Shown here: positions 1 through 64,000 of the stretch, one piece after another
Layout of the letters: every line of letters starts with the position of its first letter
How positions within the stretch are numbered: the stretch's first letter is position 1
Assembly (NCBI RefSeq): GCF_019469265.1
Contig: NZ_CP048268.1
Span: 1,147,501 to 1,211,500, forward strand
Direction of reading: 5' to 3'
Origin: Lactobacillus panisapium
GTDB taxonomy: Bacteria; Bacillota; Bacilli; Lactobacillales; Lactobacillaceae
Length of the DNA: 64,000 nt
Made by a program: the position numbers and the translations under genes
Notes under the pieces: generated by a model
The model's database searches: none
Told to the model about the DNA's origin: nothing
Seen by the model: only the letters and a program-made list of their open reading frames with translations

Positions 1-826
1 CTTCTGGGGCGATTTTAAAATGATTAAGTGTCGTTGCTCCGAGCCAAATTAAGCAAATATAAATAATTCCAATAGCGCTTGTTGCCAATACACCAGCCTT
101 AGCAGTCACTTTTGCGTTACTCTTAGCTGAGGTTTTACCAAGCTGCTTAACTGCCGAAACAATCGTATAGCCAAAAGCTAAACCAGCTAATGCATCCATC
201 GTGTTATAGCCTTGCAAAAAACCGTTAAAAAATGGCATGGTTTGATAAGCAGGAGTAACGCTTTGCTGTTTAGCAGCCCCCATAGGTGAAATTGCTGCCA
301 ATAAAAAAATAAAGAATAACAACACTAAGAATAGTGGGTTTAATATTTTTCCGATACTTTCTAATATTGATGATTGCTTATATGAAATAATAAAAGCTAA
401 TATAAAAAAGACCGCAGAGAAAAGTAATAGACTAATTTGAGAGTATTTTTGCGGTAAAATTGGAGCTAGGCCAACCGAAAAAGAAATACTCGCTGTTCGC
501 GGTGTTGCAAATAATGGTCCCAAAGTTAAATGAATTAGAACCATAAAAGCAAGTGCAAATTTAGGCCCAAGTGGTAGACCAATATCATAAACACCTTTTG
601 CGTGGCTGGCACTAATAGCTAAAACTGCTAATAAAGGTAATAAAACTGCTGTGACCAAAAAGCCAAAGGTCGCCATTCCCCAGTTTGCGCCCGCCATTTG
701 ACCTAAATGAATGGGGAAAATTAAATTTCCTGCTCCGAAAAAAAGTCCGAATAACAAAGAGGCAACAACAAGATATTGCTTCCAGGTTAAGGGTTCTCGA
801 TTTAAGTCTTGTTCTAAATTTTCCAT
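1..826 (-). CDS. brnQ: BrnQ branched-chain amino acid carrier (3' end cut by window edge)
   Basis: The frame is open from the ATG at 826 to the window edge, so the C-terminus is missing. The translation starts MENLEQDLNREPLTWKQYLV and continues with LLFGLFFGAGNLIFPI, the first transmembrane segment typical of the LIVCS family (BrnQ), which imports leucine, isoleucine and valine with a cation. About seven hydrophobic segments are visible in the 275 codons present. The start is supported by AAAGGAGA 6-8 bases upstream. The gene lies directly downstream of a T-box leader (947-1229), so its expression should follow charging of a branched-chain tRNA. Identification is by family signature; preferred substrate among the three amino acids is inferred from the T-box. 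Confidence 0.9.
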   Translation of the reverse strand, partial: MENLEQDLNREPLTWKQYLVVASLLFGLFFGAGNLIFPIHLGQMAGANWGMATFGFLVTAVLLPLLAVLAISASHAKGVYDIGLPLGPKFALAFMVLIHLTLGPLFATPRTASISFSVGLAPILPQKYSQISLLLFSAVFFILAFIISYKQSSILESIGKILNPLFLVLLFFIFLLAAISPMGAAKQQSVTPAYQTMPFFNGFLQGYNTMDALAGLAFGYTIVSAVKQLGKTSAKSNAKVTAKAGVLATSAIGIIYICLIWLGATTLNHFKIAPE

Positions 827-946
827 AATAAATCTCCTTTAATTTTTACTCGCTGATGGTTCCGACATTCTTTGTATCAATATTCCATATGAAAGACCAC
901 TTTCTGCGTAATTTTAGAAAGTTAAGCTTAGGTTTTATAACTAAAA

Positions 947-1229
947 AAAGCACCCTTGAAATTAATCAAGGGTGCTTTTAACACGGTACCACCTAAATTA
1001 CTAATAACCTAGTCAAAAAAAAACCAAGTTAATAAGTCACTTCACGTACGGCAATAATGCGATACGCTAACACGATAATGGGTGTTCCCAATATTAGCTA
1101 CTTTTAATTCACCATATAGCTCAAAGTTACTTTCACTCTGCCATCACGGTTCTTTTTCAGCAACAGAACTCTCTAAAACGCTACGTGCAAAGTTACTTTT
1201 CTTTTCATTGCTTTCTTAATATTAATAAT
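947..1229 (-). promoter_or_regulatory. T-box leader of brnQ, probable valine specifier
   Basis: Read on the minus strand, the leader has the AGAGAG start of stem I, a GTTCT...AGAAC stem, and the conserved antiterminator core AGGTGGTACCGTGTT (980-993). A strong intrinsic terminator follows, with the arms AAAGCACCCTTG and CAAGGGTGCTTT plus a T run (947-978). In the expected specifier position the sequence GTGAAAGTAACTTTGAGC offers GUA (Val) followed by A, aligned with the GAA-x-NNN-A pattern of the methionine T-box at 17748. Val agrees with the downstream BrnQ gene. T-box identity is clear; the specifier is a manual alignment. Confidence 0.85.
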
Positions 1230-1258
1230 ATTTTAATCAAGACATTATTTTTTGTCAA
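1230..1258 (-). promoter_or_regulatory. SigA-type promoter of the brnQ T-box transcript
   Basis: Minus-strand TTGACA (1253-1258), a 17-base spacer and TAAAAT (1230-1235) sit immediately upstream of the T-box. Confidence 0.8.
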
Positions 1259-1308
1259 CGTCAAATCTAAAAAAAAGATTAATTAACTCATTCTGCCTAT
1301 CATAATCA

Positions 1309-1950
1309 TTATGGCAACACAATCTTTGTTCCATGCAATTGATTAACTCTTAGTTCACCAGCAACCAAAGATGCATTACTAGTATTAATTCCACCGCCAG
1401 GTAAAATCTCAATTTGGTTATTCGCCCAAGCAATAATCTTTTTCAAACGATCAAAGTTGGCTTCTACCGGCTCTTTTAAATTTCCTCCGTGCGTCAAGAT
1501 ACGTTTTACACCCATACTTATCAATGATGTTATTGCATTTTTTTGGTCAGATTCTGTTATATGATCAAACGCCATATGCATTACAACGTCAAGTCCTAGT
1601 GCTGTAGCTAGCGAAACTAGCTCTTCCATTTGGACCTTATTAAGCAAATGTTGCTTAGTCAAGCAGCCAAATGTCACTGCATCTGCTTTTAACAAGCCCG
1701 CAATTTGGATATCATTTTTCATCATATCCAGTTCGGTACTATCGTAAACAAAATTGCCACCTCTGGGCCTAATCATGACAACGACTGGAACCTGAAAACC
1801 ATGAGCATAGTCAACCGTTTTTTTGATTACACCAAATGAAGGTGTTGTTCCCCCAGCCTGTAAATTATTATTTAATTCAATTCTACCGGCTCCTGCAGCA
1901 ATATTCTTAGGGACAGACAAAAAATTTTCAACACATGCTTCTTTAATCAC
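1309..1950 (-). CDS. cutC: CutC family protein
   Basis: This 213-residue protein carries the CutC TIM-barrel pattern: GAGRIELNNNLQAGGTTPS near residue 20, VMIRPRGGNF near 57, ADAVTFGCL near 90, and ILPGGGI near 183. CutC proteins were linked to copper homeostasis in E. coli, but the biochemical activity remains unsettled. The predicted start is a GTG with only a weak GAGA upstream. It begins 15 bases after the stop of the aspartylglucosaminidase-like gene on the same strand, so translation is probably coupled. The length is at the lower end for the family. Family call is confident; a copper role is not shown by the sequence. Confidence 0.85.
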   Translation of the reverse strand: MIKEACVENFLSVPKNIAAGAGRIELNNNLQAGGTTPSFGVIKKTVDYAHGFQVPVVVMIRPRGGNFVYDSTELDMMKNDIQIAGLLKADAVTFGCLTKQHLLNKVQMEELVSLATALGLDVVMHMAFDHITESDQKNAITSLISMGVKRILTHGGNLKEPVEANFDRLKKIIAWANNQIEILPGGGINTSNASLVAGELRVNQLHGTKIVLP

Positions 1951-1965
1951 GATTGTTTCTCTTTC

Positions 1966-2916
1966 TTAATCTAATGGAATATGAGTTTTAGCCTCAAATT
2001 TTTCGAGCCATTTTTGTGTAAATGGAAAAATATGAGTTTTGTTGTCCTCCGGCTCAGCTACAAAAATTGTTGGCGTTTGATTAGTGCCAGCTACACAAAA
2101 AGCAAATTGAACGTTAGTAGCTACGCCAAAATTACCATTTTGATCCAAAGCAATAAGTGATATCGCTCCTACGCTACCATACTTTTCCTTTAGCTTATTA
2201 ATAAAGGGGTAAAGTGACTCATCACAAGCCTGTTGCGGACTTTTTCCCTCACCCATTTTATTAACAATTTCATAGGACAGGCATCCCTTCATAATATCTT
2301 CGCCAAGACCTGTCGCAGCTGCTCCACCAATAGAACTATCGACATAAAAGCCTGATCCCGATAAAGGTGAGTCACCTATTCGCCCATTTTCTTTCATAAA
2401 TAATCCGGAAGTTGATGTTGCTGCAACCATCGAACCTTTTTGATCAAGCGTAACCGCACCAACCGTATCATGCCCATCATAAGGGACTAAGTTTTCCTGC
2501 TTTTCAGCTTGAATTCTATCTTCCCACTGAATTTTTGCTTTTTTAGTTAGCATATTTGTCATGGTAAAACCATTTTGCATGGCAAACTTAGTAGCTCCTT
2601 GACCAACTAAAAAGCTATTCGTTTTGCGCTCACTTAATTTTCGTGCAACAGATACTGCATTTTTGACATTTTCAATTGCGGCTACCGATCCTTGAGCAAA
2701 AGTGTCACCATCCATGTAACCTGCATCCATCTGCACCACGCCCTCTTCATTGGGTAGCCCGCCGTAACCAACAGAGTGGTAATCGGGAAAAGATTCTACA
2801 TCATTAATTAGTTATTCAACTGCATCACCGGCAGATTGCTGCTCTTGTAATAATTTACTGGCCTTTTTAAGTCCCTTAAAGGACATTCTCCAAGTCGAAA
2901 TTGCTGCCCAAGTCAT
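1966..2916 (-). pseudogene. N4-(beta-GlcNAc)-asparaginase / isoaspartyl peptidase family, in-frame stop at codon 35
   Basis: The full frame from the ATG at 2916 encodes a 316-codon Ntn-hydrolase of the glycosylasparaginase family. The N-terminus reads TWAAISTWRMSF, then GDAVE, then a TAA at 2812-2814, and resumes in the same frame with DVESFPDYHSVGYGGLPNEE and AGYMDGDTF. The autocatalytic threonine that becomes the new N-terminus lies in GHDTVGAV, near full-length residue 151. Everything except the single stop is intact, so this is a recent nonsense mutation (for example CAA to TAA), a readthrough case or an assembly error. Internal restart at the GTG at 2739 would give 257 residues without the first strand. 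Neighbour cutC is downstream. Confidence 0.85.
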
Positions 2917-2996
2917 GTTTTTACCTTCTTTTTATTAATTTAGATAATTTTAATCTTAAACTATGTATAGAAGAGTTACAACTATTGGTAACAACA

Positions 2997-3037
2997 AAAA
3001 AGATTCTAACCTAATGTAAAAGGCTGAGAATCTTTTT
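2997..3037 (-). terminator. Terminator after the DASS transporter
   Basis: Minus strand AAAAAGATTCTCAGCC pairs with a later GAATCTTTTTT; the T run lies just past the stop of the gene at 3042. Confidence 0.7.
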
Positions 3038-3041
3038 GTAA

Positions 3042-4457
3042 TTACCACATTCCAATTACTTTTGTCCAAACAAGTCCGCCGCCAAGCCAGATTACGTTCA
3101 AGACAACGCCAATGATGGCACTGAGTTTCCACCAATCTTTATTGGAAACATAACCAGTTGAAGATAATAGAGCCGCTGGACCCGCAGAATAGCTCGAAGT
3201 TGACAGGTATAGTGAACCATCTAATGCAAGCATTAAAGCGGCCATGACTGGTGGTACTCCAGCACCAATTGCTATTGATAAAAAACCTGCATATAGAGCT
3301 GAAATTTGAGTTGATACACTTGGGAATAAATAATGTAGGTAAAAATAAGCTAAATATAAAATTACTAATACTAAAACCCAATTCATTCCGTGCAGTGCAC
3401 TTCCCAGAGTCTTTGAAAACCATGGGAAAAAGCCAAGCGTCATTAGTTTTTGCGACATCAACATGATGATTGACAACCAAGTTAAGATATTCCAAGCAAA
3501 GCTTTGTCCAAGAATATCTTTAACATTGATAACACCACAAATAAGTAAAAGAGCCACGGCGATAAAACTAACCTGGGTAGCATCTATTCCAAATTCTGGT
3601 CCAACTAACCATAAAATAACTGAGAGTAAGAAAACGATTCCCATGATCTTTTCGGCAGCCGTCATTTTGCCAAGTTTTTTCAATTTATCGTCTGCCCAAT
3701 CATGAGCATTAGGAGTTTCCTTAATCTTAGGTGGGTAAATTTTATATAAAATAAAAGGAACGACTAATAATGAAATCAAACCAGGAACAATTGCTGCTAA
3801 AAACCATTGCATCCACGAAATTGAAATGTTTTGCGTCTTTGCTATTCCAAGAGCTACCATGTTACCAGCTAAGCCGGTTAAAAACATAGTTGAAGTGACA
3901 ATATTAACTTCGTACTCATTGAAAACCAGGAAAGAACCCATGTCCCGTTCTGTTCCTTTTTTAGGATCAGAACCCATTTCTTTTGATAAGTTATCAATAA
4001 TCGGGTACATAATGCCATTAACACGCGCGTTGTTACTTGGAATACCAATTGCCAAAACAGTCTCAACTAAGGATAATGCGTAAGCTAAGCCTAAAGTTCT
4101 TTTACCAAAAGTTTTTACAAAGAAATAAGCAATTCTCTTACCTAATCCAGATTTGATAAAGCCAGCTGCCATAAACATGCACATTGCAACCATCCAGGCC
4201 GTCGAATTACCGAATCCCGCCGTAACTTCGTCCATTTTGAAGATACCGGTTAAGGTGGCAATTACAACAGCAATAATAGTTGTAGCCATCATTGGTAACG
4301 GCTTAGTCACACAAGCAACGATGGTTGCAATAAAAATCGCGAACAAGTGCCAAGCTGTGATATTGATTGCTGTTGGTCTAATCGGTGTGACTAGCCAAAG
4401 AATAAGGCCAATCCCCACTGGCAAGAGCCATTTTTTCCATTCAAATTTATCTAACAT
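3042..4457 (-). CDS. DASS (SLC13) family dicarboxylate/anion transporter
   Basis: This is a 471-residue polytopic membrane protein with about 12-14 hydrophobic segments. It has the CitT/SodiT-type DASS signature: TAWHLFAIFIATI near residue 35, the first helix hairpin motif IPSNNARVNGIM near 140, and a second SSYSAGPAALLS near 420. The group usually exchanges or co-transports C4-dicarboxylates, citrate or 2-oxoglutarate. It starts 21 bases after the stop of a flavin reductase gene, and the three genes form one operon transcribed from about 8100. By inference it imports the organic acid reduced by the reductases or exports the reduced product. Exact substrate is not deducible. Confidence 0.85.
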   Translation of the reverse strand: MLDKFEWKKWLLPVGIGLILWLVTPIRPTAINITAWHLFAIFIATIVACVTKPLPMMATTIIAVVIATLTGIFKMDEVTAGFGNSTAWMVAMCMFMAAGFIKSGLGKRIAYFFVKTFGKRTLGLAYALSLVETVLAIGIPSNNARVNGIMYPIIDNLSKEMGSDPKKGTERDMGSFLVFNEYEVNIVTSTMFLTGLAGNMVALGIAKTQNISISWMQWFLAAIVPGLISLLVVPFILYKIYPPKIKETPNAHDWADDKLKKLGKMTAAEKIMGIVFLLSVILWLVGPEFGIDATQVSFIAVALLLICGVINVKDILGQSFAWNILTWLSIIMLMSQKLMTLGFFPWFSKTLGSALHGMNWVLVLVILYLAYFYLHYLFPSVSTQISALYAGFLSIAIGAGVPPVMAALMLALDGSLYLSTSSYSAGPAALLSSTGYVSNKDWWKLSAIIGVVLNVIWLGGGLVWTKVIGMW

Positions 4458-4478
4458 TTTTGTTTTCTCCTTAGAAAA

Positions 4479-6299
4479 TTATTTGTTCGCCTTTTTAATA
4501 GCTGAACTAACAGCCTCTTTTAAAGCATGGGTTGTTGTGGAAGCACCTGAAATGGCATCAACAGCTGTTGTGTTTTGTTCCACCATTTCTTGTGGCAGAC
4601 GAGCGATCGCAACAGCCCCAATACCTTCAGTCTCATGATTTTCCAAAACTTCAATGTTCTTAATTGTTTGGTCTTCATAAGTTACTCGGACCAGAATTCT
4701 GCCCCCAATGCCTGCTTTAGAAGAACCAAGATATTGATTCTTTTGCAAAACAATTTGGTTTTCGTTATTGCCATCGAGTAGGTCATTTATGTTCGGGAGA
4801 GTGCCTACACTTGCTGCTTTTGTCGTTAAACTTGGTAACTGTGCAACTTTTTCGCCAGCAATTTTACCAAAAATCAAACACTCTGCTAAATTGCCACCGC
4901 CTTGGTAGCGATTGGTACACATGCCACCAAGTTCACCAGCACTATACAAACGTCTAATCACTTTGCCGTCATTATTTAGAACTTGAGCAAATTCGTTATG
5001 TTGAGGTCCTCCTTGAGTATTTAAAACTGCTGGAGCTAATTTGACGGCATAAAAAGCACCATTAACGTTGAATTGAGCCATTGTTTCTGGGGCACGATTA
5101 AATTCAAGATCTTGCCCTTTTTGCACGAATTGATTAAATCTAGCAATTGTATTTACCAGATTTTTACCAGGAACTTTAATTTTGGTAGCCAAAGCTTCAA
5201 CCGTATCAGCCTTAACGACCTTAGCAAAAAAGTCTTGGTACTTTAATCTTCCTTCTTCTTTTTCCTGCAGAAACTTTTGGTACTGGTTGTGATCAAAGAC
5301 AAGCCATGCGTTATCGTATGCATGCGGCAAAAGATAATCACCGTGTTGGTAAATATGACCATGCCTAAATTTGGCATCCTCACGCATGAACCGTGTCCCA
5401 TCATCGGCAACCGCAATAATGGAACCTTCTTTAACATTTTTCCAGCCACTAATTTGTCTTCCGCGAACATTGTCTTTTTCGGCAATTACGTAACTAGGTA
5501 CTATGCCAAGAGACTCGTAATTACCCATATGCCACATCTTAGCACCAACTTCGGCAGCCATTGTAATGCCATCGCCTTGATTATATAAGGTACCCAATGG
5601 GGTCAACTTGCTAACATGCAGATAGTCTTGCTGCATCTGAGCATTATTTTCAAAACCACCAGTTGCCAGCACCACACCCTTTTTTGCGCGAATAAAATAG
5701 TGCTTGTGATTACGAGTAATTACTGCTCCAACAATTTCATCATTTTCAGGGTCCTGCAAAAGATGCTCAGCCTTTGACTTCAGCCAGACATTAATTTGCG
5801 AACTACGTGAGAGAACTTCTTGGCGAAGTATTTTCCATAAACCAGCATCAAAATCCTGATTATGCACCAAGGCAAAGTCAAAGGTTTCGGAACCATTATA
5901 TTCGGGATACTCGCACAAATTATTTTTATTAGCCAAATGATCACCTGGCTGATAGTCTTTTGACCAAATAAACGGATCAATCCCCAGATACTTCTTAAAA
6001 TAACTCGGCATTTGAACAAAGCCGTCCAAATAAGCATTTAAAGTAGGCTTATCAACATTGAATGGTGCGGCCAATTGCTGATAATAATTAGTTATTTTTT
6101 CTTTATTATGTGCCATTGCCACATGCTGAGCTGAATAGCGGGTATTACCGCCTTCGTGGCCATAAGGGGCAGCGTCTACAATTAGCACCCGACAGCCTTT
6201 ATCTGCGGCAAAACGAGCAGCAGTTGCTCCAGCTCCACCAAAGCCTAAAACTAAAACATCATATTCTCCATCCCACTTAGTTTGTGCATCAATTTTCAT
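4479..6299 (-). CDS. FAD-dependent fumarate/urocanate-type reductase with C-terminal FMN-binding domain (paralogue 1)
   Basis: The 606-residue protein has an N-terminal Rossmann FAD motif (VLGFGGAGATAARFAA, residues 16-31) and the flavocytochrome c / fumarate reductase fold with GGFENNAQM near 215. The C-terminal FAD-binding end carries LYSAGELGGMCTNRYQGGGN. It ends in an FMN-binding domain with the flavinylation-type motif DAISGASTTTHA. There is no signal peptide, so it is probably cytoplasmic. The Arg in TNRYQGG matches the substrate-binding Arg of fumarate reductases, whereas the His usually found in the HTxGG motif is replaced (NTQGG). It lies 12 bases downstream of its paralogue and upstream of a dicarboxylate transporter. 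Substrate could be fumarate, urocanate or another enoate. Confidence 0.85.
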   Translation of the reverse strand: MKIDAQTKWDGEYDVLVLGFGGAGATAARFAADKGCRVLIVDAAPYGHEGGNTRYSAQHVAMAHNKEKITNYYQQLAAPFNVDKPTLNAYLDGFVQMPSYFKKYLGIDPFIWSKDYQPGDHLANKNNLCEYPEYNGSETFDFALVHNQDFDAGLWKILRQEVLSRSSQINVWLKSKAEHLLQDPENDEIVGAVITRNHKHYFIRAKKGVVLATGGFENNAQMQQDYLHVSKLTPLGTLYNQGDGITMAAEVGAKMWHMGNYESLGIVPSYVIAEKDNVRGRQISGWKNVKEGSIIAVADDGTRFMREDAKFRHGHIYQHGDYLLPHAYDNAWLVFDHNQYQKFLQEKEEGRLKYQDFFAKVVKADTVEALATKIKVPGKNLVNTIARFNQFVQKGQDLEFNRAPETMAQFNVNGAFYAVKLAPAVLNTQGGPQHNEFAQVLNNDGKVIRRLYSAGELGGMCTNRYQGGGNLAECLIFGKIAGEKVAQLPSLTTKAASVGTLPNINDLLDGNNENQIVLQKNQYLGSSKAGIGGRILVRVTYEDQTIKNIEVLENHETEGIGAVAIARLPQEMVEQNTTAVDAISGASTTTHALKEAVSSAIKKANK

Positions 6300-6311
6300 T
6301 TTTCTTCTTCT

Positions 6312-8096
6312 TTACTGCTTCTTAGCATTTTTGATTGCTTCGTTAACTGCTTCCTTGAAGGCAGCACTTGTAGTGCTGGCGCCACTGACTGCATCAACAT
6401 CCGTTGTCTGTGCAGAGAGCATCTTTTTGGTCAATACCGGTATTGCTTTGCCTCCTAAAGATGGTGTTTCTTTTTCCTGCAAAGTTTCGATTTTAGCAAT
6501 TTTATTATCATCTAGCGTTACGCGAACAACGATTGGAGCATCGTTAATTCCGTTTTCACTAATACCAATGCCTTGATTTGCACCAGCTTCGTAATCAGCT
6601 GAAGTGGCGTGCGCATCCGACTTAAGGTCCGGATTTTCCGAAGCATTCGTAACAACATCTACTTCTGCCATTTTTCTTTTTGGCCAAGCTGCATTTTCAC
6701 CAGCAATCTTACCGGAAATTAACAAGTCTGCGATACTGTTTGCGCCAATGTATTTTGTTGCAAAGATGTCGCCAAGTTCCCCTGCTTCATATAAGTGCGG
6801 AATAACGTTATTCTCCATATCAAGTACCTCGCATTTTTCATTTCTGCGAGCGCCACCATGAGTATGTAAAATATTATGTCTAATCGCAATGGCATAATAA
6901 GGCCCATTGCCAAAAGCACGCATTGTTTCAATTTTGCGGTTTAACACCATATCCCGTTTTGTTTCTGTTACTTGAAAATTAAAGTCAGCAACTGCTTCAG
7001 CTAATTTTGGAGCACTAATCTTTTCAGCTAACTCTTCGATCGAATCGGCTTTAACTGCATATGAAATTAACTGCTTAATTTGCTCTGCCTTGTCTGAAGA
7101 ATCATTTGCTAGTTGATCATATTGTTTTTGATCCATAACTATGTGAGGATGATTTTGATTTGGCAACATAATCCAATTACCATGGTTATACTTATAACCG
7201 TGACGATCTTCTTCATCTTCTCGGTAATAACGCGTTCCGTCATCCCCAGCAACAAAAATACTGCCGTTAAATAGGCTTTGCCAATTGATCATGTAAGCAA
7301 ACTTCTCTCTTGGCTTGCCCTCATTTAATGAAAAGCCATGAGAATCATAATTAGACATATGCCATAGCCTAGCACCAGCTTCGACAGCTAAATCAATACC
7401 CTTACCCTTATTGTATAAAGTACCAATTGGTGCTAATGACCCTTGGCCGAGAAAAGTCTGTACCATATCCTGATTATTTTCGAAACCGCCACAAGACAAT
7501 ACGACACCATTTTTGGCTGCGACATTTTGCACGATGCCATGGCGTTTAATCTGTACGCCAAGAATTGTTTTTGAAGCAGGATCCTGAATAAGATGTTCCG
7601 CCGGACTTGAAAACCAGACGTCAATTTGATCTAAACGTTCGTAAACTTTCTTCCGAAGTAATTTCCAAAAGCCACCATTGTACATGCCAGCCGTCATTGT
7701 TTGTGAGCGCATAGTAGCCGCATGATCATATTCGGGATATTCACCTTGTGGCCTTCTACCAGTATATTGGGCATCAATTCCAAAATATTTTTGTGAATAT
7801 TCCTTCATTTGTAAAACATTATTTACAAAAGTATCTAAAGCTTTTGGATCGTATTTAAACGGATAGTAAGTTTGTTTATAATAATCACGCAAATCATCAA
7901 AATTATCGCTCCAGGCAAAGGCCCCACCGGCATAGCGGGTATTGCCACCTTCTTGACCTTCTGGCGCAGAATCAATCAATAAAACTTTTGCCTTTTGGTC
8001 AGCGGCAAATCTCGCCGCACCTGCACCAGCTCCACCGAAGCCAACCACGATTACATCATAGATTGCGTCCCACTTAAGAGTTGAATCGTAGATCAT
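6312..8096 (-). CDS. FAD-dependent fumarate/urocanate-type reductase with C-terminal FMN-binding domain (paralogue 2)
   Basis: The 594-residue protein is built like its downstream neighbour: FAD motif VVGFGGAGAGAARFAA near residue 17, GGNTRYAGGAFAW near 50, GGFENNQDM near 205, and a C-terminal FMN domain with DAVSGASTTSAA. It keeps LHTHGGARRN but has ATKYIGANS where fumarate reductases have NRLGG, so the substrate-contact Arg is a Lys. The two copies therefore probably act on different substrates. It is the first gene of the operon, with RBS AGGTAA..., and is divergent from a LysR regulator at 8308. No ApbE flavin transferase is visible in this window. Confidence 0.85.
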   Translation of the reverse strand: MIYDSTLKWDAIYDVIVVGFGGAGAGAARFAADQKAKVLLIDSAPEGQEGGNTRYAGGAFAWSDNFDDLRDYYKQTYYPFKYDPKALDTFVNNVLQMKEYSQKYFGIDAQYTGRRPQGEYPEYDHAATMRSQTMTAGMYNGGFWKLLRKKVYERLDQIDVWFSSPAEHLIQDPASKTILGVQIKRHGIVQNVAAKNGVVLSCGGFENNQDMVQTFLGQGSLAPIGTLYNKGKGIDLAVEAGARLWHMSNYDSHGFSLNEGKPREKFAYMINWQSLFNGSIFVAGDDGTRYYREDEEDRHGYKYNHGNWIMLPNQNHPHIVMDQKQYDQLANDSSDKAEQIKQLISYAVKADSIEELAEKISAPKLAEAVADFNFQVTETKRDMVLNRKIETMRAFGNGPYYAIAIRHNILHTHGGARRNEKCEVLDMENNVIPHLYEAGELGDIFATKYIGANSIADLLISGKIAGENAAWPKRKMAEVDVVTNASENPDLKSDAHATSADYEAGANQGIGISENGINDAPIVVRVTLDDNKIAKIETLQEKETPSLGGKAIPVLTKKMLSAQTTDVDAVSGASTTSAAFKEAVNEAIKNAKKQ

Positions 8097-8307
8097 TATC
8101 TTACCTTCTCTTTCCTAAAAGATTACTTATACTTAATGAAATATATCCTTTAAGAAAAATTAAGTCCAATTTATTTTGCGCAGATTTTTCCTATACAAAA
8201 AATTCTAAAAGCATTGTCAAGTAAGGAATAATTGCAATTTCTTCTCAAGTTTAATATAATCAAAAAAGATGAGATTATAAAAGTTTTTAATTAATTAGGA
8301 GATAAAA

Positions 8308-9189
8308 ATGAACGAAAAAGATCTTCTATACTTTTGTAAATTAGTAGAAACGGGTAATTATACAGCAACGGCTGCTCTATTCGAAGTAACCCAACCAACT
8401 ATCTCAATGGCAATTAAACGGCTGGCTGATAAATTCGATGATCCACTTATTTTGCAAAAAAATAGAAAAAGCAAAATTACTTTGACAGATGCTGGGGAGC
8501 TTCTTTATGAAAAAGCTAAAATTCTATTACAAGATATTTCCAGCATTAATTATGATGTTAAACACGCTAGTGATAAGAAAATAAGGTTAGCTTTTTCTGG
8601 CGAGGCTGGCAATTCATTTATTGCTGATATTATTATGAAGTTTTATCAAGCCGGACTAACCGATTTAATTGACACTAATATTGAAAGATCCGCTGATGCA
8701 TTTTCAGATTTAACTAATGGAGATGTTGACGTAGCAATTTATTCTTGGATGGTGCCAATTAATGATCCTGAATATTTTGTCCATAACCTCAAGAGAACTG
8801 AATTAGTTATTATTACTAGTTTGGATGATCCTTGGAAAGATGTCCACGAGATTAGTGCTTCTGATTTACGCAACCGCAAATTTGTCGCCCGTTCACGGGG
8901 CTATCTAACAAGAGAATGTTTGGAAGAAGTAGGTAAACTGGGTAACTTCTCACCAAATGTGATTTATACTGCGCAAACCATGCAAACGATGATTGACCTA
9001 GTAAAACGGAATGTTGGCATTGCGTTGGCAATGGAAAGCAGCCTTAAGGACGAAACTGGCGTTCACGTAATCCGCTTAAAGCCAGGTCAAAAATTATACG
9101 CTTATATGCAAATCGCAATGCGTAAAAGCTTTGTGCCGAACAAATACCAAAAGAAAGGTATTGAAATCTTGCGGCACTTTAAGCCTTAA
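8308..9189 (+). CDS. LysR family transcriptional regulator of the reductase/transporter operon
   Basis: The 293-residue protein has an N-terminal winged helix-turn-helix (YFCKLVETGNYTATAALF, then QPTISMAIKRLADKF) typical of LysR regulators. A periplasmic-binding-like effector domain follows from about residue 90. It is divergent from the operon starting at 8096, with 211 bases between the two starts, the usual arrangement for a LysR protein and its target. RBS TTAGGAGA precedes the ATG. By inference the co-inducer is a substrate of the flavin reductases or DASS carrier. It is followed by a strong hairpin shared with glpF. Confidence 0.9.
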   Translation: MNEKDLLYFCKLVETGNYTATAALFEVTQPTISMAIKRLADKFDDPLILQKNRKSKITLTDAGELLYEKAKILLQDISSINYDVKHASDKKIRLAFSGEAGNSFIADIIMKFYQAGLTDLIDTNIERSADAFSDLTNGDVDVAIYSWMVPINDPEYFVHNLKRTELVIITSLDDPWKDVHEISASDLRNRKFVARSRGYLTRECLEEVGKLGNFSPNVIYTAQTMQTMIDLVKRNVGIALAMESSLKDETGVHVIRLKPGQKLYAYMQIAMRKSFVPNKYQKKGIEILRHFKP

Positions 9190-9225
9190 TCAGAAATATA
9201 TTAATACATTTTGTAGACTAAAAAA

Positions 9226-9276
9226 ACTCATGACCATACAGCTAAATCTAATTAAAGATTTGCTGTAGTCATGAGT
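9226..9276. terminator. Bidirectional terminator between lysR and glpF
   Basis: Long inverted repeat with AACTCATGAC / GTCATGAGTT outer arms and ACAGC-AAATCT / AGATTTGCTGT inner arms, flanked by A and T runs. It can end both converging genes. Confidence 0.8.
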
Positions 9277-9284
9277 TCTTTTTT

Positions 9285-10004
9285 TTAAGCTAAAATATTA
9301 AATAATGCTGCTGCTAGTGAACCACCTACAAGTGGTGCAATGATTGGAACCCAACTGTAGGCCCAATCAGAATTGCCTTTATTGGCGATTGGTAATAATT
9401 GATGAACCAATCGCGGTCCAAAGTCACGTGCAGGATTCAATGCAACCCCAGTAGGTCCACCAAGTGATAAACAAACTGAAGTAATTAAAAATCCAGCTAA
9501 TAATGGGTTTAAGCCATCGGCTAAATCACCGTTAGTTAAGGCTAACAAACCATAAACCAGGATAAAGGTTGCAATTAACTCAGTAAAAAAGTTCCAAACA
9601 TAATTTCTAATAGCTGGAGCTGTTGCAAAAGAAGTTAAAATTGCTTCTTCGTCCTTAGTTTCCGCCCAGTGCGGATAATAGGTTAGCCAAACTAAAACTG
9701 CCCCGACAATCGCTCCTAACACTTGAACTGCAAAATATGGTAATACTGCAGACCAAGGCAATTTATGAGCAATTGCCATCGACAACGTAACTGCCGGATT
9801 ATAATGGCCCGGACAGAGCCATCGTGCACTGAACACGCTGAATGCAACGGCAAAGCCCCAGCCAAAAGAAACAACTATCCAGCCACTCCCTTTGGATTTA
9901 GACTTGTTTAGGTTCGTCCCGGCACACACGCCATCACCAAGTAAAACTAGCATCGCCGTGCCTAGAAACTCCCCAACCAATTGCATTGTAAAGTTATTAT
10001 TCAT
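9285..10004 (-). CDS. glpF: MIP family glycerol facilitator / aquaglyceroporin
   Basis: This 239-residue, six-helix channel has both pore motifs: HYNPAVTLSMA near residue 66 and ALNPARDFGPRL near 190. The Asp after the second NPA-R is the residue that marks aquaglyceroporins rather than strict aquaporins. It should admit glycerol or dihydroxyacetone by diffusion. It precedes, on the same strand, no gene of its own operon but lies next to dhaKLM (10144-12113), which phosphorylates dihydroxyacetone. RBS GAGAGGG precedes the ATG. Related LAB channels can also pass water, lactic acid or other small neutral solutes, so the physiological solute is inferred from context. Confidence 0.9.
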   Translation of the reverse strand: MNNNFTMQLVGEFLGTAMLVLLGDGVCAGTNLNKSKSKGSGWIVVSFGWGFAVAFSVFSARWLCPGHYNPAVTLSMAIAHKLPWSAVLPYFAVQVLGAIVGAVLVWLTYYPHWAETKDEEAILTSFATAPAIRNYVWNFFTELIATFILVYGLLALTNGDLADGLNPLLAGFLITSVCLSLGGPTGVALNPARDFGPRLVHQLLPIANKGNSDWAYSWVPIIAPLVGGSLAAALFNILA

Positions 10005-10143
10005 ATCCCTCTCCTACCTCGATTATTGTGCTACAATCGTAGTCTTGTGAAATAATTATCAGTAGTAAATTACTCCCGGGAACAAATATATAACTTTCTG
10101 TCTCTTTTGTAAATATCAAAATTGCGCGAATAAAGGCTTAACA

Positions 10144-10518
10144 TCATTGCTTAACAACTAAAGGCTGTAATTGTTTTTCTATTTCATTAAGTGGGACATT
10201 AGCTTGAAGTAAACTAGCGGCAGTATAAGCCCCTTCAATAAGTGCTGTGTTATATAAATGAACTTTTTTGTCTGAAAACTCTACGGCCATGTCTAGGTTC
10301 ATTTTGGCACTGCCTAAATCATAAAAAGCTAAGATTTCATCTGCCTGATTTTCGTTAAAAGCCTTAATAATTTTATCCATACTGGTGCCAATATCGTTGT
10401 CATTGGTACCACCAGCAAGAGTGAGCGGCACATCTTTAGCCACCTGCTTAATAAGTTTTTCAATGCCGACAGTTATTTCTGGCACATGAGAAACAATAGT
10501 TATTCCTAAAGTCATCAT
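10144..10518 (-). CDS. dhaM: DhaM, PTS-EIIA-like phosphoryl donor subunit of dihydroxyacetone kinase
   Basis: The 124-residue single-domain protein matches the EIIA-mannose fold: GITIVSHVPEI at the N-terminus supplies the phosphorylated His, and AGGTNDNDIGTS near residue 36 is the family signature. It would accept phosphate from HPr and pass it to the ADP bound on DhaL. The single-domain form is the LAB type; the E. coli protein carries additional HPr and EI-like domains. Its start overlaps the stop of dhaL by one base, showing translational coupling. Confidence 0.92.
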   Translation of the reverse strand: MMTLGITIVSHVPEITVGIEKLIKQVAKDVPLTLAGGTNDNDIGTSMDKIIKAFNENQADEILAFYDLGSAKMNLDMAVEFSDKKVHLYNTALIEGAYTAASLLQANVPLNEIEKQLQPLVVKQ

Positions 10519-11099
10519 TATCCTTCCGTTTCGAGTAATGCTGTGAATAAGTAGCCACTTGATTGTGAACCTGGGTCAACATGTCCTTTAGAACGTTCAC
10601 CCAAATATGATGCTCGACCTTTTTTGGCAATCATTGGAGCGGTACTTTTAACTGCAGCAGTAATTCTAGACTCGGTTAACTGGCCTTCTTTAACTTTTGG
10701 TACTAGTTGTGCCCAGACATCAACCATAGTTTTATCCCCTGGTTGTGCGCCACCGCGTTTTTCAATTCCATTTAACGCAGCTTCTAATAATTCGCCTAAA
10801 TCTGTTGTAGTAGCACTTTTTTTAGCCATTTCCAAGAAAGCTGTTCCGTATAAAGGACCAGAGGCGCCACCAACTGTTGAGATTAAGGTCATTGCAATCT
10901 CCTTTAGAGCCTCTGACTCTGAAGCTGGAGGAGTAGTAGAAAGTTTTTTAACTACCGCTTGCATACCCCGATCCATATTAAAGCCGTGGTCACCATCTCC
11001 GATTGGCGTATCAAGATCACTTAAAAGTTGCTTATTTGCAGCTATTTTGGCAGCAAACTTTGTCATCCACTCAATTGTTTGATTGACAGTTAATTCCAT
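10518..11099 (-). CDS. dhaL: DhaL, ADP-binding subunit of PTS-dependent dihydroxyacetone kinase
   Basis: This 193-residue protein has the nucleotide/Mg site GDGDHGFNMDRG (about residues 31-42), followed by GGASGPLYGTAFL and PGDKTMVDVW. These are the hallmarks of the DhaL fold that holds ADP as a permanent cofactor and transfers phosphate to the sugar bound to DhaK. It lies 18 bases after dhaK and overlaps dhaM. Confidence 0.95.
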   Translation of the reverse strand: MELTVNQTIEWMTKFAAKIAANKQLLSDLDTPIGDGDHGFNMDRGMQAVVKKLSTTPPASESEALKEIAMTLISTVGGASGPLYGTAFLEMAKKSATTTDLGELLEAALNGIEKRGGAQPGDKTMVDVWAQLVPKVKEGQLTESRITAAVKSTAPMIAKKGRASYLGERSKGHVDPGSQSSGYLFTALLETEG

Positions 11100-11117
11100 T
11101 TAATTATTCTCCTTAAT

Positions 11118-12113
11118 TTACCAAGCAATAGTTTCAACCGGAGTATTTAAATACTCGAACCATTTGTCATCTTGAATTTCAAGCATAGTAAGTGAAATCC
11201 CGGCCATGTCCAAAGAGGTCATATAATTACCAACCTTGGTAAACACAGGCTTAAGGCCTCTCTCATTCAGCTGGTTGAATAAGTCATTAGTAAAAACGTA
11301 TTGCTCCATTAGCGGAGTAGCACCCATGCCATTCACCAGCACAGCATACTTTTTAGCAGAATCTAACTTTAGTTCGTTATCAAGTTTTCCTAGCAATTCC
11401 TTTACTAATTCATTAGCAGGTTTAATCTTTTCAACCCGATAGCCTGGTTCTGAATGAATTCCAACCCCATACTCAATTTCATCATCTTTTAACGTAAAAC
11501 CTGGTTTACCCGTTTCTGGATTGGTAGCAGCCGAAAGAGCCACAGCAATTGTTTTAATATTTGGCAAAACTTGCTTGGCCAGTTCTTCAATTTCTGCTAG
11601 ACTAGCCCCATTTTGAGCAGCTGCACCTAAAATTTTGTGCATCAAAATTGTTCCCGCAACACCGCGGCGACCCTGCGTATAGGTGCTATTTTCAACCGCA
11701 ATATCGTCATCGACAACAATAGATTTAACTTTGATATCTTCCATCTCCGCCATATCCATTGCCATTTCAAAGTTCATAACATCGCCCGAATAATTTTTGA
11801 TGATTAGAAAAACACCGTTTCCATGGTCAGCCGCTTTAATTGCGGCATAAATCTGATCTGGTGTAGGCGATGTAAATACTTGTCCGCATACAGCTGCACT
11901 TAGCATTCCTTTTCCAACAAAGCCTGCATGGGTCGGTTCATGGCCTGATCCACCTCCACTAACTAGGCCTACTTTACCCGTCATTGATGCTTCATTCGCA
12001 CGCACCAATGCATCAGTTTGCGGTATTCGCCGAATATATTGCGGATATGCCTTGCTCATCCCGCTAACCATTTCGTCAACGACATCGTTAGGATTATCAA
12101 TAATCTTTTTCAT
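11118..12113 (-). CDS. dhaK: DhaK, dihydroxyacetone-binding subunit
   Basis: The 331-residue protein carries VSGGGSGHEPTHAGFVG near residue 53, and GIHSEPGYR near 220 supplies the His that binds dihydroxyacetone covalently as a hemiaminal. GGAGG is 9 bases before the ATG at 12113, so I chose that start over the TTG six bases upstream. First gene of dhaKLM; a cre-like site (12162-12175) lies about 50 bases upstream, pointing to CcpA control. With GlpF it forms a glycerol/dihydroxyacetone use module. No glycerol dehydrogenase gene is visible in the window. Confidence 0.95.
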   Translation of the reverse strand: MKKIIDNPNDVVDEMVSGMSKAYPQYIRRIPQTDALVRANEASMTGKVGLVSGGGSGHEPTHAGFVGKGMLSAAVCGQVFTSPTPDQIYAAIKAADHGNGVFLIIKNYSGDVMNFEMAMDMAEMEDIKVKSIVVDDDIAVENSTYTQGRRGVAGTILMHKILGAAAQNGASLAEIEELAKQVLPNIKTIAVALSAATNPETGKPGFTLKDDEIEYGVGIHSEPGYRVEKIKPANELVKELLGKLDNELKLDSAKKYAVLVNGMGATPLMEQYVFTNDLFNQLNERGLKPVFTKVGNYMTSLDMAGISLTMLEIQDDKWFEYLNTPVETIAW

Positions 12114-12161
12114 TACCAAAAGCCTCCTTTTTAGTTAAATCAGTTATAAATCAATTATAGC

Positions 12162-12175
12162 AATAAGCGCTTTCA
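12162..12175 (-). promoter_or_regulatory. cre-like catabolite-response site upstream of dhaK
   Basis: Minus strand TGAAAGCGCTTATT matches the cre core TGNAANCGNTNNC with an AAGCGCTT centre. Confidence 0.6.
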
Positions 12176-12194
12176 TAAACTATTGCTGAAAACA

Positions 12195-12220
12195 AAAAAA
12201 CGAAGATTGCTCTTCGTTTT
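12195..12220 (-). terminator. Terminator after the nitroreductase gene
   Basis: Minus strand AAAACGAAGAGCAATCTTCG followed by a T run, just past the stop at 12225. Confidence 0.75.
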
Positions 12221-12224
12221 CGCT

Positions 12225-12707
12225 TTATTTAATTAATACTTGGTATCGTTTAGATCGATCATCATCCGGATGTTCAGCTGCATGACCACATGCGACAATG
12301 ACACTTGCCTCGTAATCATCAGAAATACCTAAGTCTGCTAGCAATTTGTCATCAGTATTGAGAATTCTCGCCGCATTCATTAAATAAACTGAACCTAAAT
12401 TTAAATCTGCTGCTTCAATCATAATGTTTTCAGCCGCTACGGAAGCATCACGTTGACCAAACATACTATCTTTCTTTACGTTAATAACAAAAAGAAGTGG
12501 TGCCTCATAACAAGCATTCTTGGTTAAAGTTTCAATTCGCTCAAGAAGAGAAGTATCTTTCACGACAGTCATCCGCATGTCTTTTGCTTGGTGCATTCCA
12601 CACGGAGCCGCCTGAAAAGCTGCAATCAACTTAGTAATATCTTCTTGATCAACTTTTTCATCAGTGTATTTCCTAATTGCTACTCTTTTAAAAACAGAAT
12701 CAGACAT
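12225..12707 (-). CDS. Small nitroreductase family flavoprotein
   Basis: The 160-residue protein has the nitroreductase layout: VAIRKYTDEKV near residue 7 for phosphate contact with FMN, PCGMHQAKDMR near 34, and DASVAAENIMIEAADLNLGS near 88 at the dimer/FMN face. Proteins of this size are FMN-dependent NAD(P)H oxidoreductases of unknown natural substrate. AGGAG lies 8 bases before the ATG at 12707, so I preferred it to the ATG 9 bases upstream, which sits on top of the RBS. It stands alone, with a terminator behind it. Confidence 0.85.
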   Translation of the reverse strand: MSDSVFKRVAIRKYTDEKVDQEDITKLIAAFQAAPCGMHQAKDMRMTVVKDTSLLERIETLTKNACYEAPLLFVINVKKDSMFGQRDASVAAENIMIEAADLNLGSVYLMNAARILNTDDKLLADLGISDDYEASVIVACGHAAEHPDDDRSKRYQVLIK

Positions 12708-12750
12708 TAGCTGCATCTCCTTTTTAAAATGATGACCTAAATTGATTTAA

Positions 12751-13512
12751 TTATTGAGCTATAATTTTACTACTTTTATGATTCAAATTTTCCCATCTGA
12801 TGTAGTATTTATCAGTAATTTGAACATACTTTTTACCGTGAATCTTCTTGGCACTAATGACCATTACAGTCTTACCTTTTTTAACATAAACGTTAGCCTT
12901 GCGAACGCCTTTACTATTATAAACGTAAGACTTCTTCTTTACCTTATATTGGACTGCCTTAAACAACTTAACGTTTCTAACGCTAATATATTGATTCTTC
13001 TTATTGTTAAAACCAATTAAAGATTTGCCATTCGGACTTGCAAGACCGGAAACAAGAATTATAGTGCCCTTCTTTAACTTGGAATTTTTCACACGTTTAC
13101 CATCTTTATCATAAACATATGAATTTCTCGTTAATTTAGCATACTTACCCATTAATGATAATGCTTTAGAAGAATCTGCCGTATTTTTACTTGGCTTCTT
13201 AGAAGTATCATTGCCGGCTGCTGGCTTAGTTTGATCACCGGTTGTTGGTGTCTTAGCAGTGTCTTGGCCAGTTGTAGGCTTGGTTTGATCACCAGTTGTT
13301 GGTGTCTTGGCAGTATCTTGGCCAGTTGTAGGCTTAGTTTGATCACCACTTGTTGGCGTTGTCGGGGTTGTCGTAGACGTACCCTTAGAAGAATCGCTGT
13401 TAGTGGTTGGCACAGGTTGATTAGTTTCTGCTGCCAATACTGGAGCTGCTGCACTTAAACTAAGTGATAACGAAGCAGCACCAACTAAACCTAAAATTGT
13501 TTTTTTGTTCAT
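12751..13512 (-). CDS. Secreted S-layer-associated (SLAP domain) protein with Thr/Pro repeat linker
   Basis: The 253-residue protein has a signal peptide (ILGLVGAASLSLSLSAAAP, cleavage near VLA-AE at residue 28). A Thr/Pro/Asp/Lys-rich linker follows, with a near-perfect 18-residue unit (TPTTGDQTKPTTGQDTAK) present about 2.5 times. Two C-terminal SLAP-type repeats of roughly 60 residues start at KLTRNSYVYDKDGKRVKN and KKKSYVYNSKGVRKAN. SLAP repeats bind secondary cell-wall polymers in Lactobacillus. The linker probably spans the wall. No LPXTG is present, so attachment is non-covalent. Function beyond surface display is unknown. Confidence 0.88.
   Translation of the reverse strand: MNKKTILGLVGAASLSLSLSAAAPVLAAETNQPVPTTNSDSSKGTSTTTPTTPTSGDQTKPTTGQDTAKTPTTGDQTKPTTGQDTAKTPTTGDQTKPAAGNDTSKKPSKNTADSSKALSLMGKYAKLTRNSYVYDKDGKRVKNSKLKKGTIILVSGLASPNGKSLIGFNNKKNQYISVRNVKLFKAVQYKVKKKSYVYNSKGVRKANVYVKKGKTVMVISAKKIHGKKYVQITDKYYIRWENLNHKSSKIIAQ
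13223..13356. repeat. 54-bp tandem repeat inside the SLAP gene
   Basis: Units begin at 13223, 13277 and 13331 (the last partial). They encode the Thr/Pro-rich linker and could vary in copy number between strains. Confidence 0.85.
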
Positions 13513-13719
13513 ATTTACACCTCATTAAAATATCTATTTGTTTCTATTTTACTACTTTATGCCAAATTTTTCCTGTTAAAACTTAAATGGATTATTCACG
13601 TGAATATTAATAAGAAATTTTTAGTTTAAACTTATCTTGCAATATCTTATAAGGAATTAAAAACGGTTTTGCTTTATACTATTTAGGGGAACAATATTTT
13701 TTAATTAAGGAAGGCTGAC

Positions 13720-14574
13720 ATGAAGCAGAAAAAAAGCGACACAATTGAAATTTTAGTTACAATTGACCAAAACTACATTAAGCCACTTGAAGTAATGATG
13801 TATTCAATGAAACTTAATAATATGGAGCAAAATTTTTGCATTTGGTTAATTCATGATAATATTGCGGATTCTGCTCTTCGTAACCTAACGAAATACGGTG
13901 AACAAATTGGCATGCAGGTCAAGACCGTGGCAATGAATAATAATATTATTTTTCCTGACTCACTGTTAAATTTACATGATTACCCAAAAGAAATGTATTT
14001 TAGGTTATTATCTGGTCAAGTTTTACCAGCTAGTTTGCATCGGGTACTCTACCTTGATCCTGATATTCTAGTAATCAACTCACTGAGAAAGCTGTGGGAA
14101 TTGGATCTAGCTGGCAACATGTTTGCTGCTGCTGTTCATGAGGGCTTGACCGATATTATGAGTTCAATCAACAATATTCGGTTAGGCACGACCACCGGCT
14201 ACTTTAATTCAGGCATCATGTTAATGGATCTTGATGAAATGCGTAAAAAAGTCAAAATCGAAGACATCACGGCAGCAATTGAGAAAAATCATGATACGCT
14301 TATTCTGCCGGATCAGGATATTCTCAACTACCTTTATGGTGAAGATATTTTAAAAATACCTGAAACGCTTTGGAACTATGATGCTCGCGCATACTCAGTT
14401 TATTTAGCTAGAAGTACTGGCGATTGTAATATCGAGTGGGTTATGGAAAATACTTCAATCTTACACTTTTGTGGCAAGCCTAAACCTTGGCAAAAAGAGA
14501 AACACTCGAGATTTAAAGCTCTCTATCTCAACTATCAGCAAATGACAAACCGCATCTTAATGCAGCAAAAATAA
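13720..14574 (+). CDS. Glycosyltransferase family 8 protein
   Basis: The 284-residue protein starts with a Rossmann-like ETILVTIDQNYIKPLEVMM-type strand pattern and has RVLYLDPDILVINSLRKLW near residue 110, where DPD is the metal-binding DxD motif. GYFNSGIMLMDL near 166 and LPDQDILNYLY near 195 are further GT8 signatures. FCGKPKPW near the end fits the family's C-terminal HxGxxKPW region. It would transfer a hexose (Glc or Gal) from a UDP-sugar, probably to a wall polymer, glycolipid or protein. No signal peptide. RBS GGAAGG precedes the ATG. Confidence 0.88.
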   Translation: MKQKKSDTIEILVTIDQNYIKPLEVMMYSMKLNNMEQNFCIWLIHDNIADSALRNLTKYGEQIGMQVKTVAMNNNIIFPDSLLNLHDYPKEMYFRLLSGQVLPASLHRVLYLDPDILVINSLRKLWELDLAGNMFAAAVHEGLTDIMSSINNIRLGTTTGYFNSGIMLMDLDEMRKKVKIEDITAAIEKNHDTLILPDQDILNYLYGEDILKIPETLWNYDARAYSVYLARSTGDCNIEWVMENTSILHFCGKPKPWQKEKHSRFKALYLNYQQMTNRILMQQK

Positions 14575-14731
14575 ATACGATATTTAGCCTTTTTCTATTG
14601 ATGGAGCCAAGAACTGTGCTAAAATATAAAAAGTTGCCGAATATCAAGCGACACAAAGCATTACGTAATTTGTGTATAGTTAATCGCAAATAAGTCCTGC
14701 TTAAAAAAATTTATAGAAAAGAGAAGAAAAT

Positions 14732-15013
14732 ATGGCTTCAATTAATAAATCTGAACTTACCAAAGAAGTTGCAGCAAAAACTGGTCTTAAGCAAAAAGAC
14801 GCAGAAAAAGTTATTGATTCTTTAATCGAATCAATCAAGGACAACTTGGCTAAAGGTGAAAAGGTTCAAATTATCGGCTTTGGTTCATTCGAAGTTCGTG
14901 ACCGTGCTGAAAGAAAAGGTAGAAACCCACAAACTGGTAAGACCTTAACCATTCCTGCAACCAAAGTGCCAGCTTTCAAACCAGGCAAGGCTTTAAAAGA
15001 CGCTGTTAAATAA
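14732..15013 (+). CDS. hup: HU family nucleoid protein
   Basis: The 93-residue protein has the HU fold and the signature [20 protein letters not shown] (residues 46-65), with the DNA-intercalating proline in the following arm region. It compacts DNA as a dimer. RBS AGAGAAGA precedes the ATG; a strong terminator follows directly. Confidence 0.96.
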
Positions 15014-15032
15014 TTTAATTACAAGCGAAAAA

Positions 15033-15064
15033 AACAACAAGCAAAATTTGCTTGTTGTTTTTTT
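15033..15064 (+). terminator. Terminator after hup
   Basis: AACAACAAGCAAA / TTTGCTTGTTGTT hairpin followed by a T run; A run upstream makes it usable for metI in the other direction too. Confidence 0.85.
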
Positions 15065-15075
15065 GTTGTCCTATT

Positions 15076-15777
15076 CTACCTATTTTGGTGGTTCAATTTT
15101 TTAGCTAAAAAGTCACCGGTAATTTGCACAATAAAGATTAAGATAATAACTAGAACTGTGGCTGCAAAAGTCACATCGTTATCGAAACGCTGGTAGCCAT
15201 AAGAAATGGCCGTATTACCTAAGCCACCGGACCCGATAGCACCAGCCATCGCGGTTAAGCCAATTAAGCTAATGATTGTCACTGTTGATACTCTAGCCAA
15301 TTCTGAACGAGCTTCGTTTAAGTAGACATTAAAAATGATATCCCAGGTTGTTGCTCCTAAGCTTTGCGCTGCTTCAATTTTTCCGTGATCAACACTTTCT
15401 AAAGCCACCTGAACTTGACGAGCATAGAAGGGAAAAACTCCAAGTGATAATGGAACCAGTGCAGCATTCATACCGATCTGCGTTCCGACTATTAATTGGG
15501 TAAACGGAGCAATGAAGGCTAACAAAATAATAAACGGAATTGCCCGAAAAATTGAAACAATTTTATCACAAATATTAAACCAAAACTTATTTTGTCTAAT
15601 TCCACCTTCTTTGGTTAAAACTAGAATTACTCCGAAGAGAATACCTAAAATGCCACCAAAGATTGCTGACCAAAAAGTCATAAATAAAGTTTGAAAAATA
15701 CTAGTTCCCCAGCCAGTATCGCCGCCCCAGCCTAAGTTCACGACATTTGGAAAAATTTTACTAAACCAACTAATCAT
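15076..15777 (-). CDS. metI: Methionine ABC transporter permease MetI
   Basis: The 233-residue permease has five hydrophobic segments and the EAA-loop [19 protein letters not shown] typical of MetI. It follows [13 protein letters not shown], another conserved MetI segment. AAAGGGGA precedes the ATG at 15777; this start overlaps the end of metN by 8 bases. Last gene of metQNI. Confidence 0.93.
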
Positions 15778-16831
15778 ATAAATTCCCCTTTTCATTCAAC
15801 CTAGTTACTGCTACTCCTTCTTCGGTTAAAAAGGCAACAGTCTGCTTCTGCTTATCGCTATCACCTTTGACCAAAACTAAAAGCGTACCGATTGGTTCAT
15901 CATCTAGTAACTCGACGTTCCCATAAAGCATGCTAGTTTCGACACCAATCTGGCGGTAAAGGTCAATAATAATTGATTTGGTTACGTTAGCTAAACTATA
16001 AATAAGTTGGTAAATTGCTTCATGATCATTTAGCTTAGTTAAATTTAGCGACTCTAATGTGTTAATTACTTCTAGTGAGCCGCCTACAAAGCTCTTTGTT
16101 AAGCTGTTTTTCGGATGCAAGACTACATCACGTAGCGTACCGTTTTCAATGATTTTTCCTTGCTGCATTAAAGCAACTTTGTCACAAATCTTTTTAACTG
16201 CGCTCATTTCATGTGTAATCAAGACAATTGTAAGGTTGAGTTCTTCTTTTAATTTTTTCAGGAGGGTTAAAATCTGTTGGGTATTTTGCGGGTCAAGTGC
16301 ACTAGTAGCTTCATCCGAAATGAGAATATCTGGTTCATTGGCTAAAGCACGTGCAATTGCAACCCTTTGCTGCTGCCCACCGGATAATTGAACCGGGTAA
16401 AAATCTGCCTTTTCCTTTAAATCAACTAATTCTAACAGTTTTAGGGATTTTTCCTCTATTTCCTTATCTTTTAAGCCAGAATGCTTTAAAGCAAAAGCAA
16501 CATTTTCAACTACGGTAATTTCGTTAAGCAAGTTAAAGTTTTGAAAAATCATTCCGATTTTCCTACGCTCCAATTGCAGATTCTTGTTAGAAATCACCTG
16601 CTTACCGTCTTTGACAAAATCTGTGCCATTAACTTTAATGTTCCCAGCCGTTGGTTTTTGTAATAAATTAATTGTTCTAACTAAGGTTGACTTACCTGCC
16701 CCAGAAAAGCCAACAATACCGTAAATATCACCTTTTTCAACGGTTAGGCTGACATCATGGACTGCATGCACTATTTTTCTTTTTTTATCAGCGAAATCAA
16801 CGTTGACATGTTGCAACTCAATAATACCCAT
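15770..16831 (-). CDS. metN: Methionine ABC transporter ATPase MetN
   Basis: The 353-residue protein has Walker [10 protein letters not shown] near residue 40, the signature [15 protein letters not shown] near 140, and Walker [14 protein letters not shown] near 162. A C-terminal NIL/ACT-like domain (about residues 275-350) is the sensor that inhibits transport when methionine is bound in E. coli MetN. TGGAGAAA precedes the ATG at 16831. Confidence 0.95.
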
Positions 16832-16860
16832 TAAATTTTCTCCATTCACTTAAAAACTAA

Positions 16861-17718
16861 TTAAAACTTGATGTCCCAAGCAGTTTTTTGCATGTCACCG
16901 TAATATTTCTTGTCTAAGCGCTTAGTTTCTTCGGTTTGGTAGGCCTTCACAACGGCGAGGTAATCTTTATTCTTCTCCTCACCTTTACGAGCACAGATGA
17001 TGTTAACCCATTTTAATGAATCCTTGTTAACCGGCTCAACAAAGATTGTTTGTTTCTTACCTAAACCAGCGGGACGAGCAAAGTCATTATTAACAACTGC
17101 GGCATCAACTGAGTCAATTACCCGACCACATTGATCAGCATTTATTTCTTTAATTTTTAGGTTTTTAGGATTTTTCACAACGTCAGCAACAGTAGCTAAT
17201 TCCTTGCCTTTACGCAGTTCAATTAAACCGGCATTTTTTAAAACAAAAAGTGCACGGGATTCGTTGCTGGCATCATTTGGAACTGCAATTGTAGCACCTT
17301 TTGGTAAGTCGCTCAGTTTGTGATATTTCTTGGAATATAATCTGATCGGATTAATTTCTGTGCGGCCAATTGCCACTACGCCGCCCTTATTCGCTTTATT
17401 CCACGCTTTCAAAAAGGCATAGTGCTGAAAGGCATTTAAGTCAATATCACCATTTTTAACGGCTTTATTTGGCTGGTTGTAATCGGTAAAGTTCTTCACT
17501 TTAACCGTTACACCGTATTTCTTTTTTGCAGTAGCCGCAACATGATTCCAAATATCTTCCTTTGGCTTAGTTTCACTAACTATTCCCACAGTAACCACAT
17601 GGTTGCCACCCTTTTGACTATTATTAGGTTTGGGGCCAAAGCTAAACCACCCAATCACAATCACAACTAAAGCGACGATTACGCCGATAACAATATTTCT
17701 TGTCTTCTTCTTCGACAT
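16861..17718 (-). CDS. metQ: Methionine ABC transporter substrate-binding protein, membrane-anchored without lipobox
   Basis: The 285-residue NlpA/MetQ family protein binds D/L-methionine for MetNI. GGAGG precedes the ATG at 17718. After KKKTR there is a single helix (IVIGVIVALVVIVIGWFSF) but no cysteine, so the usual lipoprotein anchor is absent and the protein is probably held by an uncleaved helix. Family signatures are VTVGIVSETKPKEDIW, FTDYNQPN and DLNAFQHYAFL. It is the first gene after a methionine T-box, which supports methionine as the substrate. Confidence 0.9.
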   Translation of the reverse strand: MSKKKTRNIVIGVIVALVVIVIGWFSFGPKPNNSQKGGNHVVTVGIVSETKPKEDIWNHVAATAKKKYGVTVKVKNFTDYNQPNKAVKNGDIDLNAFQHYAFLKAWNKANKGGVVAIGRTEINPIRLYSKKYHKLSDLPKGATIAVPNDASNESRALFVLKNAGLIELRKGKELATVADVVKNPKNLKIKEINADQCGRVIDSVDAAVVNNDFARPAGLGKKQTIFVEPVNKDSLKWVNIICARKGEEKNKDYLAVVKAYQTEETKRLDKKYYGDMQKTAWDIKF

Positions 17719-17747
17719 TACAGAACCTCCAAAGTTCAACAAAAAAA

Positions 17748-18021
17748 GCACTCATCCCTAAAAATAAGGACGAGTGCTTCGCGATACCACCTTTAATTTG
17801 TTTATTACTCACGTAATAAACCTCAATAGCTATCTATCAATAGCTTGCACAAATAACGGATGCAACTCCGCCGAAAGCTAAATATCACTAACGGTCATCA
17901 TTTCAAGCCCATGTTCATTATTCCTTGTCTGCTAACTCTCACCAAAATGTTAGCTCTCTTTATCAACTTGGCAAATAACTACTCTGCTTTTCAAGATGTA
18001 TTAATTATTTAATTGTTTATT
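17748..18021 (-). promoter_or_regulatory. T-box leader of metQNI, methionine specifier
   Basis: The minus strand shows AGAGAG, a GCTAAC/GTTAGC stem, the T-box core AGGTGGTATCGCG (17780-17792) and a terminator with arms AGCACTCGTCC and GGGATGAGTGCT plus T run (17748-17779). The specifier region GGAATAATGAACATGGGC offers AUG followed by A at 17916-17918 (a second ATG at 17910-17912 is less well placed). Uncharged tRNA-Met would stabilise the antiterminator. Confidence 0.9.
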
Positions 18022-18050
18022 AATTTAGCACCTAGTTTTAGTTCTGTCAA
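18022..18050 (-). promoter_or_regulatory. SigA-type promoter of the methionine T-box
   Basis: Minus strand TTGACA (18045-18050), 17-base spacer, TAAATT (18022-18027), directly before the leader. Confidence 0.75.
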
Positions 18051-18062
18051 CCACGTTTAAAA

Positions 18063-18254
18063 TTATTTTTGCTGATGCTTGTGAAAATTCTGATATTGAT
18101 CCCAATTATCACGCGCGACCACAAAGGTAATGATTGCCATGCCAATTACTTGCCACCATAAGTTAGGATTGATCATTTCAGCTTGAATAATACTATTAAC
18201 AAGGATCAGGATACTGATCACTAAAACGATTACGCTTATGATCATCTTCTTCAT
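18063..18254 (-). CDS. Small two-helix membrane protein, unknown function
   Basis: The 63-residue protein has two hydrophobic helices (IISVIVLVISILILVNSII and WWQVIGMAIITFVVA) and a charged tail ending HKHQQK. AGGAGA lies 6-7 bases before the ATG at 18254, so this start is preferred over the ATG 21 bases upstream. It overlaps the 3' end of the DHFR gene by 59 bases on the same strand, so it is translated from the same mRNA. I do not recognise the family. Confidence 0.7.
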   Translation of the reverse strand: MKKMIISVIVLVISILILVNSIIQAEMINPNLWWQVIGMAIITFVVARDNWDQYQNFHKHQQK

Positions 18255-18765
18255 TTCGTTTCTCCTTTCTAGCATAAGTTAAAAATTCATATGAATATTT
18301 ATTTTGATCATCAGGTAAATGAGTCTCTTTTTTTATTAACTCAAATTGCGAATAGTCAATGGTCGGCATAATCGTATCACCAGCAAAAACAGCTTTTATT
18401 TCCGTCTTTTCTAAATAATCTACTTGCTTTTTCAATGCTTGGAAAACCGATGTACCCCCGATAACAAAAATCTTTTCATCTTGATGTGACTTAAGCCAAT
18501 GCTTTAATTTATTTAACGAAGATAATATGACAACTTGGTTATTGTGATCAAATTTGTGTGCCACTTCGCAACTACTTGATAAAACAATATGTTGTCTATT
18601 AGGTAGCAGTCTAGGTAAGCTAGCAAAAGTTTTACGGCCCATAACGATTGGGTGACCAACTGTTAACTTTTTAAAATGTTCCAAATCCTTAGGTAAATAC
18701 CAAGGTAAATGCCCATCTAGACCAATTTGATGTTTCTCATCCTCAGCCCACACAAAAATAATCAT
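18196..18765 (-). CDS. folA: Dihydrofolate reductase
   Basis: The 189-residue protein has the DHFR hallmarks: FVWAEDEKHQIGLDGHLPWYLPKD-type N-terminus with the W-x-L-P-x-D substrate loop, then GRKTFASLP near residue 43 and FVIGGTSVF near 98. It reduces dihydrofolate with NADPH for thymidylate synthesis. The last ~20 residues (KRNEEDDHK...) are a non-conserved charged tail created by overlap with the next gene. No thymidylate synthase is adjacent in this window. Confidence 0.95.
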   Translation of the reverse strand: MIIFVWAEDEKHQIGLDGHLPWYLPKDLEHFKKLTVGHPIVMGRKTFASLPRLLPNRQHIVLSSSCEVAHKFDHNNQVVILSSLNKLKHWLKSHQDEKIFVIGGTSVFQALKKQVDYLEKTEIKAVFAGDTIMPTIDYSQFELIKKETHLPDDQNKYSYEFLTYARKEKRNEEDDHKRNRFSDQYPDPC

Positions 18766-18959
18766 TAATGCACCTCTAGTTTTATTATACAGCTTTATTC
18801 TCGTTATTTATATCTTTTACCTTTAACTCGACCAATTAACGTAAAACAGCAAAAAATTAGCTAGGCAACAGCTTGTCAAAACCCTAAATTTATTTTTCCT
18901 GATTTAGCAGTATGCTATAGTAAAATAGTAAAAAGTATACAAGCATGAGGAGAAATGAA

Positions 18960-19271
18960 ATGACTAAAAGTGCTGCAGATTTTTCAGATGAAAATTTTAA
19001 CCGAATGAAAACAATTGAAGCGGATTTAGTCCGCAATTTACAAGAAGTTGTTAAAGACCCTAGCACAGAAAGTAAATTGAGTGATGCCATTTTCACAGAT
19101 CATCAAAATTGGCTGAAAGTCATTATGCCAAACTATTCAACTGAAATTCATTTAGGAATTGTTAACGGCTATGAAAGTGATGAACGCTACCAATCATATT
19201 ACGACGACAAGGCTGGTAAAGGGGCTACTAAGATACTAATTAAAATTGTCAAAGATCATTTGCAAAAATAA
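18960..19271 (+). CDS. Stand-alone TipAS domain protein
   Basis: The 103-residue protein resembles the C-terminal antibiotic-recognition domain of TipA-type MerR regulators: DHQNWLKVIMPNYSTEIHLG near residue 47, GYESDERYQSYYDDKAG near 69, ending in an ILIKIVKDHL helix. No DNA-binding half is present. AGGAG sits 8 bases before the ATG at 18960, which I prefer over the ATG at 18945. Such domains bind thiopeptides or other ligands in TipAL; a sequestering or sensing role here is inference. Confidence 0.7.
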   Translation: MTKSAADFSDENFNRMKTIEADLVRNLQEVVKDPSTESKLSDAIFTDHQNWLKVIMPNYSTEIHLGIVNGYESDERYQSYYDDKAGKGATKILIKIVKDHLQK

Positions 19272-19309
19272 AAGGTGAAATCTTCTAATTAGAGGATCTC
19301 ACCTTTTAT
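19270..19309. terminator. Bidirectional terminator between the TipAS gene and pnuC
   Basis: AAAAGGTGA(GA)TC... inverted repeat, AAAAGGTGAAATCTTCTAAT pairing with AGAGGATCTCACCTTTT, flanked by A and T runs. Confidence 0.8.
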
Positions 19310-19313
19310 TTTT

Positions 19314-20027
19314 TTAATGGAACCAACTAGTGTGCTTGTCAGTAAAAGCTAGCAGGTCATTACTTAAATATAGAATATACGTGAAAAATAACGTTAAATT
19401 TGCGTCACCCTGAAAAGCAGTAACACCCCACAGAATAATCGCAAAGATTCCTTGAATTGACCAAAAGTAGTACTGTTCCCGAAAACGAAACGTGCAAAGG
19501 ACTGAGCCAGTGATGCCAATTGCACCGGCGATTGCATCAATCCATGGCCTTGGACTAATAAAGATTTTTGTGTCCATTAAGTAAAGCAGACCCGTTACCA
19601 CGATAAAAAAGCAAACTGTATAAACCCACTTGGATAAATTGAGCCCCCTAATATGTTTTTCTGCATCTTTTGTCCAAGCTGGTAAAAATAGCACGGGCAA
19701 GTCTAATAGAAAAATATAGGCTGCCTGCAAAACAACATTGGCATAATTTTTAGCATATATCGAAACAATAATGTAAATAATTGATGATAATAAGCCCAAT
19801 ACACCGTTAATCGGTCTTGCATTAGTAATAGCCAACGTACACGTAAAGCCCATGATAGCTGCAATCATCGTCACAAACGCAATTAAATCAATTGGTGAGG
19901 AAATTGTCGTACCGATAATGACGCCGATCCCTAGCATCAATAGCATATAAGTTTTAAAGCTCCAACCACGCATTTGACTTACATACCATTTAATACTAAA
20001 TAAATTATTATTAGGTTGAAATTTCAT
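19314..20027 (-). CDS. pnuC: PnuC family nicotinamide (riboside/mononucleotide) transporter
   Basis: The 237-residue protein has seven or so hydrophobic segments with the PnuC pattern: NARPINGVLGLLSSIIY near residue 70, DLPVLFLPAW near 110, and FREQYYFWSIQGIFAIILWG near 185. PnuC carriers facilitate entry of nicotinamide riboside or NMN, trapped by kinase action inside. The ATG at 20027 has GGGCGG upstream and is preferred over the start 36 bases further up. Which vitamer is carried cannot be read from the sequence. No NMN riboswitch was recognised in the 95-base upstream gap. Confidence 0.85.
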   Translation of the reverse strand: MKFQPNNNLFSIKWYVSQMRGWSFKTYMLLMLGIGVIIGTTISSPIDLIAFVTMIAAIMGFTCTLAITNARPINGVLGLLSSIIYIIVSIYAKNYANVVLQAAYIFLLDLPVLFLPAWTKDAEKHIRGLNLSKWVYTVCFFIVVTGLLYLMDTKIFISPRPWIDAIAGAIGITGSVLCTFRFREQYYFWSIQGIFAIILWGVTAFQGDANLTLFFTYILYLSNDLLAFTDKHTSWFH

Positions 20028-20122
20028 TAATACCGCCCTATCTATGTCTTTATTTGTGTGCAAACACGAAATCTATCATAGCATTTAATTCGTAAATCCA
20101 AAATTATTCTGACTTGAACAAT

Positions 20123-21277
20123 TTATTGCTTATCTGTAAAAACTAGCTTTAATAAAAATGGGGCAATCAAAGTTGTTAAGATAATGACTCCCACCACTAA
20201 TGAATAAGTAGTAGAAGTTAAAAAGTGCTTTTGCCTGCTAATCTGGGCAACAATCAAGGCCATTTCACCACGCGAAACCATTCCTGCCCCGATTTGAATT
20301 GAACTCAAAAAGGAAAAACCAGATAGTTTAGCACCAATACCAGCACCACCCCATTTAGATAAAATTGCACCAATTAAAAGTAGTACAAATAACCCAATAT
20401 TTTGCCAGATTCCAGTTAACGTCATCTCAAGTCCAATACTGATGAAAAAAAGCGGAATAAAAAAGCCATAGCCAATGGTCGTAAAATTTTCTTGCAGTTT
20501 CGCTTTTTCATTTAACTGGCTAAAAGCAAGTCCGACAAAAAAGGCACCAATCACATCGCTTAAGCCAACAAATTCTGCACCAAAAGATGCTACTAAAATC
20601 ATAACTAATAACAAAAGGACGTTAGCTGCCGGCACAGTAATCTTAGTCCACAATTTAACCAACCTTGGTGCTAGCCAAAAACTACCAATGATTAGTACTA
20701 TTAAATAGCCTATCTGACAAAATATGTGCCATGCTAATTCATATTTTGCTGTAGTTACTGGCCTTTGCGTGTTAAACAAACTGCTTGCGATGCTTAACAA
20801 CAAGATTGATAGTATGTCATCAACTACAGCCGCGCCGAGAATGGTCATCCCTTCCTTACTTCTAAGACAACCTAATTCCTGTAAAACAGCCACAGAAATT
20901 GAGACTGATGTCGCCGCAAAAATTAATCCCAAATAAAGACAATCAATTGGCGCAAAAGCAAACAATAATCCTGTTAAATAAGCAACAATTATTGGTACAA
21001 TCATTCCCATCAGTGCCACAAGCAAACTGGGGTACCAAAGCTTTTTTAAAATAGTCAAATCACTTTCAAGGCCAGCTAAAAACATCAGCAAGATAACGCC
21101 AATTTCCGCTAAATTTTTAATTAGTGAAGTTGGTCTGACCCAATTTAAAAATGCCGGACCAAGGATGACACCTGCAATTAATTGGCCAATCACGGCAGGC
21201 AGCTTACTCCTTACGCTAATTTGCCCACCGATTAGGGCGAATAATAAGATTAAAATTACTAGTTTTATTTGTTCCAT
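20123..21277 (-). CDS. CPA2 family monovalent cation/proton antiporter
   Basis: The 384-residue protein has about 11-12 transmembrane helices and CPA2 motifs: KLPAVIGQLIAGVILGP near residue 22, GVILLMFLAGLESD near 58, and the ion-site AAVVDDILSILLLS near 145, whose paired Asp residues mark electrogenic NapA/KefB-type exchangers. It lacks the C-terminal RCK/TrkA domain of KefB. GAAGGA precedes the ATG at 21277. A strong hairpin with T run lies between its promoter and its start (21303-21359), suggesting attenuation. Na+ versus K+ selectivity is not determined. Confidence 0.88.
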   Translation of the reverse strand: MEQIKLVILILLFALIGGQISVRSKLPAVIGQLIAGVILGPAFLNWVRPTSLIKNLAEIGVILLMFLAGLESDLTILKKLWYPSLLVALMGMIVPIIVAYLTGLLFAFAPIDCLYLGLIFAATSVSISVAVLQELGCLRSKEGMTILGAAVVDDILSILLLSIASSLFNTQRPVTTAKYELAWHIFCQIGYLIVLIIGSFWLAPRLVKLWTKITVPAANVLLLLVMILVASFGAEFVGLSDVIGAFFVGLAFSQLNEKAKLQENFTTIGYGFFIPLFFISIGLEMTLTGIWQNIGLFVLLLIGAILSKWGGAGIGAKLSGFSFLSSIQIGAGMVSRGEMALIVAQISRQKHFLTSTTYSLVVGVIILTTLIAPFLLKLVFTDKQ

Positions 21278-21302
21278 TTTTCCTTCAACTTTCACACAAA
21301 AA

Positions 21303-21359
21303 AGACTTCCAAGAAGTTACCTAGGCAACCCAAACCTAGGAACAATTCTTGAAAGTCTT
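21303..21359 (-). promoter_or_regulatory. Attenuator-like hairpin in the leader of the antiporter gene
   Basis: Minus strand has nested arms AAGACTT/AAGTCTT, CAAGAA/TTCTTG and CCTAGG/CCTAGG, then TTTTTT and, about 20 bases later, the antiporter ATG. The distance leaves no room for a promoter after the hairpin. A good promoter (21394-21423) lies before it. Either it is a conditional terminator (riboswitch or protein-binding leader) or it is the merR terminator with readthrough. Confidence 0.6.
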
Positions 21360-21393
21360 GAACTCCAACCGAAAATTTTTTAATTTTTTAATT

Positions 21394-21423
21394 ATTATAA
21401 CGAAAGAAACTTAATTTTGTAAA
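21394..21423 (-). promoter_or_regulatory. Candidate promoter of the antiporter leader
   Basis: Minus strand TTTACA (21418-21423), 18-base spacer, TATAAT (21394-21399), overlapping the end of the upstream merR gene. Confidence 0.55.
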
Positions 21424-21818
21424 TCCTTTTTTGCTTTTCCTTCATAAGCCAATTTTTCATTTTCATAAGTAAGCAGCTGATCATCAAAATGTGTGACTTT
21501 AAAATCAAGGTAATCAATCGCTTTTTGTAAGTTCATTGCTTGCTTTTTTAGTTCTTTTAGCTGAGACACAAGTAGTTTTTTACGCTCTTTAGGTGGCTGT
21601 TTTTGCTGATATTTAGCCACAAATTCTTGCAGTCTTTTAACCGAAACACCAGCTTGACGTAAAGCTTTAATGTAAAAAATCCAATTTTGATCATATTCGC
21701 TATATTCACGATAGCCGTTAGTGTCCCGCCTAACTGCTGGTATTAAACCGCATTTCTCCCAATAGCGTAGTGTATCCTTTGATAAATTAAACTGGGAGCT
21801 AACTTCATTAATATTCAA
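21411..21818 (-). CDS. MerR family regulator paired with an aldo/keto reductase
   Basis: The 135-residue protein has the MerR HTH and wing: NINEVSSQFNLSKDTLRYWE, then CGLIPAVRRDTNGYREY, followed by a coiled-coil dimer helix from about residue 78. There is no Cys cluster of the metal-sensing branch, so it belongs with the redox/aldehyde or unknown-ligand MerR proteins common in lactobacilli. It lies 14 bases after the aldo/keto reductase stop and is co-transcribed with it from the MerR-type promoter at 22719-22749, so autoregulation is likely. Confidence 0.88.
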   Translation of the reverse strand: MNINEVSSQFNLSKDTLRYWEKCGLIPAVRRDTNGYREYSEYDQNWIFYIKALRQAGVSVKRLQEFVAKYQQKQPPKERKKLLVSQLKELKKQAMNLQKAIDYLDFKVTHFDDQLLTYENEKLAYEGKAKKDLQN

Positions 21819-21832
21819 AAAATCTCCTCACA

Positions 21833-22687
<855 letters not shown>

Positions 22688-22718
22688 TCAATCAACTATG
22701 TTTAATAATTTTGCAGTT

Positions 22719-22749
22719 ATTATAAACCTTGGAGTGCAGACCAATGCAA
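22719..22749 (-). promoter_or_regulatory. MerR-type promoter with 19-bp spacer for akr-merR
   Basis: Minus strand TTGCAT (22744-22749), 19-base spacer containing the dyad TTGG-TCTGCACT-CCAA, TATAAT (22719-22724). The overlong spacer with a dyad inside is the hallmark of promoters twisted open by MerR proteins. Confidence 0.75.
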
Positions 22750-22777
22750 GAGGAGTAAAAAGTATTCCCAATGTGGC

Positions 22778-23101
22778 TCAGATTAAACGTAATAAGGCCA
22801 ACGAAATTACGCCCACCAAAACGATTACCAATAACGATTTACTAATTAAGGCAACAATAAAGGTGGGTAGTGATGCCAAAACATAATCCACATTAACTTT
22901 GGGAAGATGTCCTAGACTTGGCGTAAATAAACTACTAAACCAAAGAGATGCCATGATTACAATTGGTACAAATGATAGAAATTCAACTATTATTTTAGGT
23001 AAAGTAAATTTTTTTAATAAAACAAATGGCAAAATTCGCGATAGCCAAGTGGCAATTCCGCAGCCAATAATTGTTAACATTGTGTAGTTAGAAAAAGACA
23101 T
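22778..23101 (-). CDS. azlD: AzlD, small subunit of branched-chain amino acid exporter
   Basis: The 107-residue protein has four hydrophobic segments and the AzlD pattern ATWLSRILPFVLLKKF near residue 17, then PIVIMASLWFSSLF. With AzlC it exports branched-chain amino acids or their analogues. Its start overlaps azlC by 14 bases. Some 100 bases separate its stop from the akr promoter region. Confidence 0.92.
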   Translation of the reverse strand: MSFSNYTMLTIIGCGIATWLSRILPFVLLKKFTLPKIIVEFLSFVPIVIMASLWFSSLFTPSLGHLPKVNVDYVLASLPTFIVALISKSLLVIVLVGVISLALLRLI

Positions 23102-23795
23102 GTTTCACTACCATCCCCAATATGCACCCTAAAATTGTCACCACAAGAATAACTAACTGTTCAGGTAAAATAATCATGCATAAGTAAGTTAAAACCATTG
23201 TTATCAAGACTACTGTCACCTGTAAAGCTTGTTTCATTTTTTTATCACTAATTATCTGTAGGTACAATAAACCAATAAACATTGCTACAATGGCAAAATC
23301 TAAGCCCAATCTTTGCGGATTGGTAATTAAGCCCCCGAGAAATGCACCTAAAGCAGTTGCAATTACCCAAGTCAAATACGAAATAGTATTAGTCGTATTC
23401 TGCCAGGTAAAAGTCAGCCGATCGCCTGTATAGTTTAATTTGTTCACCCCAAGTGCAAAACTTTCATCAGTCAGCAAGGTGCCGATGGCTATTCCCTTAC
23501 CTACACTATCTTTTTTAAAATATGGTGCCAATGTAGTGCTCATTAAAATCATTCTGGAATTAATCAGAAAGGTCGCTAGGATGATTGACAAAATCGGGCT
23601 CCCTGCCGCAAGCATACTTACTGTAGTAAACTGGGCGGATCCGGCATAAATAATAATTGACATTAAGCAAACTGTTAAGATTGAAAATCCACTCGCGCGG
23701 CCAATGATGCCAAAAGCAGCAGCAATTCCTAAATAGCCAAATACTGTTGGGATTGTTTCAACAAATGCGGCATGTCTTGATAAAGAGTTATCCAT
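23088..23795 (-). CDS. azlC: AzlC, large subunit of branched-chain amino acid exporter
   Basis: The 235-residue protein has the AzlC family signatures PTVFGYLGIAAAFGIIG near residue 15, YAGSAQFTTVSMLAAG near 50 and FLINSRMILMSTTLAPYF near 76. Seven or so membrane segments are visible. It forms a two-gene unit with azlD and is divergent from an XRE-cupin regulator (24013), the usual partner of such exporters. Confidence 0.93.
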   Translation of the reverse strand: MDNSLSRHAAFVETIPTVFGYLGIAAAFGIIGRASGFSILTVCLMSIIIYAGSAQFTTVSMLAAGSPILSIILATFLINSRMILMSTTLAPYFKKDSVGKGIAIGTLLTDESFALGVNKLNYTGDRLTFTWQNTTNTISYLTWVIATALGAFLGGLITNPQRLGLDFAIVAMFIGLLYLQIISDKKMKQALQVTVVLITMVLTYLCMIILPEQLVILVVTILGCILGMVVKHVFF

Positions 23796-24012
23796 CTACT
23801 CATCTACCTTTCCCTTTTTCTTAAAAACTATTTGCATAAAATAGTGTAAACTAGGTTTAACTAGCAAAATTATTTGAACCTAAGCAAAAGCAAGTTTAAT
23901 TTGCTACAATAATCTTTTGTTCAATATATAATAATTATGTTCAATATATTAGATTTAACAAAGTTTACGACGAACTTTAGATAAAGTCAATTACTTTTTA
24001 AGGAGAAGCTAA

Positions 24013-24564
24013 TTGGAAATTAATCAGATTATTGCCCACAATGTTAAGTTTTACCGGCTTAAAGCCGGACTAAATATTAGTCAGCTAGCGGAAGCTGCGG
24101 GTATTAGTAAAAGTATGCTCTCACAAATAGAAGGTGGAACAACTAATCCGACAATCAACACAATCTGGAAGATTTGTGCTGGACTTAATATTCCCTATAC
24201 TCTTCTTTTAGAAGATTCTGACCTTAATAAACCAACAATTATTCAAAAAAGTAAAATTCTGCAGCAACATTCCGCCGATGGTCATTACCGGATTTTTAAT
24301 TATTTTCCCCAATCAGTTCATCGACGCTTTGAGCTTTTTCAAATGGAGCTAGATCCACATTCACAATATAAATCTGTTGGGCATTCATCAAATTCCGAAG
24401 AATATGTAATGGTAATAGCCGGAACATTATGGATTACGGTCAATAATCAGAAAAATCTGTTGAAAAAAGATGACACCATCTTCTTTAATCCAACCAATCC
24501 CCATATCTACTCCAATGAAACTAATGTAATCGCAAAGGCCGTTATTATTAATAATTATTACTAA
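24013..24564 (+). CDS. XRE-cupin transcriptional regulator, likely of azlCD
   Basis: The 183-residue protein has an XRE helix-turn-helix (LKAGLNISQLAEAAGISKS, residues 17-35) and a C-terminal cupin (YVMVIAGTLWITVNNQKNLL near 137, then FFNPTNPHIYSNE). It starts at a TTG (24013) with AGGAG 8 bases upstream; no ATG is as well placed. It is divergent from azlCD, with 217 bases between. By analogy with other HTH-cupin regulators the cupin senses a small ligand, here perhaps an amino acid; that is inference. Confidence 0.88.
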   Translation: MEINQIIAHNVKFYRLKAGLNISQLAEAAGISKSMLSQIEGGTTNPTINTIWKICAGLNIPYTLLLEDSDLNKPTIIQKSKILQQHSADGHYRIFNYFPQSVHRRFELFQMELDPHSQYKSVGHSSNSEEYVMVIAGTLWITVNNQKNLLKKDDTIFFNPTNPHIYSNETNVIAKAVIINNYY

Positions 24565-24600
24565 TTTATTTACAAATCTTGTTTTAAGAACTATCTAAAA

Positions 24601-24636
24601 GAAAAATCACTTCTGATAATGAAGTGATTTTTTTAC
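24601..24636 (+). terminator. Terminator after the XRE-cupin gene
   Basis: AAAATCACTTC / GAAGTGATTTT hairpin with a T run. Confidence 0.85.
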
Positions 24637-24678
24637 TTGTATATTTTTTGGTTCTAGTTTTAGTTGATAATTAAAATT

Positions 24679-25068
24679 TTACTTTCCTTGTTCGTCACGG
24701 TCTTTAAATACTTGTTTAGCTACATTAACAGCATTTAAAACTTTAGGAAAGCCAACATAAGGAATGGCTTGGATGAAAGTCTCAATTACTTCTTCTCTAG
24801 TTAATCCAACATTTAAAGCACCATTGATGTGAACGTTTAATTGTGGTGCAGTATCGCCTTGTGAAAGCAAACTAGTAATAGTAATCATTTCTCTTTGCTT
24901 TAAGTCTAAAACACCACGATCATAAATATCGCCAAATGCGAATTCAATAATGTATTTACCAACATCTTCTGGCAAACCTGCTAATGAATCAATGACTGCT
25001 TGACCAGCTTCTTGATCAACTTTAGCTAAATTCTTTAAACCAGTTTCGTAACGATTATTTTCTGCCAT
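24679..25068 (-). CDS. Carboxymuconolactone decarboxylase (AhpD-like) family protein
   Basis: The 129-residue protein has the CMD family helix pattern GDIYDRGVLDLKQREMITIT near residue 46 and LNVHINGALNVGLTREEVIE near 77. The AhpD CxxC pair is absent, so a peroxidase-reductase role of the AhpD type is unlikely. The family also contains small hydrolases/decarboxylases of unknown substrate. It is divergent from a MerR gene and preceded by a MerR-type promoter, so it is probably induced by an electrophile or similar stress. ATG has AGGAG upstream. Confidence 0.85.
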   Translation of the reverse strand: MAENNRYETGLKNLAKVDQEAGQAVIDSLAGLPEDVGKYIIEFAFGDIYDRGVLDLKQREMITITSLLSQGDTAPQLNVHINGALNVGLTREEVIETFIQAIPYVGFPKVLNAVNVAKQVFKDRDEQGK

Positions 25069-25104
25069 GTTATTCTCCTTTTCGCTAATTCAAATTACTG
25101 CTAT

Positions 25105-25135
25105 AGAATAAATGCTGGAGTATACTCCACGTCAA
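25105..25135 (-). promoter_or_regulatory. MerR-type promoter/operator of the CMD gene
   Basis: Minus strand TTGACG (25130-25135), a 19-base spacer holding the perfect 14-base palindrome TGGAGTATACTCCA (25116-25129), and TATTCT (25105-25110). This is the classical MerR layout; the GGAGT-ACTCC core is similar to NmlR-type operators. Confidence 0.85.
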
Positions 25136-25212
25136 CCACTTTTTTTAGGTTGACACAAAAAAAGTTGAATGTAATTATTATCTTAAAAAACAGATGAGAA
25201 GAGATAAATATT

Positions 25213-25569
25213 ATGCAATATTCTATTGGTCAATTTTCTAAATTATGTGGTCTGTCGATTGATACGCTGCGATATTACGAAAAGCAGGGATTAATATTTT
25301 CAAGCCGCGACAGAAACAACCGTCGTGTATATACAGATAAAGATATCAACTGGGTCAAGTTTATTCTTAGACTGAAGAAAACCGGCATGAGTATTAAAAA
25401 AATGCAGGAATACGCCAAATTGCGTTACCAGGGTGACGAAACAATTCCACAAAGGTTGGTCCTTCTTTTTGAACAATTGGATTTATTGCATCAAGAACAG
25501 GATCAACTCAATGAAGATATTAAATTTATTGAACATAAAATCAAAATTTATCTTGGACTAGCTAAATGA
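25213..25569 (+). CDS. MerR family regulator of the CMD gene
   Basis: The 118-residue protein starts YSIGQFSKLCGLSIDTLRYYE, the MerR recognition helix, followed by SSRDRNNRRVYTDKDI in the wing and a coiled coil at the C-terminus. Its own promoter is probably TTGACA at 25150-25155 with TAATTA at 25172. It is divergent from the gene at 24679, whose promoter holds a palindrome within a 19-bp spacer, so the regulator-target link is strong. Confidence 0.9.
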   Translation: MQYSIGQFSKLCGLSIDTLRYYEKQGLIFSSRDRNNRRVYTDKDINWVKFILRLKKTGMSIKKMQEYAKLRYQGDETIPQRLVLLFEQLDLLHQEQDQLNEDIKFIEHKIKIYLGLAK

Positions 25570-25716
25570 TAAAAGAGTAATAAATCTGCTCTTGTCTAAA
25601 TTCGATAATAGTGCAAATATATCAATATAGCTTTAGTTTGACTGCAACTAAGATTAAGTATCGGCAAACTATTGTTTATAACAAGATAATATTAGTAATT
25701 AAATTAGGAGGTCTAT

Positions 25717-26076
25717 ATGAAACGGAAATCTTTACTAATGTCATTTTTAGTCATTTTTGGCGTTTTGTTATCCCTGAATGTTTTTGGGCGAAACGTTCAG
25801 GCAAAATATTGGAAAGAATATTACTTTAAGCCGCGCGAGGTCAGAGTAATTAAGCCAGTCAAAATTTATAAAATGAAAATTGCTTATCCATTATATAAGA
25901 CCCATGCGGTTGCTTCCAAAATACTGCGAAAAGGTCAAAAAGTTCATATTCGTGATGTTGCTAGTTACGAATGGCTGGTAACTCATAAGGGTTGGGCTAA
26001 CGGCTATTTTAAAGCTCATGGTAAATATTTCTGGCAATGTCCGAAAGCTAAGGGCTGGTATAAATTAGTCAGATAG
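25717..26076 (+). CDS. Small secreted basic protein, unknown function
   Basis: The 119-residue protein has a clear signal peptide (KRKSLLMSFLVIFGVLLSL... cleaved after NVQA near residue 29). The mature 90 residues are rich in Lys, Tyr and Trp, with KPVKIYKMKIAYPLYK, LRKGQKVHIRDVAS and THKGWANGYFKAHGKYF. The pattern recalls SLAP- or SH3-like wall-binding repeats of lactobacilli, but I cannot assign a family. AGGAGG lies 7 bases before the ATG. It is a single gene with no close partner. Confidence 0.75.
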   Translation: MKRKSLLMSFLVIFGVLLSLNVFGRNVQAKYWKEYYFKPREVRVIKPVKIYKMKIAYPLYKTHAVASKILRKGQKVHIRDVASYEWLVTHKGWANGYFKAHGKYFWQCPKAKGWYKLVR

Positions 26077-26286
26077 ATTACTACTGAAAATAAAGAGCGT
26101 TTGTAGACACTCTTTATTTTTATAGCTAGGTCTTTTAAGAAAAGTGAATGTAATTACTTTAAAAGCACATTCTTTGGACAGCTAGCCCGATTTAGGTATA
26201 TGTCCCATGTCTTGGGAAAAAAGTGGTTTTTACAAACAAGACCTAGGAAATATTTGACCTATTTCAAGTGAGTAGTCATTGTGGCT

Positions 26287-26379
26287 ATGAGTTTAGTCAA
26301 AATATTAGCGATAATTAAAAATCTTTTTGAAGATTTAATCGAGTTGTCTGAACTTTTAGGCATCTTTAAATATAAGTAA
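26287..26379 (+). CDS. Possible 30-residue amphipathic peptide upstream of a CPBP protein
   Basis: The frame from ATG 26287 to TAA 26377-26379 reads MSLVKILAIIKNLFEDLI then ELSELLGIFKYK. It is leucine/isoleucine-rich with charged residues every three to four positions, so it would form an amphipathic helix, like phenol-soluble modulins or leaderless bacteriocins. It ends 15 bases before a CPBP-family gene, a family often used as bacteriocin immunity. The RBS is weak (GAGTAG, GTGG), and no homologue is recognised, so chance cannot be excluded. Confidence 0.4.
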   Translation: MSLVKILAIIKNLFEDLIELSELLGIFKYK

Positions 26380-26394
26380 GGAACATCTGGCATT

Positions 26395-27066
26395 ATGAAG
26401 CAACTAGGAAAAATAACTTTATCTTTATTAAAAGCCATTGGTTTCTTTATCTGGTTTCTGTTCTCCTTTATTTTTATGGAGGCGCCAACACTTGCATATA
26501 TAATATGTGACAATGAAACAAGGAACAATGTCAATATTTGGCACCATGTATTGGTTCTGATAATTGGCTGTCTAGTTGGTTTTGTGTCTGTTTATCCGCT
26601 TTATAAAAAAGTTAACGGCACGCCGATCTGGTCAATCAAACTAAGCATAAAAAATCTACTGATTTCCTTCGGTTTTGCAATATTGTCACTTTCTATCCAA
26701 GTGTTAATTGGAAATATTGTGAATGTAGGCAATACAGACGATGACTTAATTAGATTACTTCACACTCAACTAGGCGCGATTGTTTTTTTCACCTTGGTTA
26801 TATCGGGTCCTATATTTGAATCATTGCTATTTCAAGGTAGCTTACAAGGTGGGATCTTCAAAAAGCTTAATCCTTGGCTAGCAGTTCTTCTCACTAGTCT
26901 GCTTTTTGCTTTTGCCCATGGAAACATGCTCTCATGGGCAACTTTGCAAATATTTTTTACTGTGTTAAGTTACTCACTAGTATATTTAATAACTAAAGAC
27001 ATTAAAATGGCTATTTTTTGTCATGGCTTACTGAATTTAATTATTTGGATATTCAGATTTTTTTGA
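26395..27066 (+). CDS. CPBP (CAAX/Abi) family membrane protein with degenerate first motif
   Basis: The 223-residue protein has about six to seven hydrophobic segments and the Abi/CPBP core. Motif 1 is GPIFESLLFQGSLQG (near residue 141), where the usual EExxxR is ESxxxQ. Motif 2 is FAFAHGN (near 173) and motif 3 CHGLLNL (near 215); both keep their His. Members are glutamic-type intramembrane proteases or bacteriocin-immunity proteins. Loss of the second Glu and the Arg suggests altered or lost proteolysis. AAGGAA precedes the ATG. It follows a possible small peptide gene (26287). Confidence 0.82.
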   Translation: MKQLGKITLSLLKAIGFFIWFLFSFIFMEAPTLAYIICDNETRNNVNIWHHVLVLIIGCLVGFVSVYPLYKKVNGTPIWSIKLSIKNLLISFGFAILSLSIQVLIGNIVNVGNTDDDLIRLLHTQLGAIVFFTLVISGPIFESLLFQGSLQGGIFKKLNPWLAVLLTSLLFAFAHGNMLSWATLQIFFTVLSYSLVYLITKDIKMAIFCHGLLNLIIWIFRFF

Positions 27067-27096
27067 TGTAAAAGCTAAAGAAAAAAATATTTATAA

Positions 27097-27131
27097 GCAA
27101 AAGGGCTGAACCAGCTAGTTCACCCTTTTTT
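27097..27131 (+). terminator. Terminator after the CPBP gene
   Basis: AAAAGGGCTGAAC / GTTCACCCTTTTTT hairpin with T run. Confidence 0.75.
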
Positions 27132-27163
27132 GCTTTCCCCAAAAAATCTTTTTGTTCAATAAA

Positions 27164-27206
27164 AAGCAAGTACTTGCTTGCATTAAAAAATTAAAGATGC
27201 TATTCT
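27164..27206 (+). promoter_or_regulatory. Promoter with 16-bp palindromic TetR-type operator
   Basis: Perfect palindrome AAGCAAGTACTTGCTT (27164-27179) overlaps the -35 box TTGCAT (27178-27183). A 17-base spacer leads to TATTCT (27201-27206). The downstream operon ends in a TetR gene, the likely repressor. Confidence 0.75.
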
Positions 27207-27241
27207 ACACCAAACACAAAATAAAAAGTGAGGTTAAAATT

Positions 27242-28570
27242 ATGAATTTCAAAAAATTTATCAGCAGTCGCGGAACTGTAATTGCACTGTTGATTACCGT
27301 TATTTTTGGTGGACTAGTATTCTGGATATATGATTCAGGGTATAAGAATATGCCAAGCAAGATTAAAGAATTGCCTATCGAAATTATTAATCAAGACCCT
27401 GACAGCAAGGACCTGGCTGAAAATATTAAAGCTAAAGCTCCGTTCAAACATGTAAAAATTAGTTCTGATCTCAAAAAAGGAAAACAGAATCTAGATCAGC
27501 GAAAGAGTTACCTGCTGATAGCAATTCCAGCACACTTCAAGCACAACCTTTTACATGGCAAAAACGTTAAAGTAAAATTTTATCTTAATGATTCAAACCA
27601 AATGTCGGTAAGCAGTTCTTTGAATGCGGTAGCCAATAAAATGGGCCAAGAAATTGACAAGAAAATACAAGTTCAAAGTCAGACAATTAAAATAGCCAAG
27701 CCACAGCTAGCTAAATTGCAATTAGAGCTAAATAAGCAAAAGGCAAACGCAGAAATTGAAATAAATACTGCTCGACGCTCAATTGCTCAAGCACCCAAAC
27801 AAATGCAGCCAGCTTTAATTAAAAAGCTAAAAACGCAAACCGCTTCTAGACAAAAACAAGTAGTAAAGAAGGCTTTGAAGCAAAAGCAGCAAATCATTTC
27901 TCAAAGCAAGCAAAAGGCACTAGCACAACAGAGTAAAACTTCTTCTTTTACTATTCAGCACCGCAATTCTGTTCCGAAGGGTTTAAACAATGCCCTAGCC
28001 CCTTTCTTTATCAACATCACACTTAATTTAGGAACGCTCATGGGAGCACTACTTCTTTATGGTGTATATGCTAAATTTGCGTCTAAAATCGGCCGGTGGA
28101 AGTCATTTGCATATTTGGAATGTACTTATTTACTGATAGCATTTTTAGCGAGCCTAATTGTGAGTGCGATTGATCTTAAAATTTTACCAGGATCCATGGC
28201 AAATTATTCGAACATCATGTTTGGCCATACATTGGCAATTTTCCTTTACTACAACTTCAACACAATAGCACTTCTACTATTAGGACAAATCGGAACTCCG
28301 ATTAATATTATTTTGACAATGATTCAAGTCGTTTCAGGAGCCGGAATTATTCCACTGATTGGAATGAATTCTTTCTTTAATCTTGTTCATTACATATCCC
28401 CGGTATACTACGGTATTCAGTCTGACCTTAATTTCCTCTATGGAGGGACATTTTCTTCGGAGCAACAAATCGGCTTTTGGCTACTCATGGTAGGAATCTT
28501 GTTAGTTAATATGATAATTGTTACAATAAGACACAAGCAACCAACGTTAAAATTTGATGAATTAAGTTAA
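27242..28570 (+). CDS. YhgE/Pip- or ABC-2-like membrane transport protein
   Basis: The 442-residue protein has one N-terminal helix (VIALLITVIFGGLVFWIYD) and a large extracytoplasmic region of about 220 residues with a Gln/Lys-rich coiled coil (about 160-255). Five or so C-terminal helices follow. This is the shape of YhgE/Pip, DUF3533 and ABC-2 permease-like proteins. GAGG precedes the ATG at 27242; an upstream in-frame start (27152) lies inside the promoter. A TetR gene follows after 14 bases, so a drug- or peptide-efflux role under TetR control is plausible. No ATPase is encoded nearby. Confidence 0.7.
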   Translation: MNFKKFISSRGTVIALLITVIFGGLVFWIYDSGYKNMPSKIKELPIEIINQDPDSKDLAENIKAKAPFKHVKISSDLKKGKQNLDQRKSYLLIAIPAHFKHNLLHGKNVKVKFYLNDSNQMSVSSSLNAVANKMGQEIDKKIQVQSQTIKIAKPQLAKLQLELNKQKANAEIEINTARRSIAQAPKQMQPALIKKLKTQTASRQKQVVKKALKQKQQIISQSKQKALAQQSKTSSFTIQHRNSVPKGLNNALAPFFINITLNLGTLMGALLLYGVYAKFASKIGRWKSFAYLECTYLLIAFLASLIVSAIDLKILPGSMANYSNIMFGHTLAIFLYYNFNTIALLLLGQIGTPINIILTMIQVVSGAGIIPLIGMNSFFNLVHYISPVYYGIQSDLNFLYGGTFSSEQQIGFWLLMVGILLVNMIIVTIRHKQPTLKFDELS

Positions 28571-28584
28571 GGCAGGTGATCAAC

Positions 28585-29169
28585 ATGGCTGGTGATGTTG
28601 AACAAAGGATTTTGGCAGCTTTTTCACATTTATTAATTCAAAATGGATATCAAGGAACAACTACCAAAAAAATTGCTCAAGCCGCACAAGTTAATGAAAG
28701 TACCTTATTTAGACACTTTAAAGATAAGTATAGTATTTTGCAGCAACTTGTAGCCGAATATCGTCAAGATATTCAAACAGTCGGGGATAATTACCAGCTT
28801 GTTGGTGACATTGAAAAAGATATCATGAATTTTTCTGTAATCTACCAAGGTTTTATTGAACAACACTTAGCATTATTTTTGACCGGTATACGTGAATCAC
28901 AGAAATTACCTGAACTAAAAAAAGTGATTAAAAGATTACTTGATTTAATCAGAAATATTCTAGAAGAAAAATTTGCGCAAATGCAAAATAATGGCGAAAT
29001 TGCCCAGGACATTGACTTGAAAGTGGAAATTGATAATCTAATTCTACTTAACTTGGGTCAAGCCATTATGCAACATTCCTTTCCAGATTCGCTTTTTCAA
29101 ATTCAACCACAGGAATTTGTACAAAACAACATTCGGACTTACGCAGACCATTTAAAACCAAAGAATTGA
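28585..29169 (+). CDS. TetR family repressor
   Basis: The 194-residue protein has a TetR HTH (GYQGTTTKKIAQAAQVNEST, then LFRHFKDKYSIL, residues 20-50) and an all-helical ligand domain. AGGTG precedes the ATG at 28585; the GTG nine bases upstream is an alternative start. It is co-transcribed with the membrane protein before it. The palindrome at 27164-27179 is the likely operator, giving autoregulation. Confidence 0.88.
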   Translation: MAGDVEQRILAAFSHLLIQNGYQGTTTKKIAQAAQVNESTLFRHFKDKYSILQQLVAEYRQDIQTVGDNYQLVGDIEKDIMNFSVIYQGFIEQHLALFLTGIRESQKLPELKKVIKRLLDLIRNILEEKFAQMQNNGEIAQDIDLKVEIDNLILLNLGQAIMQHSFPDSLFQIQPQEFVQNNIRTYADHLKPKN

Positions 29170-29221
29170 AGTCGTCATTAAACATATTTTCTTAAAATTA
29201 CACCAAAGAACTTTAAAAAAG

Positions 29222-29450
29222 TGGTACGACCCCCAAAATTAGGACAATTTTGGAGGTCGTTTTTCAATGGCAAAATTATTTAAGTAAGTTAAAGCAAAAT
29301 CTTCAACTTGGAACGAAATTATAGGGCTGGACCTGAAGAAAGTTATTGGCTAGCCAGAGACTTTAAAGAATGGTCATTCAAGTTGATATTACTTAAACAT
29401 GAACTTAAAGCCGATGTTTAAGAGCACGTTCGCAAAAAACATATGACAAA
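29222..29450 (+). mobile_element. IS3-family-like insertion sequence remnant (left end)
   Basis: TGGTACGACCCCCAAAATTA followed by the matching AATTTTGGAGGTCGTTTTT and an ATGGCAAAA start resembles the left end of IS3/IS150-group elements. The reading frame then hits a stop after six codons and again later, and no right inverted repeat is visible. The hairpin GACCCCCAAAATT/AATTTTGGAGGTC with T run could also simply act as the tetR terminator. Confidence 0.4.
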
Positions 29451-29816
29451 GTAGTCCAGCAGGCCAACAATTACAAGTCAAATTAAAATACACGACTTCA
29501 ATTGACTATCGAAATCGTGTATCAAGATTTGCTTATTATAAAATGTCGAACTGTTTGGTTGCACTTCATATTCAATAAAATATTCCTAATGTGTATTCAT
29601 TATGGCTTGCTTCAATAAGGGCTAACCATTTTGACGTTACCCCATTAATATTTAGAATTTTCGCTCAACTTTTAATAGTGTGCGATAATCTACCCTTTCA
29701 ACTTTTACTTCACTTTATAATTACAAGTTACTAGCTCCATAATTTATCGATATTCTTCACTTCCTCCATTCTACGTAAATAATTCCATCATTAAATCGCG
29801 TAATAAGATTGACTTA

Positions 29817-29989
29817 TATTAGCGCAAACGCTAATATGAAGGCATAGTAAATAAATGCTATTGAACAGTATCCCCATACAATTGCAGTGGTCATTTATTT
29901 ACTTAAAACCGTAAGTGATTTAATTGACAAATATATTATTACTCGTTTTCGCTAAATAGTCAACATAATAATAGTGAATTCGCTAATAT
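29817..29989. promoter_or_regulatory. CGCTAATAT operator sites upstream of the XRE/ImmA pair
   Basis: A 22-base perfect dyad ATATTAGCG-CAAA-CGCTAATAT (29817-29838) is followed by the half-sites CGCTAAATA at 29950-29958 and CGCTAATAT at 29981-29989, the last about 28 bases before the XRE start. Such multiple sites are typical for phage/ICE repressors. Confidence 0.65.
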
Positions 29990-30017
29990 TTTTGTCAGGG
30001 ATAGGGAGATCCTTGAT

Positions 30018-30365
30018 ATGTGCACATTTGAAAGAATAAAGAAATTAGCCAAAAAGCATCATTTAACTCTAGCAAAAGTAAATGATTTAGCTGGTATAGG
30101 AACTAATTCAATTTATCGCTGGAAAAAGCAAACCCCAACAAGTAATAACTTGCAAAAAGTTGCTAATGTTTTACATACTTCAACCGATTATCTACTTGGT
30201 AATACAGATGATCCCTCCCCTATCAATACCAAGAATCGCCATGCGATTGATATTGAAAATGATGAAATATTATCCTATCGTGGCAGACCCATTCCTGATG
30301 ATTATCTTAATATTATTAAAAATCTTATGGATTCAGATATTGAAAGAGGTAAACGACGTGAGTAA
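30018..30365 (+). CDS. XRE family repressor of ImmR/phage type
   Basis: The 115-residue protein has an N-terminal XRE domain (FERIKKLAKKHHLTLAKVND, then NSIYRWKKQTPTSNNLQKVA, and DYLLGNTDDP) with a short acidic tail. AGGGAG is about 9 bases before the ATG. Its last eight bases overlap the ImmA-like gene, so the two act as a pair, as in ICEBs1 (ImmR/ImmA) and many prophages. Repeated CGCTAAT sites upstream are likely its operators. No integrase or structural genes are present, so it is a remnant or a domesticated module. Confidence 0.88.
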   Translation: MCTFERIKKLAKKHHLTLAKVNDLAGIGTNSIYRWKKQTPTSNNLQKVANVLHTSTDYLLGNTDDPSPINTKNRHAIDIENDEILSYRGRPIPDDYLNIIKNLMDSDIERGKRRE

Positions 30366-30765
30366 TTTGATTGCCTGGCTATATAGTTATGCTTTTAAAC
30401 ACAAAATTGGTGTTTTACAAATATTTACCAAACCAGAATACAGTTCTTTGTCTGACAAAAGCAAGCGCTTGATTATTATCAATATTAATTGGAAAAATAA
30501 AAAAGAATTACCCTTCATAATTGGTCACGAAATTGGTCATATTTTAGCTGGAGAACCAGGTTTATCCAATTATTGTGGTACACCTTTAACGCCAAATGAA
30601 CGGCGTGCAGATCTTTTCTCACTAAGTTTGATTTTTGAATATGCCTCAAACCAATATGACAGTTTTGATGAGCCAATTCAATTTATTGAGCAATATGGCA
30701 TCCCAGATAGAATGCTAGCTGATACAGTTAATTTATATAAAAGAAATAGCCAACTAGTTTTTTAG
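30358..30765 (+). CDS. ImmA/IrrE family metallopeptidase
   Basis: The 135-residue protein has the zinc motif IIGHEIGHILAG (HEIGH, near residue 57) and a downstream ERRADLFSLSL segment with the third ligand region. ImmA-type proteases cleave the partner XRE repressor upon DNA damage or signalling. The start is the GTG at 30358, which has GAGG 8 bases upstream; earlier in-frame starts lie inside the XRE gene. It sits 140 bases from tRNA-Ser, a common integration site. Confidence 0.85.
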   Translation: MSNLIAWLYSYAFKHKIGVLQIFTKPEYSSLSDKSKRLIIININWKNKKELPFIIGHEIGHILAGEPGLSNYCGTPLTPNERRADLFSLSLIFEYASNQYDSFDEPIQFIEQYGIPDRMLADTVNLYKRNSQLVF

Positions 30766-30857
30766 TTGGGTGTTTATCTTGACGGCAGACATAAATCAAA
30801 AATGTGTGGAAATTAAATAGAATCTTTATGCCGTGCGTTTGCCGTGTAAAAAGACTA

Positions 30858-30897
30858 AAAAAGCTTGTAAGCAGATATGCTACAAGCTTTTTCTCTT
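30858..30897. terminator. Hairpin between immA-like gene and tRNA-Ser
   Basis: AAAAAGCTTGTA / TACAAGCTTTTT inverted repeat; serves both converging transcripts. Confidence 0.75.
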
Positions 30898-30905
30898 AAT
30901 TCTAA

Positions 30906-30993
30906 GGAGAGTACAGGATTTGAACCTGCGCGCCAAGGAAAACTTGGTTCGCCGGATTTCGAGTCCGGTGCATTACCACTCTGCCAACTCTCC
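30906..30993 (-). tRNA. tRNA-Ser (anticodon CGA)
   Basis: The minus strand starts GGAGAGTTGGCAGAGTGG and ends CAAATCCTGTACTCTCC, closing a 7-bp acceptor stem. The anticodon arm ACCGGACTCGAAATCCGGC gives anticodon CGA (Ser, UCG). A long variable arm (GAACCAAGTTTTCCTTGGCGC) confirms a class II tRNA. CCA is not encoded. Confidence 0.95.
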
Positions 30994-31086
30994 ACAACAA
31001 TCATAATTATACATGATATTGGCAAAACTGCAAAATTAATTTTACAATTTTACTCAATTTGTTTTTATAATTGTTGTCCATTTTAG

Positions 31087-32304
31087 CTATGACTTCTTTA
31101 GTTTTTGCCAAAATGGCCTATTATCATTTTGTAACATTAACCGTTTATATGATTTACCAACAGAAAATACCAAGAAAACAATGCATCCAATTAAAATAAG
31201 CAGTGATACGGCACTCTCCCAATTAGTAGCCGTTTTAGTAATCAAGCGTAGAGGCATGATGAATGATGAGAATCCGGGAATGAATGATAAAACAATCATT
31301 CCCGGATTCTTTAGTGCACTGATATCACTAAATGCTATTCCAATAAACAGGACTAAATATAAGAAGTAACTAACAGGCTGTGTAGCTTTTGAGGTATCTT
31401 CAGTCCGCTTGACCACTGCTCCACAATAAGCAGCTAAAACAGTGAAAAGGACTATTCCCAATAAAAGATATACCAGTCTAATACCTAAAAGACTTTGAAC
31501 AATGGCTTTAGCGTAAGCTAATAAATTAGTTTTCGCCATAAAAGAAGCGAATAGCGGTATATGCCTGATTATTACCAACCCAGAAGCTCCAATGATTAAC
31601 CAAATCAATAATTGGAAAACTGCAAGCCCTAAAATACCAGTGATCTTTCCAGCAAAATATTTAACGGCAGAAATACTTGAAAAAATAACCTCAATTACCT
31701 TAGTTCCTTTATCAGCAGCAATTTCTTGTGCGGCAATATTCGTATAAATTCCAACGATAACAAACATAATTACAAATATAGTCGATAAAGAAAGATAAGG
31801 ATTTTCACCAAGACTAGCAGACATTTTCTGCAAATGTTCACTTAGTACAGGAGCCAGATTAGACTGAGATAAGTTTAGTTTAGAATCTTTCTTGCTACGC
31901 TCATTTTGAAGTTGTTTCAGGTATTTTACTAACCTCTTTTTGAAACTTGGATCAATTTTCTTGGTACCAAAGTAGTCGGCTTGAATCCGACCATTGTTAA
32001 CTTCGATATCCACATAACCGTCGATATCATCGTTTTGTAAGCTCTTTTTAGCAATTGAAACCGTCTTGATTGTGTCATCAACGTAATCTTTAGAATTAGC
32101 TTTTGCAAAAGGTTTACTTACGTTTGGGTTATTGCTGACAACAGCATAAGTGTCTTCCGTAGCCCCCAAACTATTACTAAGAAAATAAACAGTTCCAAAT
32201 GTAACAGCTACAATTAAAAGTGGTCCTAAAATTAACATCACGAAAGACCATGATTTTACTTGTTTACAAAATGTGTGCCATGCAACAATCGCAAATTTAC
32301 GCAT
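31087..32304 (-). CDS. NatB-like ABC transporter permease
   Basis: The 405-residue protein has one N-terminal helix, a large extracytoplasmic domain of about 130 residues and five to six C-terminal helices with IAAQEIAADKGTKVIEVIFS near residue 190. That segment is characteristic of NatB/ABC-2 exporters. The ATG at 32304 overlaps the ATPase stop; a GTG at 32313 is an alternative. It works with the ATPase at 32297. NatAB of B. subtilis exports Na+, but this group also exports antibiotics and peptides, so the substrate is open. Confidence 0.85.
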   Translation of the reverse strand: MRKFAIVAWHTFCKQVKSWSFVMLILGPLLIVAVTFGTVYFLSNSLGATEDTYAVVSNNPNVSKPFAKANSKDYVDDTIKTVSIAKKSLQNDDIDGYVDIEVNNGRIQADYFGTKKIDPSFKKRLVKYLKQLQNERSKKDSKLNLSQSNLAPVLSEHLQKMSASLGENPYLSLSTIFVIMFVIVGIYTNIAAQEIAADKGTKVIEVIFSSISAVKYFAGKITGILGLAVFQLLIWLIIGASGLVIIRHIPLFASFMAKTNLLAYAKAIVQSLLGIRLVYLLLGIVLFTVLAAYCGAVVKRTEDTSKATQPVSYFLYLVLFIGIAFSDISALKNPGMIVLSFIPGFSSFIMPLRLITKTATNWESAVSLLILIGCIVFLVFSVGKSYKRLMLQNDNRPFWQKLKKS

Positions 32305-33193
32305 TCTCTTCACTCGCTTTCATCCGAAAAATTTCATCTAAAGTTGGTGCCTGCTGCTGATATTCTTCAATATACTGACCCTTTGTCAAGGCTGTAAAGA
32401 CTGCAGGACCGTTTTTTTCATCATCTATTCTTAATAAATAGCGATTATTTTTCCTCTGCTCAACAGTTTGAACATGCGGTAATTTAATTAGTTGCGCTAG
32501 TGGTGTAACTGTTTTGACGAGAATTTCATTTTTAGAAAACGAATTTCGAATTTCTTCAACCGGACCCTTTAAAACAGTCTGACCTTTTCGAAGCATCAAA
32601 AGTGAATCGCAAATTTCCTCAACATTTGCCATATCATGACTAGAAAAAATGATGATAGCTCCATTATTCTTGGCATCCAGAATTGCCGTTTTTAGTAATT
32701 CTGCATTAATCGGATCAAGCCCACTAAATGGCTCGTCCAAGATAATTAATTTTGGTTGATGAATTAAAGTACAGATCAATTGAACTTTTTGCTGATTGCC
32801 CTTTGATAAAGTCTTTATTTTATCAGATTTATTTCCATTGACTTCAAAGCGATCAAGCCAAGCATCGATTTTATTTAACACATCTTGCTTTTTCATCCCT
32901 TTAAGTTGAGCATAATAAACAATTTGTTCTTGAAGCGTCAACTTTTGCATTAAACTGCGCTCTTCAGGTAAATAACCGATCTGATCAAAGCAATCTTCAT
33001 TTATCTCCTTATTTTTCCATGAAATTTTACCGTCATAGTTAATAAAGTTCAAAATACTGTGAAAAGTTGTAGTTTTACCAGCACCGTTTTGACCAATTAG
33101 ACCTAAAATTTTATTAGGTTCAGCTACAAAACTAATATCATCTAGTGCGACCTTGTCACCATACTTTTTACTAAGATGTTCAATTTTTAGCAT
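32297..33193 (-). CDS. NatA-like ABC transporter ATPase
   Basis: The 298-residue ATPase has Walker A LIGQNGAGKTTTF near residue 33, the degenerate signature LSKGNQQKVQL near 132 and Walker B LIILDEPFSGLDP near 154. A C-terminal ~80-residue extension is typical of ABC-2 exporters. It precedes and overlaps the permease. A promoter element shared with the membrane-protein paralogues lies at about 33268-33290. Confidence 0.92.
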   Translation of the reverse strand: MLKIEHLSKKYGDKVALDDISFVAEPNKILGLIGQNGAGKTTTFHSILNFINYDGKISWKNKEINEDCFDQIGYLPEERSLMQKLTLQEQIVYYAQLKGMKKQDVLNKIDAWLDRFEVNGNKSDKIKTLSKGNQQKVQLICTLIHQPKLIILDEPFSGLDPINAELLKTAILDAKNNGAIIIFSSHDMANVEEICDSLLMLRKGQTVLKGPVEEIRNSFSKNEILVKTVTPLAQLIKLPHVQTVEQRKNNRYLLRIDDEKNGPAVFTALTKGQYIEEYQQQAPTLDEIFRMKASEENA

Positions 33194-33267
33194 ATCAAAC
33201 CGCCTTTTTAATTTTTAATTCTTTTCATGATGATGATATTATTTTATAGCCAAAATCTTTCTTTACT

Positions 33268-33290
33268 CAAGCTAAGTTTATGAGACATTG
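33268..33290 (-). repeat. Shared upstream element, copy 1 (before the ABC exporter)
   Basis: Plus strand CAAGCTAAGTTTATGAGACA, about 75-95 bases upstream of the ATPase start. It matches copies at 34709 and 35576 in 17-18 of 20 positions. On the minus strand it ends in TTGA, which can serve as a -35 box before TATAAA. Confidence 0.65.
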
Positions 33291-33348
33291 GTAAACAAGC
33301 CATCATATCAAGCTTTAATTTAAAAATAAAAAGATGTGGAACTAATAA

Positions 33349-33366
33349 ACGACGTTATAACGGCGT
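33349..33366. promoter_or_regulatory. Near-perfect 18-bp palindrome between the ABC exporter and the XRE-membrane regulator
   Basis: ACGACGTTATAACGGCGT matches its reverse complement in 16 of 18 positions and lies in the 286-bp divergent intergenic region, a plausible operator. Confidence 0.45.
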
Positions 33367-33479
33367 AAACGCTACCTAATTAAATTTCAAATGAAAAAAG
33401 CTCTGCTCCAAAATTAAATTGTTTTGAAAATGAATTAATGTTTAAATAATATTATTATATAGAAAAAGGGCTCAATAGA

Positions 33480-34085
33480 ATGGAATTAGGTAAGCAAATC
33501 AAATTTTATCGTACTAAACAAGGTTTCACTCAGGAACAACTAGCCAATAAATTACTTGTATCAAGAAAAACAATTTCAAGCTGGGAAAATGATCGTAGTT
33601 CACCAGATCTTGAAACCTTATCCAGACTGAGTGTGATTTTTAATATTACTTTAGATGACTTTCTTCATCAAGATATTACTGAGATCAAAAATAGTAAAAC
33701 AAAATATTACATTAGTTTATTGATATACATAATAGTGTTGATCTTAACTTTACTTTCTTATTTGAGATTTTTTGGTATTAAAACTATTATTCTTTATCCA
33801 TCAATTATCAATATTGCATTTTCTATTATTTACTTGTTTTTATTCAATGATTGGGCTCGCTTTAAGCAAAAAAAGAAACTAATTTTATTACTAGTTTCTA
33901 GTTTTGCTTTCTTAATTTTTAACTCTGTAATTACAATATTTAACAGCTACTTATTTAACTCTTTTTCAAATTCACCTTCATATAACTTGGGAATTCTTTT
34001 AGGTGCACTAATAACAATTATTTCTATAACCAACGGATCAATAATTGTGATTAATTTTTACCAAAAGCTTCAAGATTTAAGTTAG
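33480..34085 (+). CDS. XRE family regulator with C-terminal membrane domain
   Basis: The 201-residue protein has an N-terminal XRE domain (KFYRTKQGFTQEQLANKL, then SRKTISSWENDRSSPDLETL) followed by four hydrophobic helices from about residue 75. Membrane-bound XRE proteins are common in Firmicutes next to ABC exporters and may sense envelope state. It is divergent from the NatAB-like exporter, which is the probable target. The start ATG follows GGGCTCAATAG with no strong RBS, so weak translation is expected. Confidence 0.85.
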   Translation: MELGKQIKFYRTKQGFTQEQLANKLLVSRKTISSWENDRSSPDLETLSRLSVIFNITLDDFLHQDITEIKNSKTKYYISLLIYIIVLILTLLSYLRFFGIKTIILYPSIINIAFSIIYLFLFNDWARFKQKKKLILLLVSSFAFLIFNSVITIFNSYLFNSFSNSPSYNLGILLGALITIISITNGSIIVINFYQKLQDLS

Positions 34086-34181
34086 ATTTTTAAAACTACT
34101 AATTTTGTTTAAAGCTTTGCTAACATAAGTTTATAGCTGTCCCTTATTTATCTGACTGTTAAATTCGCATTAACATATTGT

Positions 34182-34643
34182 TTATTTAAACTTAAAACAA
34201 TGTCTAATAAATATTTTTTGGAAAACTACACCTAACGCAATTGCCACGATACTAAGCAAAGCTATTAACCACAAATTCAGCTTAATTTTGACTAAAGACT
34301 GGATTAATTCTATTACCGCTATTAAGAAAACCATTCCTCTTAAACCAGAAATAACTAAACTACAATGTTCGATTTGTGTTGTAAATTTACCATTATTAAT
34401 ACATTTTTTTAGTAAATACTGGTAGTCAAAAAGATCAATTAAAACCGTGATTAAAAGGATTATTGCTACCAAGCCACGTTTAAAATCATTTTTTTGAAAA
34501 AATAATATATTAGGAAAACACAAAAACACAATTGCAACTGGTAACAGAACTCCTCTCTTTAAAGCTAGATCCGGATCTGCCCATTTTTTTATGTGGTGAA
34601 AAATATCTTTTAACGCTTCGAGAACTGTTTCTTGTTTTTTCAT
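34182..34643 (-). CDS. Small membrane protein, paralogous family member A
   Basis: The 153-residue protein begins KKQETVLEALKDIFHHIKKW and has four hydrophobic segments. The N-terminal motif (I-D/E-I-F/H-H-H-I-x-K-W) is shared with the gene at 34838. AGGAGAAATTAGAGG precedes the ATG. Its upstream region repeats at 35503-35660. I do not recognise the family; a role linked to the adjacent XRE/ABC genes is only suggested by the shared promoter element. Confidence 0.7.
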   Translation of the reverse strand: MKKQETVLEALKDIFHHIKKWADPDLALKRGVLLPVAIVFLCFPNILFFQKNDFKRGLVAIILLITVLIDLFDYQYLLKKCINNGKFTTQIEHCSLVISGLRGMVFLIAVIELIQSLVKIKLNLWLIALLSIVAIALGVVFQKIFIRHCFKFK

Positions 34644-34790
34644 CCTCTAATTTCTCCTATTTAAACCTTTAACATCGTAATATCCTATGATCAAAGTTAG
34701 TACTTTTTCAAGCTAAGTTTCTAAGACAGGCATTAGACTTTGATTTATAATGCCGTACAGAAATCGCCTGATAAATTTTTTAAAAAGTGA
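34637..34790. repeat. ~150-bp direct repeat, copy 1 (promoter of family member A)
   Basis: It runs from the gene start through AGCTAAGTTTCTAAGACA to AAATTTTTTAAAA and matches 35503-35660 in most positions. The conserved element CAAGCTAAGTTTCTAAGACA lies at about 34709-34729. Confidence 0.75.
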
Positions 34791-34837
34791 ATCATCATTT
34801 GATGCAAGAAAATTTAAGCAAAGACAAACAATTGCTA

Positions 34838-35341
34838 TTAACATTCTTGTTGCAATTTTCGACATATCTTCATTAAAAAACAAATTTGAAGTGCATCTCC
34901 TATTAAACCAGTTATTATTGAAAATATTAGTACCGGTCGAAGACGAAATTTCATTTTGGTATAAGTACAAATTAACAATATAATGGTCGTGGAAATTAGG
35001 CCCATCCTTATAAAAGTATTAATTAGAATCCAGCTTTTCATTGAATTACTGATATTATTAGACTTATTTTTTTGAATGATAGCATGTTGATAGTAAAAAC
35101 CAGTCCATATTTCTGCAACCACGTCAAAAGCAAAAAGTGGCCCCATAACATTTGCAGCTTCAGTACCATCGTAATTAAAATTTAAATCTTGCACTAGCAT
35201 TAAAATACAGTACAATAAGCAAAAATCAAGTTTTAAATAAGCATTTTTTAGTCCTGATCGATCTAAACTTTCTTTTTTCCATTTAGAAATATGATGGTGG
35301 ATATCAATTAGGCTTTCTATAATCCCGTTTTCTTTCTTCAT
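34838..35341 (-). CDS. Small membrane protein, paralogous family member B
   Basis: The 167-residue protein begins KKENGIIESLIDIHHHISKW, matching member A at its N-terminus, and has about four hydrophobic segments. GAAGGA precedes the ATG at 35341, so this is preferred over the start 39 bases upstream. The C-terminus differs from member A (ends KICRKLQQEC). Function unknown. Confidence 0.7.
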   Translation of the reverse strand: MKKENGIIESLIDIHHHISKWKKESLDRSGLKNAYLKLDFCLLYCILMLVQDLNFNYDGTEAANVMGPLFAFDVVAEIWTGFYYQHAIIQKNKSNNISNSMKSWILINTFIRMGLISTTIILLICTYTKMKFRLRPVLIFSIITGLIGDALQICFLMKICRKLQQEC

Positions 35342-35382
35342 TTTTGTTCCTTCTATGTATTGGATTGTTATAAAATCCATCC

Positions 35383-35511
35383 TTAAACAAGTAGATTAAA
35401 AGAAATAACTCCATTTGATTTACAAACTACTATAAGAATCGATCGTATTTTTCTAAGAACTAAACAAGAACAAATTCGAGTAATATGGTAAAATTTCCTT
35501 GTTTTTTTCAT
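35383..35511 (-). pseudogene. Remnant of a third family member (start region only)
   Basis: AGGAGAAATTAGAGG and ATGAAAAAA are preserved as in member A, but one extra A in the run shifts the frame. It ends after 42 codons (MKKTRKFYH...) without the shared HHI-KW motif. The promoter region upstream is the second copy of the direct repeat. Confidence 0.6.
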
Positions 35512-35660
35512 CCTCTAATTTCTCCTATTTAGACTTGTAAGATTGTAATATTTTATGATTAAAGCTAGTATTTTTTCAAGCTAAGTTTCTAAGACATGCA
35601 TTAGAACTTGATTTATTAAGCTATACAGAATTCGTTTGCTAAATTTTTTCAAGTTAAATT
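35503..35660. repeat. ~150-bp direct repeat, copy 2
   Basis: Second copy of the region at 34637-34790, including CAAGCTAAGTTTCTAAGACA at about 35578-35598 and a following -35/-10 pair on the minus strand (TTGAAA, 18, TAAAAT). Confidence 0.75.
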
Positions 35661-35819
35661 GCTCAGCATTTTAACTGAACCAATGACAAGTTGACGAGCA
35701 AAAGCATTGATTATTAGCAATTTCCTTAAGTTTTACTCAAGAGTGACCTTTAAAGTATATTGAAACCTTAGTAACTGGTAAAATACAGTCGAATAAAGTT
35801 TGATAGGTAGGGATTTATC

Positions 35820-36401
35820 TTGTATTTAAATATCTGGATTGCAGTTATGTCCGCTCTAATACTGGTGCTACTTATTTTTAACATTAGAAATTCACGTCGA
35901 TTTAACCTGTTTGACCATTGGCTCCACCACAAATTAGTTAGGCGACATGATGGTTTTAGTTGGCAAATAATCGCTTTTATTAATGACCCAAAACTTTTAG
36001 TAGTTTGGGATATTTTTTTGGCTAGTTTCTTAATTAACGAGCAAAAGGATTTAGCCGCACTTTGGGTTTTATTTACCCTTGGCTTTACCGATTTAAGCGG
36101 GCTACTATTAAAAAAATGGATGCACCGTAAGAGGCCACTCATGCACTCTAGTCTTGAAGACGGCTATAGCTTTCCTAGTGGCCATGTTTTAGGAACTACT
36201 ATTATGGTCTTAATTATTTGGGAACTTTTTGGAACAAAATTTGGTAATGGCCTAATAATTACACTAGCCGTCATTTGGATAATGGTAGTGATATCAAGGA
36301 TTAGTTTAAAAGCGCATTATCCATCTGATGTCATCGGTGCTACTTCTTTAGCCATCTTATGCTTTACCTTGTCGCAGCATATTTTTATTTTTCTACTCTA
36401 A
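35820..36401 (+). CDS. PAP2 family membrane phosphatase
   Basis: The 193-residue protein has the three acid-phosphatase motifs: KKWMHRKRP (near residue 97), the SFPSGHVLG motif (near 118) and SRISLKAHYPSDV (near 160), plus five to six helices. It would dephosphorylate a lipid phosphate, such as undecaprenyl pyrophosphate or phosphatidate. The start is a TTG with TAGGGA upstream; an ATG 27 bases later lacks an RBS. It stands alone. Confidence 0.88.
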   Translation: MYLNIWIAVMSALILVLLIFNIRNSRRFNLFDHWLHHKLVRRHDGFSWQIIAFINDPKLLVVWDIFLASFLINEQKDLAALWVLFTLGFTDLSGLLLKKWMHRKRPLMHSSLEDGYSFPSGHVLGTTIMVLIIWELFGTKFGNGLIITLAVIWIMVVISRISLKAHYPSDVIGATSLAILCFTLSQHIFIFLL

Positions 36402-36472
36402 GAAATTCAACTAATTAAACTAAAACAAAGTAGTCACTGCTTTTATTAAGGCAGTGTTTTTATAAGCAAAAA

Positions 36473-36503
36473 GGACTAATTTCAAAATGAAATTAGTCCT
36501 TCT
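36473..36503 (-). terminator. Terminator after lctP
   Basis: Minus strand AAGGACTAATTTC / GAAATTAGTCCTT with a T run. Confidence 0.85.
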
Positions 36504-36562
36504 TTACTTGCAATAACAGATAGCTATTATACAAAATAAAGTCAATATGTCATTGAACTTCT

Positions 36563-38119
36563 TTATAACATGTAGAGTATCTTACCAAGTACAAAAACAA
36601 TCACACACAGTACCAATGTATACATTACACAATATGGAAGAGCCTTTTTCAAAAGTATGCCTTCTTGACCTTCAAGCTTAGTGGCGCCAGTTGCAATAGC
36701 AATACTTTGTGGTGAAATCATTTTACCAGCAGTTGCACCAGCCATATTAGCAGCTGCTAGCCAATAAGGGTTAACACTCAACGCGTTAGCTGCCTGTACT
36801 TGTAAAGCTCCGAATAATACGTTGGCAGAAGTATCACTACCAGTAATAAAGATGCCTAGAACACCAATGATTGGCGAAATTACCGGGTAAAAAGGTCCAG
36901 TTAATTTAACCAAGCTGATTGCGATTGTAGCAATCATTCCACTATAACCCATTACTTTTGACAAACCTACAATAGCACAAACGGTTACAATAGTTTTAGT
37001 CAGTTGTTTAATCGTGTCAAAAAGCACTGAAAGCATTTGTTTTAATGATAACCCTTGAATTGCGCCACCAATAAAACTTGATAATAGAATTAGAGTACCG
37101 GGAGATGATAGCCAGTCTATATCAACTGGTTTAGCACCAAGGCCATTGTAGAAGTGAAAACTTGTTTTGACATTAGCTAAAGCATCCTTGATTGATGGAA
37201 ACAGTGAAGAGGTAAAAATAATTAAGACAAATACCAAAATAAATGGTAGCCAAGCTTTAATTTTATCTCCAGTTGTTTTAGTATCGGTGTCAGTATCAGT
37301 ATCGGGCTGTGGTGTTGCTTCCTGCTCTTTATTAGCATATAGTCTAGTGATGAAAACTAAAGATAAAATACAAATAATCGCGCCTACAATTGATGGTAAT
37401 TCTGGCCCCATATATTTAGTAATGAAAATTTGTGGAACCGCAAAGGTAAAACCGGCCATAAACGTCGAGAAAAGTACGCCATTTCCTTTAAAAGATTTCA
37501 GGCCTTTCCCAGATGTAAGCAGTACTAAAACGAACGGAATGATCATAATCAAAAAGAACAATTGGATAGCTACGAAATAAGATAATTCTGTAGATCCAAG
37601 CCCCGTAACCTTTGCCAAAGTTGTAATTGGTAAACCTACAGCACCAAAAGCAGTTGGAGCCGTATTGGCAATTAGACACACAACTGCAGCTTTAAGTGGG
37701 TTCATTCCCAAAATAATTAAAATACTTGCTGGAATGGCAACCGAAGTACCAAAGCCTGCAACTGCTTCTAAAAAGCCACCTAAGCCCCAAGCAAGAATCA
37801 ATACCAAAATCCTCATATCTTTTGTGATCGAAGTAAGCATCGACATGATAGTATCAAGTCCGCCTGATTTTTTACTAATATTGTAAATAAAAAGAGCCGA
37901 TATGATTACATAAATGATAGGCCAAATTGCCATCATAATGCCATCCATACCAGCAGTAATACTATTTATAAACGAAAAGTTAAAACCCAAAACGCTAAGC
38001 ACAATTGCGCCAACAAATCCAATTGCACATGCAACGTCTCCACGTACATGAAAAACACCCAAAGATATGATTAACCAAACTATGGGAATAAGGGCAATAA
38101 CTGTTTTAACTAAATCCAT
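36563..38119 (-). CDS. lctP: LctP/LldP family lactate permease
   Basis: The 518-residue protein has 12-14 hydrophobic segments and LctP signatures: LAWGLGGFLEAVAGFGTSVA near residue 110, NTAPTAFGAVGLPI near 152 and TGSDTSANVLFGALQ near 430. It moves lactate (or glycolate) with protons. A cytoplasmic loop near residue 270 holds a short Asp-Thr repeat (PDTDTDTDTKTT). A cre-like site lies upstream at 38304-38317. In a lactic fermenter it could take up or release lactate. Confidence 0.92.
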   Translation of the reverse strand: MDLVKTVIALIPIVWLIISLGVFHVRGDVACAIGFVGAIVLSVLGFNFSFINSITAGMDGIMMAIWPIIYVIISALFIYNISKKSGGLDTIMSMLTSITKDMRILVLILAWGLGGFLEAVAGFGTSVAIPASILIILGMNPLKAAVVCLIANTAPTAFGAVGLPITTLAKVTGLGSTELSYFVAIQLFFLIMIIPFVLVLLTSGKGLKSFKGNGVLFSTFMAGFTFAVPQIFITKYMGPELPSIVGAIICILSLVFITRLYANKEQEATPQPDTDTDTDTKTTGDKIKAWLPFILVFVLIIFTSSLFPSIKDALANVKTSFHFYNGLGAKPVDIDWLSSPGTLILLSSFIGGAIQGLSLKQMLSVLFDTIKQLTKTIVTVCAIVGLSKVMGYSGMIATIAISLVKLTGPFYPVISPIIGVLGIFITGSDTSANVLFGALQVQAANALSVNPYWLAAANMAGATAGKMISPQSIAIATGATKLEGQEGILLKKALPYCVMYTLVLCVIVFVLGKILYML

Positions 38120-38303
38120 TCTAATTCCTCCGTTTACTCACTCAAAAAAATGAATAAGATAATTCCTTCAAAATTCAAAAAAACTACACGAAAAAGTATT
38201 ATTCGTTTCCTAAGAGACAAATAACGAATTAAAATGTAAATTATTACCCATACGATATTTTAGCACGTTAAAAAGTAGATTTAAACATGATTTGACAGTT
38301 TAT

Positions 38304-38317
38304 TGTAATCGATTTCA
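38304..38317 (+). promoter_or_regulatory. cre-like site upstream of lctP
   Basis: TGTAATCGATTTCA fits the CcpA consensus with a CG centre, about 185 bases before the lctP start. Confidence 0.5.
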
Positions 38318-38353
38318 GCAAACCGTGTAATTTAAGTCTGAAACAGCACAAAA

Positions 38354-38382
38354 AAGAGATTAACTCTGCAAAAAAGTTAATC
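38354..38382 (-). terminator. Second hairpin after degV
   Basis: Minus strand GAGATTAAC...GTTAATCTC followed by TTTTTT, 100 bases past the first hairpin. Confidence 0.7.
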
Positions 38383-38439
38383 TCATAATGAATAATTCGT
38401 AATTTATAAGTATCACTTCAATAAGATTTTTTAACTAAA

Positions 38440-38472
38440 AAAGTAGTTCACATTATCATGTTGAACTGCTTT
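38440..38472 (-). terminator. Terminator after degV
   Basis: Minus strand AAAAGCAGTTCAACA / TGTGAACTACTTTTTT hairpin with T run. Confidence 0.75.
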
Positions 38473-38485
38473 TTGCTGTTAAAAA

Positions 38486-39316
38486 TTAAAGGTCATCAAA
38501 GCCAATCATCAGACTGCCCTCTTCAGCATAAAAGGAACATAATCCGCGCATCGATCGAATAATAATATCAGCTTGCGGATAAAGAGAAAGGATCTTTTGC
38601 TTTAAGGTTTCTGCGTCCTTCTCATTTCTGCACTGATCAATAATTACTCGTCCACCACGGTATTTGCGCTCTTCCATTAATTTTAGAACTTCTTTAAATG
38701 CTCGTTTCATTCCCCGCACTTTTGAAATGGGCTCAAGCTTGCCTTCATTACTGGCTGTTCCTACCACGTCAATATTTAACATTTTGGCAACCTTGGCCAC
38801 CGCAATATTGACCCGACCATTTAACGCTAAATTATGTAATGATTGCAAAATAACCAGCAGATGAGTGTGCGTTTTATATTGCGAAATTTTTTGTTCGATG
38901 TCTACAAATCTTGTTTTACTATTAACTAGACGCTCAATTTCTTCCCTTATAATTGAAATTTCTGGGCCAGCTGTTCGGGAATCAACCACGATTACCTTGC
39001 TGCCCGGATTATCTTTTTCATAAATTTGTTTTGCCTGGTAAGCTGATGAGAAACTTCCACTTAAGCCACTAGTAATTGTCAACATAATAGCTCGTTTACT
39101 GCCTTCAAGAGCTTTGAGCCATTCATCAATGCTTGGACAAGAGGTTCTTCCTTCTTCTGTGTTTGTTTCCATGCTACTTAAAAAGTCATCCATATCAAGA
39201 TCTTCATTATCAAGGAAATCTTTACCTGCAATTGTAACTGTTAAAGGAACAACTGTTAACTTTTCACTAGCACGATCATTAGAGCCAGAATCAATTATTA
39301 ATTTTACTTCTTCCAT
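38486..39316 (-). CDS. DegV family fatty-acid-binding protein
   Basis: The 276-residue protein has the DegV pattern: LIIDSGSND, TVVPLTVTI, EEGRTSCPSIDEWLKALE, TITSGLSGSFSSAYQA near residue 80 and VVDSRTAG near 110. DegV/FakB proteins hold a fatty acid for phosphorylation by FakA. No fakA gene is adjacent. GGATGC precedes the ATG. Confidence 0.92.
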   Translation of the reverse strand: MEEVKLIIDSGSNDRASEKLTVVPLTVTIAGKDFLDNEDLDMDDFLSSMETNTEEGRTSCPSIDEWLKALEGSKRAIMLTITSGLSGSFSSAYQAKQIYEKDNPGSKVIVVDSRTAGPEISIIREEIERLVNSKTRFVDIEQKISQYKTHTHLLVILQSLHNLALNGRVNIAVAKVAKMLNIDVVGTASNEGKLEPISKVRGMKRAFKEVLKLMEERKYRGGRVIIDQCRNEKDAETLKQKILSLYPQADIIIRSMRGLCSFYAEEGSLMIGFDDL

Positions 39317-39560
39317 AAAAAAGCATCCTTATATAGAAAATAAACCATTCAAACTTAAAAATGTATAGCTAAATGATAAAGCAAATTACTTAAAAAAGCG
39401 ACAAAATCTTTTTAAATTTTTTTAACACTAGAAATCGTTTACAAATGTTTACATAATCACAAAGTTAGGCTAAAATTTGTTCTGTAGAGATGGAGCCCTT
39501 GCTCCTCTTAATGTATGTACTAGACGTTAGTACAGCATTTATTATTTAGGAGGTTTTTAG

Positions 39561-40847
39561 ATGTTAAAATCAGTCATTGAAAATGTTCATGCACTGGAAA
39601 TCTATGATTCACGTGGTAACCCAACTGTAGAAGCTTTTGTTACTCTTTCAAACGGTGTCGTAGGTAAGGCTGAAGTTCCATCAGGTGCTTCAACTGGTGA
39701 AAACGAAGCAGTTGAATTACGTGATGGCGGCGACCGTGTTGGTGGTAAAGGTGTTTCTAAAGCAGTTAACAATGTTAATACTAAGATTGCTGAAGCTTTA
39801 AAGGGATTAGACCCACACGACCAAGCTAATATCGACCGTGTTATGATCGAATTAGATGGTACACCAAACAAGGCTGAACTTGGTGCTAATGCCATTTTAG
39901 GTGTGTCAATGGCTACTGCTGATGCAGCTGCTAAAGACAGTCACCAACCTTTGTACAGATACCTTGGCGGTACTGACCTTGAAATGCCACAAACTTTCCA
40001 CAACGTTATTAACGGTGGTGAGCACGCAGACAACGGTATTGATGTACAGGAATTCATGATTACCCCAGTTAAGAAGACTTCATTCCGTGATGGTTTTGAA
40101 AAGATTGTTAACACTTACCACACTTTGAAGAAAGTTCTTGAAGACATGGGTTACGAAACTGGCCTCGGTGACGAAGGTGGTTTTGCTCCTAACATGAAGA
40201 ACTCTGAAGAAGCTTTACAAGCTTTACACGATGCTATCGTTAAAGCTGGTTACAAGCCTGGTGAAGACATTGCCATTGCTTGTGACTGTGCTGCTTCATA
40301 CTTCTACAACAAAGAAGACGGCAAGTACCACTTCGAAGGTAAGGTATTTGACGATGAACAATTAGCAGAATACTACGACAAGTTGCTTGATGAGTTCCCA
40401 GAATTGATTTCAATTGAAGACCCATACGATGAAAACGATGTTGATGGTATGATCAAATTCACTCAAAGCCATAAAGACAGAATTCAAATTGTGTTAGATG
40501 ACTTCATTTGTACTAATCCTAAGCTTTTAACTAAAGCTATCAAGGAAGGTGCTGGTAACGCATCATTAATCAAATTGAACCAAATCGGTACTGTTACTGA
40601 AACTTTGGAAACTATCCGTCTTTCACGTAAGAATGGCTACAACACCATGATTTCTCACCGTTCAGGTGAAACTGGTGACACATTCATCGCTGACTTTGCT
40701 GTTGCTGTTAACGGTGGTCAACTTAAGACTGGTGCCCCAGCTCGTTCAGAACGTGTTGAAAAGTACAACCGTTTACTTGAAATCGAAGAAGAACTCGGTG
40801 AAGGTGAACGTTTAGCTACATTCCCAGACAGCGTTGACAAGGATTAA
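39561..40847 (+). CDS. eno: Enolase
   Basis: The 428-residue protein has EIYDSRGNPTVEAFV, SGASTGENEAVELRDG and VLDDFICTNPKLL with the Asp metal ligand; SHRSGETGD near residue 370 supplies the catalytic loop. It converts 2-phosphoglycerate to PEP. AGGAGG precedes the ATG. Codon use is strongly biased, as expected for a highly expressed gene. LAB enolases can also appear at the surface, which the sequence does not show. Confidence 0.97.
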   Translation: MLKSVIENVHALEIYDSRGNPTVEAFVTLSNGVVGKAEVPSGASTGENEAVELRDGGDRVGGKGVSKAVNNVNTKIAEALKGLDPHDQANIDRVMIELDGTPNKAELGANAILGVSMATADAAAKDSHQPLYRYLGGTDLEMPQTFHNVINGGEHADNGIDVQEFMITPVKKTSFRDGFEKIVNTYHTLKKVLEDMGYETGLGDEGGFAPNMKNSEEALQALHDAIVKAGYKPGEDIAIACDCAASYFYNKEDGKYHFEGKVFDDEQLAEYYDKLLDEFPELISIEDPYDENDVDGMIKFTQSHKDRIQIVLDDFICTNPKLLTKAIKEGAGNASLIKLNQIGTVTETLETIRLSRKNGYNTMISHRSGETGDTFIADFAVAVNGGQLKTGAPARSERVEKYNRLLEIEEELGEGERLATFPDSVDKD

Positions 40848-40863
40848 TTAATTTTAATTCAAT

Positions 40864-40893
40864 AAAAAGCCTGCAGTGTTGCAGGCTTTTTAT
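40864..40893 (+). terminator. Terminator after eno
   Basis: AAAAGCCTGCA / TGCAGGCTTTTT hairpin. Confidence 0.9.
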
Positions 40894-40958
40894 GTACCCA
40901 ATTTTGTTTTTGCAAGTGTTATAATTTATAAAAATAAAAGTTTTAACGGTTAATATCT

Positions 40959-41501
40959 ATGAAAAAAATAAGTGATTTTTATGATCCCCAGTTACCAACA
41001 CTACTAATGTCGATTCATCCAGAATACGTCAACCAGATCTTACAAGGAACTAAAATTATTGAGTACCGCAAAAGATTTTTTAAGGAAAAATTTCAGGCCT
41101 TTGTTTACACAACTGGTGCCCAGGGAGGCATTCAGTTATTTTTGACTTGCGCCCCGGCGATTCGTGACGATGCTCAAGTCTTAGCAAAGATTGGTCAGAG
41201 AATCCAACATGATGATTTTAATGAGATTTATGATTACTTCCTTCCCAAAAATACGGGCTGTATCCTCCCTATTCTTGCAACTACTTCAATAAAGAAAGTT
41301 GCATTGTCAAAAATAAGACAAATATTACCGTCAATTGCGATTCCGCAAAGTTACCTCTTTTTGGATGCTTCTGATAAATTAATCTTGCTCAATTTCCTAT
41401 TAAAGCAAGATGCAATTAAACACAAAACTAATCAGTGGGAACACCATTTTGCTAATATTGCTAATATCAAAAAAGAACCAACCGACATTAGACTATTTTA
41501 A
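40959..41501 (+). CDS. ASCH-domain-like protein
   Basis: The 180-residue protein begins with LLMSIHPEYVNQILQGTK followed by IIEYRKRFF, a segment typical of ASCH/PUA-like folds that bind RNA or modified nucleotides. The fold probably continues to GGIQLFLTCAPAI. The C-terminal half (KKVALSKIRQILPSIAIPQS) is not recognised. No partner gene is obvious; it stands between eno and yxeA. Function is unproven for this group. Confidence 0.65.
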   Translation: MKKISDFYDPQLPTLLMSIHPEYVNQILQGTKIIEYRKRFFKEKFQAFVYTTGAQGGIQLFLTCAPAIRDDAQVLAKIGQRIQHDDFNEIYDYFLPKNTGCILPILATTSIKKVALSKIRQILPSIAIPQSYLFLDASDKLILLNFLLKQDAIKHKTNQWEHHFANIANIKKEPTDIRLF

Positions 41502-41507
41502 CCTAGC

Positions 41508-41588
41508 AAAAAAAGAGTCCGGCTTATTAAGCTAAATTCCATAGCAGACAGCTTTTGATGGCGCTAGTTTAACAGCAGGACTTTTTTT
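41508..41588. terminator. Bidirectional hairpin between the ASCH-like gene and yxeA
   Basis: AAAAAAAGAGTCC and AGGACTTTTTTT are outer arms around a 55-base loop with inner pairing; it serves both converging genes. Confidence 0.6.
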
Positions 41589-41589
41589 G

Positions 41590-41925
41590 TTATTCAGCTC
41601 TTTTCTTGGCTGCCAAAAATTCTTTTTTACTAATATACTCAATTGAGCGCACGTATTGGCCCTTATGATCAATAGCAATGTATTTTTCGTTAGGTGAATA
41701 TCCGCCAACGTACTTAATTTTATAAGGTAGTAATTTCCCATTTTTTGGATTGAAAGATTGGACAGAATAATATTTTTGCGTATTTTGCGGAACCTCCGCA
41801 TAGCTGATTGTTTCCGTAATCAATGGATTGAACCTATCGGAAATTGAATTATGAAAAACAAACGGCACACACAGCAAAAGGACAATTGCTGTGACAATGA
41901 TAATCTTCAATTTTTTACTTGTCAT
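41590..41925 (-). CDS. YxeA family (DUF1093) secreted or membrane-anchored protein
   Basis: The 111-residue protein has one N-terminal helix (IIIVTAIVLLLCVPFVF) and the DUF1093 pattern QKYYSVQSFNPKNGKLLPY and YIAIDHKGQYVRSIEYIS. AGGAG precedes the ATG at 41925. The family is widespread in Firmicutes, often in stress regulons; its role is not known. Confidence 0.85.
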   Translation of the reverse strand: MTSKKLKIIIVTAIVLLLCVPFVFHNSISDRFNPLITETISYAEVPQNTQKYYSVQSFNPKNGKLLPYKIKYVGGYSPNEKYIAIDHKGQYVRSIEYISKKEFLAAKKRAE

Positions 41926-42248
41926 ATTTATTCTCCTCATTCGTTAACTATTAAAACTGGTCTAAACTATTGCCTTCTCAATGGTATTTATTCACTTAAC
42001 CGTTTAAAAACTAATAAATAGGAAAAAACTTTTCATCAGTTTTAAAAGCCAGTACAAAGATAACTTTAGATATAGATTAATAGTATGCGGTTACTTTTAA
42101 AATACAAATCGCCTTATCTTAAAATAACTTTAAAAAGTCGAAATTTATTTAGAATAATTGGAAACGTTACCTCAGCTTATTAGCTAGAAATAACTGTGTA
42201 ATTATGCTAATTTAGACTATGAATTAATAAAGGTAAGGAAGGAAAATT
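41926..42248. other. Intergenic region upstream of the P3A ATPase
   Basis: Apart from a weak cre-like TTGGAAACGTTACC near 42158 I see no RNA or operator. The region must hold the divergent promoters of yxeA and the ATPase gene. Confidence 0.5.
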
Positions 42249-44522
42249 ATGTCTGAAAAAAATAGTGGCTTGACTCAAGCCCAAGCAGATAAGCTCCTCA
42301 AACAAAATGGGTTAAATGAAGTTCCTGAACCACAATTTAACTTTTTCAAAGAATTTTTATCTAAGCTATGGAACTTGTCAGCCTGGATTTTGGAAGCTGC
42401 CTTAATTCTAGAATGTATTCTAGGTAAATGGATTCAATCATTATTTGTTTTGTTAATGCTTTTGTTTGCAGCATGGAATGGTGCTTCTAAGAAAAAGCAA
42501 TCCCGCCGCGTTTTAAACAATATTTCACATAAACTGACACCTAAAGTTTCAGTTGAGCGTGATGGTAAATGGCAAAATATTGATTCAAAGTATTTAGTAA
42601 CTGGTGATTTAATCAGCATTCAGGCTGGTGATGTTTTAGCAGCTGACGTTAAAATTATTAGTGGCCAAGTTTCATTTGACGAGAGTTCAATTACTGGTGA
42701 AGCTAAAACTGTTAGAAAAGAGCAAGACGACACTGGCTTTGCCGGTACAACAGTGATTGAGGGTAACGGTTTAGCTATCGTAACTGCCACCGGTGCCAAT
42801 TCCCGTTCTGGTAAAACAATTAACCTGATCAATAATTCTGCTGCCCCCGGTCACTTACAACAATTACTTACTAAAATTATCTATTATCTTTGTATATTAG
42901 ATGGTATCTTAACACTAGTTATTGTCATTGCCTCCTTCTTCAAGGGTGGCGATTTGAATAACTTAATTAACATGTTGCCATTCTTGGCTATGATGTTTAT
43001 TGCATCAATTCCTGTGGCAATGCCATCCACTTTTGCCCTCTCAAACTCGTTTGAAGCAACTCGGTTGAGTAAAGAAGGCGTATTAACTTCTGATTTAACG
43101 GGAATTCAAGACGCAGCCAATTTGAACTTATTATTACTTGATAAAACGGGAACAATAACCGAAAACAAAACGGCTGTTTCTAACTGGACCAATTTTAGTA
43201 ATCTAGACGATAAAACCGTTTTAGAGCTTGCTTCTGCAGCTACAGATCAAAGAAATAAAAAAATTATTGACAATGCAATCGATGATTATGTCTCTAAATT
43301 AGGTTTAACTATTAGGACAAGCGACAATTTTACTCCCTTTACATCTGGCACAGGTTATTCAATGGCCGAAATTGATAGCCATAACGTTAAACTTGGTTCT
43401 TTTAAGCAGCTGTCCCTAATCGACAAAGCTGCCAATGACAAGATTAAGGAAATTGACTTTGGCGCCGGTCGTTCGGTAGCCCTTTTAATTGATGACAAAT
43501 TAGCTGGCGTTTTTATTCTTCAAGATCAAGTACGGTCTGATTCCAAACAAGCATTGGCAGAATTGAAAAAGCGCGGCGTTTTACCAATTATGTTAACTGG
43601 TGATAACCAAAAAACAGCCGAAGCTGTAGCTCGCGAGGTCGACCTTAAAGGAGAAGTCATTTCGATTCACGACTTTAATGATCAAACTGATACTAGCAAA
43701 TTAGCCGGTATTGCGGATGTTTTACCAGAAGATAAGTTAAAAATGGTGAAATTTTTCCAACAAAAAGGCTATATTGTCGGTATGACTGGTGATGGTGTCA
43801 ATGACTCCCCTGCTCTGCGTCAAGCAGAAGTTGGTATCGCTGTATCAAATGCAGCCGATGTTGCTAAACGTTCTGGTAAGATGGTTTTACTTAACGATGG
43901 TCTCACTTCAATTGTCAAAATTTTAGATGCTGGTCACCGGGTTTATCAACGAATGACTACCTGGTCATTAACTAAATTAGCCAGAACCGCTCAATTAACA
44001 ATGCTATTAACCTTTGGCTATCTTTTCTTTGACTATATCCCAATGGCACTAAACGCAATGGTCATTTACACCATCATGAATAATATGGTGACGATGATGA
44101 TTGGAACCGACAGAACGCATATTACTTATCAGCCTGAAAATTGGAACATGGCCAAATTAGCTAAAATAGCCTTTTCGCTAGCTTCTGGCTGGACGATAGT
44201 TGGTATTATCGCTATTGCTTACCTTAATACTCATGGTTGGAGCCACGGAACAATTTCAACGATGGTCTATGTCTACCTTGTTTTAAGTGCAATGTTTATT
44301 ATTATGATTACCAGAACAAAACGTTATTTCTGGCAAGACTACCCTTCAAAAGCGGTAGGACTAACTCAATTAGGAGATATTATCTTAACGATCATCTTGG
44401 CAATATTCGGAATTGCAATGACTAAGATTAGTTGGATGAATTTACTGTTAGTCTTTATCGTGGCACTACTTGCCGCAATCGTAATTGATTTGTTCTACCA
44501 ACCGATTATGAAAAATAGATAA
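42249..44522 (+). CDS. P-type ATPase of the P3A (proton pump) type
   Basis: The 757-residue protein has the P-type core: LLLLDKTGTITENKT (phosphorylated Asp near residue 300), MLTGDNQKTAEAVA near 450, and GMTGDGVNDSPALRQAEVG near 515, with PVAMPSTFAL in helix M4. It resembles fungal and bacterial plasma-membrane H+-ATPases with a short N-terminus (LTQAQADKLLKQNGLNEV). The actuator motif is TGEA instead of TGES. It should export protons for pH homeostasis, complementing F1Fo. Mg2+ or Ca2+ transport is a less likely alternative. Confidence 0.88.
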   Translation: MSEKNSGLTQAQADKLLKQNGLNEVPEPQFNFFKEFLSKLWNLSAWILEAALILECILGKWIQSLFVLLMLLFAAWNGASKKKQSRRVLNNISHKLTPKVSVERDGKWQNIDSKYLVTGDLISIQAGDVLAADVKIISGQVSFDESSITGEAKTVRKEQDDTGFAGTTVIEGNGLAIVTATGANSRSGKTINLINNSAAPGHLQQLLTKIIYYLCILDGILTLVIVIASFFKGGDLNNLINMLPFLAMMFIASIPVAMPSTFALSNSFEATRLSKEGVLTSDLTGIQDAANLNLLLLDKTGTITENKTAVSNWTNFSNLDDKTVLELASAATDQRNKKIIDNAIDDYVSKLGLTIRTSDNFTPFTSGTGYSMAEIDSHNVKLGSFKQLSLIDKAANDKIKEIDFGAGRSVALLIDDKLAGVFILQDQVRSDSKQALAELKKRGVLPIMLTGDNQKTAEAVAREVDLKGEVISIHDFNDQTDTSKLAGIADVLPEDKLKMVKFFQQKGYIVGMTGDGVNDSPALRQAEVGIAVSNAADVAKRSGKMVLLNDGLTSIVKILDAGHRVYQRMTTWSLTKLARTAQLTMLLTFGYLFFDYIPMALNAMVIYTIMNNMVTMMIGTDRTHITYQPENWNMAKLAKIAFSLASGWTIVGIIAIAYLNTHGWSHGTISTMVYVYLVLSAMFIIMITRTKRYFWQDYPSKAVGLTQLGDIILTIILAIFGIAMTKISWMNLLLVFIVALLAAIVIDLFYQPIMKNR

Positions 44523-44542
44523 CTTTTACAATACTGCTAAAG

Positions 44543-44574
44543 CTGGATCCCTTCATCTAGGGATCCAGTTTTTT
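44543..44574 (+). terminator. Terminator after the P3A ATPase
   Basis: CTGGATCCC / GGGATCCAG hairpin followed by T6. Confidence 0.9.
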
Positions 44575-44622
44575 GGTTTAATTAATTATCATTGAATCAA
44601 TATCTCTTATTTAAAAAAATAC

Positions 44623-45417
44623 TTAGATTCTTTTAGCAAGATGTATTAAATAAGTCAAGAGATAAAGCATAACCTCAATTGTTGCAATAAAAAAGGTTAC
44701 GGGCCAATTAGTAATAAAGCCCAAGATGAGCCCCAACCATACACCAACTAAAGCGACGCAAACGGAAATGATAATCATTGCTGGAATTGTTTTTCCTAAA
44801 TAGCAGGCAGTTGCAGGTGGTAACGTAAGCAAGATAAAAACCAATAAAGAACCGACTATTTGTGAACCGATGGCTACCGAGATAGCCAGTGCAAACAAGA
44901 AAACGAGACTGACCAAGCTCGTATGAACATTATGAGCAAGTGCACCAATGTGATCAAATGAATCAAAATTTAGATTTTTTTGGAATAATAAGATCAGTAG
45001 TAAAACAATCAGCGATAGAAGAACTAATTCTGTTACGCCTTGCCTATCAACACCAATAATATTTCCAAATAAGATATTTGTAGCATAACTGCTATTAGAA
45101 CCAGAAATAGCTAAAAATAGGACCCCTAGCCCGACAAAAAGCGCCGAAACAGCACTAATTGAAGATTCCTTTTGTTCACTGTGCACTGATAACTCACCAA
45201 CACTTAGCGAGCCCAAAACTGTAAATAACAGCATCCCCCATAATGGCGCAATCCCCAAATAAATAGCGAAAGCCGCACCAGCAAAGCCAATTTCTGACAA
45301 TGTATGAGCGAGAAAAGCATAACTGCGTGCAATTACATAGACCCCAACAACGCCACAAGTAATCGCAATGAAGGTACTTGCTAAGAAGGCGTAGCGCATA
45401 AAATCATATTGAAACAT
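44623..45417 (-). CDS. Mn/Zn-type ABC transporter permease
   Basis: The 264-residue protein has eight or so hydrophobic segments and the ABC-3 signature: ARSYAFLAHTLSEIGFAGAA near residue 30 and VGSLLVFILLTLPPATACYL near 195. It forms the channel for Mn2+, Zn2+ or Fe2+ with the ATPase that overlaps its start by one base. No substrate-binding lipoprotein gene is adjacent. Confidence 0.9.
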   Translation of the reverse strand: MFQYDFMRYAFLASTFIAITCGVVGVYVIARSYAFLAHTLSEIGFAGAAFAIYLGIAPLWGMLLFTVLGSLSVGELSVHSEQKESSISAVSALFVGLGVLFLAISGSNSSYATNILFGNIIGVDRQGVTELVLLSLIVLLLILLFQKNLNFDSFDHIGALAHNVHTSLVSLVFLFALAISVAIGSQIVGSLLVFILLTLPPATACYLGKTIPAMIIISVCVALVGVWLGLILGFITNWPVTFFIATIEVMLYLLTYLIHLAKRI

Positions 45418-46064
45418 TATTCAAAAGTCTCCTTAAAATCCTTCATTTTTCCCTGAGTAATCTTACCGTCATTGAGGTAGAGATAATTATTCATATACTT
45501 TTTAGTTAAGGGAATATCATGTGATACGAATAAAACTGTCATTTGATATTTTTCATTTAAGTGCTTAATTAAGTCCATTAGTTCATTTTTGGCGACCGGA
45601 TCAAGGCTGGCCGTAGCTTCATCTAGAATAATCATATTTGGTTGGTCTAGTAATGTTTGTGCCAGATATGCTCGTTGTTTCTGACCGCCTGAAGCCTCCC
45701 CCATTCGAACTGACTGAATATCCTGTAAATGCATTTGCTCTATTTGCCAGTTAAGCGCATTTTTAACCCTGGCTGTTTTAAAAAAGGGGGTATTTAAGGC
45801 AATAAAAGAGCGAATTGAAAGTGGGTATTCTTTATCAATATTCCTAAACTGTGGCGTATAGCCTAGTTTGACATTCGACGAAAACTGAAATTTACCACTT
45901 GTCGGGGGAAGCATTCCCATTAAGATTTTGATTAGCGTCGTTTTCCCTGTCCCATTTGGTCCAATTAAAGCAGTAGTTGAACCATCTTTAAGAGAGAAAC
46001 TGATATTTTTAAAAATAGTTTTGTGGTTGAACTTTAATGTTAGGTTACTTACTTTAAGCGCCAT
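45417..46064 (-). CDS. Mn/Zn-type ABC transporter ATPase
   Basis: The 215-residue ATPase has Walker A LIGPNGTGKTTLIK near residue 35, signature SGGQKQRAYLAQ near 123 and Walker B MIILDEATASLDP near 145, of the MntB/ZnuC type. It is preceded by a hairpin with T run (46082-46124), suggesting controlled readthrough. The partner permease follows; a solute-binding protein must be encoded elsewhere. Confidence 0.9.
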   Translation of the reverse strand: MALKVSNLTLKFNHKTIFKNISFSLKDGSTTALIGPNGTGKTTLIKILMGMLPPTSGKFQFSSNVKLGYTPQFRNIDKEYPLSIRSFIALNTPFFKTARVKNALNWQIEQMHLQDIQSVRMGEASGGQKQRAYLAQTLLDQPNMIILDEATASLDPVAKNELMDLIKHLNEKYQMTVLFVSHDIPLTKKYMNNYLYLNDGKITQGKMKDFKETFE

Positions 46065-46081
46065 TTGAATGAGCCTCCATT

Positions 46082-46126
46082 TCTAATAAAAATAGGACTA
46101 AGCAAACTGTCTGCCTAGTCCTATCT
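46082..46126 (-). promoter_or_regulatory. Attenuator-like hairpin before the metal ABC genes
   Basis: Minus strand TAGGACTAGGCA-GACAGTT-TGCTTAGTCCTA followed by TTTTTATT, 20 bases before the RBS of the ATPase. The upstream MFS gene has its own terminator at 46243-46297, so this one sits in the leader of the ABC transcript. Confidence 0.6.
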
Positions 46127-46242
46127 CTGAGTTTTTAGATGTAACCTTTACCTAGTTTGACTTTTAACAATTTTTTTGCGATTTAGTATTTATAAAATTA
46201 TTCGTTGAATTGTTAACTAGCAAGATCAAGTTTATAAAAAGC

Positions 46243-46297
46243 TAATCAGTGAGATTCTCCATGCTTAATTTCTTATTTGATTGATTAGCTTAGGAAA
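46243..46297 (-). terminator. Terminator after the MFS gene
   Basis: Minus strand GCTAATCA ... TGATTAGC followed by TTTTTAT. Confidence 0.7.
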
Positions 46298-46303
46298 TTT
46301 TTC

Positions 46304-47563
46304 TTATCTTTCGTCACTACCGTAGCGTTCTTTCGTAATTTCATCCAAAGATTTTCCGCGAGTAGCAGGTGTCCAAATAGTTCCAATCGCTAAAGAAATG
46401 ATTAGGAATACAATCATTAAGCTACCTGCTGCTTTAAATCCCATCCCGGTAAGAATAGCCGGAAAAATGATTGACCAGATGCCAGCACTGCCACGAACAG
46501 CAAAGAACATAAAGCCTTGAGCACCTGCACGATATTTAGTCGGAAACAATTCCGTAGCCCACAAAGCGTACCAGGCTTGAGCACCTATTCCCGCAGAAAT
46601 ACCCCAGAGAACAACAAAGGTTATCAGTGCCGGCCAGCCCATACCGATATAAGTTAAAATAATCCAGGAAATTAAGGCCATTGCCGCACCAGTAAAGAAG
46701 AATACCCGATGATTCCATTTATCACCGTTAAGTGCAAAACCAAAGTAACCGGATAAAGCAGTAAATGCCCATAATAATGCTTGTAAAATGTTTGCCTGCA
46801 TATTGCTTAAATTACCGACTGTTTCATAAACATACGGCATAAAGAAGCCCATTGCTCCAGAAACTAAATTCCAGAACAAGTAAACTCCAATTAAAAATAG
46901 AATTGATTTTACACTCACGCTATTTGAAAATAGGTCCTTGTATGGATGGGGTTTTTCACCACTTTCTTGTTCATGCTTCTTTTGCTCCAGCCATTGTTCT
47001 GATTCGTCCAGTCTTTTTTGAAGAAGCCAGGCAATAAAAGCAATGACTGTTAAAAGCAAGAACAAAATGCGGTTACCATTAACACCTAATGGTGAAAGTA
47101 ATGTACCACAAACAAAAATAACTACTGGTCCTAGCGACCAAACAAACTGGGAGATACCAATATTTTTTGCTCGATTATTATCAGCAGAAGTTTCTGAGAT
47201 ATACGTCCAGGATGCTGGCACACCAGCACCTACAGCTATCCCATTAATTAAAAAACCAGTCAATAACATTGGAAAATTGACCGAACACGCAATAATAATC
47301 GTCCCCAGCATGTAAACGAGCATATCATATGTATAAATAATTTTTCTACCATATTTATCTGATAGGTGCCCGCCAATTAATGCTCCAATTGCTGCACCAA
47401 AGGCATTGGCGCTAAGTGCCCCAAGCCAGCCTACTTGTAGACTGTTCAATTTCAAATATTTTGTCCAAAGTGTTAGCCCGCTAGCTCCGGCAACAATACT
47501 TCCTGAATCAAGGAAGTTAGTCAGAGACACTGCCCAAGTCGAGCTATTACTTTTACTTGTCAT
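46304..47563 (-). CDS. MFS transporter, sugar porter-like
   Basis: The 419-residue protein has 12 segments with the MFS loop GGHLSDKYGRKIIY near residue 65, PASWTYISETSADNNRAKN near 115 and AWYALWATELFPTKYRAGAQ near 330, close to the sugar porter/IolT group. A cre-like site (47644-47657) and a 17-bp motif shared with the TSUP gene (47680-47696) are upstream. Substrate is probably a sugar, polyol or organic acid. Confidence 0.85.
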   Translation of the reverse strand: MTSKSNSSTWAVSLTNFLDSGSIVAGASGLTLWTKYLKLNSLQVGWLGALSANAFGAAIGALIGGHLSDKYGRKIIYTYDMLVYMLGTIIIACSVNFPMLLTGFLINGIAVGAGVPASWTYISETSADNNRAKNIGISQFVWSLGPVVIFVCGTLLSPLGVNGNRILFLLLTVIAFIAWLLQKRLDESEQWLEQKKHEQESGEKPHPYKDLFSNSVSVKSILFLIGVYLFWNLVSGAMGFFMPYVYETVGNLSNMQANILQALLWAFTALSGYFGFALNGDKWNHRVFFFTGAAMALISWIILTYIGMGWPALITFVVLWGISAGIGAQAWYALWATELFPTKYRAGAQGFMFFAVRGSAGIWSIIFPAILTGMGFKAAGSLMIVFLIISLAIGTIWTPATRGKSLDEITKERYGSDER

Positions 47564-47643
47564 AATTTACGCCTCTTATTTCTAATTATGCTATTGAGAA
47601 GGATCCTTAACTCATATCTTACATCTATATTTATACTCGCTAT

Positions 47644-47657
47644 TGTAATCGCTTACA
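47644..47657 (+). promoter_or_regulatory. cre-like site upstream of the MFS gene
   Basis: TGTAATCGCTTACA, a near-perfect palindrome fitting the CcpA consensus. Confidence 0.7.
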
Positions 47658-47679
47658 ATAACATAGAAGTGGAGATTTA

Positions 47680-47696
47680 GTAACATATTGATAGGT
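47680..47696. promoter_or_regulatory. 17-bp shared motif, copy 1 (MFS gene)
   Basis: GTAACATATTGATAGGT is identical to 48707-48723, and the following 25 bases are also similar (AAA..GGT.AAA.ATGA). It probably binds the AraC regulator at 48836. Confidence 0.6.
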
Positions 47697-47763
47697 CGTA
47701 AATTTGGTAAAATATGAGTAATAGTATTTAACAAGGTTCGCACCTGCCACCAATAACCCATTT

Positions 47764-48540
47764 TTAGACTATATAAGCGCTATAAAATAGCCAACTAGCT
47801 AGAATAATTGAAAAACCGAAGGTAATCCAAGCAACCAATCTTAGCGATAAAAATCTAATACTATATTGTCCAAGATAGCCGCCAATAAAAAACCCTATTG
47901 CCAGCAAGATTGCCATTTTCCAATTAACGCTAGCCCCAAAAATAAAAATAAGCAGAGCAACTAAATTGGCTATAGCGCCAACAATGTCTTTCATAGCATT
48001 TATGGTAAAAAATTCATCGTCAGATAAGTAATTAATACATATTAAATGTAAAACGCCCGCTGCTGCACCAAAATAGCCTGAATAGATTCCACCTAAAAAC
48101 AAACCCACATATGCAGCAACTATTCCCTTCCTGCTTTTTCTCTTATGTTTATTCTTTTTAGCTTTTTTACCACCTGAAAGCATTAAACCAAGTGAAGAGA
48201 ATAAAACTAAAAAAGGAACAACTTTTTCAAAGACTTTACCGGGAAATGCGATTAATAGCAGGCCACCAATAACAGCACCAGACAAGAGAAACAAACAATA
48301 TTTGCCAAATTCTAGCCAATGTCCCTTCATCTTTTTAGCTGAAGCAAGCAATACTCCAGGACCGGTAAAAATCAGTGCCGCTGTATTTGTAATATTGGCA
48401 GCAACTGGTGAACAGCCGGCAATTAACAAAGCAGGATAAGATACTAAAGACGCCATGCTAGCCACGGCCGAGACAATGCCCGCTAAAATTCCTGCAAAAA
48501 TTAAAAACGCTGCTTCACTAATTAAAAACACTAATATCAC
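47764..48540 (-). CDS. TSUP (TauE/SafE) family permease
   Basis: The 258-residue protein has eight hydrophobic segments and the TSUP pattern AGIVSAVASMASLVSYPALL near residue 20, NITNTAALIFTGPGVLLAS near 50 and GIYSGYFGAAAGVLHL near 155. The family exports or imports sulfite, sulfoacetate, taurine-derived or other organic anions. It shares the 17-bp upstream motif with the MFS gene and is divergent from the AraC regulator. Confidence 0.88.
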   Translation of the reverse strand: MILVFLISEAAFLIFAGILAGIVSAVASMASLVSYPALLIAGCSPVAANITNTAALIFTGPGVLLASAKKMKGHWLEFGKYCLFLLSGAVIGGLLLIAFPGKVFEKVVPFLVLFSSLGLMLSGGKKAKKNKHKRKSRKGIVAAYVGLFLGGIYSGYFGAAAGVLHLICINYLSDDEFFTINAMKDIVGAIANLVALLIFIFGASVNWKMAILLAIGFFIGGYLGQYSIRFLSLRLVAWITFGFSIILASWLFYSAYIV

Positions 48541-48706
48541 CTATCCAATATCTAATTATCAACATGGCTTTAAATAAAACTCAAGATTTGCCATCATGGC
48601 CATACACCAACATGTAAGAATTTTGACAGCTAGCATACCTAACCCTGATATTGATATTTATACACTCTAATGTAAGGGGTCACAATGACAAAATTTGTGA
48701 CTTGAT

Positions 48707-48723
48707 GTAACATATTGATAGGT
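48707..48723. promoter_or_regulatory. 17-bp shared motif, copy 2 (between TSUP and AraC genes)
   Basis: Same sequence as at 47680-47696; lies 167 bases upstream of the TSUP start and 113 before the AraC start. Confidence 0.6.
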
Positions 48724-48835
48724 ATACAAAAGGTTAAAAATGATAGATTTTCCGTCGAGCTTAAATTTAATCATAAAATATAATTAGAATAGCAAAAATT
48801 TGATATTGCTAGTAGCTTATTGTGGGGGCGTATTC

Positions 48836-49813
48836 ATGGATTCTACAATTCTAGCAGAGTTTTACAAGTTAAGTGATATTGAAAAAAAGCAGCTGCAAGA
48901 CCAGCAATTTCATTCTGATTTTGATACGAAATCAATTTTGAAAAAGAAGTCAGTCTATAAAATACCTGTCTTTACTGAAGACTTTTTTAAAAATCAAAAT
49001 ATTTATATTTCCAAGCATAATCGGTTTGCGGCATATCCAACGCACACGCACACATTTCTTGAAATGAACTACATGTTGGCTGGACATGCTATCGAGCATA
49101 TCGGAAAAAGAGACATTCAATTAAATCAAGGCAATATCTTAATTTTAGATGTGGGAACAACCCACTCAATTGAAGCTCTCAGTGCAAATGATATTATGAT
49201 CAATATTATTTTTAGAAATAACATTGAGTTTTCCTTATCAAGCATTCAGAAATTAGGGCAATATAACAGTATTCTTTATAAATTTTTACCAGCGGATGAC
49301 CATTTAAACAAGTATTTGATATATCAAAGTTATCATACAAAAGGACCAGTTCAGGTGATAGCTGATGCAATTATTGAGGAATACTTTCATCCACAAAAGT
49401 TCTCGAAAATGTTGATTGACAGTTACTTACGGTCTTTCCTCATTCTTTTATCCAGAAATACCAATCTGTATTCTGATGACACCATTCAAAAGCAAATTCC
49501 CAACTTAGTTTTATACATGCTTAAGGAAATTACTAAAAATCCGAAAGATTGCAATTTAAATAAACTGGCTGAAGAATCCAGTTATAACCGCGCATATTTA
49601 GGGAGCCTATTTAAAAAATCTACTGGCCTGTCTTTTTCCGAAGCATTAACAGACCAGCGATTGCTTGATGCTTATAATATGCTAATATCAACTAAAATGC
49701 CTATTTCGGAAATAACCGAGCAAGTAGGAATCAGTAATAAAACATTCTTTTATAATAAATTTAAAAAGAAATTTCACGAATTACCAAATGATGTAAGAGC
49801 CGAGTTCAAATAA
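48836..49813 (+). CDS. AraC family transcriptional regulator
   Basis: The 325-residue protein has an N-terminal cupin-like sensor (YPTHTHTFLEMNYMLAGHAI near residue 65) and a C-terminal pair of HTH motifs (LNKLAEESSYNRAYLGSLFK near 240 and ISEITEQVGISNKTFFYNKF near 290). GGGGGCG precedes the ATG at 48836. It is divergent from the TSUP gene; the repeated GTAACATATTGATAGGT is the likely operator for both the TSUP and the MFS gene. Effector unknown. Confidence 0.88.
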   Translation: MDSTILAEFYKLSDIEKKQLQDQQFHSDFDTKSILKKKSVYKIPVFTEDFFKNQNIYISKHNRFAAYPTHTHTFLEMNYMLAGHAIEHIGKRDIQLNQGNILILDVGTTHSIEALSANDIMINIIFRNNIEFSLSSIQKLGQYNSILYKFLPADDHLNKYLIYQSYHTKGPVQVIADAIIEEYFHPQKFSKMLIDSYLRSFLILLSRNTNLYSDDTIQKQIPNLVLYMLKEITKNPKDCNLNKLAEESSYNRAYLGSLFKKSTGLSFSEALTDQRLLDAYNMLISTKMPISEITEQVGISNKTFFYNKFKKKFHELPNDVRAEFK

Positions 49814-49855
49814 AAAAGCCTGATCCAGAATTATTTTCTGGGTCAGGTTTTACTT
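49814..49855 (+). terminator. Terminator after the AraC gene
   Basis: AAAAAGCCTGATCCAGAA / TTCTGGGTCAGGTTTT hairpin. Confidence 0.8.
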
Positions 49856-50058
49856 AAAGAATATCAATGTTATATATCTTTTAAGGTGTTTTTGTGAAAA
49901 AGTATAAATAAAAAATAGTGAGGTATTGACAAGAATGTCAATTTTTAAAACAAAAAGTCTTTACTGGGTGACTATAGCACCACCCCCTTTCAGGTTAGTT
50001 AGCCTCAAGTTTGAGTAAAAAATAATTTTTATAACACTAAATAAATGCTGTAAACAAT

Positions 50059-50084
50059 AAAAGATCAAAATAGAGATCTTTTCC
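50059..50084 (-). terminator. Weak terminator after the GNAT gene
   Basis: Minus strand AAAAGATCTC / GATCTTTT short hairpin. Confidence 0.5.
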
Positions 50085-50096
50085 TTTTAAAAACAG

Positions 50097-50612
50097 TTAT
50101 TTCTTCAGCTCATAAACATAGGAAGTTTCGTCTGGACGGTATGCGCCATGCAGCTTACCAACTTGAGTAAAGCCCATTTTATTAATCAAATGTTGCATAG
50201 CCTTATTATCTTCGTGCGTATCGATTCGAATCGAATCAACCTTATCACTTTGCCTAATCTTGTTAATCACGGAATTTAATAGTTGAGTCGCATAACCCTT
50301 ACCAGCATGCTCAGATTTAATTGCAACACGGTGAATAACAACATAATTATCTGTATCGCAAAGCCACTTACCGTTTAAATTATCATATACATGGTCAGGC
50401 CCATCCACAATGGCAATTGCACCGACTGTCTCATGATCATCTGAGACAGCTAAATATGCCCAGCCATTCTTGATATCTTCCTTAATCTGATCATGCGAAG
50501 GATAATCACCCTGCCATTGATCTACACCATGTTCTGCTAACTGATTAGCACCGTCTTTCAAAATAGTTATGATTTGGTCGAAGTCGGCCATTGTTGCTTT
50601 TCTTAATTGCAA
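50097..50612 (-). CDS. GNAT family N-acetyltransferase
   Basis: The 171-residue protein has the GNAT core with VAIKSEHAGKGYATQLLNSV near residue 97 (acetyl-CoA binding R/Q-x-x-G-x-G/A loop) and MQHLINKMGFTQVGKLH near 140. Substrate cannot be inferred. It stands alone, convergent with nothing, upstream gap of 380 bases. Confidence 0.9.
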   Translation of the reverse strand: MQLRKATMADFDQIITILKDGANQLAEHGVDQWQGDYPSHDQIKEDIKNGWAYLAVSDDHETVGAIAIVDGPDHVYDNLNGKWLCDTDNYVVIHRVAIKSEHAGKGYATQLLNSVINKIRQSDKVDSIRIDTHEDNKAMQHLINKMGFTQVGKLHGAYRPDETSYVYELKK

Positions 50613-50875
50613 AATTCTTATTCTCCTTTTTTGAAATACCGCACCATTATATATATTGAAGTTGCAGTTGTAAAAAATTTTGACTCCTATTTAGGAGAAA
50701 TTTTGCAAAGCTAAAAAGTTTTTAATTTATCCACTTTATTTATGTCACAATGCCTGTTATATCAACATATCAATGATGCCAAAAATTAAAAATATGTTTG
50801 AATTTTACACTAAAAACCTATAAGCCTAGTACCCGATTTTATTAGCGGAAGAATTTGCCTTCTCATTCAAAAACT

Positions 50876-50916
50876 AAAAAGCCATTTAATTACTGAATCT
50901 AGCAATTAAATGGCTC
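50876..50916 (-). terminator. Second hairpin downstream of apt
   Basis: Minus strand GCCATTTAATT ... AATTAAATGGC followed by TTTTTAG. Confidence 0.65.
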
Positions 50917-50958
50917 TATTCTCATATTAGCATATAAAAGATAAGCAATTTAAAATAA

Positions 50959-50988
50959 AAACCAATGCTAAAAGCATTGGTTTTAATA
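50959..50988 (-). terminator. Terminator after apt
   Basis: Minus strand AAAACCAATGCTTTTAGCAT then TGGTTTTTATTTT hairpin and T run. Confidence 0.8.
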
Positions 50989-50994
50989 ATGGGG

Positions 50995-51522
50995 TTAAGC
51001 ACCTTGATATTGGACAAGTGAGAAAACATCTAAATCTGGCAGTTTCTCTCTTCCCTTTAAATCTGGTAATTCAACGTAAAAGGCAGCCCCCACAAGTTCA
51101 CCACCTAGATTTTCAATCAACTGCTTGCATGCACGAAGCGTCCCTGCAGTTGCAAGTAGGTCATCACAGATAACTACACGTTGACCTGGTTTAATTGCAT
51201 CCTTATGCATTTCGAGACTATTTGAGCCATATTCTAAATCATAAGAAGCACGTTCAACTTCTCGAGGGAGCTTATGAGGCTTTCTAGCGGGAATAAAACC
51301 AATTCCTAATTCAGTTGCCACCGGACAACCAACAATAAAACCGCGAGCTTCAGGACCAACAATTACGTCCGCCCTTCTTTTCTTAGCATAATTTGCTAAT
51401 TCATGTGTGGCTTCTTGAAACAACTTTCCATCTTGCAAGATAGGAGTTATATCCCTAAATACTATCCCTTCATTAGGAAAGTCCTTAACACTTGCAATGT
51501 GTTTTTCAAAAATGTTTGCCAT
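50995..51522 (-). CDS. apt: Adenine phosphoribosyltransferase
   Basis: The 175-residue protein has [18 protein letters not shown] at the N-terminus, [15 protein letters not shown] near residue 60 and the PRPP motif [13 protein letters not shown] near 122. It salvages adenine to AMP. GGAGG precedes the ATG at 51522. It follows recJ on the same strand, the conserved Firmicutes order lepA-recJ-apt. Confidence 0.96.
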
Positions 51523-51623
51523 AAGAAGAAAAACCTCCAAAACTTCATTTGCTTTTCTAAAGCTTCTTTTGACCTTCCTATTCTAGCAGACTTTCTAATT
51601 AAAAGCATTAAAAGCCCTAAAAG

Positions 51624-53903
51624 TTAATGTAGTTTTAATTGCTCATTCACGTACATTAAGAGCTTGGAACTCGCCATTTTTCTAAGCTGTTGTACAAAAT
51701 TAATTTGTGAACTGGTTGCACTAAAATATTTTGAAGCCGTAAGCGGCTGCTTGAGTGGATTCTTGATGCCGTAAATTTTATCTTGATCCATTTTGATAAA
51801 CTTTAGTTCAAAGAAAACGCGGAGAATAAATAAAATACTGTTATAATCCAAGCCTAGATATGGGGCTACTTGCCGGTAGTCCTCTGCAGCCAAGCCCGGG
51901 TGTTGGTACACATACTTCAGTACTTGTTCAAATGCACTTTTAGCCGGAATATTTTCAACTGGCAATTGATCTAGTAAAAAACGCAAATATAGCTGGCCAA
52001 AATGATTATTCAGTGCCAAATCAAATTCATTTTGATTATGGGGCGCATCTAAAAATACAGCTACTTCACCCTCATCATCATATTCATTGACCAAAGTAAT
52101 CTTAGACGGATCCAGATCATAACGATTGGCTGCTACTGCTTTATTTTTTTCATCAAACAATAAATATTTATCCGCAAATCCCATAACATACTTTTCTTGC
52201 CGGAGGTCAACTACATCTTGAGCCACACTTAATTGCGGAGCTGCAAAAACTATTCCTTTCATTATTCCTTGCAGCTTAACTTGTTTGCGGTAGCAATTTT
52301 CTCCTAATTGAATGAAGAGCTGATCGATATATGGCAAGAGGGTTCTCGTAAGGTACTTCTTATTAAAACCAACGACTTCAAGCTTAGTGTTATCTTTTGC
52401 AACTGTTAGTTTAATATGATTCTTGTCTTTGCCCATGAAGAAACAACTGCATATTTCTGGGTGGCTAATACTAAATATTGGTTCTTCATTATCTGTCCCG
52501 AATGGTCCAACCCTTTTGATTTCAGCCATCGTCTTTGTACTCAGTCCGCTAAATGGCAATTCAAAATCATAATATTCAGTCATTGAGCTTGCAGGTGTTT
52601 GATAGCTTTTTTCAAAAGACTGTCGTAAATCATCGACTTTACTTTCTTCCATCGAAAGACCGCAAGCAAAATCATGTCCACCAAATTTTAGAAATAGTTC
52701 TTTTTTCATGGGGTCAAGTGCTTCAAAGAGATTAAAACCCGCAATCGATCTACCCGAGCCTTTGACAATGCCAGCATCATTCTTGGTTAAGACAATTGTT
52801 GGCTTGCGAACATGCTCCACAATTTTGTTGGCAACTAACCCAAGAACACCCTCATGAAAGTTGGGATCATAAATAACTAGTGTTTTTTTAGTTTGCCAAC
52901 TGTTAGTTTTAATTTGCTCTAAACAGCTCTTAAATACTTGTTCAGTTAATTCCTTTCGTTGATCATTTAATTTCTCAACTCGATCGGCAATTTCTTGGGC
53001 TTCTTCTTCACTTTCACTCAAAAGTAAATCAACTGCTAACTCGGCATTGTCAAGCCGTCCAACGGCATTTAAACGTGGTGCAATATTAAAGCCAATATCG
53101 GTTTCATTAATTTGGCCAAAACTAAGTCCAGCATTTTTGATTAAACAACGCAAACCTGGTCTTTCGGTCTGATTAATTACCCTTAATCCCTGCTTAACAA
53201 TGATATGGCCTTCACCGGAAACCTTAACCATATCACCAATTGTTCCAATCATCGCCAGATCTAACAGTTCAGTCATTGGATCCTGCATTAACTCACGGCA
53301 AATAGTGTATGCAACACCTGCACCGCAATAATCATCAAAAGGATAAGACTGTCCAGGATAATTACAGTGAACGATGGCATAGCTATCCGGCACTTCTTCC
53401 TGAATTTTATGGTGATCAGTAATAATTGTATCAACCCCATGTTCTTTGGCATAAGCCACTTCATTTACACCAGTTATACCATTGTCAACCGTAATAATCA
53501 GTTTGGTTCCATCAGCAACAATTTTCTGGTAGGCTGCCATATTTGGGCCATAACCATCCCGAAAACGGTCAGGAATATAAAAATGAACATCTGCCCCTAG
53601 AATCGTCAAAGTTTCCATCATAATACTAGTTGCAGTTATTCCATCTGCATCGTAGTCACCATAAATAGTTATTTTTTCACCATTATCAATCGCCAGATTA
53701 ATTCTTTCGACAGCCTTAGTCATGTCATGCATTAAAGTTGGCTCTGCTAAATCCTCTTCAGTCGCATTAAACCAAAAGTCCAACTGCTCATCAGTATTAA
53801 GATTACGCTGAGCAAGTAATTTTGCCTCAATCTCACTAAGTTGATATTTTTCAATTAATTCGGGAGCTAACTCTTTACCAGAGCGCTGTTTCCAATCTAT
53901 CAT
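51624..53903 (-). CDS. recJ: Single-strand-specific exonuclease RecJ
   Basis: The 759-residue protein has DHH motifs: IYGDYDADGITATS near residue 80, IITVDNGITG near 134 and TIITDHHKI near 158; the DHHA1 part includes GSGRSIAGFNLFEAL near 400. The C-terminal third (about 560-759) is the LAB-type extension. It digests ssDNA 5'-3' in repair and recombination. Confidence 0.95.
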   Translation of the reverse strand: MIDWKQRSGKELAPELIEKYQLSEIEAKLLAQRNLNTDEQLDFWFNATEEDLAEPTLMHDMTKAVERINLAIDNGEKITIYGDYDADGITATSIMMETLTILGADVHFYIPDRFRDGYGPNMAAYQKIVADGTKLIITVDNGITGVNEVAYAKEHGVDTIITDHHKIQEEVPDSYAIVHCNYPGQSYPFDDYCGAGVAYTICRELMQDPMTELLDLAMIGTIGDMVKVSGEGHIIVKQGLRVINQTERPGLRCLIKNAGLSFGQINETDIGFNIAPRLNAVGRLDNAELAVDLLLSESEEEAQEIADRVEKLNDQRKELTEQVFKSCLEQIKTNSWQTKKTLVIYDPNFHEGVLGLVANKIVEHVRKPTIVLTKNDAGIVKGSGRSIAGFNLFEALDPMKKELFLKFGGHDFACGLSMEESKVDDLRQSFEKSYQTPASSMTEYYDFELPFSGLSTKTMAEIKRVGPFGTDNEEPIFSISHPEICSCFFMGKDKNHIKLTVAKDNTKLEVVGFNKKYLTRTLLPYIDQLFIQLGENCYRKQVKLQGIMKGIVFAAPQLSVAQDVVDLRQEKYVMGFADKYLLFDEKNKAVAANRYDLDPSKITLVNEYDDEGEVAVFLDAPHNQNEFDLALNNHFGQLYLRFLLDQLPVENIPAKSAFEQVLKYVYQHPGLAAEDYRQVAPYLGLDYNSILFILRVFFELKFIKMDQDKIYGIKNPLKQPLTASKYFSATSSQINFVQQLRKMASSKLLMYVNEQLKLH

Positions 53904-53933
53904 TTAAATAATTAGCCTTTTTCCAATCAGAAG

Positions 53934-53966
53934 AAAATCAGGCAGTTTAATTAACCGCCTGACAAA
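53934..53966 (-). terminator. Terminator after lepA
   Basis: Minus strand TCAGGCGG ... CTGCCTGATTTT hairpin. Confidence 0.8.
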
Positions 53967-53968
53967 AG

Positions 53969-55801
53969 TTATTTCAAATCATCATCGTTCATACGGAGAA
54001 CTGCCATGAAAGCATCTTGTGGTACTTCAACACGACCAACTGCTTTCATCCGTTTTTTACCACGTTTTTGCTTTTCAAGTAATTTAGCCCGGCGGTCTGG
54101 GTCACCAGTATGGATTTTCCAGGTAACATCCTTCCGGTATGGCTTGACTGTAGCTCGAGAAATGATTTTTGCACCAATCGCTCCTTGAATATCAACTTCA
54201 AAGTTTTGCCGCGGAATTAACTTCTTCAATAAGGAAGTCATTTGTCTAGCACGATTTTGTGCTTCATCGCGATGTGCAATAAAGCTCAATGCATCAATCA
54301 CTTGTTTATTCAGCAAAATATCAATTTTAACTAAATCAGTTGCGCGGTACCCAGTTATTTCATAATCAAGTGAAGCATATCCTTTAGTTGACGACTTCAA
54401 ATCATCAAAAAAGTCATAAATAATTTCTGCAAGTGGCATATTATAAATCACATTAACGCGGTATTTATCTAGATAATCCATGGTTACAAAGTCGCCGCGC
54501 TTACGCTGACACAGTTCCATTACCGGACCAACAAAGTCATTTGGAACCATGACTTCGGCTTTAACATAAGGCTCTTGAACTTCTTTATATTCACCGGCTG
54601 AAGGAAGATCAGATGGATTATCGATTACCTTAGTCGAGCCATCATTCATAATTGCATGATAATCAACCGAAGGAGCAGTCATAATTAAATCAAGGTTAAA
54701 TTCTTGCTCTAGTCGCTCCTGGACAACGTCCATATGTAAAAGACCTAAGAAACCACAACGGAAACCGAATCCCAATGCCGTAGAAGTTTCAGGTTCAAAT
54801 TCCAACGCAGCATCATTTAACTGCAGCTTTTGTAATGCTTCTTTTAAATCATCATATTTAGAATTATCAACTGGGTACATTCCGGAATATACCATTGGCG
54901 GAATTTGGCGATAACCAGGTAATGGTTCAGCCGTTGGCTTTTCAGCAGAGGTGATTGTATCACCTACTCGAGTCTCACGGACAGATTTAATATTAGCAGT
55001 TAGATAACCGACATCTCCCGCAATTAAAATATCCTTCTTCACGGGGTGAGGACTCGAAACACCGACTTCAGTAACCTCGTATTCTTTACCTGTGTTCATA
55101 ATTTTGATGTGATCACCGGGCTTGACCGTTCCCTCTTTAATCCGCACAGATAATACTACACCACGATAATCATCATATTTTGAATCGAAAATAAGCGCTT
55201 TAAGCGGATTAGTCAGAGAACCATCTGGTGCCGGAATATCCTGAACTATTTGTTCAAGTAAATTGGCAATACCTTGGCCAGTTTTTCCAGATACTTCGGC
55301 CGCGTTGCTTGCATCAATTCCAAGCATCTCAGTGATTTCTTCTTTTGCCTGGTCAGGATTGGCTGAAGGTAAATCAATTTTATTAATGACTGGTAGAATT
55401 TCAAGGTCATCGTCAATGGCCAAATAGGTGTTAGCCAAAGTTTGAGCCTGAACACCTTGGGACGCATCAACAACCAACAAGGCTCCTTCGCAAGCTGCAA
55501 GCGAACGAGAAACTTCATACGAAAAGTCCACGTGTCCTGGTGTATCGATTAAATGAAAAATGTAATCTTCTCCATCCTGAGCATGATATTTTATTTCAAC
55601 AGAGTTCATTTTAATGGTAATTCCCCGTTGACGCTCAAGTGGCATATCATCAAGCATTTGGTTTTTTAATTGGCGTTCTGAAACAGTATCCGTCAATTCT
55701 AAAATCCGATCGGCAATTGTGGATTTACCATGGTCAATATGCGCTACAATTGAAAAGTTACGAATATGTTTTTGATAATCTTGTAGTTTTTTAATATCCA
55801 T
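53969..55801 (-). CDS. lepA: Elongation factor 4 (LepA)
   Basis: The 610-residue GTPase has G1 [18 protein letters not shown]3 [12 protein letters not shown] and G4 NKIDLP, then EF-G-like domains and the LepA-specific C-terminal domain with [17 protein letters not shown] near residue 580. It acts on stalled ribosomes. In related lactobacilli lepA follows dnaJ; here a foreign operon lies between them. Confidence 0.97.
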
Positions 55802-56286
55802 ATGTTATTTGCACCCTTTTTTCTATCTTTATTATTATAGCAAATTCACCGTTAGGGATAAAACGAATTGAGCAAAACTATTATTTGTACCTTCTAGTAA
55901 AAAAATGAAAAACAGGCTTAAAATTTATAAATAAGTCAAAATAACTACTTTATGATATCAAAACTTTATTATGTGTATCTAACTTACAAAATGACTAATT
56001 GCCTTGTAGAGTAGAAATGCCATTAACATATTAACATAGACATTTCTGTCTCTTTTAGGGCTCTCACAGCATTTTTCGATGTTGACAAGTTAACATATTT
56101 TTAAAAGTTTTAGAAAAATAAGATTTTTTTAAAAAAACGCTTTACTTTTCTAAAATATTTATGTACTATAAAGCATATCAATCTGCTAGCGATTTATTAT
56201 TAGTCCACAAGAGTTAATTTGTGGTAATTAATCGATTAAATTATGTAAATGTAAGTTATAGTATATTGTGAAATGAGCTTGAGAAT
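55802..56286. other. 485-bp AT-rich region upstream of the peptide operon
   Basis: Contains the palindrome TTAATCGATTAA (56228-56239), about 48 bases before the peptide start, and TATAGT near 56258 as a possible -10 box. No coding frame is convincing. TTGACA at 56082-56087 has no -10 at the correct distance. Confidence 0.5.
56228..56239. promoter_or_regulatory. Palindrome upstream of the peptide gene
   Basis: TTAATCGATTAA, perfect 12-base dyad, candidate operator of the 56-59.7 kb operon. Confidence 0.35.
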
Positions 56287-56502
56287 ATGAATGCTCTAGC
56301 TGAATCATACTTATTAATGTTAGAAAAAAAGTATAAAAAAATAATTTTAAACAAATGGGTCTGGGTAGTTGTAGGTTTAATTGTTTTTATTGGTATTGGC
56401 TCTTACGCATTTCATTGCACCAGTAGAGGATACAACTTTACTGGAAGTGTAAAATTACATTGGCCAAAGTTTTGGGAAATGGGAATAGGATGTAAACGAT
56501 AA
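56287..56502 (+). CDS. Candidate pre-peptide with membrane anchor and cationic two-cysteine tail
   Basis: The 71-residue protein has a basic N-region (EKKYKKIILNK), one helix (WVWVVVGLIVFIGIGSYA, residues 24-41) and a 30-residue tail. The tail begins FHCTSRGYN and ends WPKFWEMGIGCKR. S-Y-A at the helix end fits signal-peptidase cleavage; an M50-like protease is encoded downstream as an alternative. The tail has Cys44 and Cys69, net positive charge, three aromatic Trp/Phe clusters, and could close by one disulfide. A terminator follows directly and the exporter genes come next, as in bacteriocin loci. RBS is weak. I do not recognise the family; 'bacteriocin-like' is inference. Confidence 0.65.
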   Translation: MNALAESYLLMLEKKYKKIILNKWVWVVVGLIVFIGIGSYAFHCTSRGYNFTGSVKLHWPKFWEMGIGCKR

Positions 56503-56506
56503 ATTT

Positions 56507-56544
56507 AAAGCTGAAAGTTCTTTTAGGCTTTCAGCTTTTTTTAT
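56507..56544 (+). terminator. Hairpin between the peptide and the ABC genes
   Basis: AAAGCTGAAAG / CTTTCAGCTTT with T run. It would favour peptide expression with partial readthrough into the transport genes. Confidence 0.8.
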
Positions 56545-56573
56545 AAGTTTTAATCTGGAAGAATATTAGGACA

Positions 56574-57290
56574 ATGTTAAAAATTGAGAATTTAAATAAA
56601 ACATTTGGTAAGAAACAAATCTTTGCGAATTTAGATGCAACCTTTGGGGATACTGGTGTCACATTAATTGTTGGAATCAATGGCGTTGGAAAAACAACTT
56701 TATTAGACACAATATTAGGAATCAGTAAATATAACAGTGGGACTGTTGAGTTTAATGGACTGAGTTCTGATCAAAAAAAATTTAAAGAGCAGACATTTTA
56801 TGTTCCTTCAGACTTTTTTTTACCTGAATACATGACGGGTAAAGAATATTCTAATTTCATACTGAAACACTATCCTAATAGTAATTTAGCATTTTTTAAA
56901 AAATGTTCAGAGTGGTTAGGAATTAAAGACTCATTGAATAAAACACTAGAAACTTATTCTTTTGGAATGAAAAAGAAAATTCAACTTGCCATCATGGCAA
57001 GTTCAGGGACAACCCTAATTTTAGCTGATGAAATTTTTAATGGACTTGATTTTGAAACAACTATTTTCGTACAGAATTTATTGGATAAAATGAGTCAATC
57101 AGCTAAAATAATTATTGTTTCTCATGAACCAAGTGTTATAGACTTTTACAGCGAAGACATAAGAATACTAAATAACAAAAAATTAGAAAGAATGTATGGA
57201 ACTTCTGAGGCTGTAATTGAAAAAGTAAAGAAAGAGGGTAATTTAAATTCAAAGTTATGTCAAATGGAAAAGTATTTTAGAACTGCTTAG
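56574..57290 (+). CDS. ABC transporter ATPase of the peptide operon
   Basis: The 238-residue ATPase has Walker A VGINGVGKTTLLD near residue 38, a divergent signature (ETYSFGMKKKIQLAI near 134) and Walker B LILADEIFNGLDF near 152, then HEP switch His. AGGA lies 5-8 bases before the ATG. It is of the small export/immunity type (like NatA, SkfE or YydI). The permease follows. AT-rich codon use differs from housekeeping neighbours. Confidence 0.92.
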   Translation: MLKIENLNKTFGKKQIFANLDATFGDTGVTLIVGINGVGKTTLLDTILGISKYNSGTVEFNGLSSDQKKFKEQTFYVPSDFFLPEYMTGKEYSNFILKHYPNSNLAFFKKCSEWLGIKDSLNKTLETYSFGMKKKIQLAIMASSGTTLILADEIFNGLDFETTIFVQNLLDKMSQSAKIIIVSHEPSVIDFYSEDIRILNNKKLERMYGTSEAVIEKVKKEGNLNSKLCQMEKYFRTA

Positions 57291-57411
57291 TTTCTTTTTT
57301 AACGATTCACTACATGGCTTTTTAGACCGCCCTTTTTTTAGGAAAAAGTTAAATAGAGTTTTTCTGGGCATCGGCCTTTTCGCTGTTTACTATTTATACT
57401 TTTGGTTAAAT

Positions 57412-58608
57412 ATGCAGCAACTTTCAACTATTTCTAATTTAGCAAATACTTTTAATAAATCAAGGTATTTAATCGCGGCAAAGCAAACGTTAAGTAGCTA
57501 TTACAATTTATGCTTAGTCTTAAGTGTATTGATATATATCTTAGTTAATGCAACTTTTCAATTAACTCGTAATGCTTTGCATATAGCTAAAACTTTACCA
57601 TTTTCAGAAAAAGAAATCTGGCTATCACAAAAAATTTTTAAGATGATAAGTGGACTTTTTATCTTTGAGATTGTTTTAATAGTTTTGATTCCTAGTATTA
57701 AGCTAATAACTCATAATGTATTTTACTGTTTTATTCTTTTAGTTAACTTTCACCTAATTTTTTTAAGTCTATTTCTTATTCTAGATTTAATTTATGATTT
57801 TATTTTAGTTAATGTGCGTTCAAATACTAAATTAGTTGCTACATTTATGGATATACTGTTTGTAACATTGGTATCAGTTTATGCTTTTACAGCAAGATTT
57901 AAAGTTGATTATTTAGTTGGCCTGATCAAATTTAATGTAGGCAAGTTAATAAGATTCTCCTTTTTTATCTTACTTTGTATACTGATTATGCTAAATACAA
58001 TTACTCTAATACTGCAGCCACAAGAAATCATATCTAAAAAAAACAAATTTTGGAAATTGCCATTAATTGACTTCAAAAATATTATAGAAATTAGTTTACC
58101 AGCTATAATAAGAACACCAAATTTTGCCTATATTTTTTTATTTACGATAGTGATATTTTTATTCTCATCAATATACAATTCTGCAAATGATACTTTAAAT
58201 AACATGATGTTTGTTTTTCCTTTGATTGGTGTATCTGGAATTAGCTACTCTGATGCAACTCTAAAGTTCAGAAAACATTTCAAACTTTATAATATCTCCG
58301 AAAAATACGAGTTGTTGTCTATATTATTTACCGGCGTTGTGATATTAATTCCTGCTTTAGTAATTTCATTAATAAAGTTGAGAAATTTAGATGTCTTTGC
58401 TTTTGGATTCTCTATTTATTTATCTTCAATAATCTTAGGATTTTTGTTGCCTAAATCATATGGAAGTGTTAACGAAACCATATCGTCGATAATAATTTTA
58501 ATTGTTATAGTTCTCTTATCACTAACTTTGGTAAAAGCTGAGCTTTTATATATAATAATTTGCTTTTTGATATTTATCTTATTTATGATTTTAAAAAAGG
58601 GGATGTAA
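57412..58608 (+). CDS. ABC transporter permease of the peptide operon (start uncertain)
   Basis: The 398-residue frame has ten or so hydrophobic segments in two blocks, as in SkfF-like permeases. The same frame stays open upstream of the ATG, back past 57290, and encodes DSLHGFLDRPFFRKKLNRVF and LGIGLFAVYYLYFW, a good first transmembrane helix. That extension has no ATG, GTG or TTG; only ATT (57274) or CTG (57283) are present after GGAAAAG at 57266. So the true start is either non-canonical, overlapping the ATPase gene, or lost. Starting at 57412 would drop the first helix. Confidence 0.75.
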   Translation: MQQLSTISNLANTFNKSRYLIAAKQTLSSYYNLCLVLSVLIYILVNATFQLTRNALHIAKTLPFSEKEIWLSQKIFKMISGLFIFEIVLIVLIPSIKLITHNVFYCFILLVNFHLIFLSLFLILDLIYDFILVNVRSNTKLVATFMDILFVTLVSVYAFTARFKVDYLVGLIKFNVGKLIRFSFFILLCILIMLNTITLILQPQEIISKKNKFWKLPLIDFKNIIEISLPAIIRTPNFAYIFLFTIVIFLFSSIYNSANDTLNNMMFVFPLIGVSGISYSDATLKFRKHFKLYNISEKYELLSILFTGVVILIPALVISLIKLRNLDVFAFGFSIYLSSIILGFLLPKSYGSVNETISSIIILIVIVLLSLTLVKAELLYIIICFLIFILFMILKKGM

Positions 58609-58615
58609 AAGAATT

Positions 58616-58876
58616 ATGAATTTTTTTAAAGGTATAAGCCTAGGAAGTTGTACATATTTAGTAGCTTTCATGGTTGACTATGTTGTAGAACTATTCAGGA
58701 TCAATAGCTCTGGAGAAAAGATCACGTTCTTAGGTCTAAAAATCGTTACTTCCATGCGAGAAAACTCGTTGAATACCACTTTTTCTTTAACATGGAAGGT
58801 ATTAATTACATATGCTGTTTTCATGGTTGTTTTCATGCTTATATTTTCTGCTTTTAGAAAAATAAAAAGCAGATAG
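58616..58876 (+). CDS. Small two-helix membrane protein of the peptide operon
   Basis: The 86-residue protein has two helices (GSCTYLVAFMVDYVVELF and LITYAVFMVVFMLIFSAF) separated by a polar ~35-residue loop. It starts 8 bases after the permease stop and its own stop overlaps the next gene. Size and location fit an immunity or accessory subunit of the exporter; there is no recognised family. Confidence 0.65.
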   Translation: MNFFKGISLGSCTYLVAFMVDYVVELFRINSSGEKITFLGLKIVTSMRENSLNTTFSLTWKVLITYAVFMVVFMLIFSAFRKIKSR

Positions 58877-58878
58877 TG

Positions 58879-59236
58879 ATGATTCTTTTTACAATAAATT
58901 TTATTTTATCAAGTTTTATCGTTGTATCTCTTCATGAATCAATTCATTTTGTAGTAGCAAAAATTTTGAAATTATCACCTCATTTTTATGTTAGTAAATA
59001 TGGAACACCAACAGTCAAGTATAAAAACGAAAACAAATATTTTAAGACGTTTTTAACATCTATTAGTGCCCCCTATTGTGGTGGTTGTAATCGCAATTTT
59101 GTTACCTGAATCGGATCAGTTTAATCTGATCAAATTAATGGGACTTTTAAATATATTCAATTTATTACCTATAACAACTGATGGAGAAGTTGCTATTTAT
59201 GCACTTATTAAATTATGGATAAAAATAAAAAAATAA
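58879..59236 (+). pseudogene. M50-like intramembrane zinc protease, +1 frameshift at a C5 run
   Basis: The first frame has helix 1 with VVSLHESIHFVVAKIL, holding HExxH (residues 19-23). After residue 64 (SISA) it runs off into CGGCNRNFVT and stops at 59109. In the +1 frame, entered at the run GCCCCCTATTG (C5, 59069-59073), the protein continues PIVVVVIAILLPE and GLLNIFNLLPITTDGEVAIY to a stop at 59236. NxxPxxxxDG is the second M50 motif that supplies the zinc-binding Asp. The joined product would be 118 residues. It is a pseudogene, a slippage-switched gene or an assembly error. Confidence 0.75.
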
Positions 59237-59747
59237 TATATAGCATTTTAACTATTTTTATAATAATGTTATTACTGTACATTGGCTATGCAATAACTAA
59301 AAATAATGGCGGAGGAACAGGAAAATATAATGATTGTACCTCACAGTTTATACATGAGGATACAAGTAAAATTATGAAGAAGTTAGAAAGCAAGAAACGT
59401 GGAATTTACTATTTTGGATTTCCTACCTGTCCTTGGTGTCAAGAACTTTTACCAGTATTAGACTCTTCTCTAAAAAAAATAAACTAAAGGCATATGTAGT
59501 AAATACACGAGGAAATAATTACACTAGTAGTGATAATATTAAATTAGAAACTTTCTTTATTCACTATATAAGTAAAAGAAAAGGACTAACCGTTCCTTTG
59601 ATAATAATAATAAAAAATAAAGGATCTATTCGGGCTCATATAGCAACTGTGCCAGGTCATAATGCGGAAGTTAAAAAAATGAATAATTTTCAAAAAAAGA
59701 AATTATTAAATGAATTAAATGATATATGTAAATGGTATAAAAAATAA
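59215..59747 (+). pseudogene. PedC-like membrane-anchored thioredoxin, -1 frameshift at an A8 run
   Basis: The first frame (59215-59487) encodes an N-terminal helix (IIYSILTIFIIMLLLYIGYA) and YYFGFPTCPWCQELLPVL, the thioredoxin CxxC site. It stops three codons after CTA-AAA-AAA-ATA. In the -1 frame, entered at the A8 run (59472-59479), the fold resumes with NKLKAYVVNTRGNN and has KGLTVPLIIIIKNK, the cis-proline strand that must face CxxC. The joined protein is 177 residues, the size of bacteriocin transport accessory proteins (PedC/BrcD). The run A-AAA-AAA matches slippery heptamers. Confidence 0.8.
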
Positions 59748-59831
59748 TTTATAATATAATTATTTTTTTATAGATTATTGCTATGTAGAGAATTAAAGAA
59801 TCTAAAATAAATTAAAATATTTAATTGGCAA

Positions 59832-59876
59832 AGGCTTAACCATCGATAGAATATAGATGGTTAAGCCTTTTTGTCT
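59832..59876. terminator. Terminator ending the peptide operon
   Basis: AGGCTTAACCATC ... GATGGTTAAGCCTTTTT, 12-13 bp stem with T run. Confidence 0.88.
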
Positions 59877-59956
59877 GTTTTTGCTTATTCATTTTAAAAA
59901 AGTGAATATTTTTCTTCTGAAATATCAACTCTCTATGTTAGCTTATTTTTGTTCAA

Positions 59957-59999
59957 AACAAAAAAGCGTCAAACTACTTAATAGGTCTGACGCTTAATT
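59957..59999 (-). terminator. Terminator after dnaJ
   Basis: Minus strand AAGCGTCAGACC ... TTTGACGCTTTTTTG hairpin. Confidence 0.85.
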
Positions 60000-60038
60000 G
60001 TTTAACAAGCCTTAATAAAAAGATTTGTCAGAAATATA

Positions 60039-61181
60039 TTACTGCAATTTCTCTTTTAGTCTTTCAAAAAAGCCTTTTTCTTGGGGAGTGATTGAACCGC
60101 CGCCAGCTTTAACAAAGTCCACTAAAGCTTGCTTTTGCTTTTCGTTGATTGTTTTTGGAATCTGGACTTGAATAGTAGTAACCTGATCACCATTGCCATT
60201 ACCGCGAAGGTAAGGAACACCTTCACCACGGATAGTGAATTTCTTATTTGGTTGTGTTCCTGCTGGTATCTTTAACTTCTTATCACCATGGACCGTCTTA
60301 ACCGTAATTTCATCACCAAGAGTAGCCTGAGCAAATGAGATTGGTACGGTAGTATAAATTGTGTTCCCACTACGCTCAAATTCTTTAGATGGCTTAATTC
60401 GGTAGCTTATGTACAAATCACCATAAGGTCCACCATTTTTACCTGCTTCACCTTGACCTTCATAACGGAGTTGTTGACCATTATCAATTCCGGCTGGAAT
60501 ATTAACCTCAATGGTATTTTTACCGTCTACAACGCCATTACCATGACAAGTCTTACATGGATGCTCAATGATGACACCCCGACCATGACATTTATCACAG
60601 GTAGTTTGCCGCCGAATTACACCAATCATTGACTTTTGGCTAACGGTCATTATTCCCGTACCACCACATTTGTCACAGGTAATAGGTTGAGTACCCTTTT
60701 CAGCACCGTTACCCTTGCAAGTTGGACATGTTTCACTGCGAGTATAAGAAACTTGTGTTTTCTTACCATTAATCGCATCCATAAAGTCAATTGTTAACGT
60801 ATAATCAAGATCTTCTCCGCGAGTTGGTGCTTTCGGATCAACATGACGTGACGAAGCCCCAGCACCACCAAAGAAATCATTAAAAATATCGCCGAAATCG
60901 CCAAAGCCACCGAAGTCGCCATATCCTTGGCCGGCTCCACCGCCAAAGCCGCCCTGACCATTTACGCCAGCAGAACCAAATTGGTCATATTGTGCCCGCT
61001 TTTGCTGGTCATGTAAAACTTCATATGCTTCGTTAATTTTTTTATATTTTTCTTCTGCACCAGGTTCATGATTGATATCTGGATGATACTTTTTAGCTAG
61101 TTTACGGTAAGCAGAGTTAATTTCTTTATCACTGGCATTCCGATCAACGCCTAGCACATCATAGTAATCTTCTTGTGCCAT
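60039..61181 (-). CDS. dnaJ: Co-chaperone DnaJ
   Basis: The 380-residue protein has the J domain ([20 protein letters not shown] with HPD), a Gly/Phe-rich region and four zinc motifs ([32 protein letters not shown]). It delivers clients to DnaK. It is the last gene of the hrcA operon. Confidence 0.97.
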
Positions 61182-61202
61182 CTAAAAGCTCCTTACTTTA
61201 CA

Positions 61203-61238
61203 AAAGAAAAGAACTACTTATGCGGCAGTTCTTTTCTA
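61203..61238 (-). terminator. Hairpin between dnaK and dnaJ
   Basis: Minus strand AAAAGAACTGCCGCATAAGT then AGTTCTTTT; partial terminator or processing stem that lowers dnaJ relative to dnaK. Confidence 0.6.
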
Positions 61239-61259
61239 ATTTATTCAATTATAAACCCT

Positions 61260-63122
61260 TTATTTATCTGGGTCTACCTTATGAAATTCACCATCGCCAG
61301 CAGAGCCATTATCAGAGCCGCCATCTTGTGAACCTGGGTTTTGTGGGCCTGCCTGCGGACCAGCTTGACCTTGGGCACCTTGAGCTCCACCGTTAGCTTG
61401 GTATAATTTTACGGCTAAATCTTGAGCAACTTTTGATAATTCATCCTTCTTGGTCTTCATTTCATCCAAGTTATTATCTTTTTGTGCCTTCTTCAAAGCC
61501 TCAAGAGCATCTTTAACCTTCTTAGTATCATCATCTGATACCTTGTCTTTGACTTCATCTAAGGTCTTTTCAGTTGAGAAGATTAATTGGTCAACCTCAT
61601 TGCGAAGATCGACTTCTTCCTTCTTCTTTTTATCCTCTTCAGCATGTTCTTCAGCTTCTTTTTGCATCTTTTGAATTTCTTCATCAGATAAGCCGGAAGA
61701 ACTCTTAATAGTAATCTTTTGTTCTTTTCCAGTACCCATATCCTTAGCAGATACATTAACGATACCATTCTTATCGATATCAAATGTAACTTGGATTTGT
61801 GGTACACCACGAGGAGCAGCAGGAATGTCAGTTAACTCAAAGCGACCTAAAGTCTTGTCATCAGCTGCCATTGGACGTTCACCTTGTAAAACATGGACAT
61901 CTACTGCTGGCTGATTATCAGCTGCAGTTGAGAAAATTTGACTCTTTGAAGTTGGAATTGTGGTGTTCTTCTCAATTAATTTAGTGAAGACGCCACCCAT
62001 TGTTTCAATCCCTAATGAAAGTGGTGTAACATCAAGTAATACGACATCTTTAACGTCACCAGAGATAACCCCACCTTGAATAGCAGCACCTAAAGCTACA
62101 GCTTCATCTGGGTTGATTGAATGGTCAGGTTCCTTACCAGCCCACTTTTTAACTGCTTCTTGAACAGCAGGTATACGAGTTGAACCACCGTTTAAAATAA
62201 CTTTATCAATATCGCTAACAGTTAAATCGGCATCCTTCAACGCATTATCAAATGGGATCTTGGTACGATCAACTAAATCAGCAGTCAATTCATCAAACTT
62301 AGCACGAGTTAAGTCAGCTTCAAGGTGAAGAGGACCAGACTCACCAGCAGAAATGAACGGAAGAGAAATATGAGTTGATGATACACCTGATAAATCTTTC
62401 TTAGCTTTTTCAGCAGCATCCTTTAACCGTTGTAAAGCCATCTTGTCTTTAGAAAGGTCAACGCCATTTTCATCTTTAAAGTTCTTGATAAGCCAGTCAA
62501 TAATCTTATTATCAAAGTCATCCCCACCAAGGTGAGTATCACCGTTAGTCGAAAGAACTTGGAAGACGCCGTCACCTAGTTGCAATACAGAAACATCAAA
62601 TGTACCACCACCAAGGTCGTAAACTAATACTTTCTCGTCTTCGGCATCTTTATCAAGACCGTAAGCAAGTGATGATGCAGTAGGCTCATTGATGATCCGT
62701 TTAACTTCTAAACCGGCAATCTTACCAGCGTCCTTAGTAGCTTGACGTTGTGCATCGTTGAAGTATGCAGGTACGGTGATAACTGCTTCCGTAACTTTTT
62801 CACCTAAATAATCTTCAGAAAACTTCTTGATGTATTGTAAAATCATGGCAGAAATTTCTTGTGGAGTATAAGACTTGTCGCCAATTTTTACCTTGTAATC
62901 AGTCTCACCCATATGACGCTTAATTGATGAAATTGTGTTAGGGTTAGTGATTGCTTGTCTCTTAGCAACTTCACCTACTTGAATTTCACCATCTTTAAAT
63001 GCGACAACGGATGGAGTGGTACGGTTACCTTCTGGGTTAGTAATAATCTTTGGTTCTTTACCCTCTAAAACTGCTACTGCTGAGTTAGTGGTTCCGAGGT
63101 CAATACCGATAACTTTTGACAT
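61260..63122 (-). CDS. dnaK: Hsp70 chaperone DnaK
   Basis: The 620-residue protein starts [20 protein letters not shown], with [14 protein letters not shown] near residue 170 and [13 protein letters not shown] near 310. The C-terminal tail is Gly/Gln/Asn-rich. GGAAG precedes the ATG at 63122, preferred over a start 18 bases upstream that overlaps the grpE stop. Confidence 0.98.
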
Positions 63123-63140
63123 TAATAATCTTCCTTTCAA

Positions 63141-63734
63141 TTATTGTGCAACAACAACCATTGCTGGTCTTAGTGTACGATCTTTATATGAATATCCTTT
63201 TTGTAAAACTTGAACAACGTGATCTTTTTGTTCATCATTTTCAGCTTCTACAGTTTGTACTGCTTGATGTAAATTAGGATCAAATTTAGCTCCCTCAGCT
63301 TCAATTTCACTGATACCATGATCCTTCATCGCCTTAATCAAAGAATCCAAAGTCATTTGGACACCCTTTTTAAGTTGTTTAGAAGCTTCATCATCTACTT
63401 TAGTATTCAAGGCACGTTCAAGGTTATCCATTGCTGGTAGAACATCCTTTGCTAAAGATTGTGATTCATACTTGATTAATTGTGCACGCTCATTATTGTA
63501 GCGATTTTGCATATTTTGCATTTCCGCTTGACTACGAAGGAATTTGTCCTCCAAGTCTTTCTTTTCTTCTTGAGCTTTGGCTAAATTTTCCGCAAGCTTT
63601 TTTTCTGCGGATTTTTGATCTTTGTGTTCGTCAACCTTAGTACTTACTTTGCTTTTTTCATCTTTTTTAGCTTTTTCTGTTTGACTTTTATCTTTGGCCA
63701 AATCTTTTTCGCTAACATATTTTTCCTTACTCAC
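63141..63734 (-). CDS. grpE: Nucleotide exchange factor GrpE
   Basis: The 197-residue protein has a charged N-terminal coiled coil and the GrpE core [20 protein letters not shown] near residue 68, then [12 protein letters not shown] and [20 protein letters not shown]. It releases ADP from DnaK. Confidence 0.96.
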
Positions 63735-63746
63735 GGCTAACCTCCT

Positions 63747-64000
63747 TTATTTAAACCTACCATAATATTCAAGTAGTTTCTTAGCCAATTCATTTCTAAA
63801 GTATTCCAAAAGGCCAATAACTTGTGAATATGGCATATTATTCGGGCCAAGTAAAGCAATTATGCCCTTGCCATGGGAGCCAACGCTATACTCTGCCGTA
63901 AGCAGACTATAATCTCTTAACAAATCATTTGACAATTCAGAACCCAAACTTACACGTACCGGATATTTGCCACCATCTGAATTAGTCTTGTCATCAACAA
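63747..64000 (-). CDS. hrcA: Heat-inducible repressor HrcA (C-terminal part; start beyond window)
   Basis: The 84 visible codons encode the C-terminus of HrcA with [20 protein letters not shown] and [20 protein letters not shown]. It represses groE and its own operon by binding CIRCE. The operator itself would lie upstream of the missing start. It precedes grpE by 12 bases. Confidence 0.93.

Follow-up and report, generated by a model that had tools for sequence, protein, structure and literature searches.

A stretch of 64,000 nucleotides from the chromosome of Lactobacillus panisapium (hereafter the window) very probably carries a TMcin-like bacteriocin operon that was gained by horizontal transfer and is now decaying, as judged from its genes and those of related loci. 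TMcins are a class of pore-forming bacteriocins published in 2025-26 and, by their authors' account, are rare, form large stable pores and have been missed by genome mining (PMC12328743, PMC13252029); the roles of TmcA-E and TmcP were established in S. aureus tests (PMC13252029). In the window the operon occupies the gap between dnaJ and lepA, which measures 4,237 bp here; 9 of 10 congeners have just 89-144 bp there.

The open reading frame list confirmed the gene order proposed in a sequence-only reading of this DNA, with all features on the + strand. The first gene encodes a tmcA-like precursor peptide of 71 residues with two cysteines (56287..56502; placed in an alignment of 40 sequences). 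Folding showed the hairpin suspected behind it, which resembles an intrinsic terminator and has a 13-bp stem (56507..56538). The spacer between the peptide and ATPase genes has a folding z of -3.2 in the window, and the family's equivalent spacers reached z ≤ -2.2 in 8 of the 11 tested; the hairpin is probably an attenuator. Then come a tmcB-like ABC ATPase of 238 residues (56574..57290), which matched PF00005 (E 4.6e-18) and the family profile over its full length (294.9 bits), a tmcC-like permease (57247..58608) and, also as described earlier, a tmcE-like protein of 86 residues with two membrane helices (58616..58876; family profile E 6.7e-26). Downstream lie genes for a tmcP-like site-2 protease (M50/DUF3267; 58876..59236) and a PedC/BrcD-like, membrane-anchored thioredoxin with a CPWC motif (59215..59747), and a strong hairpin does close the operon at about 59827..59875 (-25.2 kcal/mol for 59825-59885). 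The gene set is not due to chance, because several of these genes recur at 28 other loci, and wherever the contig reveals their order it is the same. No Rfam match was found for the locus, and promoter-like sites were no commoner than in shuffled sequences (32 versus a mean of 28).

The permease frame running to 58608 is present as had been claimed, but it contains no ATG, GTG or TTG before the conserved N-terminus, and the gene was at first suspected to be broken. The family profile places the inferred start on an ATT codon at 57247. One relative (G024, Lactobacillus-type by protein likeness) has ATT at the equivalent position, as well as an in-frame GTG further upstream, and because the ATT is common to both, breakage is thought less likely. 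The frame gave no significant match in Pfam or NCBIfam, and no relative of the permease was found among solved structures or phage records. Against the family profile it scored 521 bits over positions 3-453 of 458, the window sequence itself being among the 13 in the profile.

The operon is not intact, as the sequence-only reading had taken it to be. The HExxH and N..P....DG motifs of the protease and the CPWC motif of the thioredoxin are where they were reported, but both genes are split over two frames. The protease frames (58876-59109 and 59066-59236) match positions 1-67 and 63-118 of the family profile, and the thioredoxin frames (59215-59487 and 59433-59747) match positions 1-85 and 84-172; since the halves match the corresponding parts of the profile, both genes look frameshifted. 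Both break regions hold short homopolymer runs, so slippage and sequencing error are each possible. We consider it less likely than not that the splits are sequencing errors and that this strain has an intact, active operon. The homopolymer runs would suit such errors, as would the good conservation of the second half of both proteins; against this, the sequence is a single complete contig, no further break stands out by eye in the window's ORF list, and the peptide has histidine (H43) directly before C44, where at least 90% of the alignment has tyrosine. With the protease and the thioredoxin each divided between two frames, the strain is expected to produce no mature peptide, but it still encodes the precursor and the transporter module.

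The HExxH and DG motifs were found in 9 of 9 aligned relatives of the protease, and PF11667 matched all five intact protease relatives scanned, one of them above the gathering score. For the sixth gene, which is PedC-like, the best NCBIfam match was TIGR01295 and the best PDB match 1zma; the match to TIGR01295 is weak, the thioredoxin family scoring at most 33.5 bits against an equivalog cut-off of 120. This thioredoxin is a plausible former of the predicted C44-C69 disulfide. PedC/BrcD proteins are likewise CxxC thioredoxins of bacteriocin loci, but the double-glycine peptide and peptidase-domain transporter found there are not in this operon. A pediocin-like class II bacteriocin was rejected: the family alignment has no double-glycine leader and the 238-residue ATPase gave no peptidase-domain match. 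The SkfA and YydF loci also combine a peptide, an ABC pair and a protease, with a thioredoxin-like protein in skf, and both need a radical SAM enzyme. The parts they have in common with this operon do not include that enzyme, as none turned up when the operon ORFs were scanned with Pfam and NCBIfam, in agreement with the proposal of a bacteriocin-type locus that lacks one; a radical-SAM peptide locus of the SKF or epipeptide kind was thus set aside.

The predicted peptide consists of a leader (about residues 1-19), a helix (about 24-43, read from the sequence as membrane-spanning) and a loop closed by C44-C69. Both cysteines are invariant in the alignment of 40 sequences and were kept in 54 of 60 retrieved homologous proteins, 25 residues apart in 44 and 22 apart in 10; the other 6 are partial records or, by our reading, truncated or frameshifted. 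Hence the search for homologues without the pair, which would have counted against the proposal, yielded only these records. The only family matches of a non-bacteriocin kind were weak and fell short of the cut-offs: NCBIfam YtzI scored 11.4 bits with the window peptide and 20.9 with P0029 (33 needed), and Pfam Ceramidase scored 14.7 bits (32.5 needed). W24 and W26, on the N-terminal side of the helix, are nearly invariant in the alignment. Among solved structures the peptide had just four matches, all attributed to chance (E 0.3-0.46), and a search of viral contigs with the peptide pattern gave 8 pattern matches and no relative. It had been suggested that the tail of 30 residues is released alone. 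In TMcin-G1905 of S. aureus, however, cleavage takes off the leader on the N-terminal side of the helix, which stays in the mature peptide (PMC12328743, PMC13252029). By this analogy the helix is probably part of the mature product here, which, with the cleavage position taken from TMcin-G1905 spacing, would be about residues 20-71.

The architecture is that of the TMcin loci. Both have a one-helix precursor whose C-terminal loop, about 28 residues long, is closed by two cysteines (the disulfide here being predicted), an ABC ATPase with a large single-chain permease, a two-helix protein and a DUF3267/S2P protease, and both occur in Bacillota and Actinomycetota; the cysteines of TMcin-G1905 (C25-C50) are 25 apart, the commonest spacing in our family. 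There are also differences. The peptide gene is first here and last in the S. epidermidis locus (L102). The thioredoxin is PedC-like with CPWC, whereas staphylococcal loci encode a DsbA-like TmcD with CPHC; tmcD is missing outside staphylococci according to the TMcin preprint, and so is not required of the family. No tryptophan directly precedes the first cysteine, as one does in G1905; the TMcin paper reports two highly conserved tryptophans flanking the helix as a trait of the family, which need not be an essential one. Finally, the protease is smaller, with HExxH at residues 16-23 and 82-83 residues on to the aspartate, compared with H68 and D158 in TmcP (preprint).

Sequence comparisons supported common descent with TMcin for the permease, the protease and, via intermediates, the peptide. 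Against pooled profiles of the TMcin proteins, which favour matching, profile-profile comparison gave 91.1% over 339 columns for the permease (TmcC), 93.7% for the protease (TmcP), 68.6% over 89 columns for the two-helix protein (TmcE) and 67.7% for the peptide (TmcA). Controls, which were single window proteins, reached at most 9.2% for the permease (n=11), 1.9% for the protease (n=36), 1.2% for the two-helix protein (n=25) and 1.4% for the peptide (n=25), and another ABC permease gave 0.1%. Taken singly, TmcC matched at 74.2% from Peribacillus (L100) and 3.8% from S. epidermidis, TmcP-type proteins at 68.5-94.6%, and TmcA at 93.3% from Paraclostridium (L103), 77.7% from Roseburia (L101) and 19.7% from S. 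epidermidis; single TmcE candidates gave 10.9, 0.9 and 0.6%, the TmcE ORF of the Roseburia and Paraclostridium loci being our own assignment. The ATPase family profile scored 162-200 bits to TmcB-type proteins and 101 to another ABC ATPase. The link to TMcin runs via pooled profiles and the members from Peribacillus, Roseburia and Paraclostridium. TMcin-G1905 itself matched the peptide family only marginally, at 9.3 bits, a score that 65 of 2000 shuffles with fixed cysteines equalled or exceeded; this match is too weak alone as proof of identity. We file the locus as a divergent TMcin branch with marginal direct similarity to TMcin-G1905, and the distinct disulfide-cyclised class envisaged earlier is, from architecture and profile links, largely a known class.

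That marginal match, together with the unmatched single permease of S. epidermidis, would also suit a bacteriocin unrelated to TMcin by descent that had converged on the same architecture. We think this improbable, since the profile links for permease, protease and peptide exceed the controls, and loci of a second type have peptides that match both groups. These (L071-L073; Paraclostridium bifermentans plasmid CP124688.1) likewise encode a helix and Cys-loop peptide, an ABC ATPase, a permease, an M50-type protease by motif and a small membrane protein; they differ in the order A-B-C-P-E, in a PqqD domain on the protease (seen in L071, L073 and L103) and in a cysteine spacing of 22 in L071-L073. 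Their permease has no detectable relation to the family permease (3.2%), a point in favour of convergence, but their peptides match the family peptide profile at 32-40 bits (L071-L073; 0 of 1967-1996 scored shuffles as high) and TmcA at 95.8%, and the Paraclostridium locus, with a peptide 39% identical to TMcin-G1905, has the second-type layout with its PqqD-protease.

For a TMcin-like bacteriocin, we infer the following steps in intact relatives. On membrane insertion the precursor's leader would face the inside and its Cys loop the outside, a thioredoxin in the membrane would join C44 and C69, and the site-2 protease, aided by the two-helix protein, would cut off the leader within the membrane. 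The ABC transporter would lift the helix-bearing peptide out, and the released peptide would enter other Gram-positive cells and form oligomers, giving a beta-barrel pore with a ring of helices around it. The same transporter and two-helix protein may also clear peptide from the producer membrane, conferring immunity. RRNPP regulators usually sense short linear peptides, and conservation of the C-terminal loop across genera is striking, beyond what is usual for bacteriocins. It is nonetheless a poor bet that the product is instead a membrane-made signal, a conserved, sensed peptide released by the site-2 protease and exported by the ABC pair: this loop conservation and RRNPP-type regulators upstream in some loci (Rgg_C in L016, L058 and L040; RNPP_C in L055; a weak HTH match in L038) would fit, but a helix with a 25-residue disulfide loop is unlike the usual ligands, TMcin relatives are antimicrobial, and no regulator directly adjoins the peptide gene in the window.

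By its matches the peptide family is rare and patchy, reaching Exiguobacterium, Staphylococcus and Actinomycetaceae, and related peptides are also labelled Oenococcus. Of the 75 genomes searched in the genus, 2 gave clear matches; among the five peptide hits there, three (E 0.002-0.009, all with internal stops) were taken as chance and left uncounted. Carriers made up 7/19 Exiguobacterium and 7/147 in a genus taken as Streptococcus by protein likeness. A sample of 398 genomes from the class included 13 with the peptide; 10 of these had the permease, which no other genome in the sample had, and the remaining 3 have a second-type transporter. Presence counts cover 29 loci including the window (ATPase at least 100 bits; other genes E 1e-3), 26 of them uncut by contig ends, with L008, L019 and L060 left out for that reason; L021, with only a weaker ATPase match, and L022-L025, with none past the filters, are not among the 29, and L009=L043, L012=L079, L015=L041 and L011=the G720 locus were each counted once. 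The order peptide-ABC-permease-2TM-S2P(-thioredoxin) recurs across these loci, and the two-helix gene was present in 25 of the 26, being absent from L020. Checking the adjacency suggested earlier, we found the peptide gene beside ABC, M50 and often thioredoxin genes, and never without adjacent exporter genes (interrupted in L058). Plasmids in PLSDB held no DNA or proteins of this TMcin-like branch, nor did plasmids hold the L071 second-type peptide, and no paper in the literature matched six sequence motifs from the family.

In Lysinibacillus alkalisoli (L007) and in L059, from a genus taken as Streptococcus, the ATPase-permease-two-helix module is found with no peptide, protease or thioredoxin, and in Fictibacillus (L010) it survives beside remnants of the peptide and protease. 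We tentatively suggest, at somewhat less than even confidence, that the module is an immunity (and export) device that travels alone as a resistance cassette. Against this idea, the permease is interrupted in L018 and L058, in the latter with the ATPase as well, while the peptide and protease genes are intact.

Looking forward, the analysis places the TMcin architecture in lactobacilli, streptococci and Exiguobacterium, although the PSI-BLAST set of the TMcin papers may already include this branch. The thioredoxin that many loci encode would suggest how producers other than staphylococci form the essential disulfide. According to the 2026 preprint, TMcin self-immunity has yet to be investigated, and the orphan transporter cassettes give a testable handle on it; together with intact relatives, such stand-alone cassettes could show how producers protect themselves.

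The operon lies at window positions 56287-59747 (+) in a 2.19 Mb chromosome, Lactobacillus-type by its gene content, assembled as one contig, within the lepA-dnaJ interval and on the strand opposite to both genes. Its first gene encodes a 71-aa peptide and is followed by a hairpin; the genes behind it encode, in turn, an ABC ATPase, a permease, a two-helix protein of 86 aa, a protease of M50 type and a thioredoxin with a CPWC motif. Twelve congeneric relatives were queried for the corresponding gap; in the 10 with a dnaJ match it measured 89-144 bp (9/10) or 615 bp (1/10), compared with 4,237 bp in the window genome, and the operon is an insertion between dnaJ and lepA. A clear peptide match was found in 2 of the 75 genomes of the genus, the window genome and a relative (G024), while three further matches were weak and contained stops. 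The parts that the sequence-only reading had assigned to an intact operon are all present, but the protease and the thioredoxin are each split over two reading frames, with the halves matching complementary halves of the respective family profile. No conventional start codon is in frame for the window permease; the family profile places its start at an ATT (window 57247-57249) that follows a ribosome-binding-like stretch lying within the ATPase gene. The G024 permease has ATT at the same place (8183-8185 of its locus, L038), also preceded by such a stretch, along with an in-frame GTG further upstream. ATT is a rare start and might reduce permease relative to ATPase in both Lactobacillus-type loci.

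Relatives of the peptide numbered four by single-sequence search and 35 (E up to 0.01) or 39 (E up to 0.1) by profile search, and all searches combined yielded 60 proteins (P0002-P0061). Labelled entries among them come from Exiguobacterium, Sporosarcina, Bacillus, Priestia, Streptococcus, Oenococcus, Lactococcus, Lactobacillaceae, Actinomycetaceae and Staphylococcus (an S. xylosus plasmid, S. delphini and S. pseudintermedius). The Cys pair, whose conservation the sequence-only reading had set as a check, is retained in 54/60 relatives, with a spacing of 25 in 44 and of 22 in 10; the others (P0013, P0026, P0058-P0061) are partial records or, by sequence reading, disrupted. Y40, C44 and C69 are invariant in an alignment of 40 peptide sequences. 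The window peptide belongs to a wider family and is not an isolated case.

The neighbourhood was surveyed with six profiles across 29 distinct loci including the window, 26 of them not cut inside the operon; because many loci were found via the ATPase or permease or contributed profile sequences, sampling was not random. Among the uncut loci the conserved neighbourhood sought by the sequence-only reading was recovered, with a full peptide gene in 23/26, a two-helix gene in 25/26 and a full protease in 21/23 peptide-bearing loci, all but the window and L013 (Clostridia MAG). Eleven loci have a full thioredoxin gene; the window has a split one, L013 a partial one and L039 one that is diverged in sequence and divergently placed, and 12 lack it (seven Exiguobacterium loci, Sporosarcina L042, actinobacterial L020, L007, L010 and L059). 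In L013 the protease gene is likewise partial, a decay resembling that in the window; its other four genes, for the peptide (Cys spacing 22), the ATPase, the permease and the two-helix protein, are full. Of 398 class genomes, 13 have the peptide; the permease occurs in 10, all of them among the peptide carriers, and 7/19 Exiguobacterium genomes carry the peptide. Permease matches were found in 7/147 genomes of the genus taken to be Streptococcus and in 4/395 genomes of the order.

The bacteriocin TMcin-G1905 forms large pores, modelled as beta-barrels, and its 52-residue mature form keeps the membrane helix, followed by a C25-C50-closed loop (PMC12328743). The preprint PMC13252029 ascribes leader removal to the DUF3267 site-2 protease TmcP, disulfide formation to the DsbA-like TmcD, secretion to TmcBC and an escort role to the two-helix TmcE. 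The window locus has the same parts and Cys spacing, with an unlike oxidoreductase in place of TmcD. A TMcin-G1905 query found relatives on six plasmids (Peribacillus, Roseburia, S. epidermidis and three Paraclostridium), four of whose loci were read. The peptide family matched TMcin-G1905 only marginally, at 9.3 bits, and 65/2000 shuffles keeping both Cys scored as high. In profile-profile comparison with pooled TMcin profiles the permease reached 91.1% (339 columns), the protease 93.7%, the two-helix protein 68.6% and the peptide 67.7%. Single-sequence comparison gave 3.8 and 74.2% (permease), 68.5, 94.6 and 93.8% (protease), 10.9, 0.9 and 0.6% (two-helix) and 19.7, 93.3 and 77.7% (peptide). 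The controls, unrelated window proteins that were likewise compared singly, reached at most 9.2% (n=11), 1.9% (n=36), 1.2% (n=25) and 1.4% (n=25), in the same order. Taken together, there is good but not complete support for descent shared with TMcin, on a branch well apart from TMcin-G1905. The distinct peptide class proposed earlier gives way to this placement in a divergent TMcin branch.

A second permease family was found in 4/398 class genomes (L071 in G705, L072 in G642, L073 in G784 and L078 in G596). L071-L073 encode a related helix-plus-Cys-loop peptide (Cys spacing 22), an ABC ATPase, a ~500-aa permease, a small membrane protein and an M50-type protease bearing a PqqD domain. The PqqD domain is a Pfam match in L071 and L073, the two that were scanned, and M50 was assigned from its motif and a weak profile hit. 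By eye, L078 has an ATPase, a permease and a protease frame of similar look. On a Paraclostridium plasmid, the TMcin-like locus L103 encodes a PqqD protein and a Thioredoxin_4 (PF13462) protein (9663-10073). PqqD is absent from the main texts of PMC12328743 and PMC13252029.

PMC13252029 leaves TMcin self-immunity open. ATPase, permease and two-helix genes are present in L007 and L059 with no peptide, protease or thioredoxin, and in L010 they are intact, accompanied by 17 residues left of the peptide end and by a weak protease remnant (E 4e-4); a retained immunity device would be expected to show this pattern. L018 and L058 speak against this reading: the permease is interrupted in both, and in L058 the ATPase as well, while their peptide and protease genes are intact.

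The window branch differs from TMcin in that the peptide gene stands first. A hairpin separates the peptide and ATPase genes in 8/11 spacers tested (z <= -2.2) and would favour peptide over transporter. Rgg_C or RNPP_C regulators lie upstream in L016, L058, L040 and L055; in L055 a 61-aa ORF (4135-4320) with a signal-like hydrophobic stretch, between the RNPP-type regulator and the peptide gene, could encode the signal peptide of that regulator. The sixth gene encodes a PedC-like thioredoxin: the four intact copies that were scanned all had TIGR01295 as their best family match, each time far below its cut-off, and the best solved relative is a 'bacterocin transport accessory protein'. In the Streptococcus ovis copy (L018, 8643-9155) W replaces the first Cys of CxxC (SWPWC). 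According to PMC13252029, tmcD is missing outside staphylococci, and distantly encoded oxidoreductases are suggested instead; the word 'thioredoxin' is absent from the main texts of both papers. The Thioredoxin_4 protein of L103 suggests that TMcin loci outside staphylococci can also carry oxidoreductase genes. The in-operon thioredoxin could do the disulfide work of the missing TmcD. Judged from its sequence, the window locus belongs to a divergent TMcin branch and has decayed.
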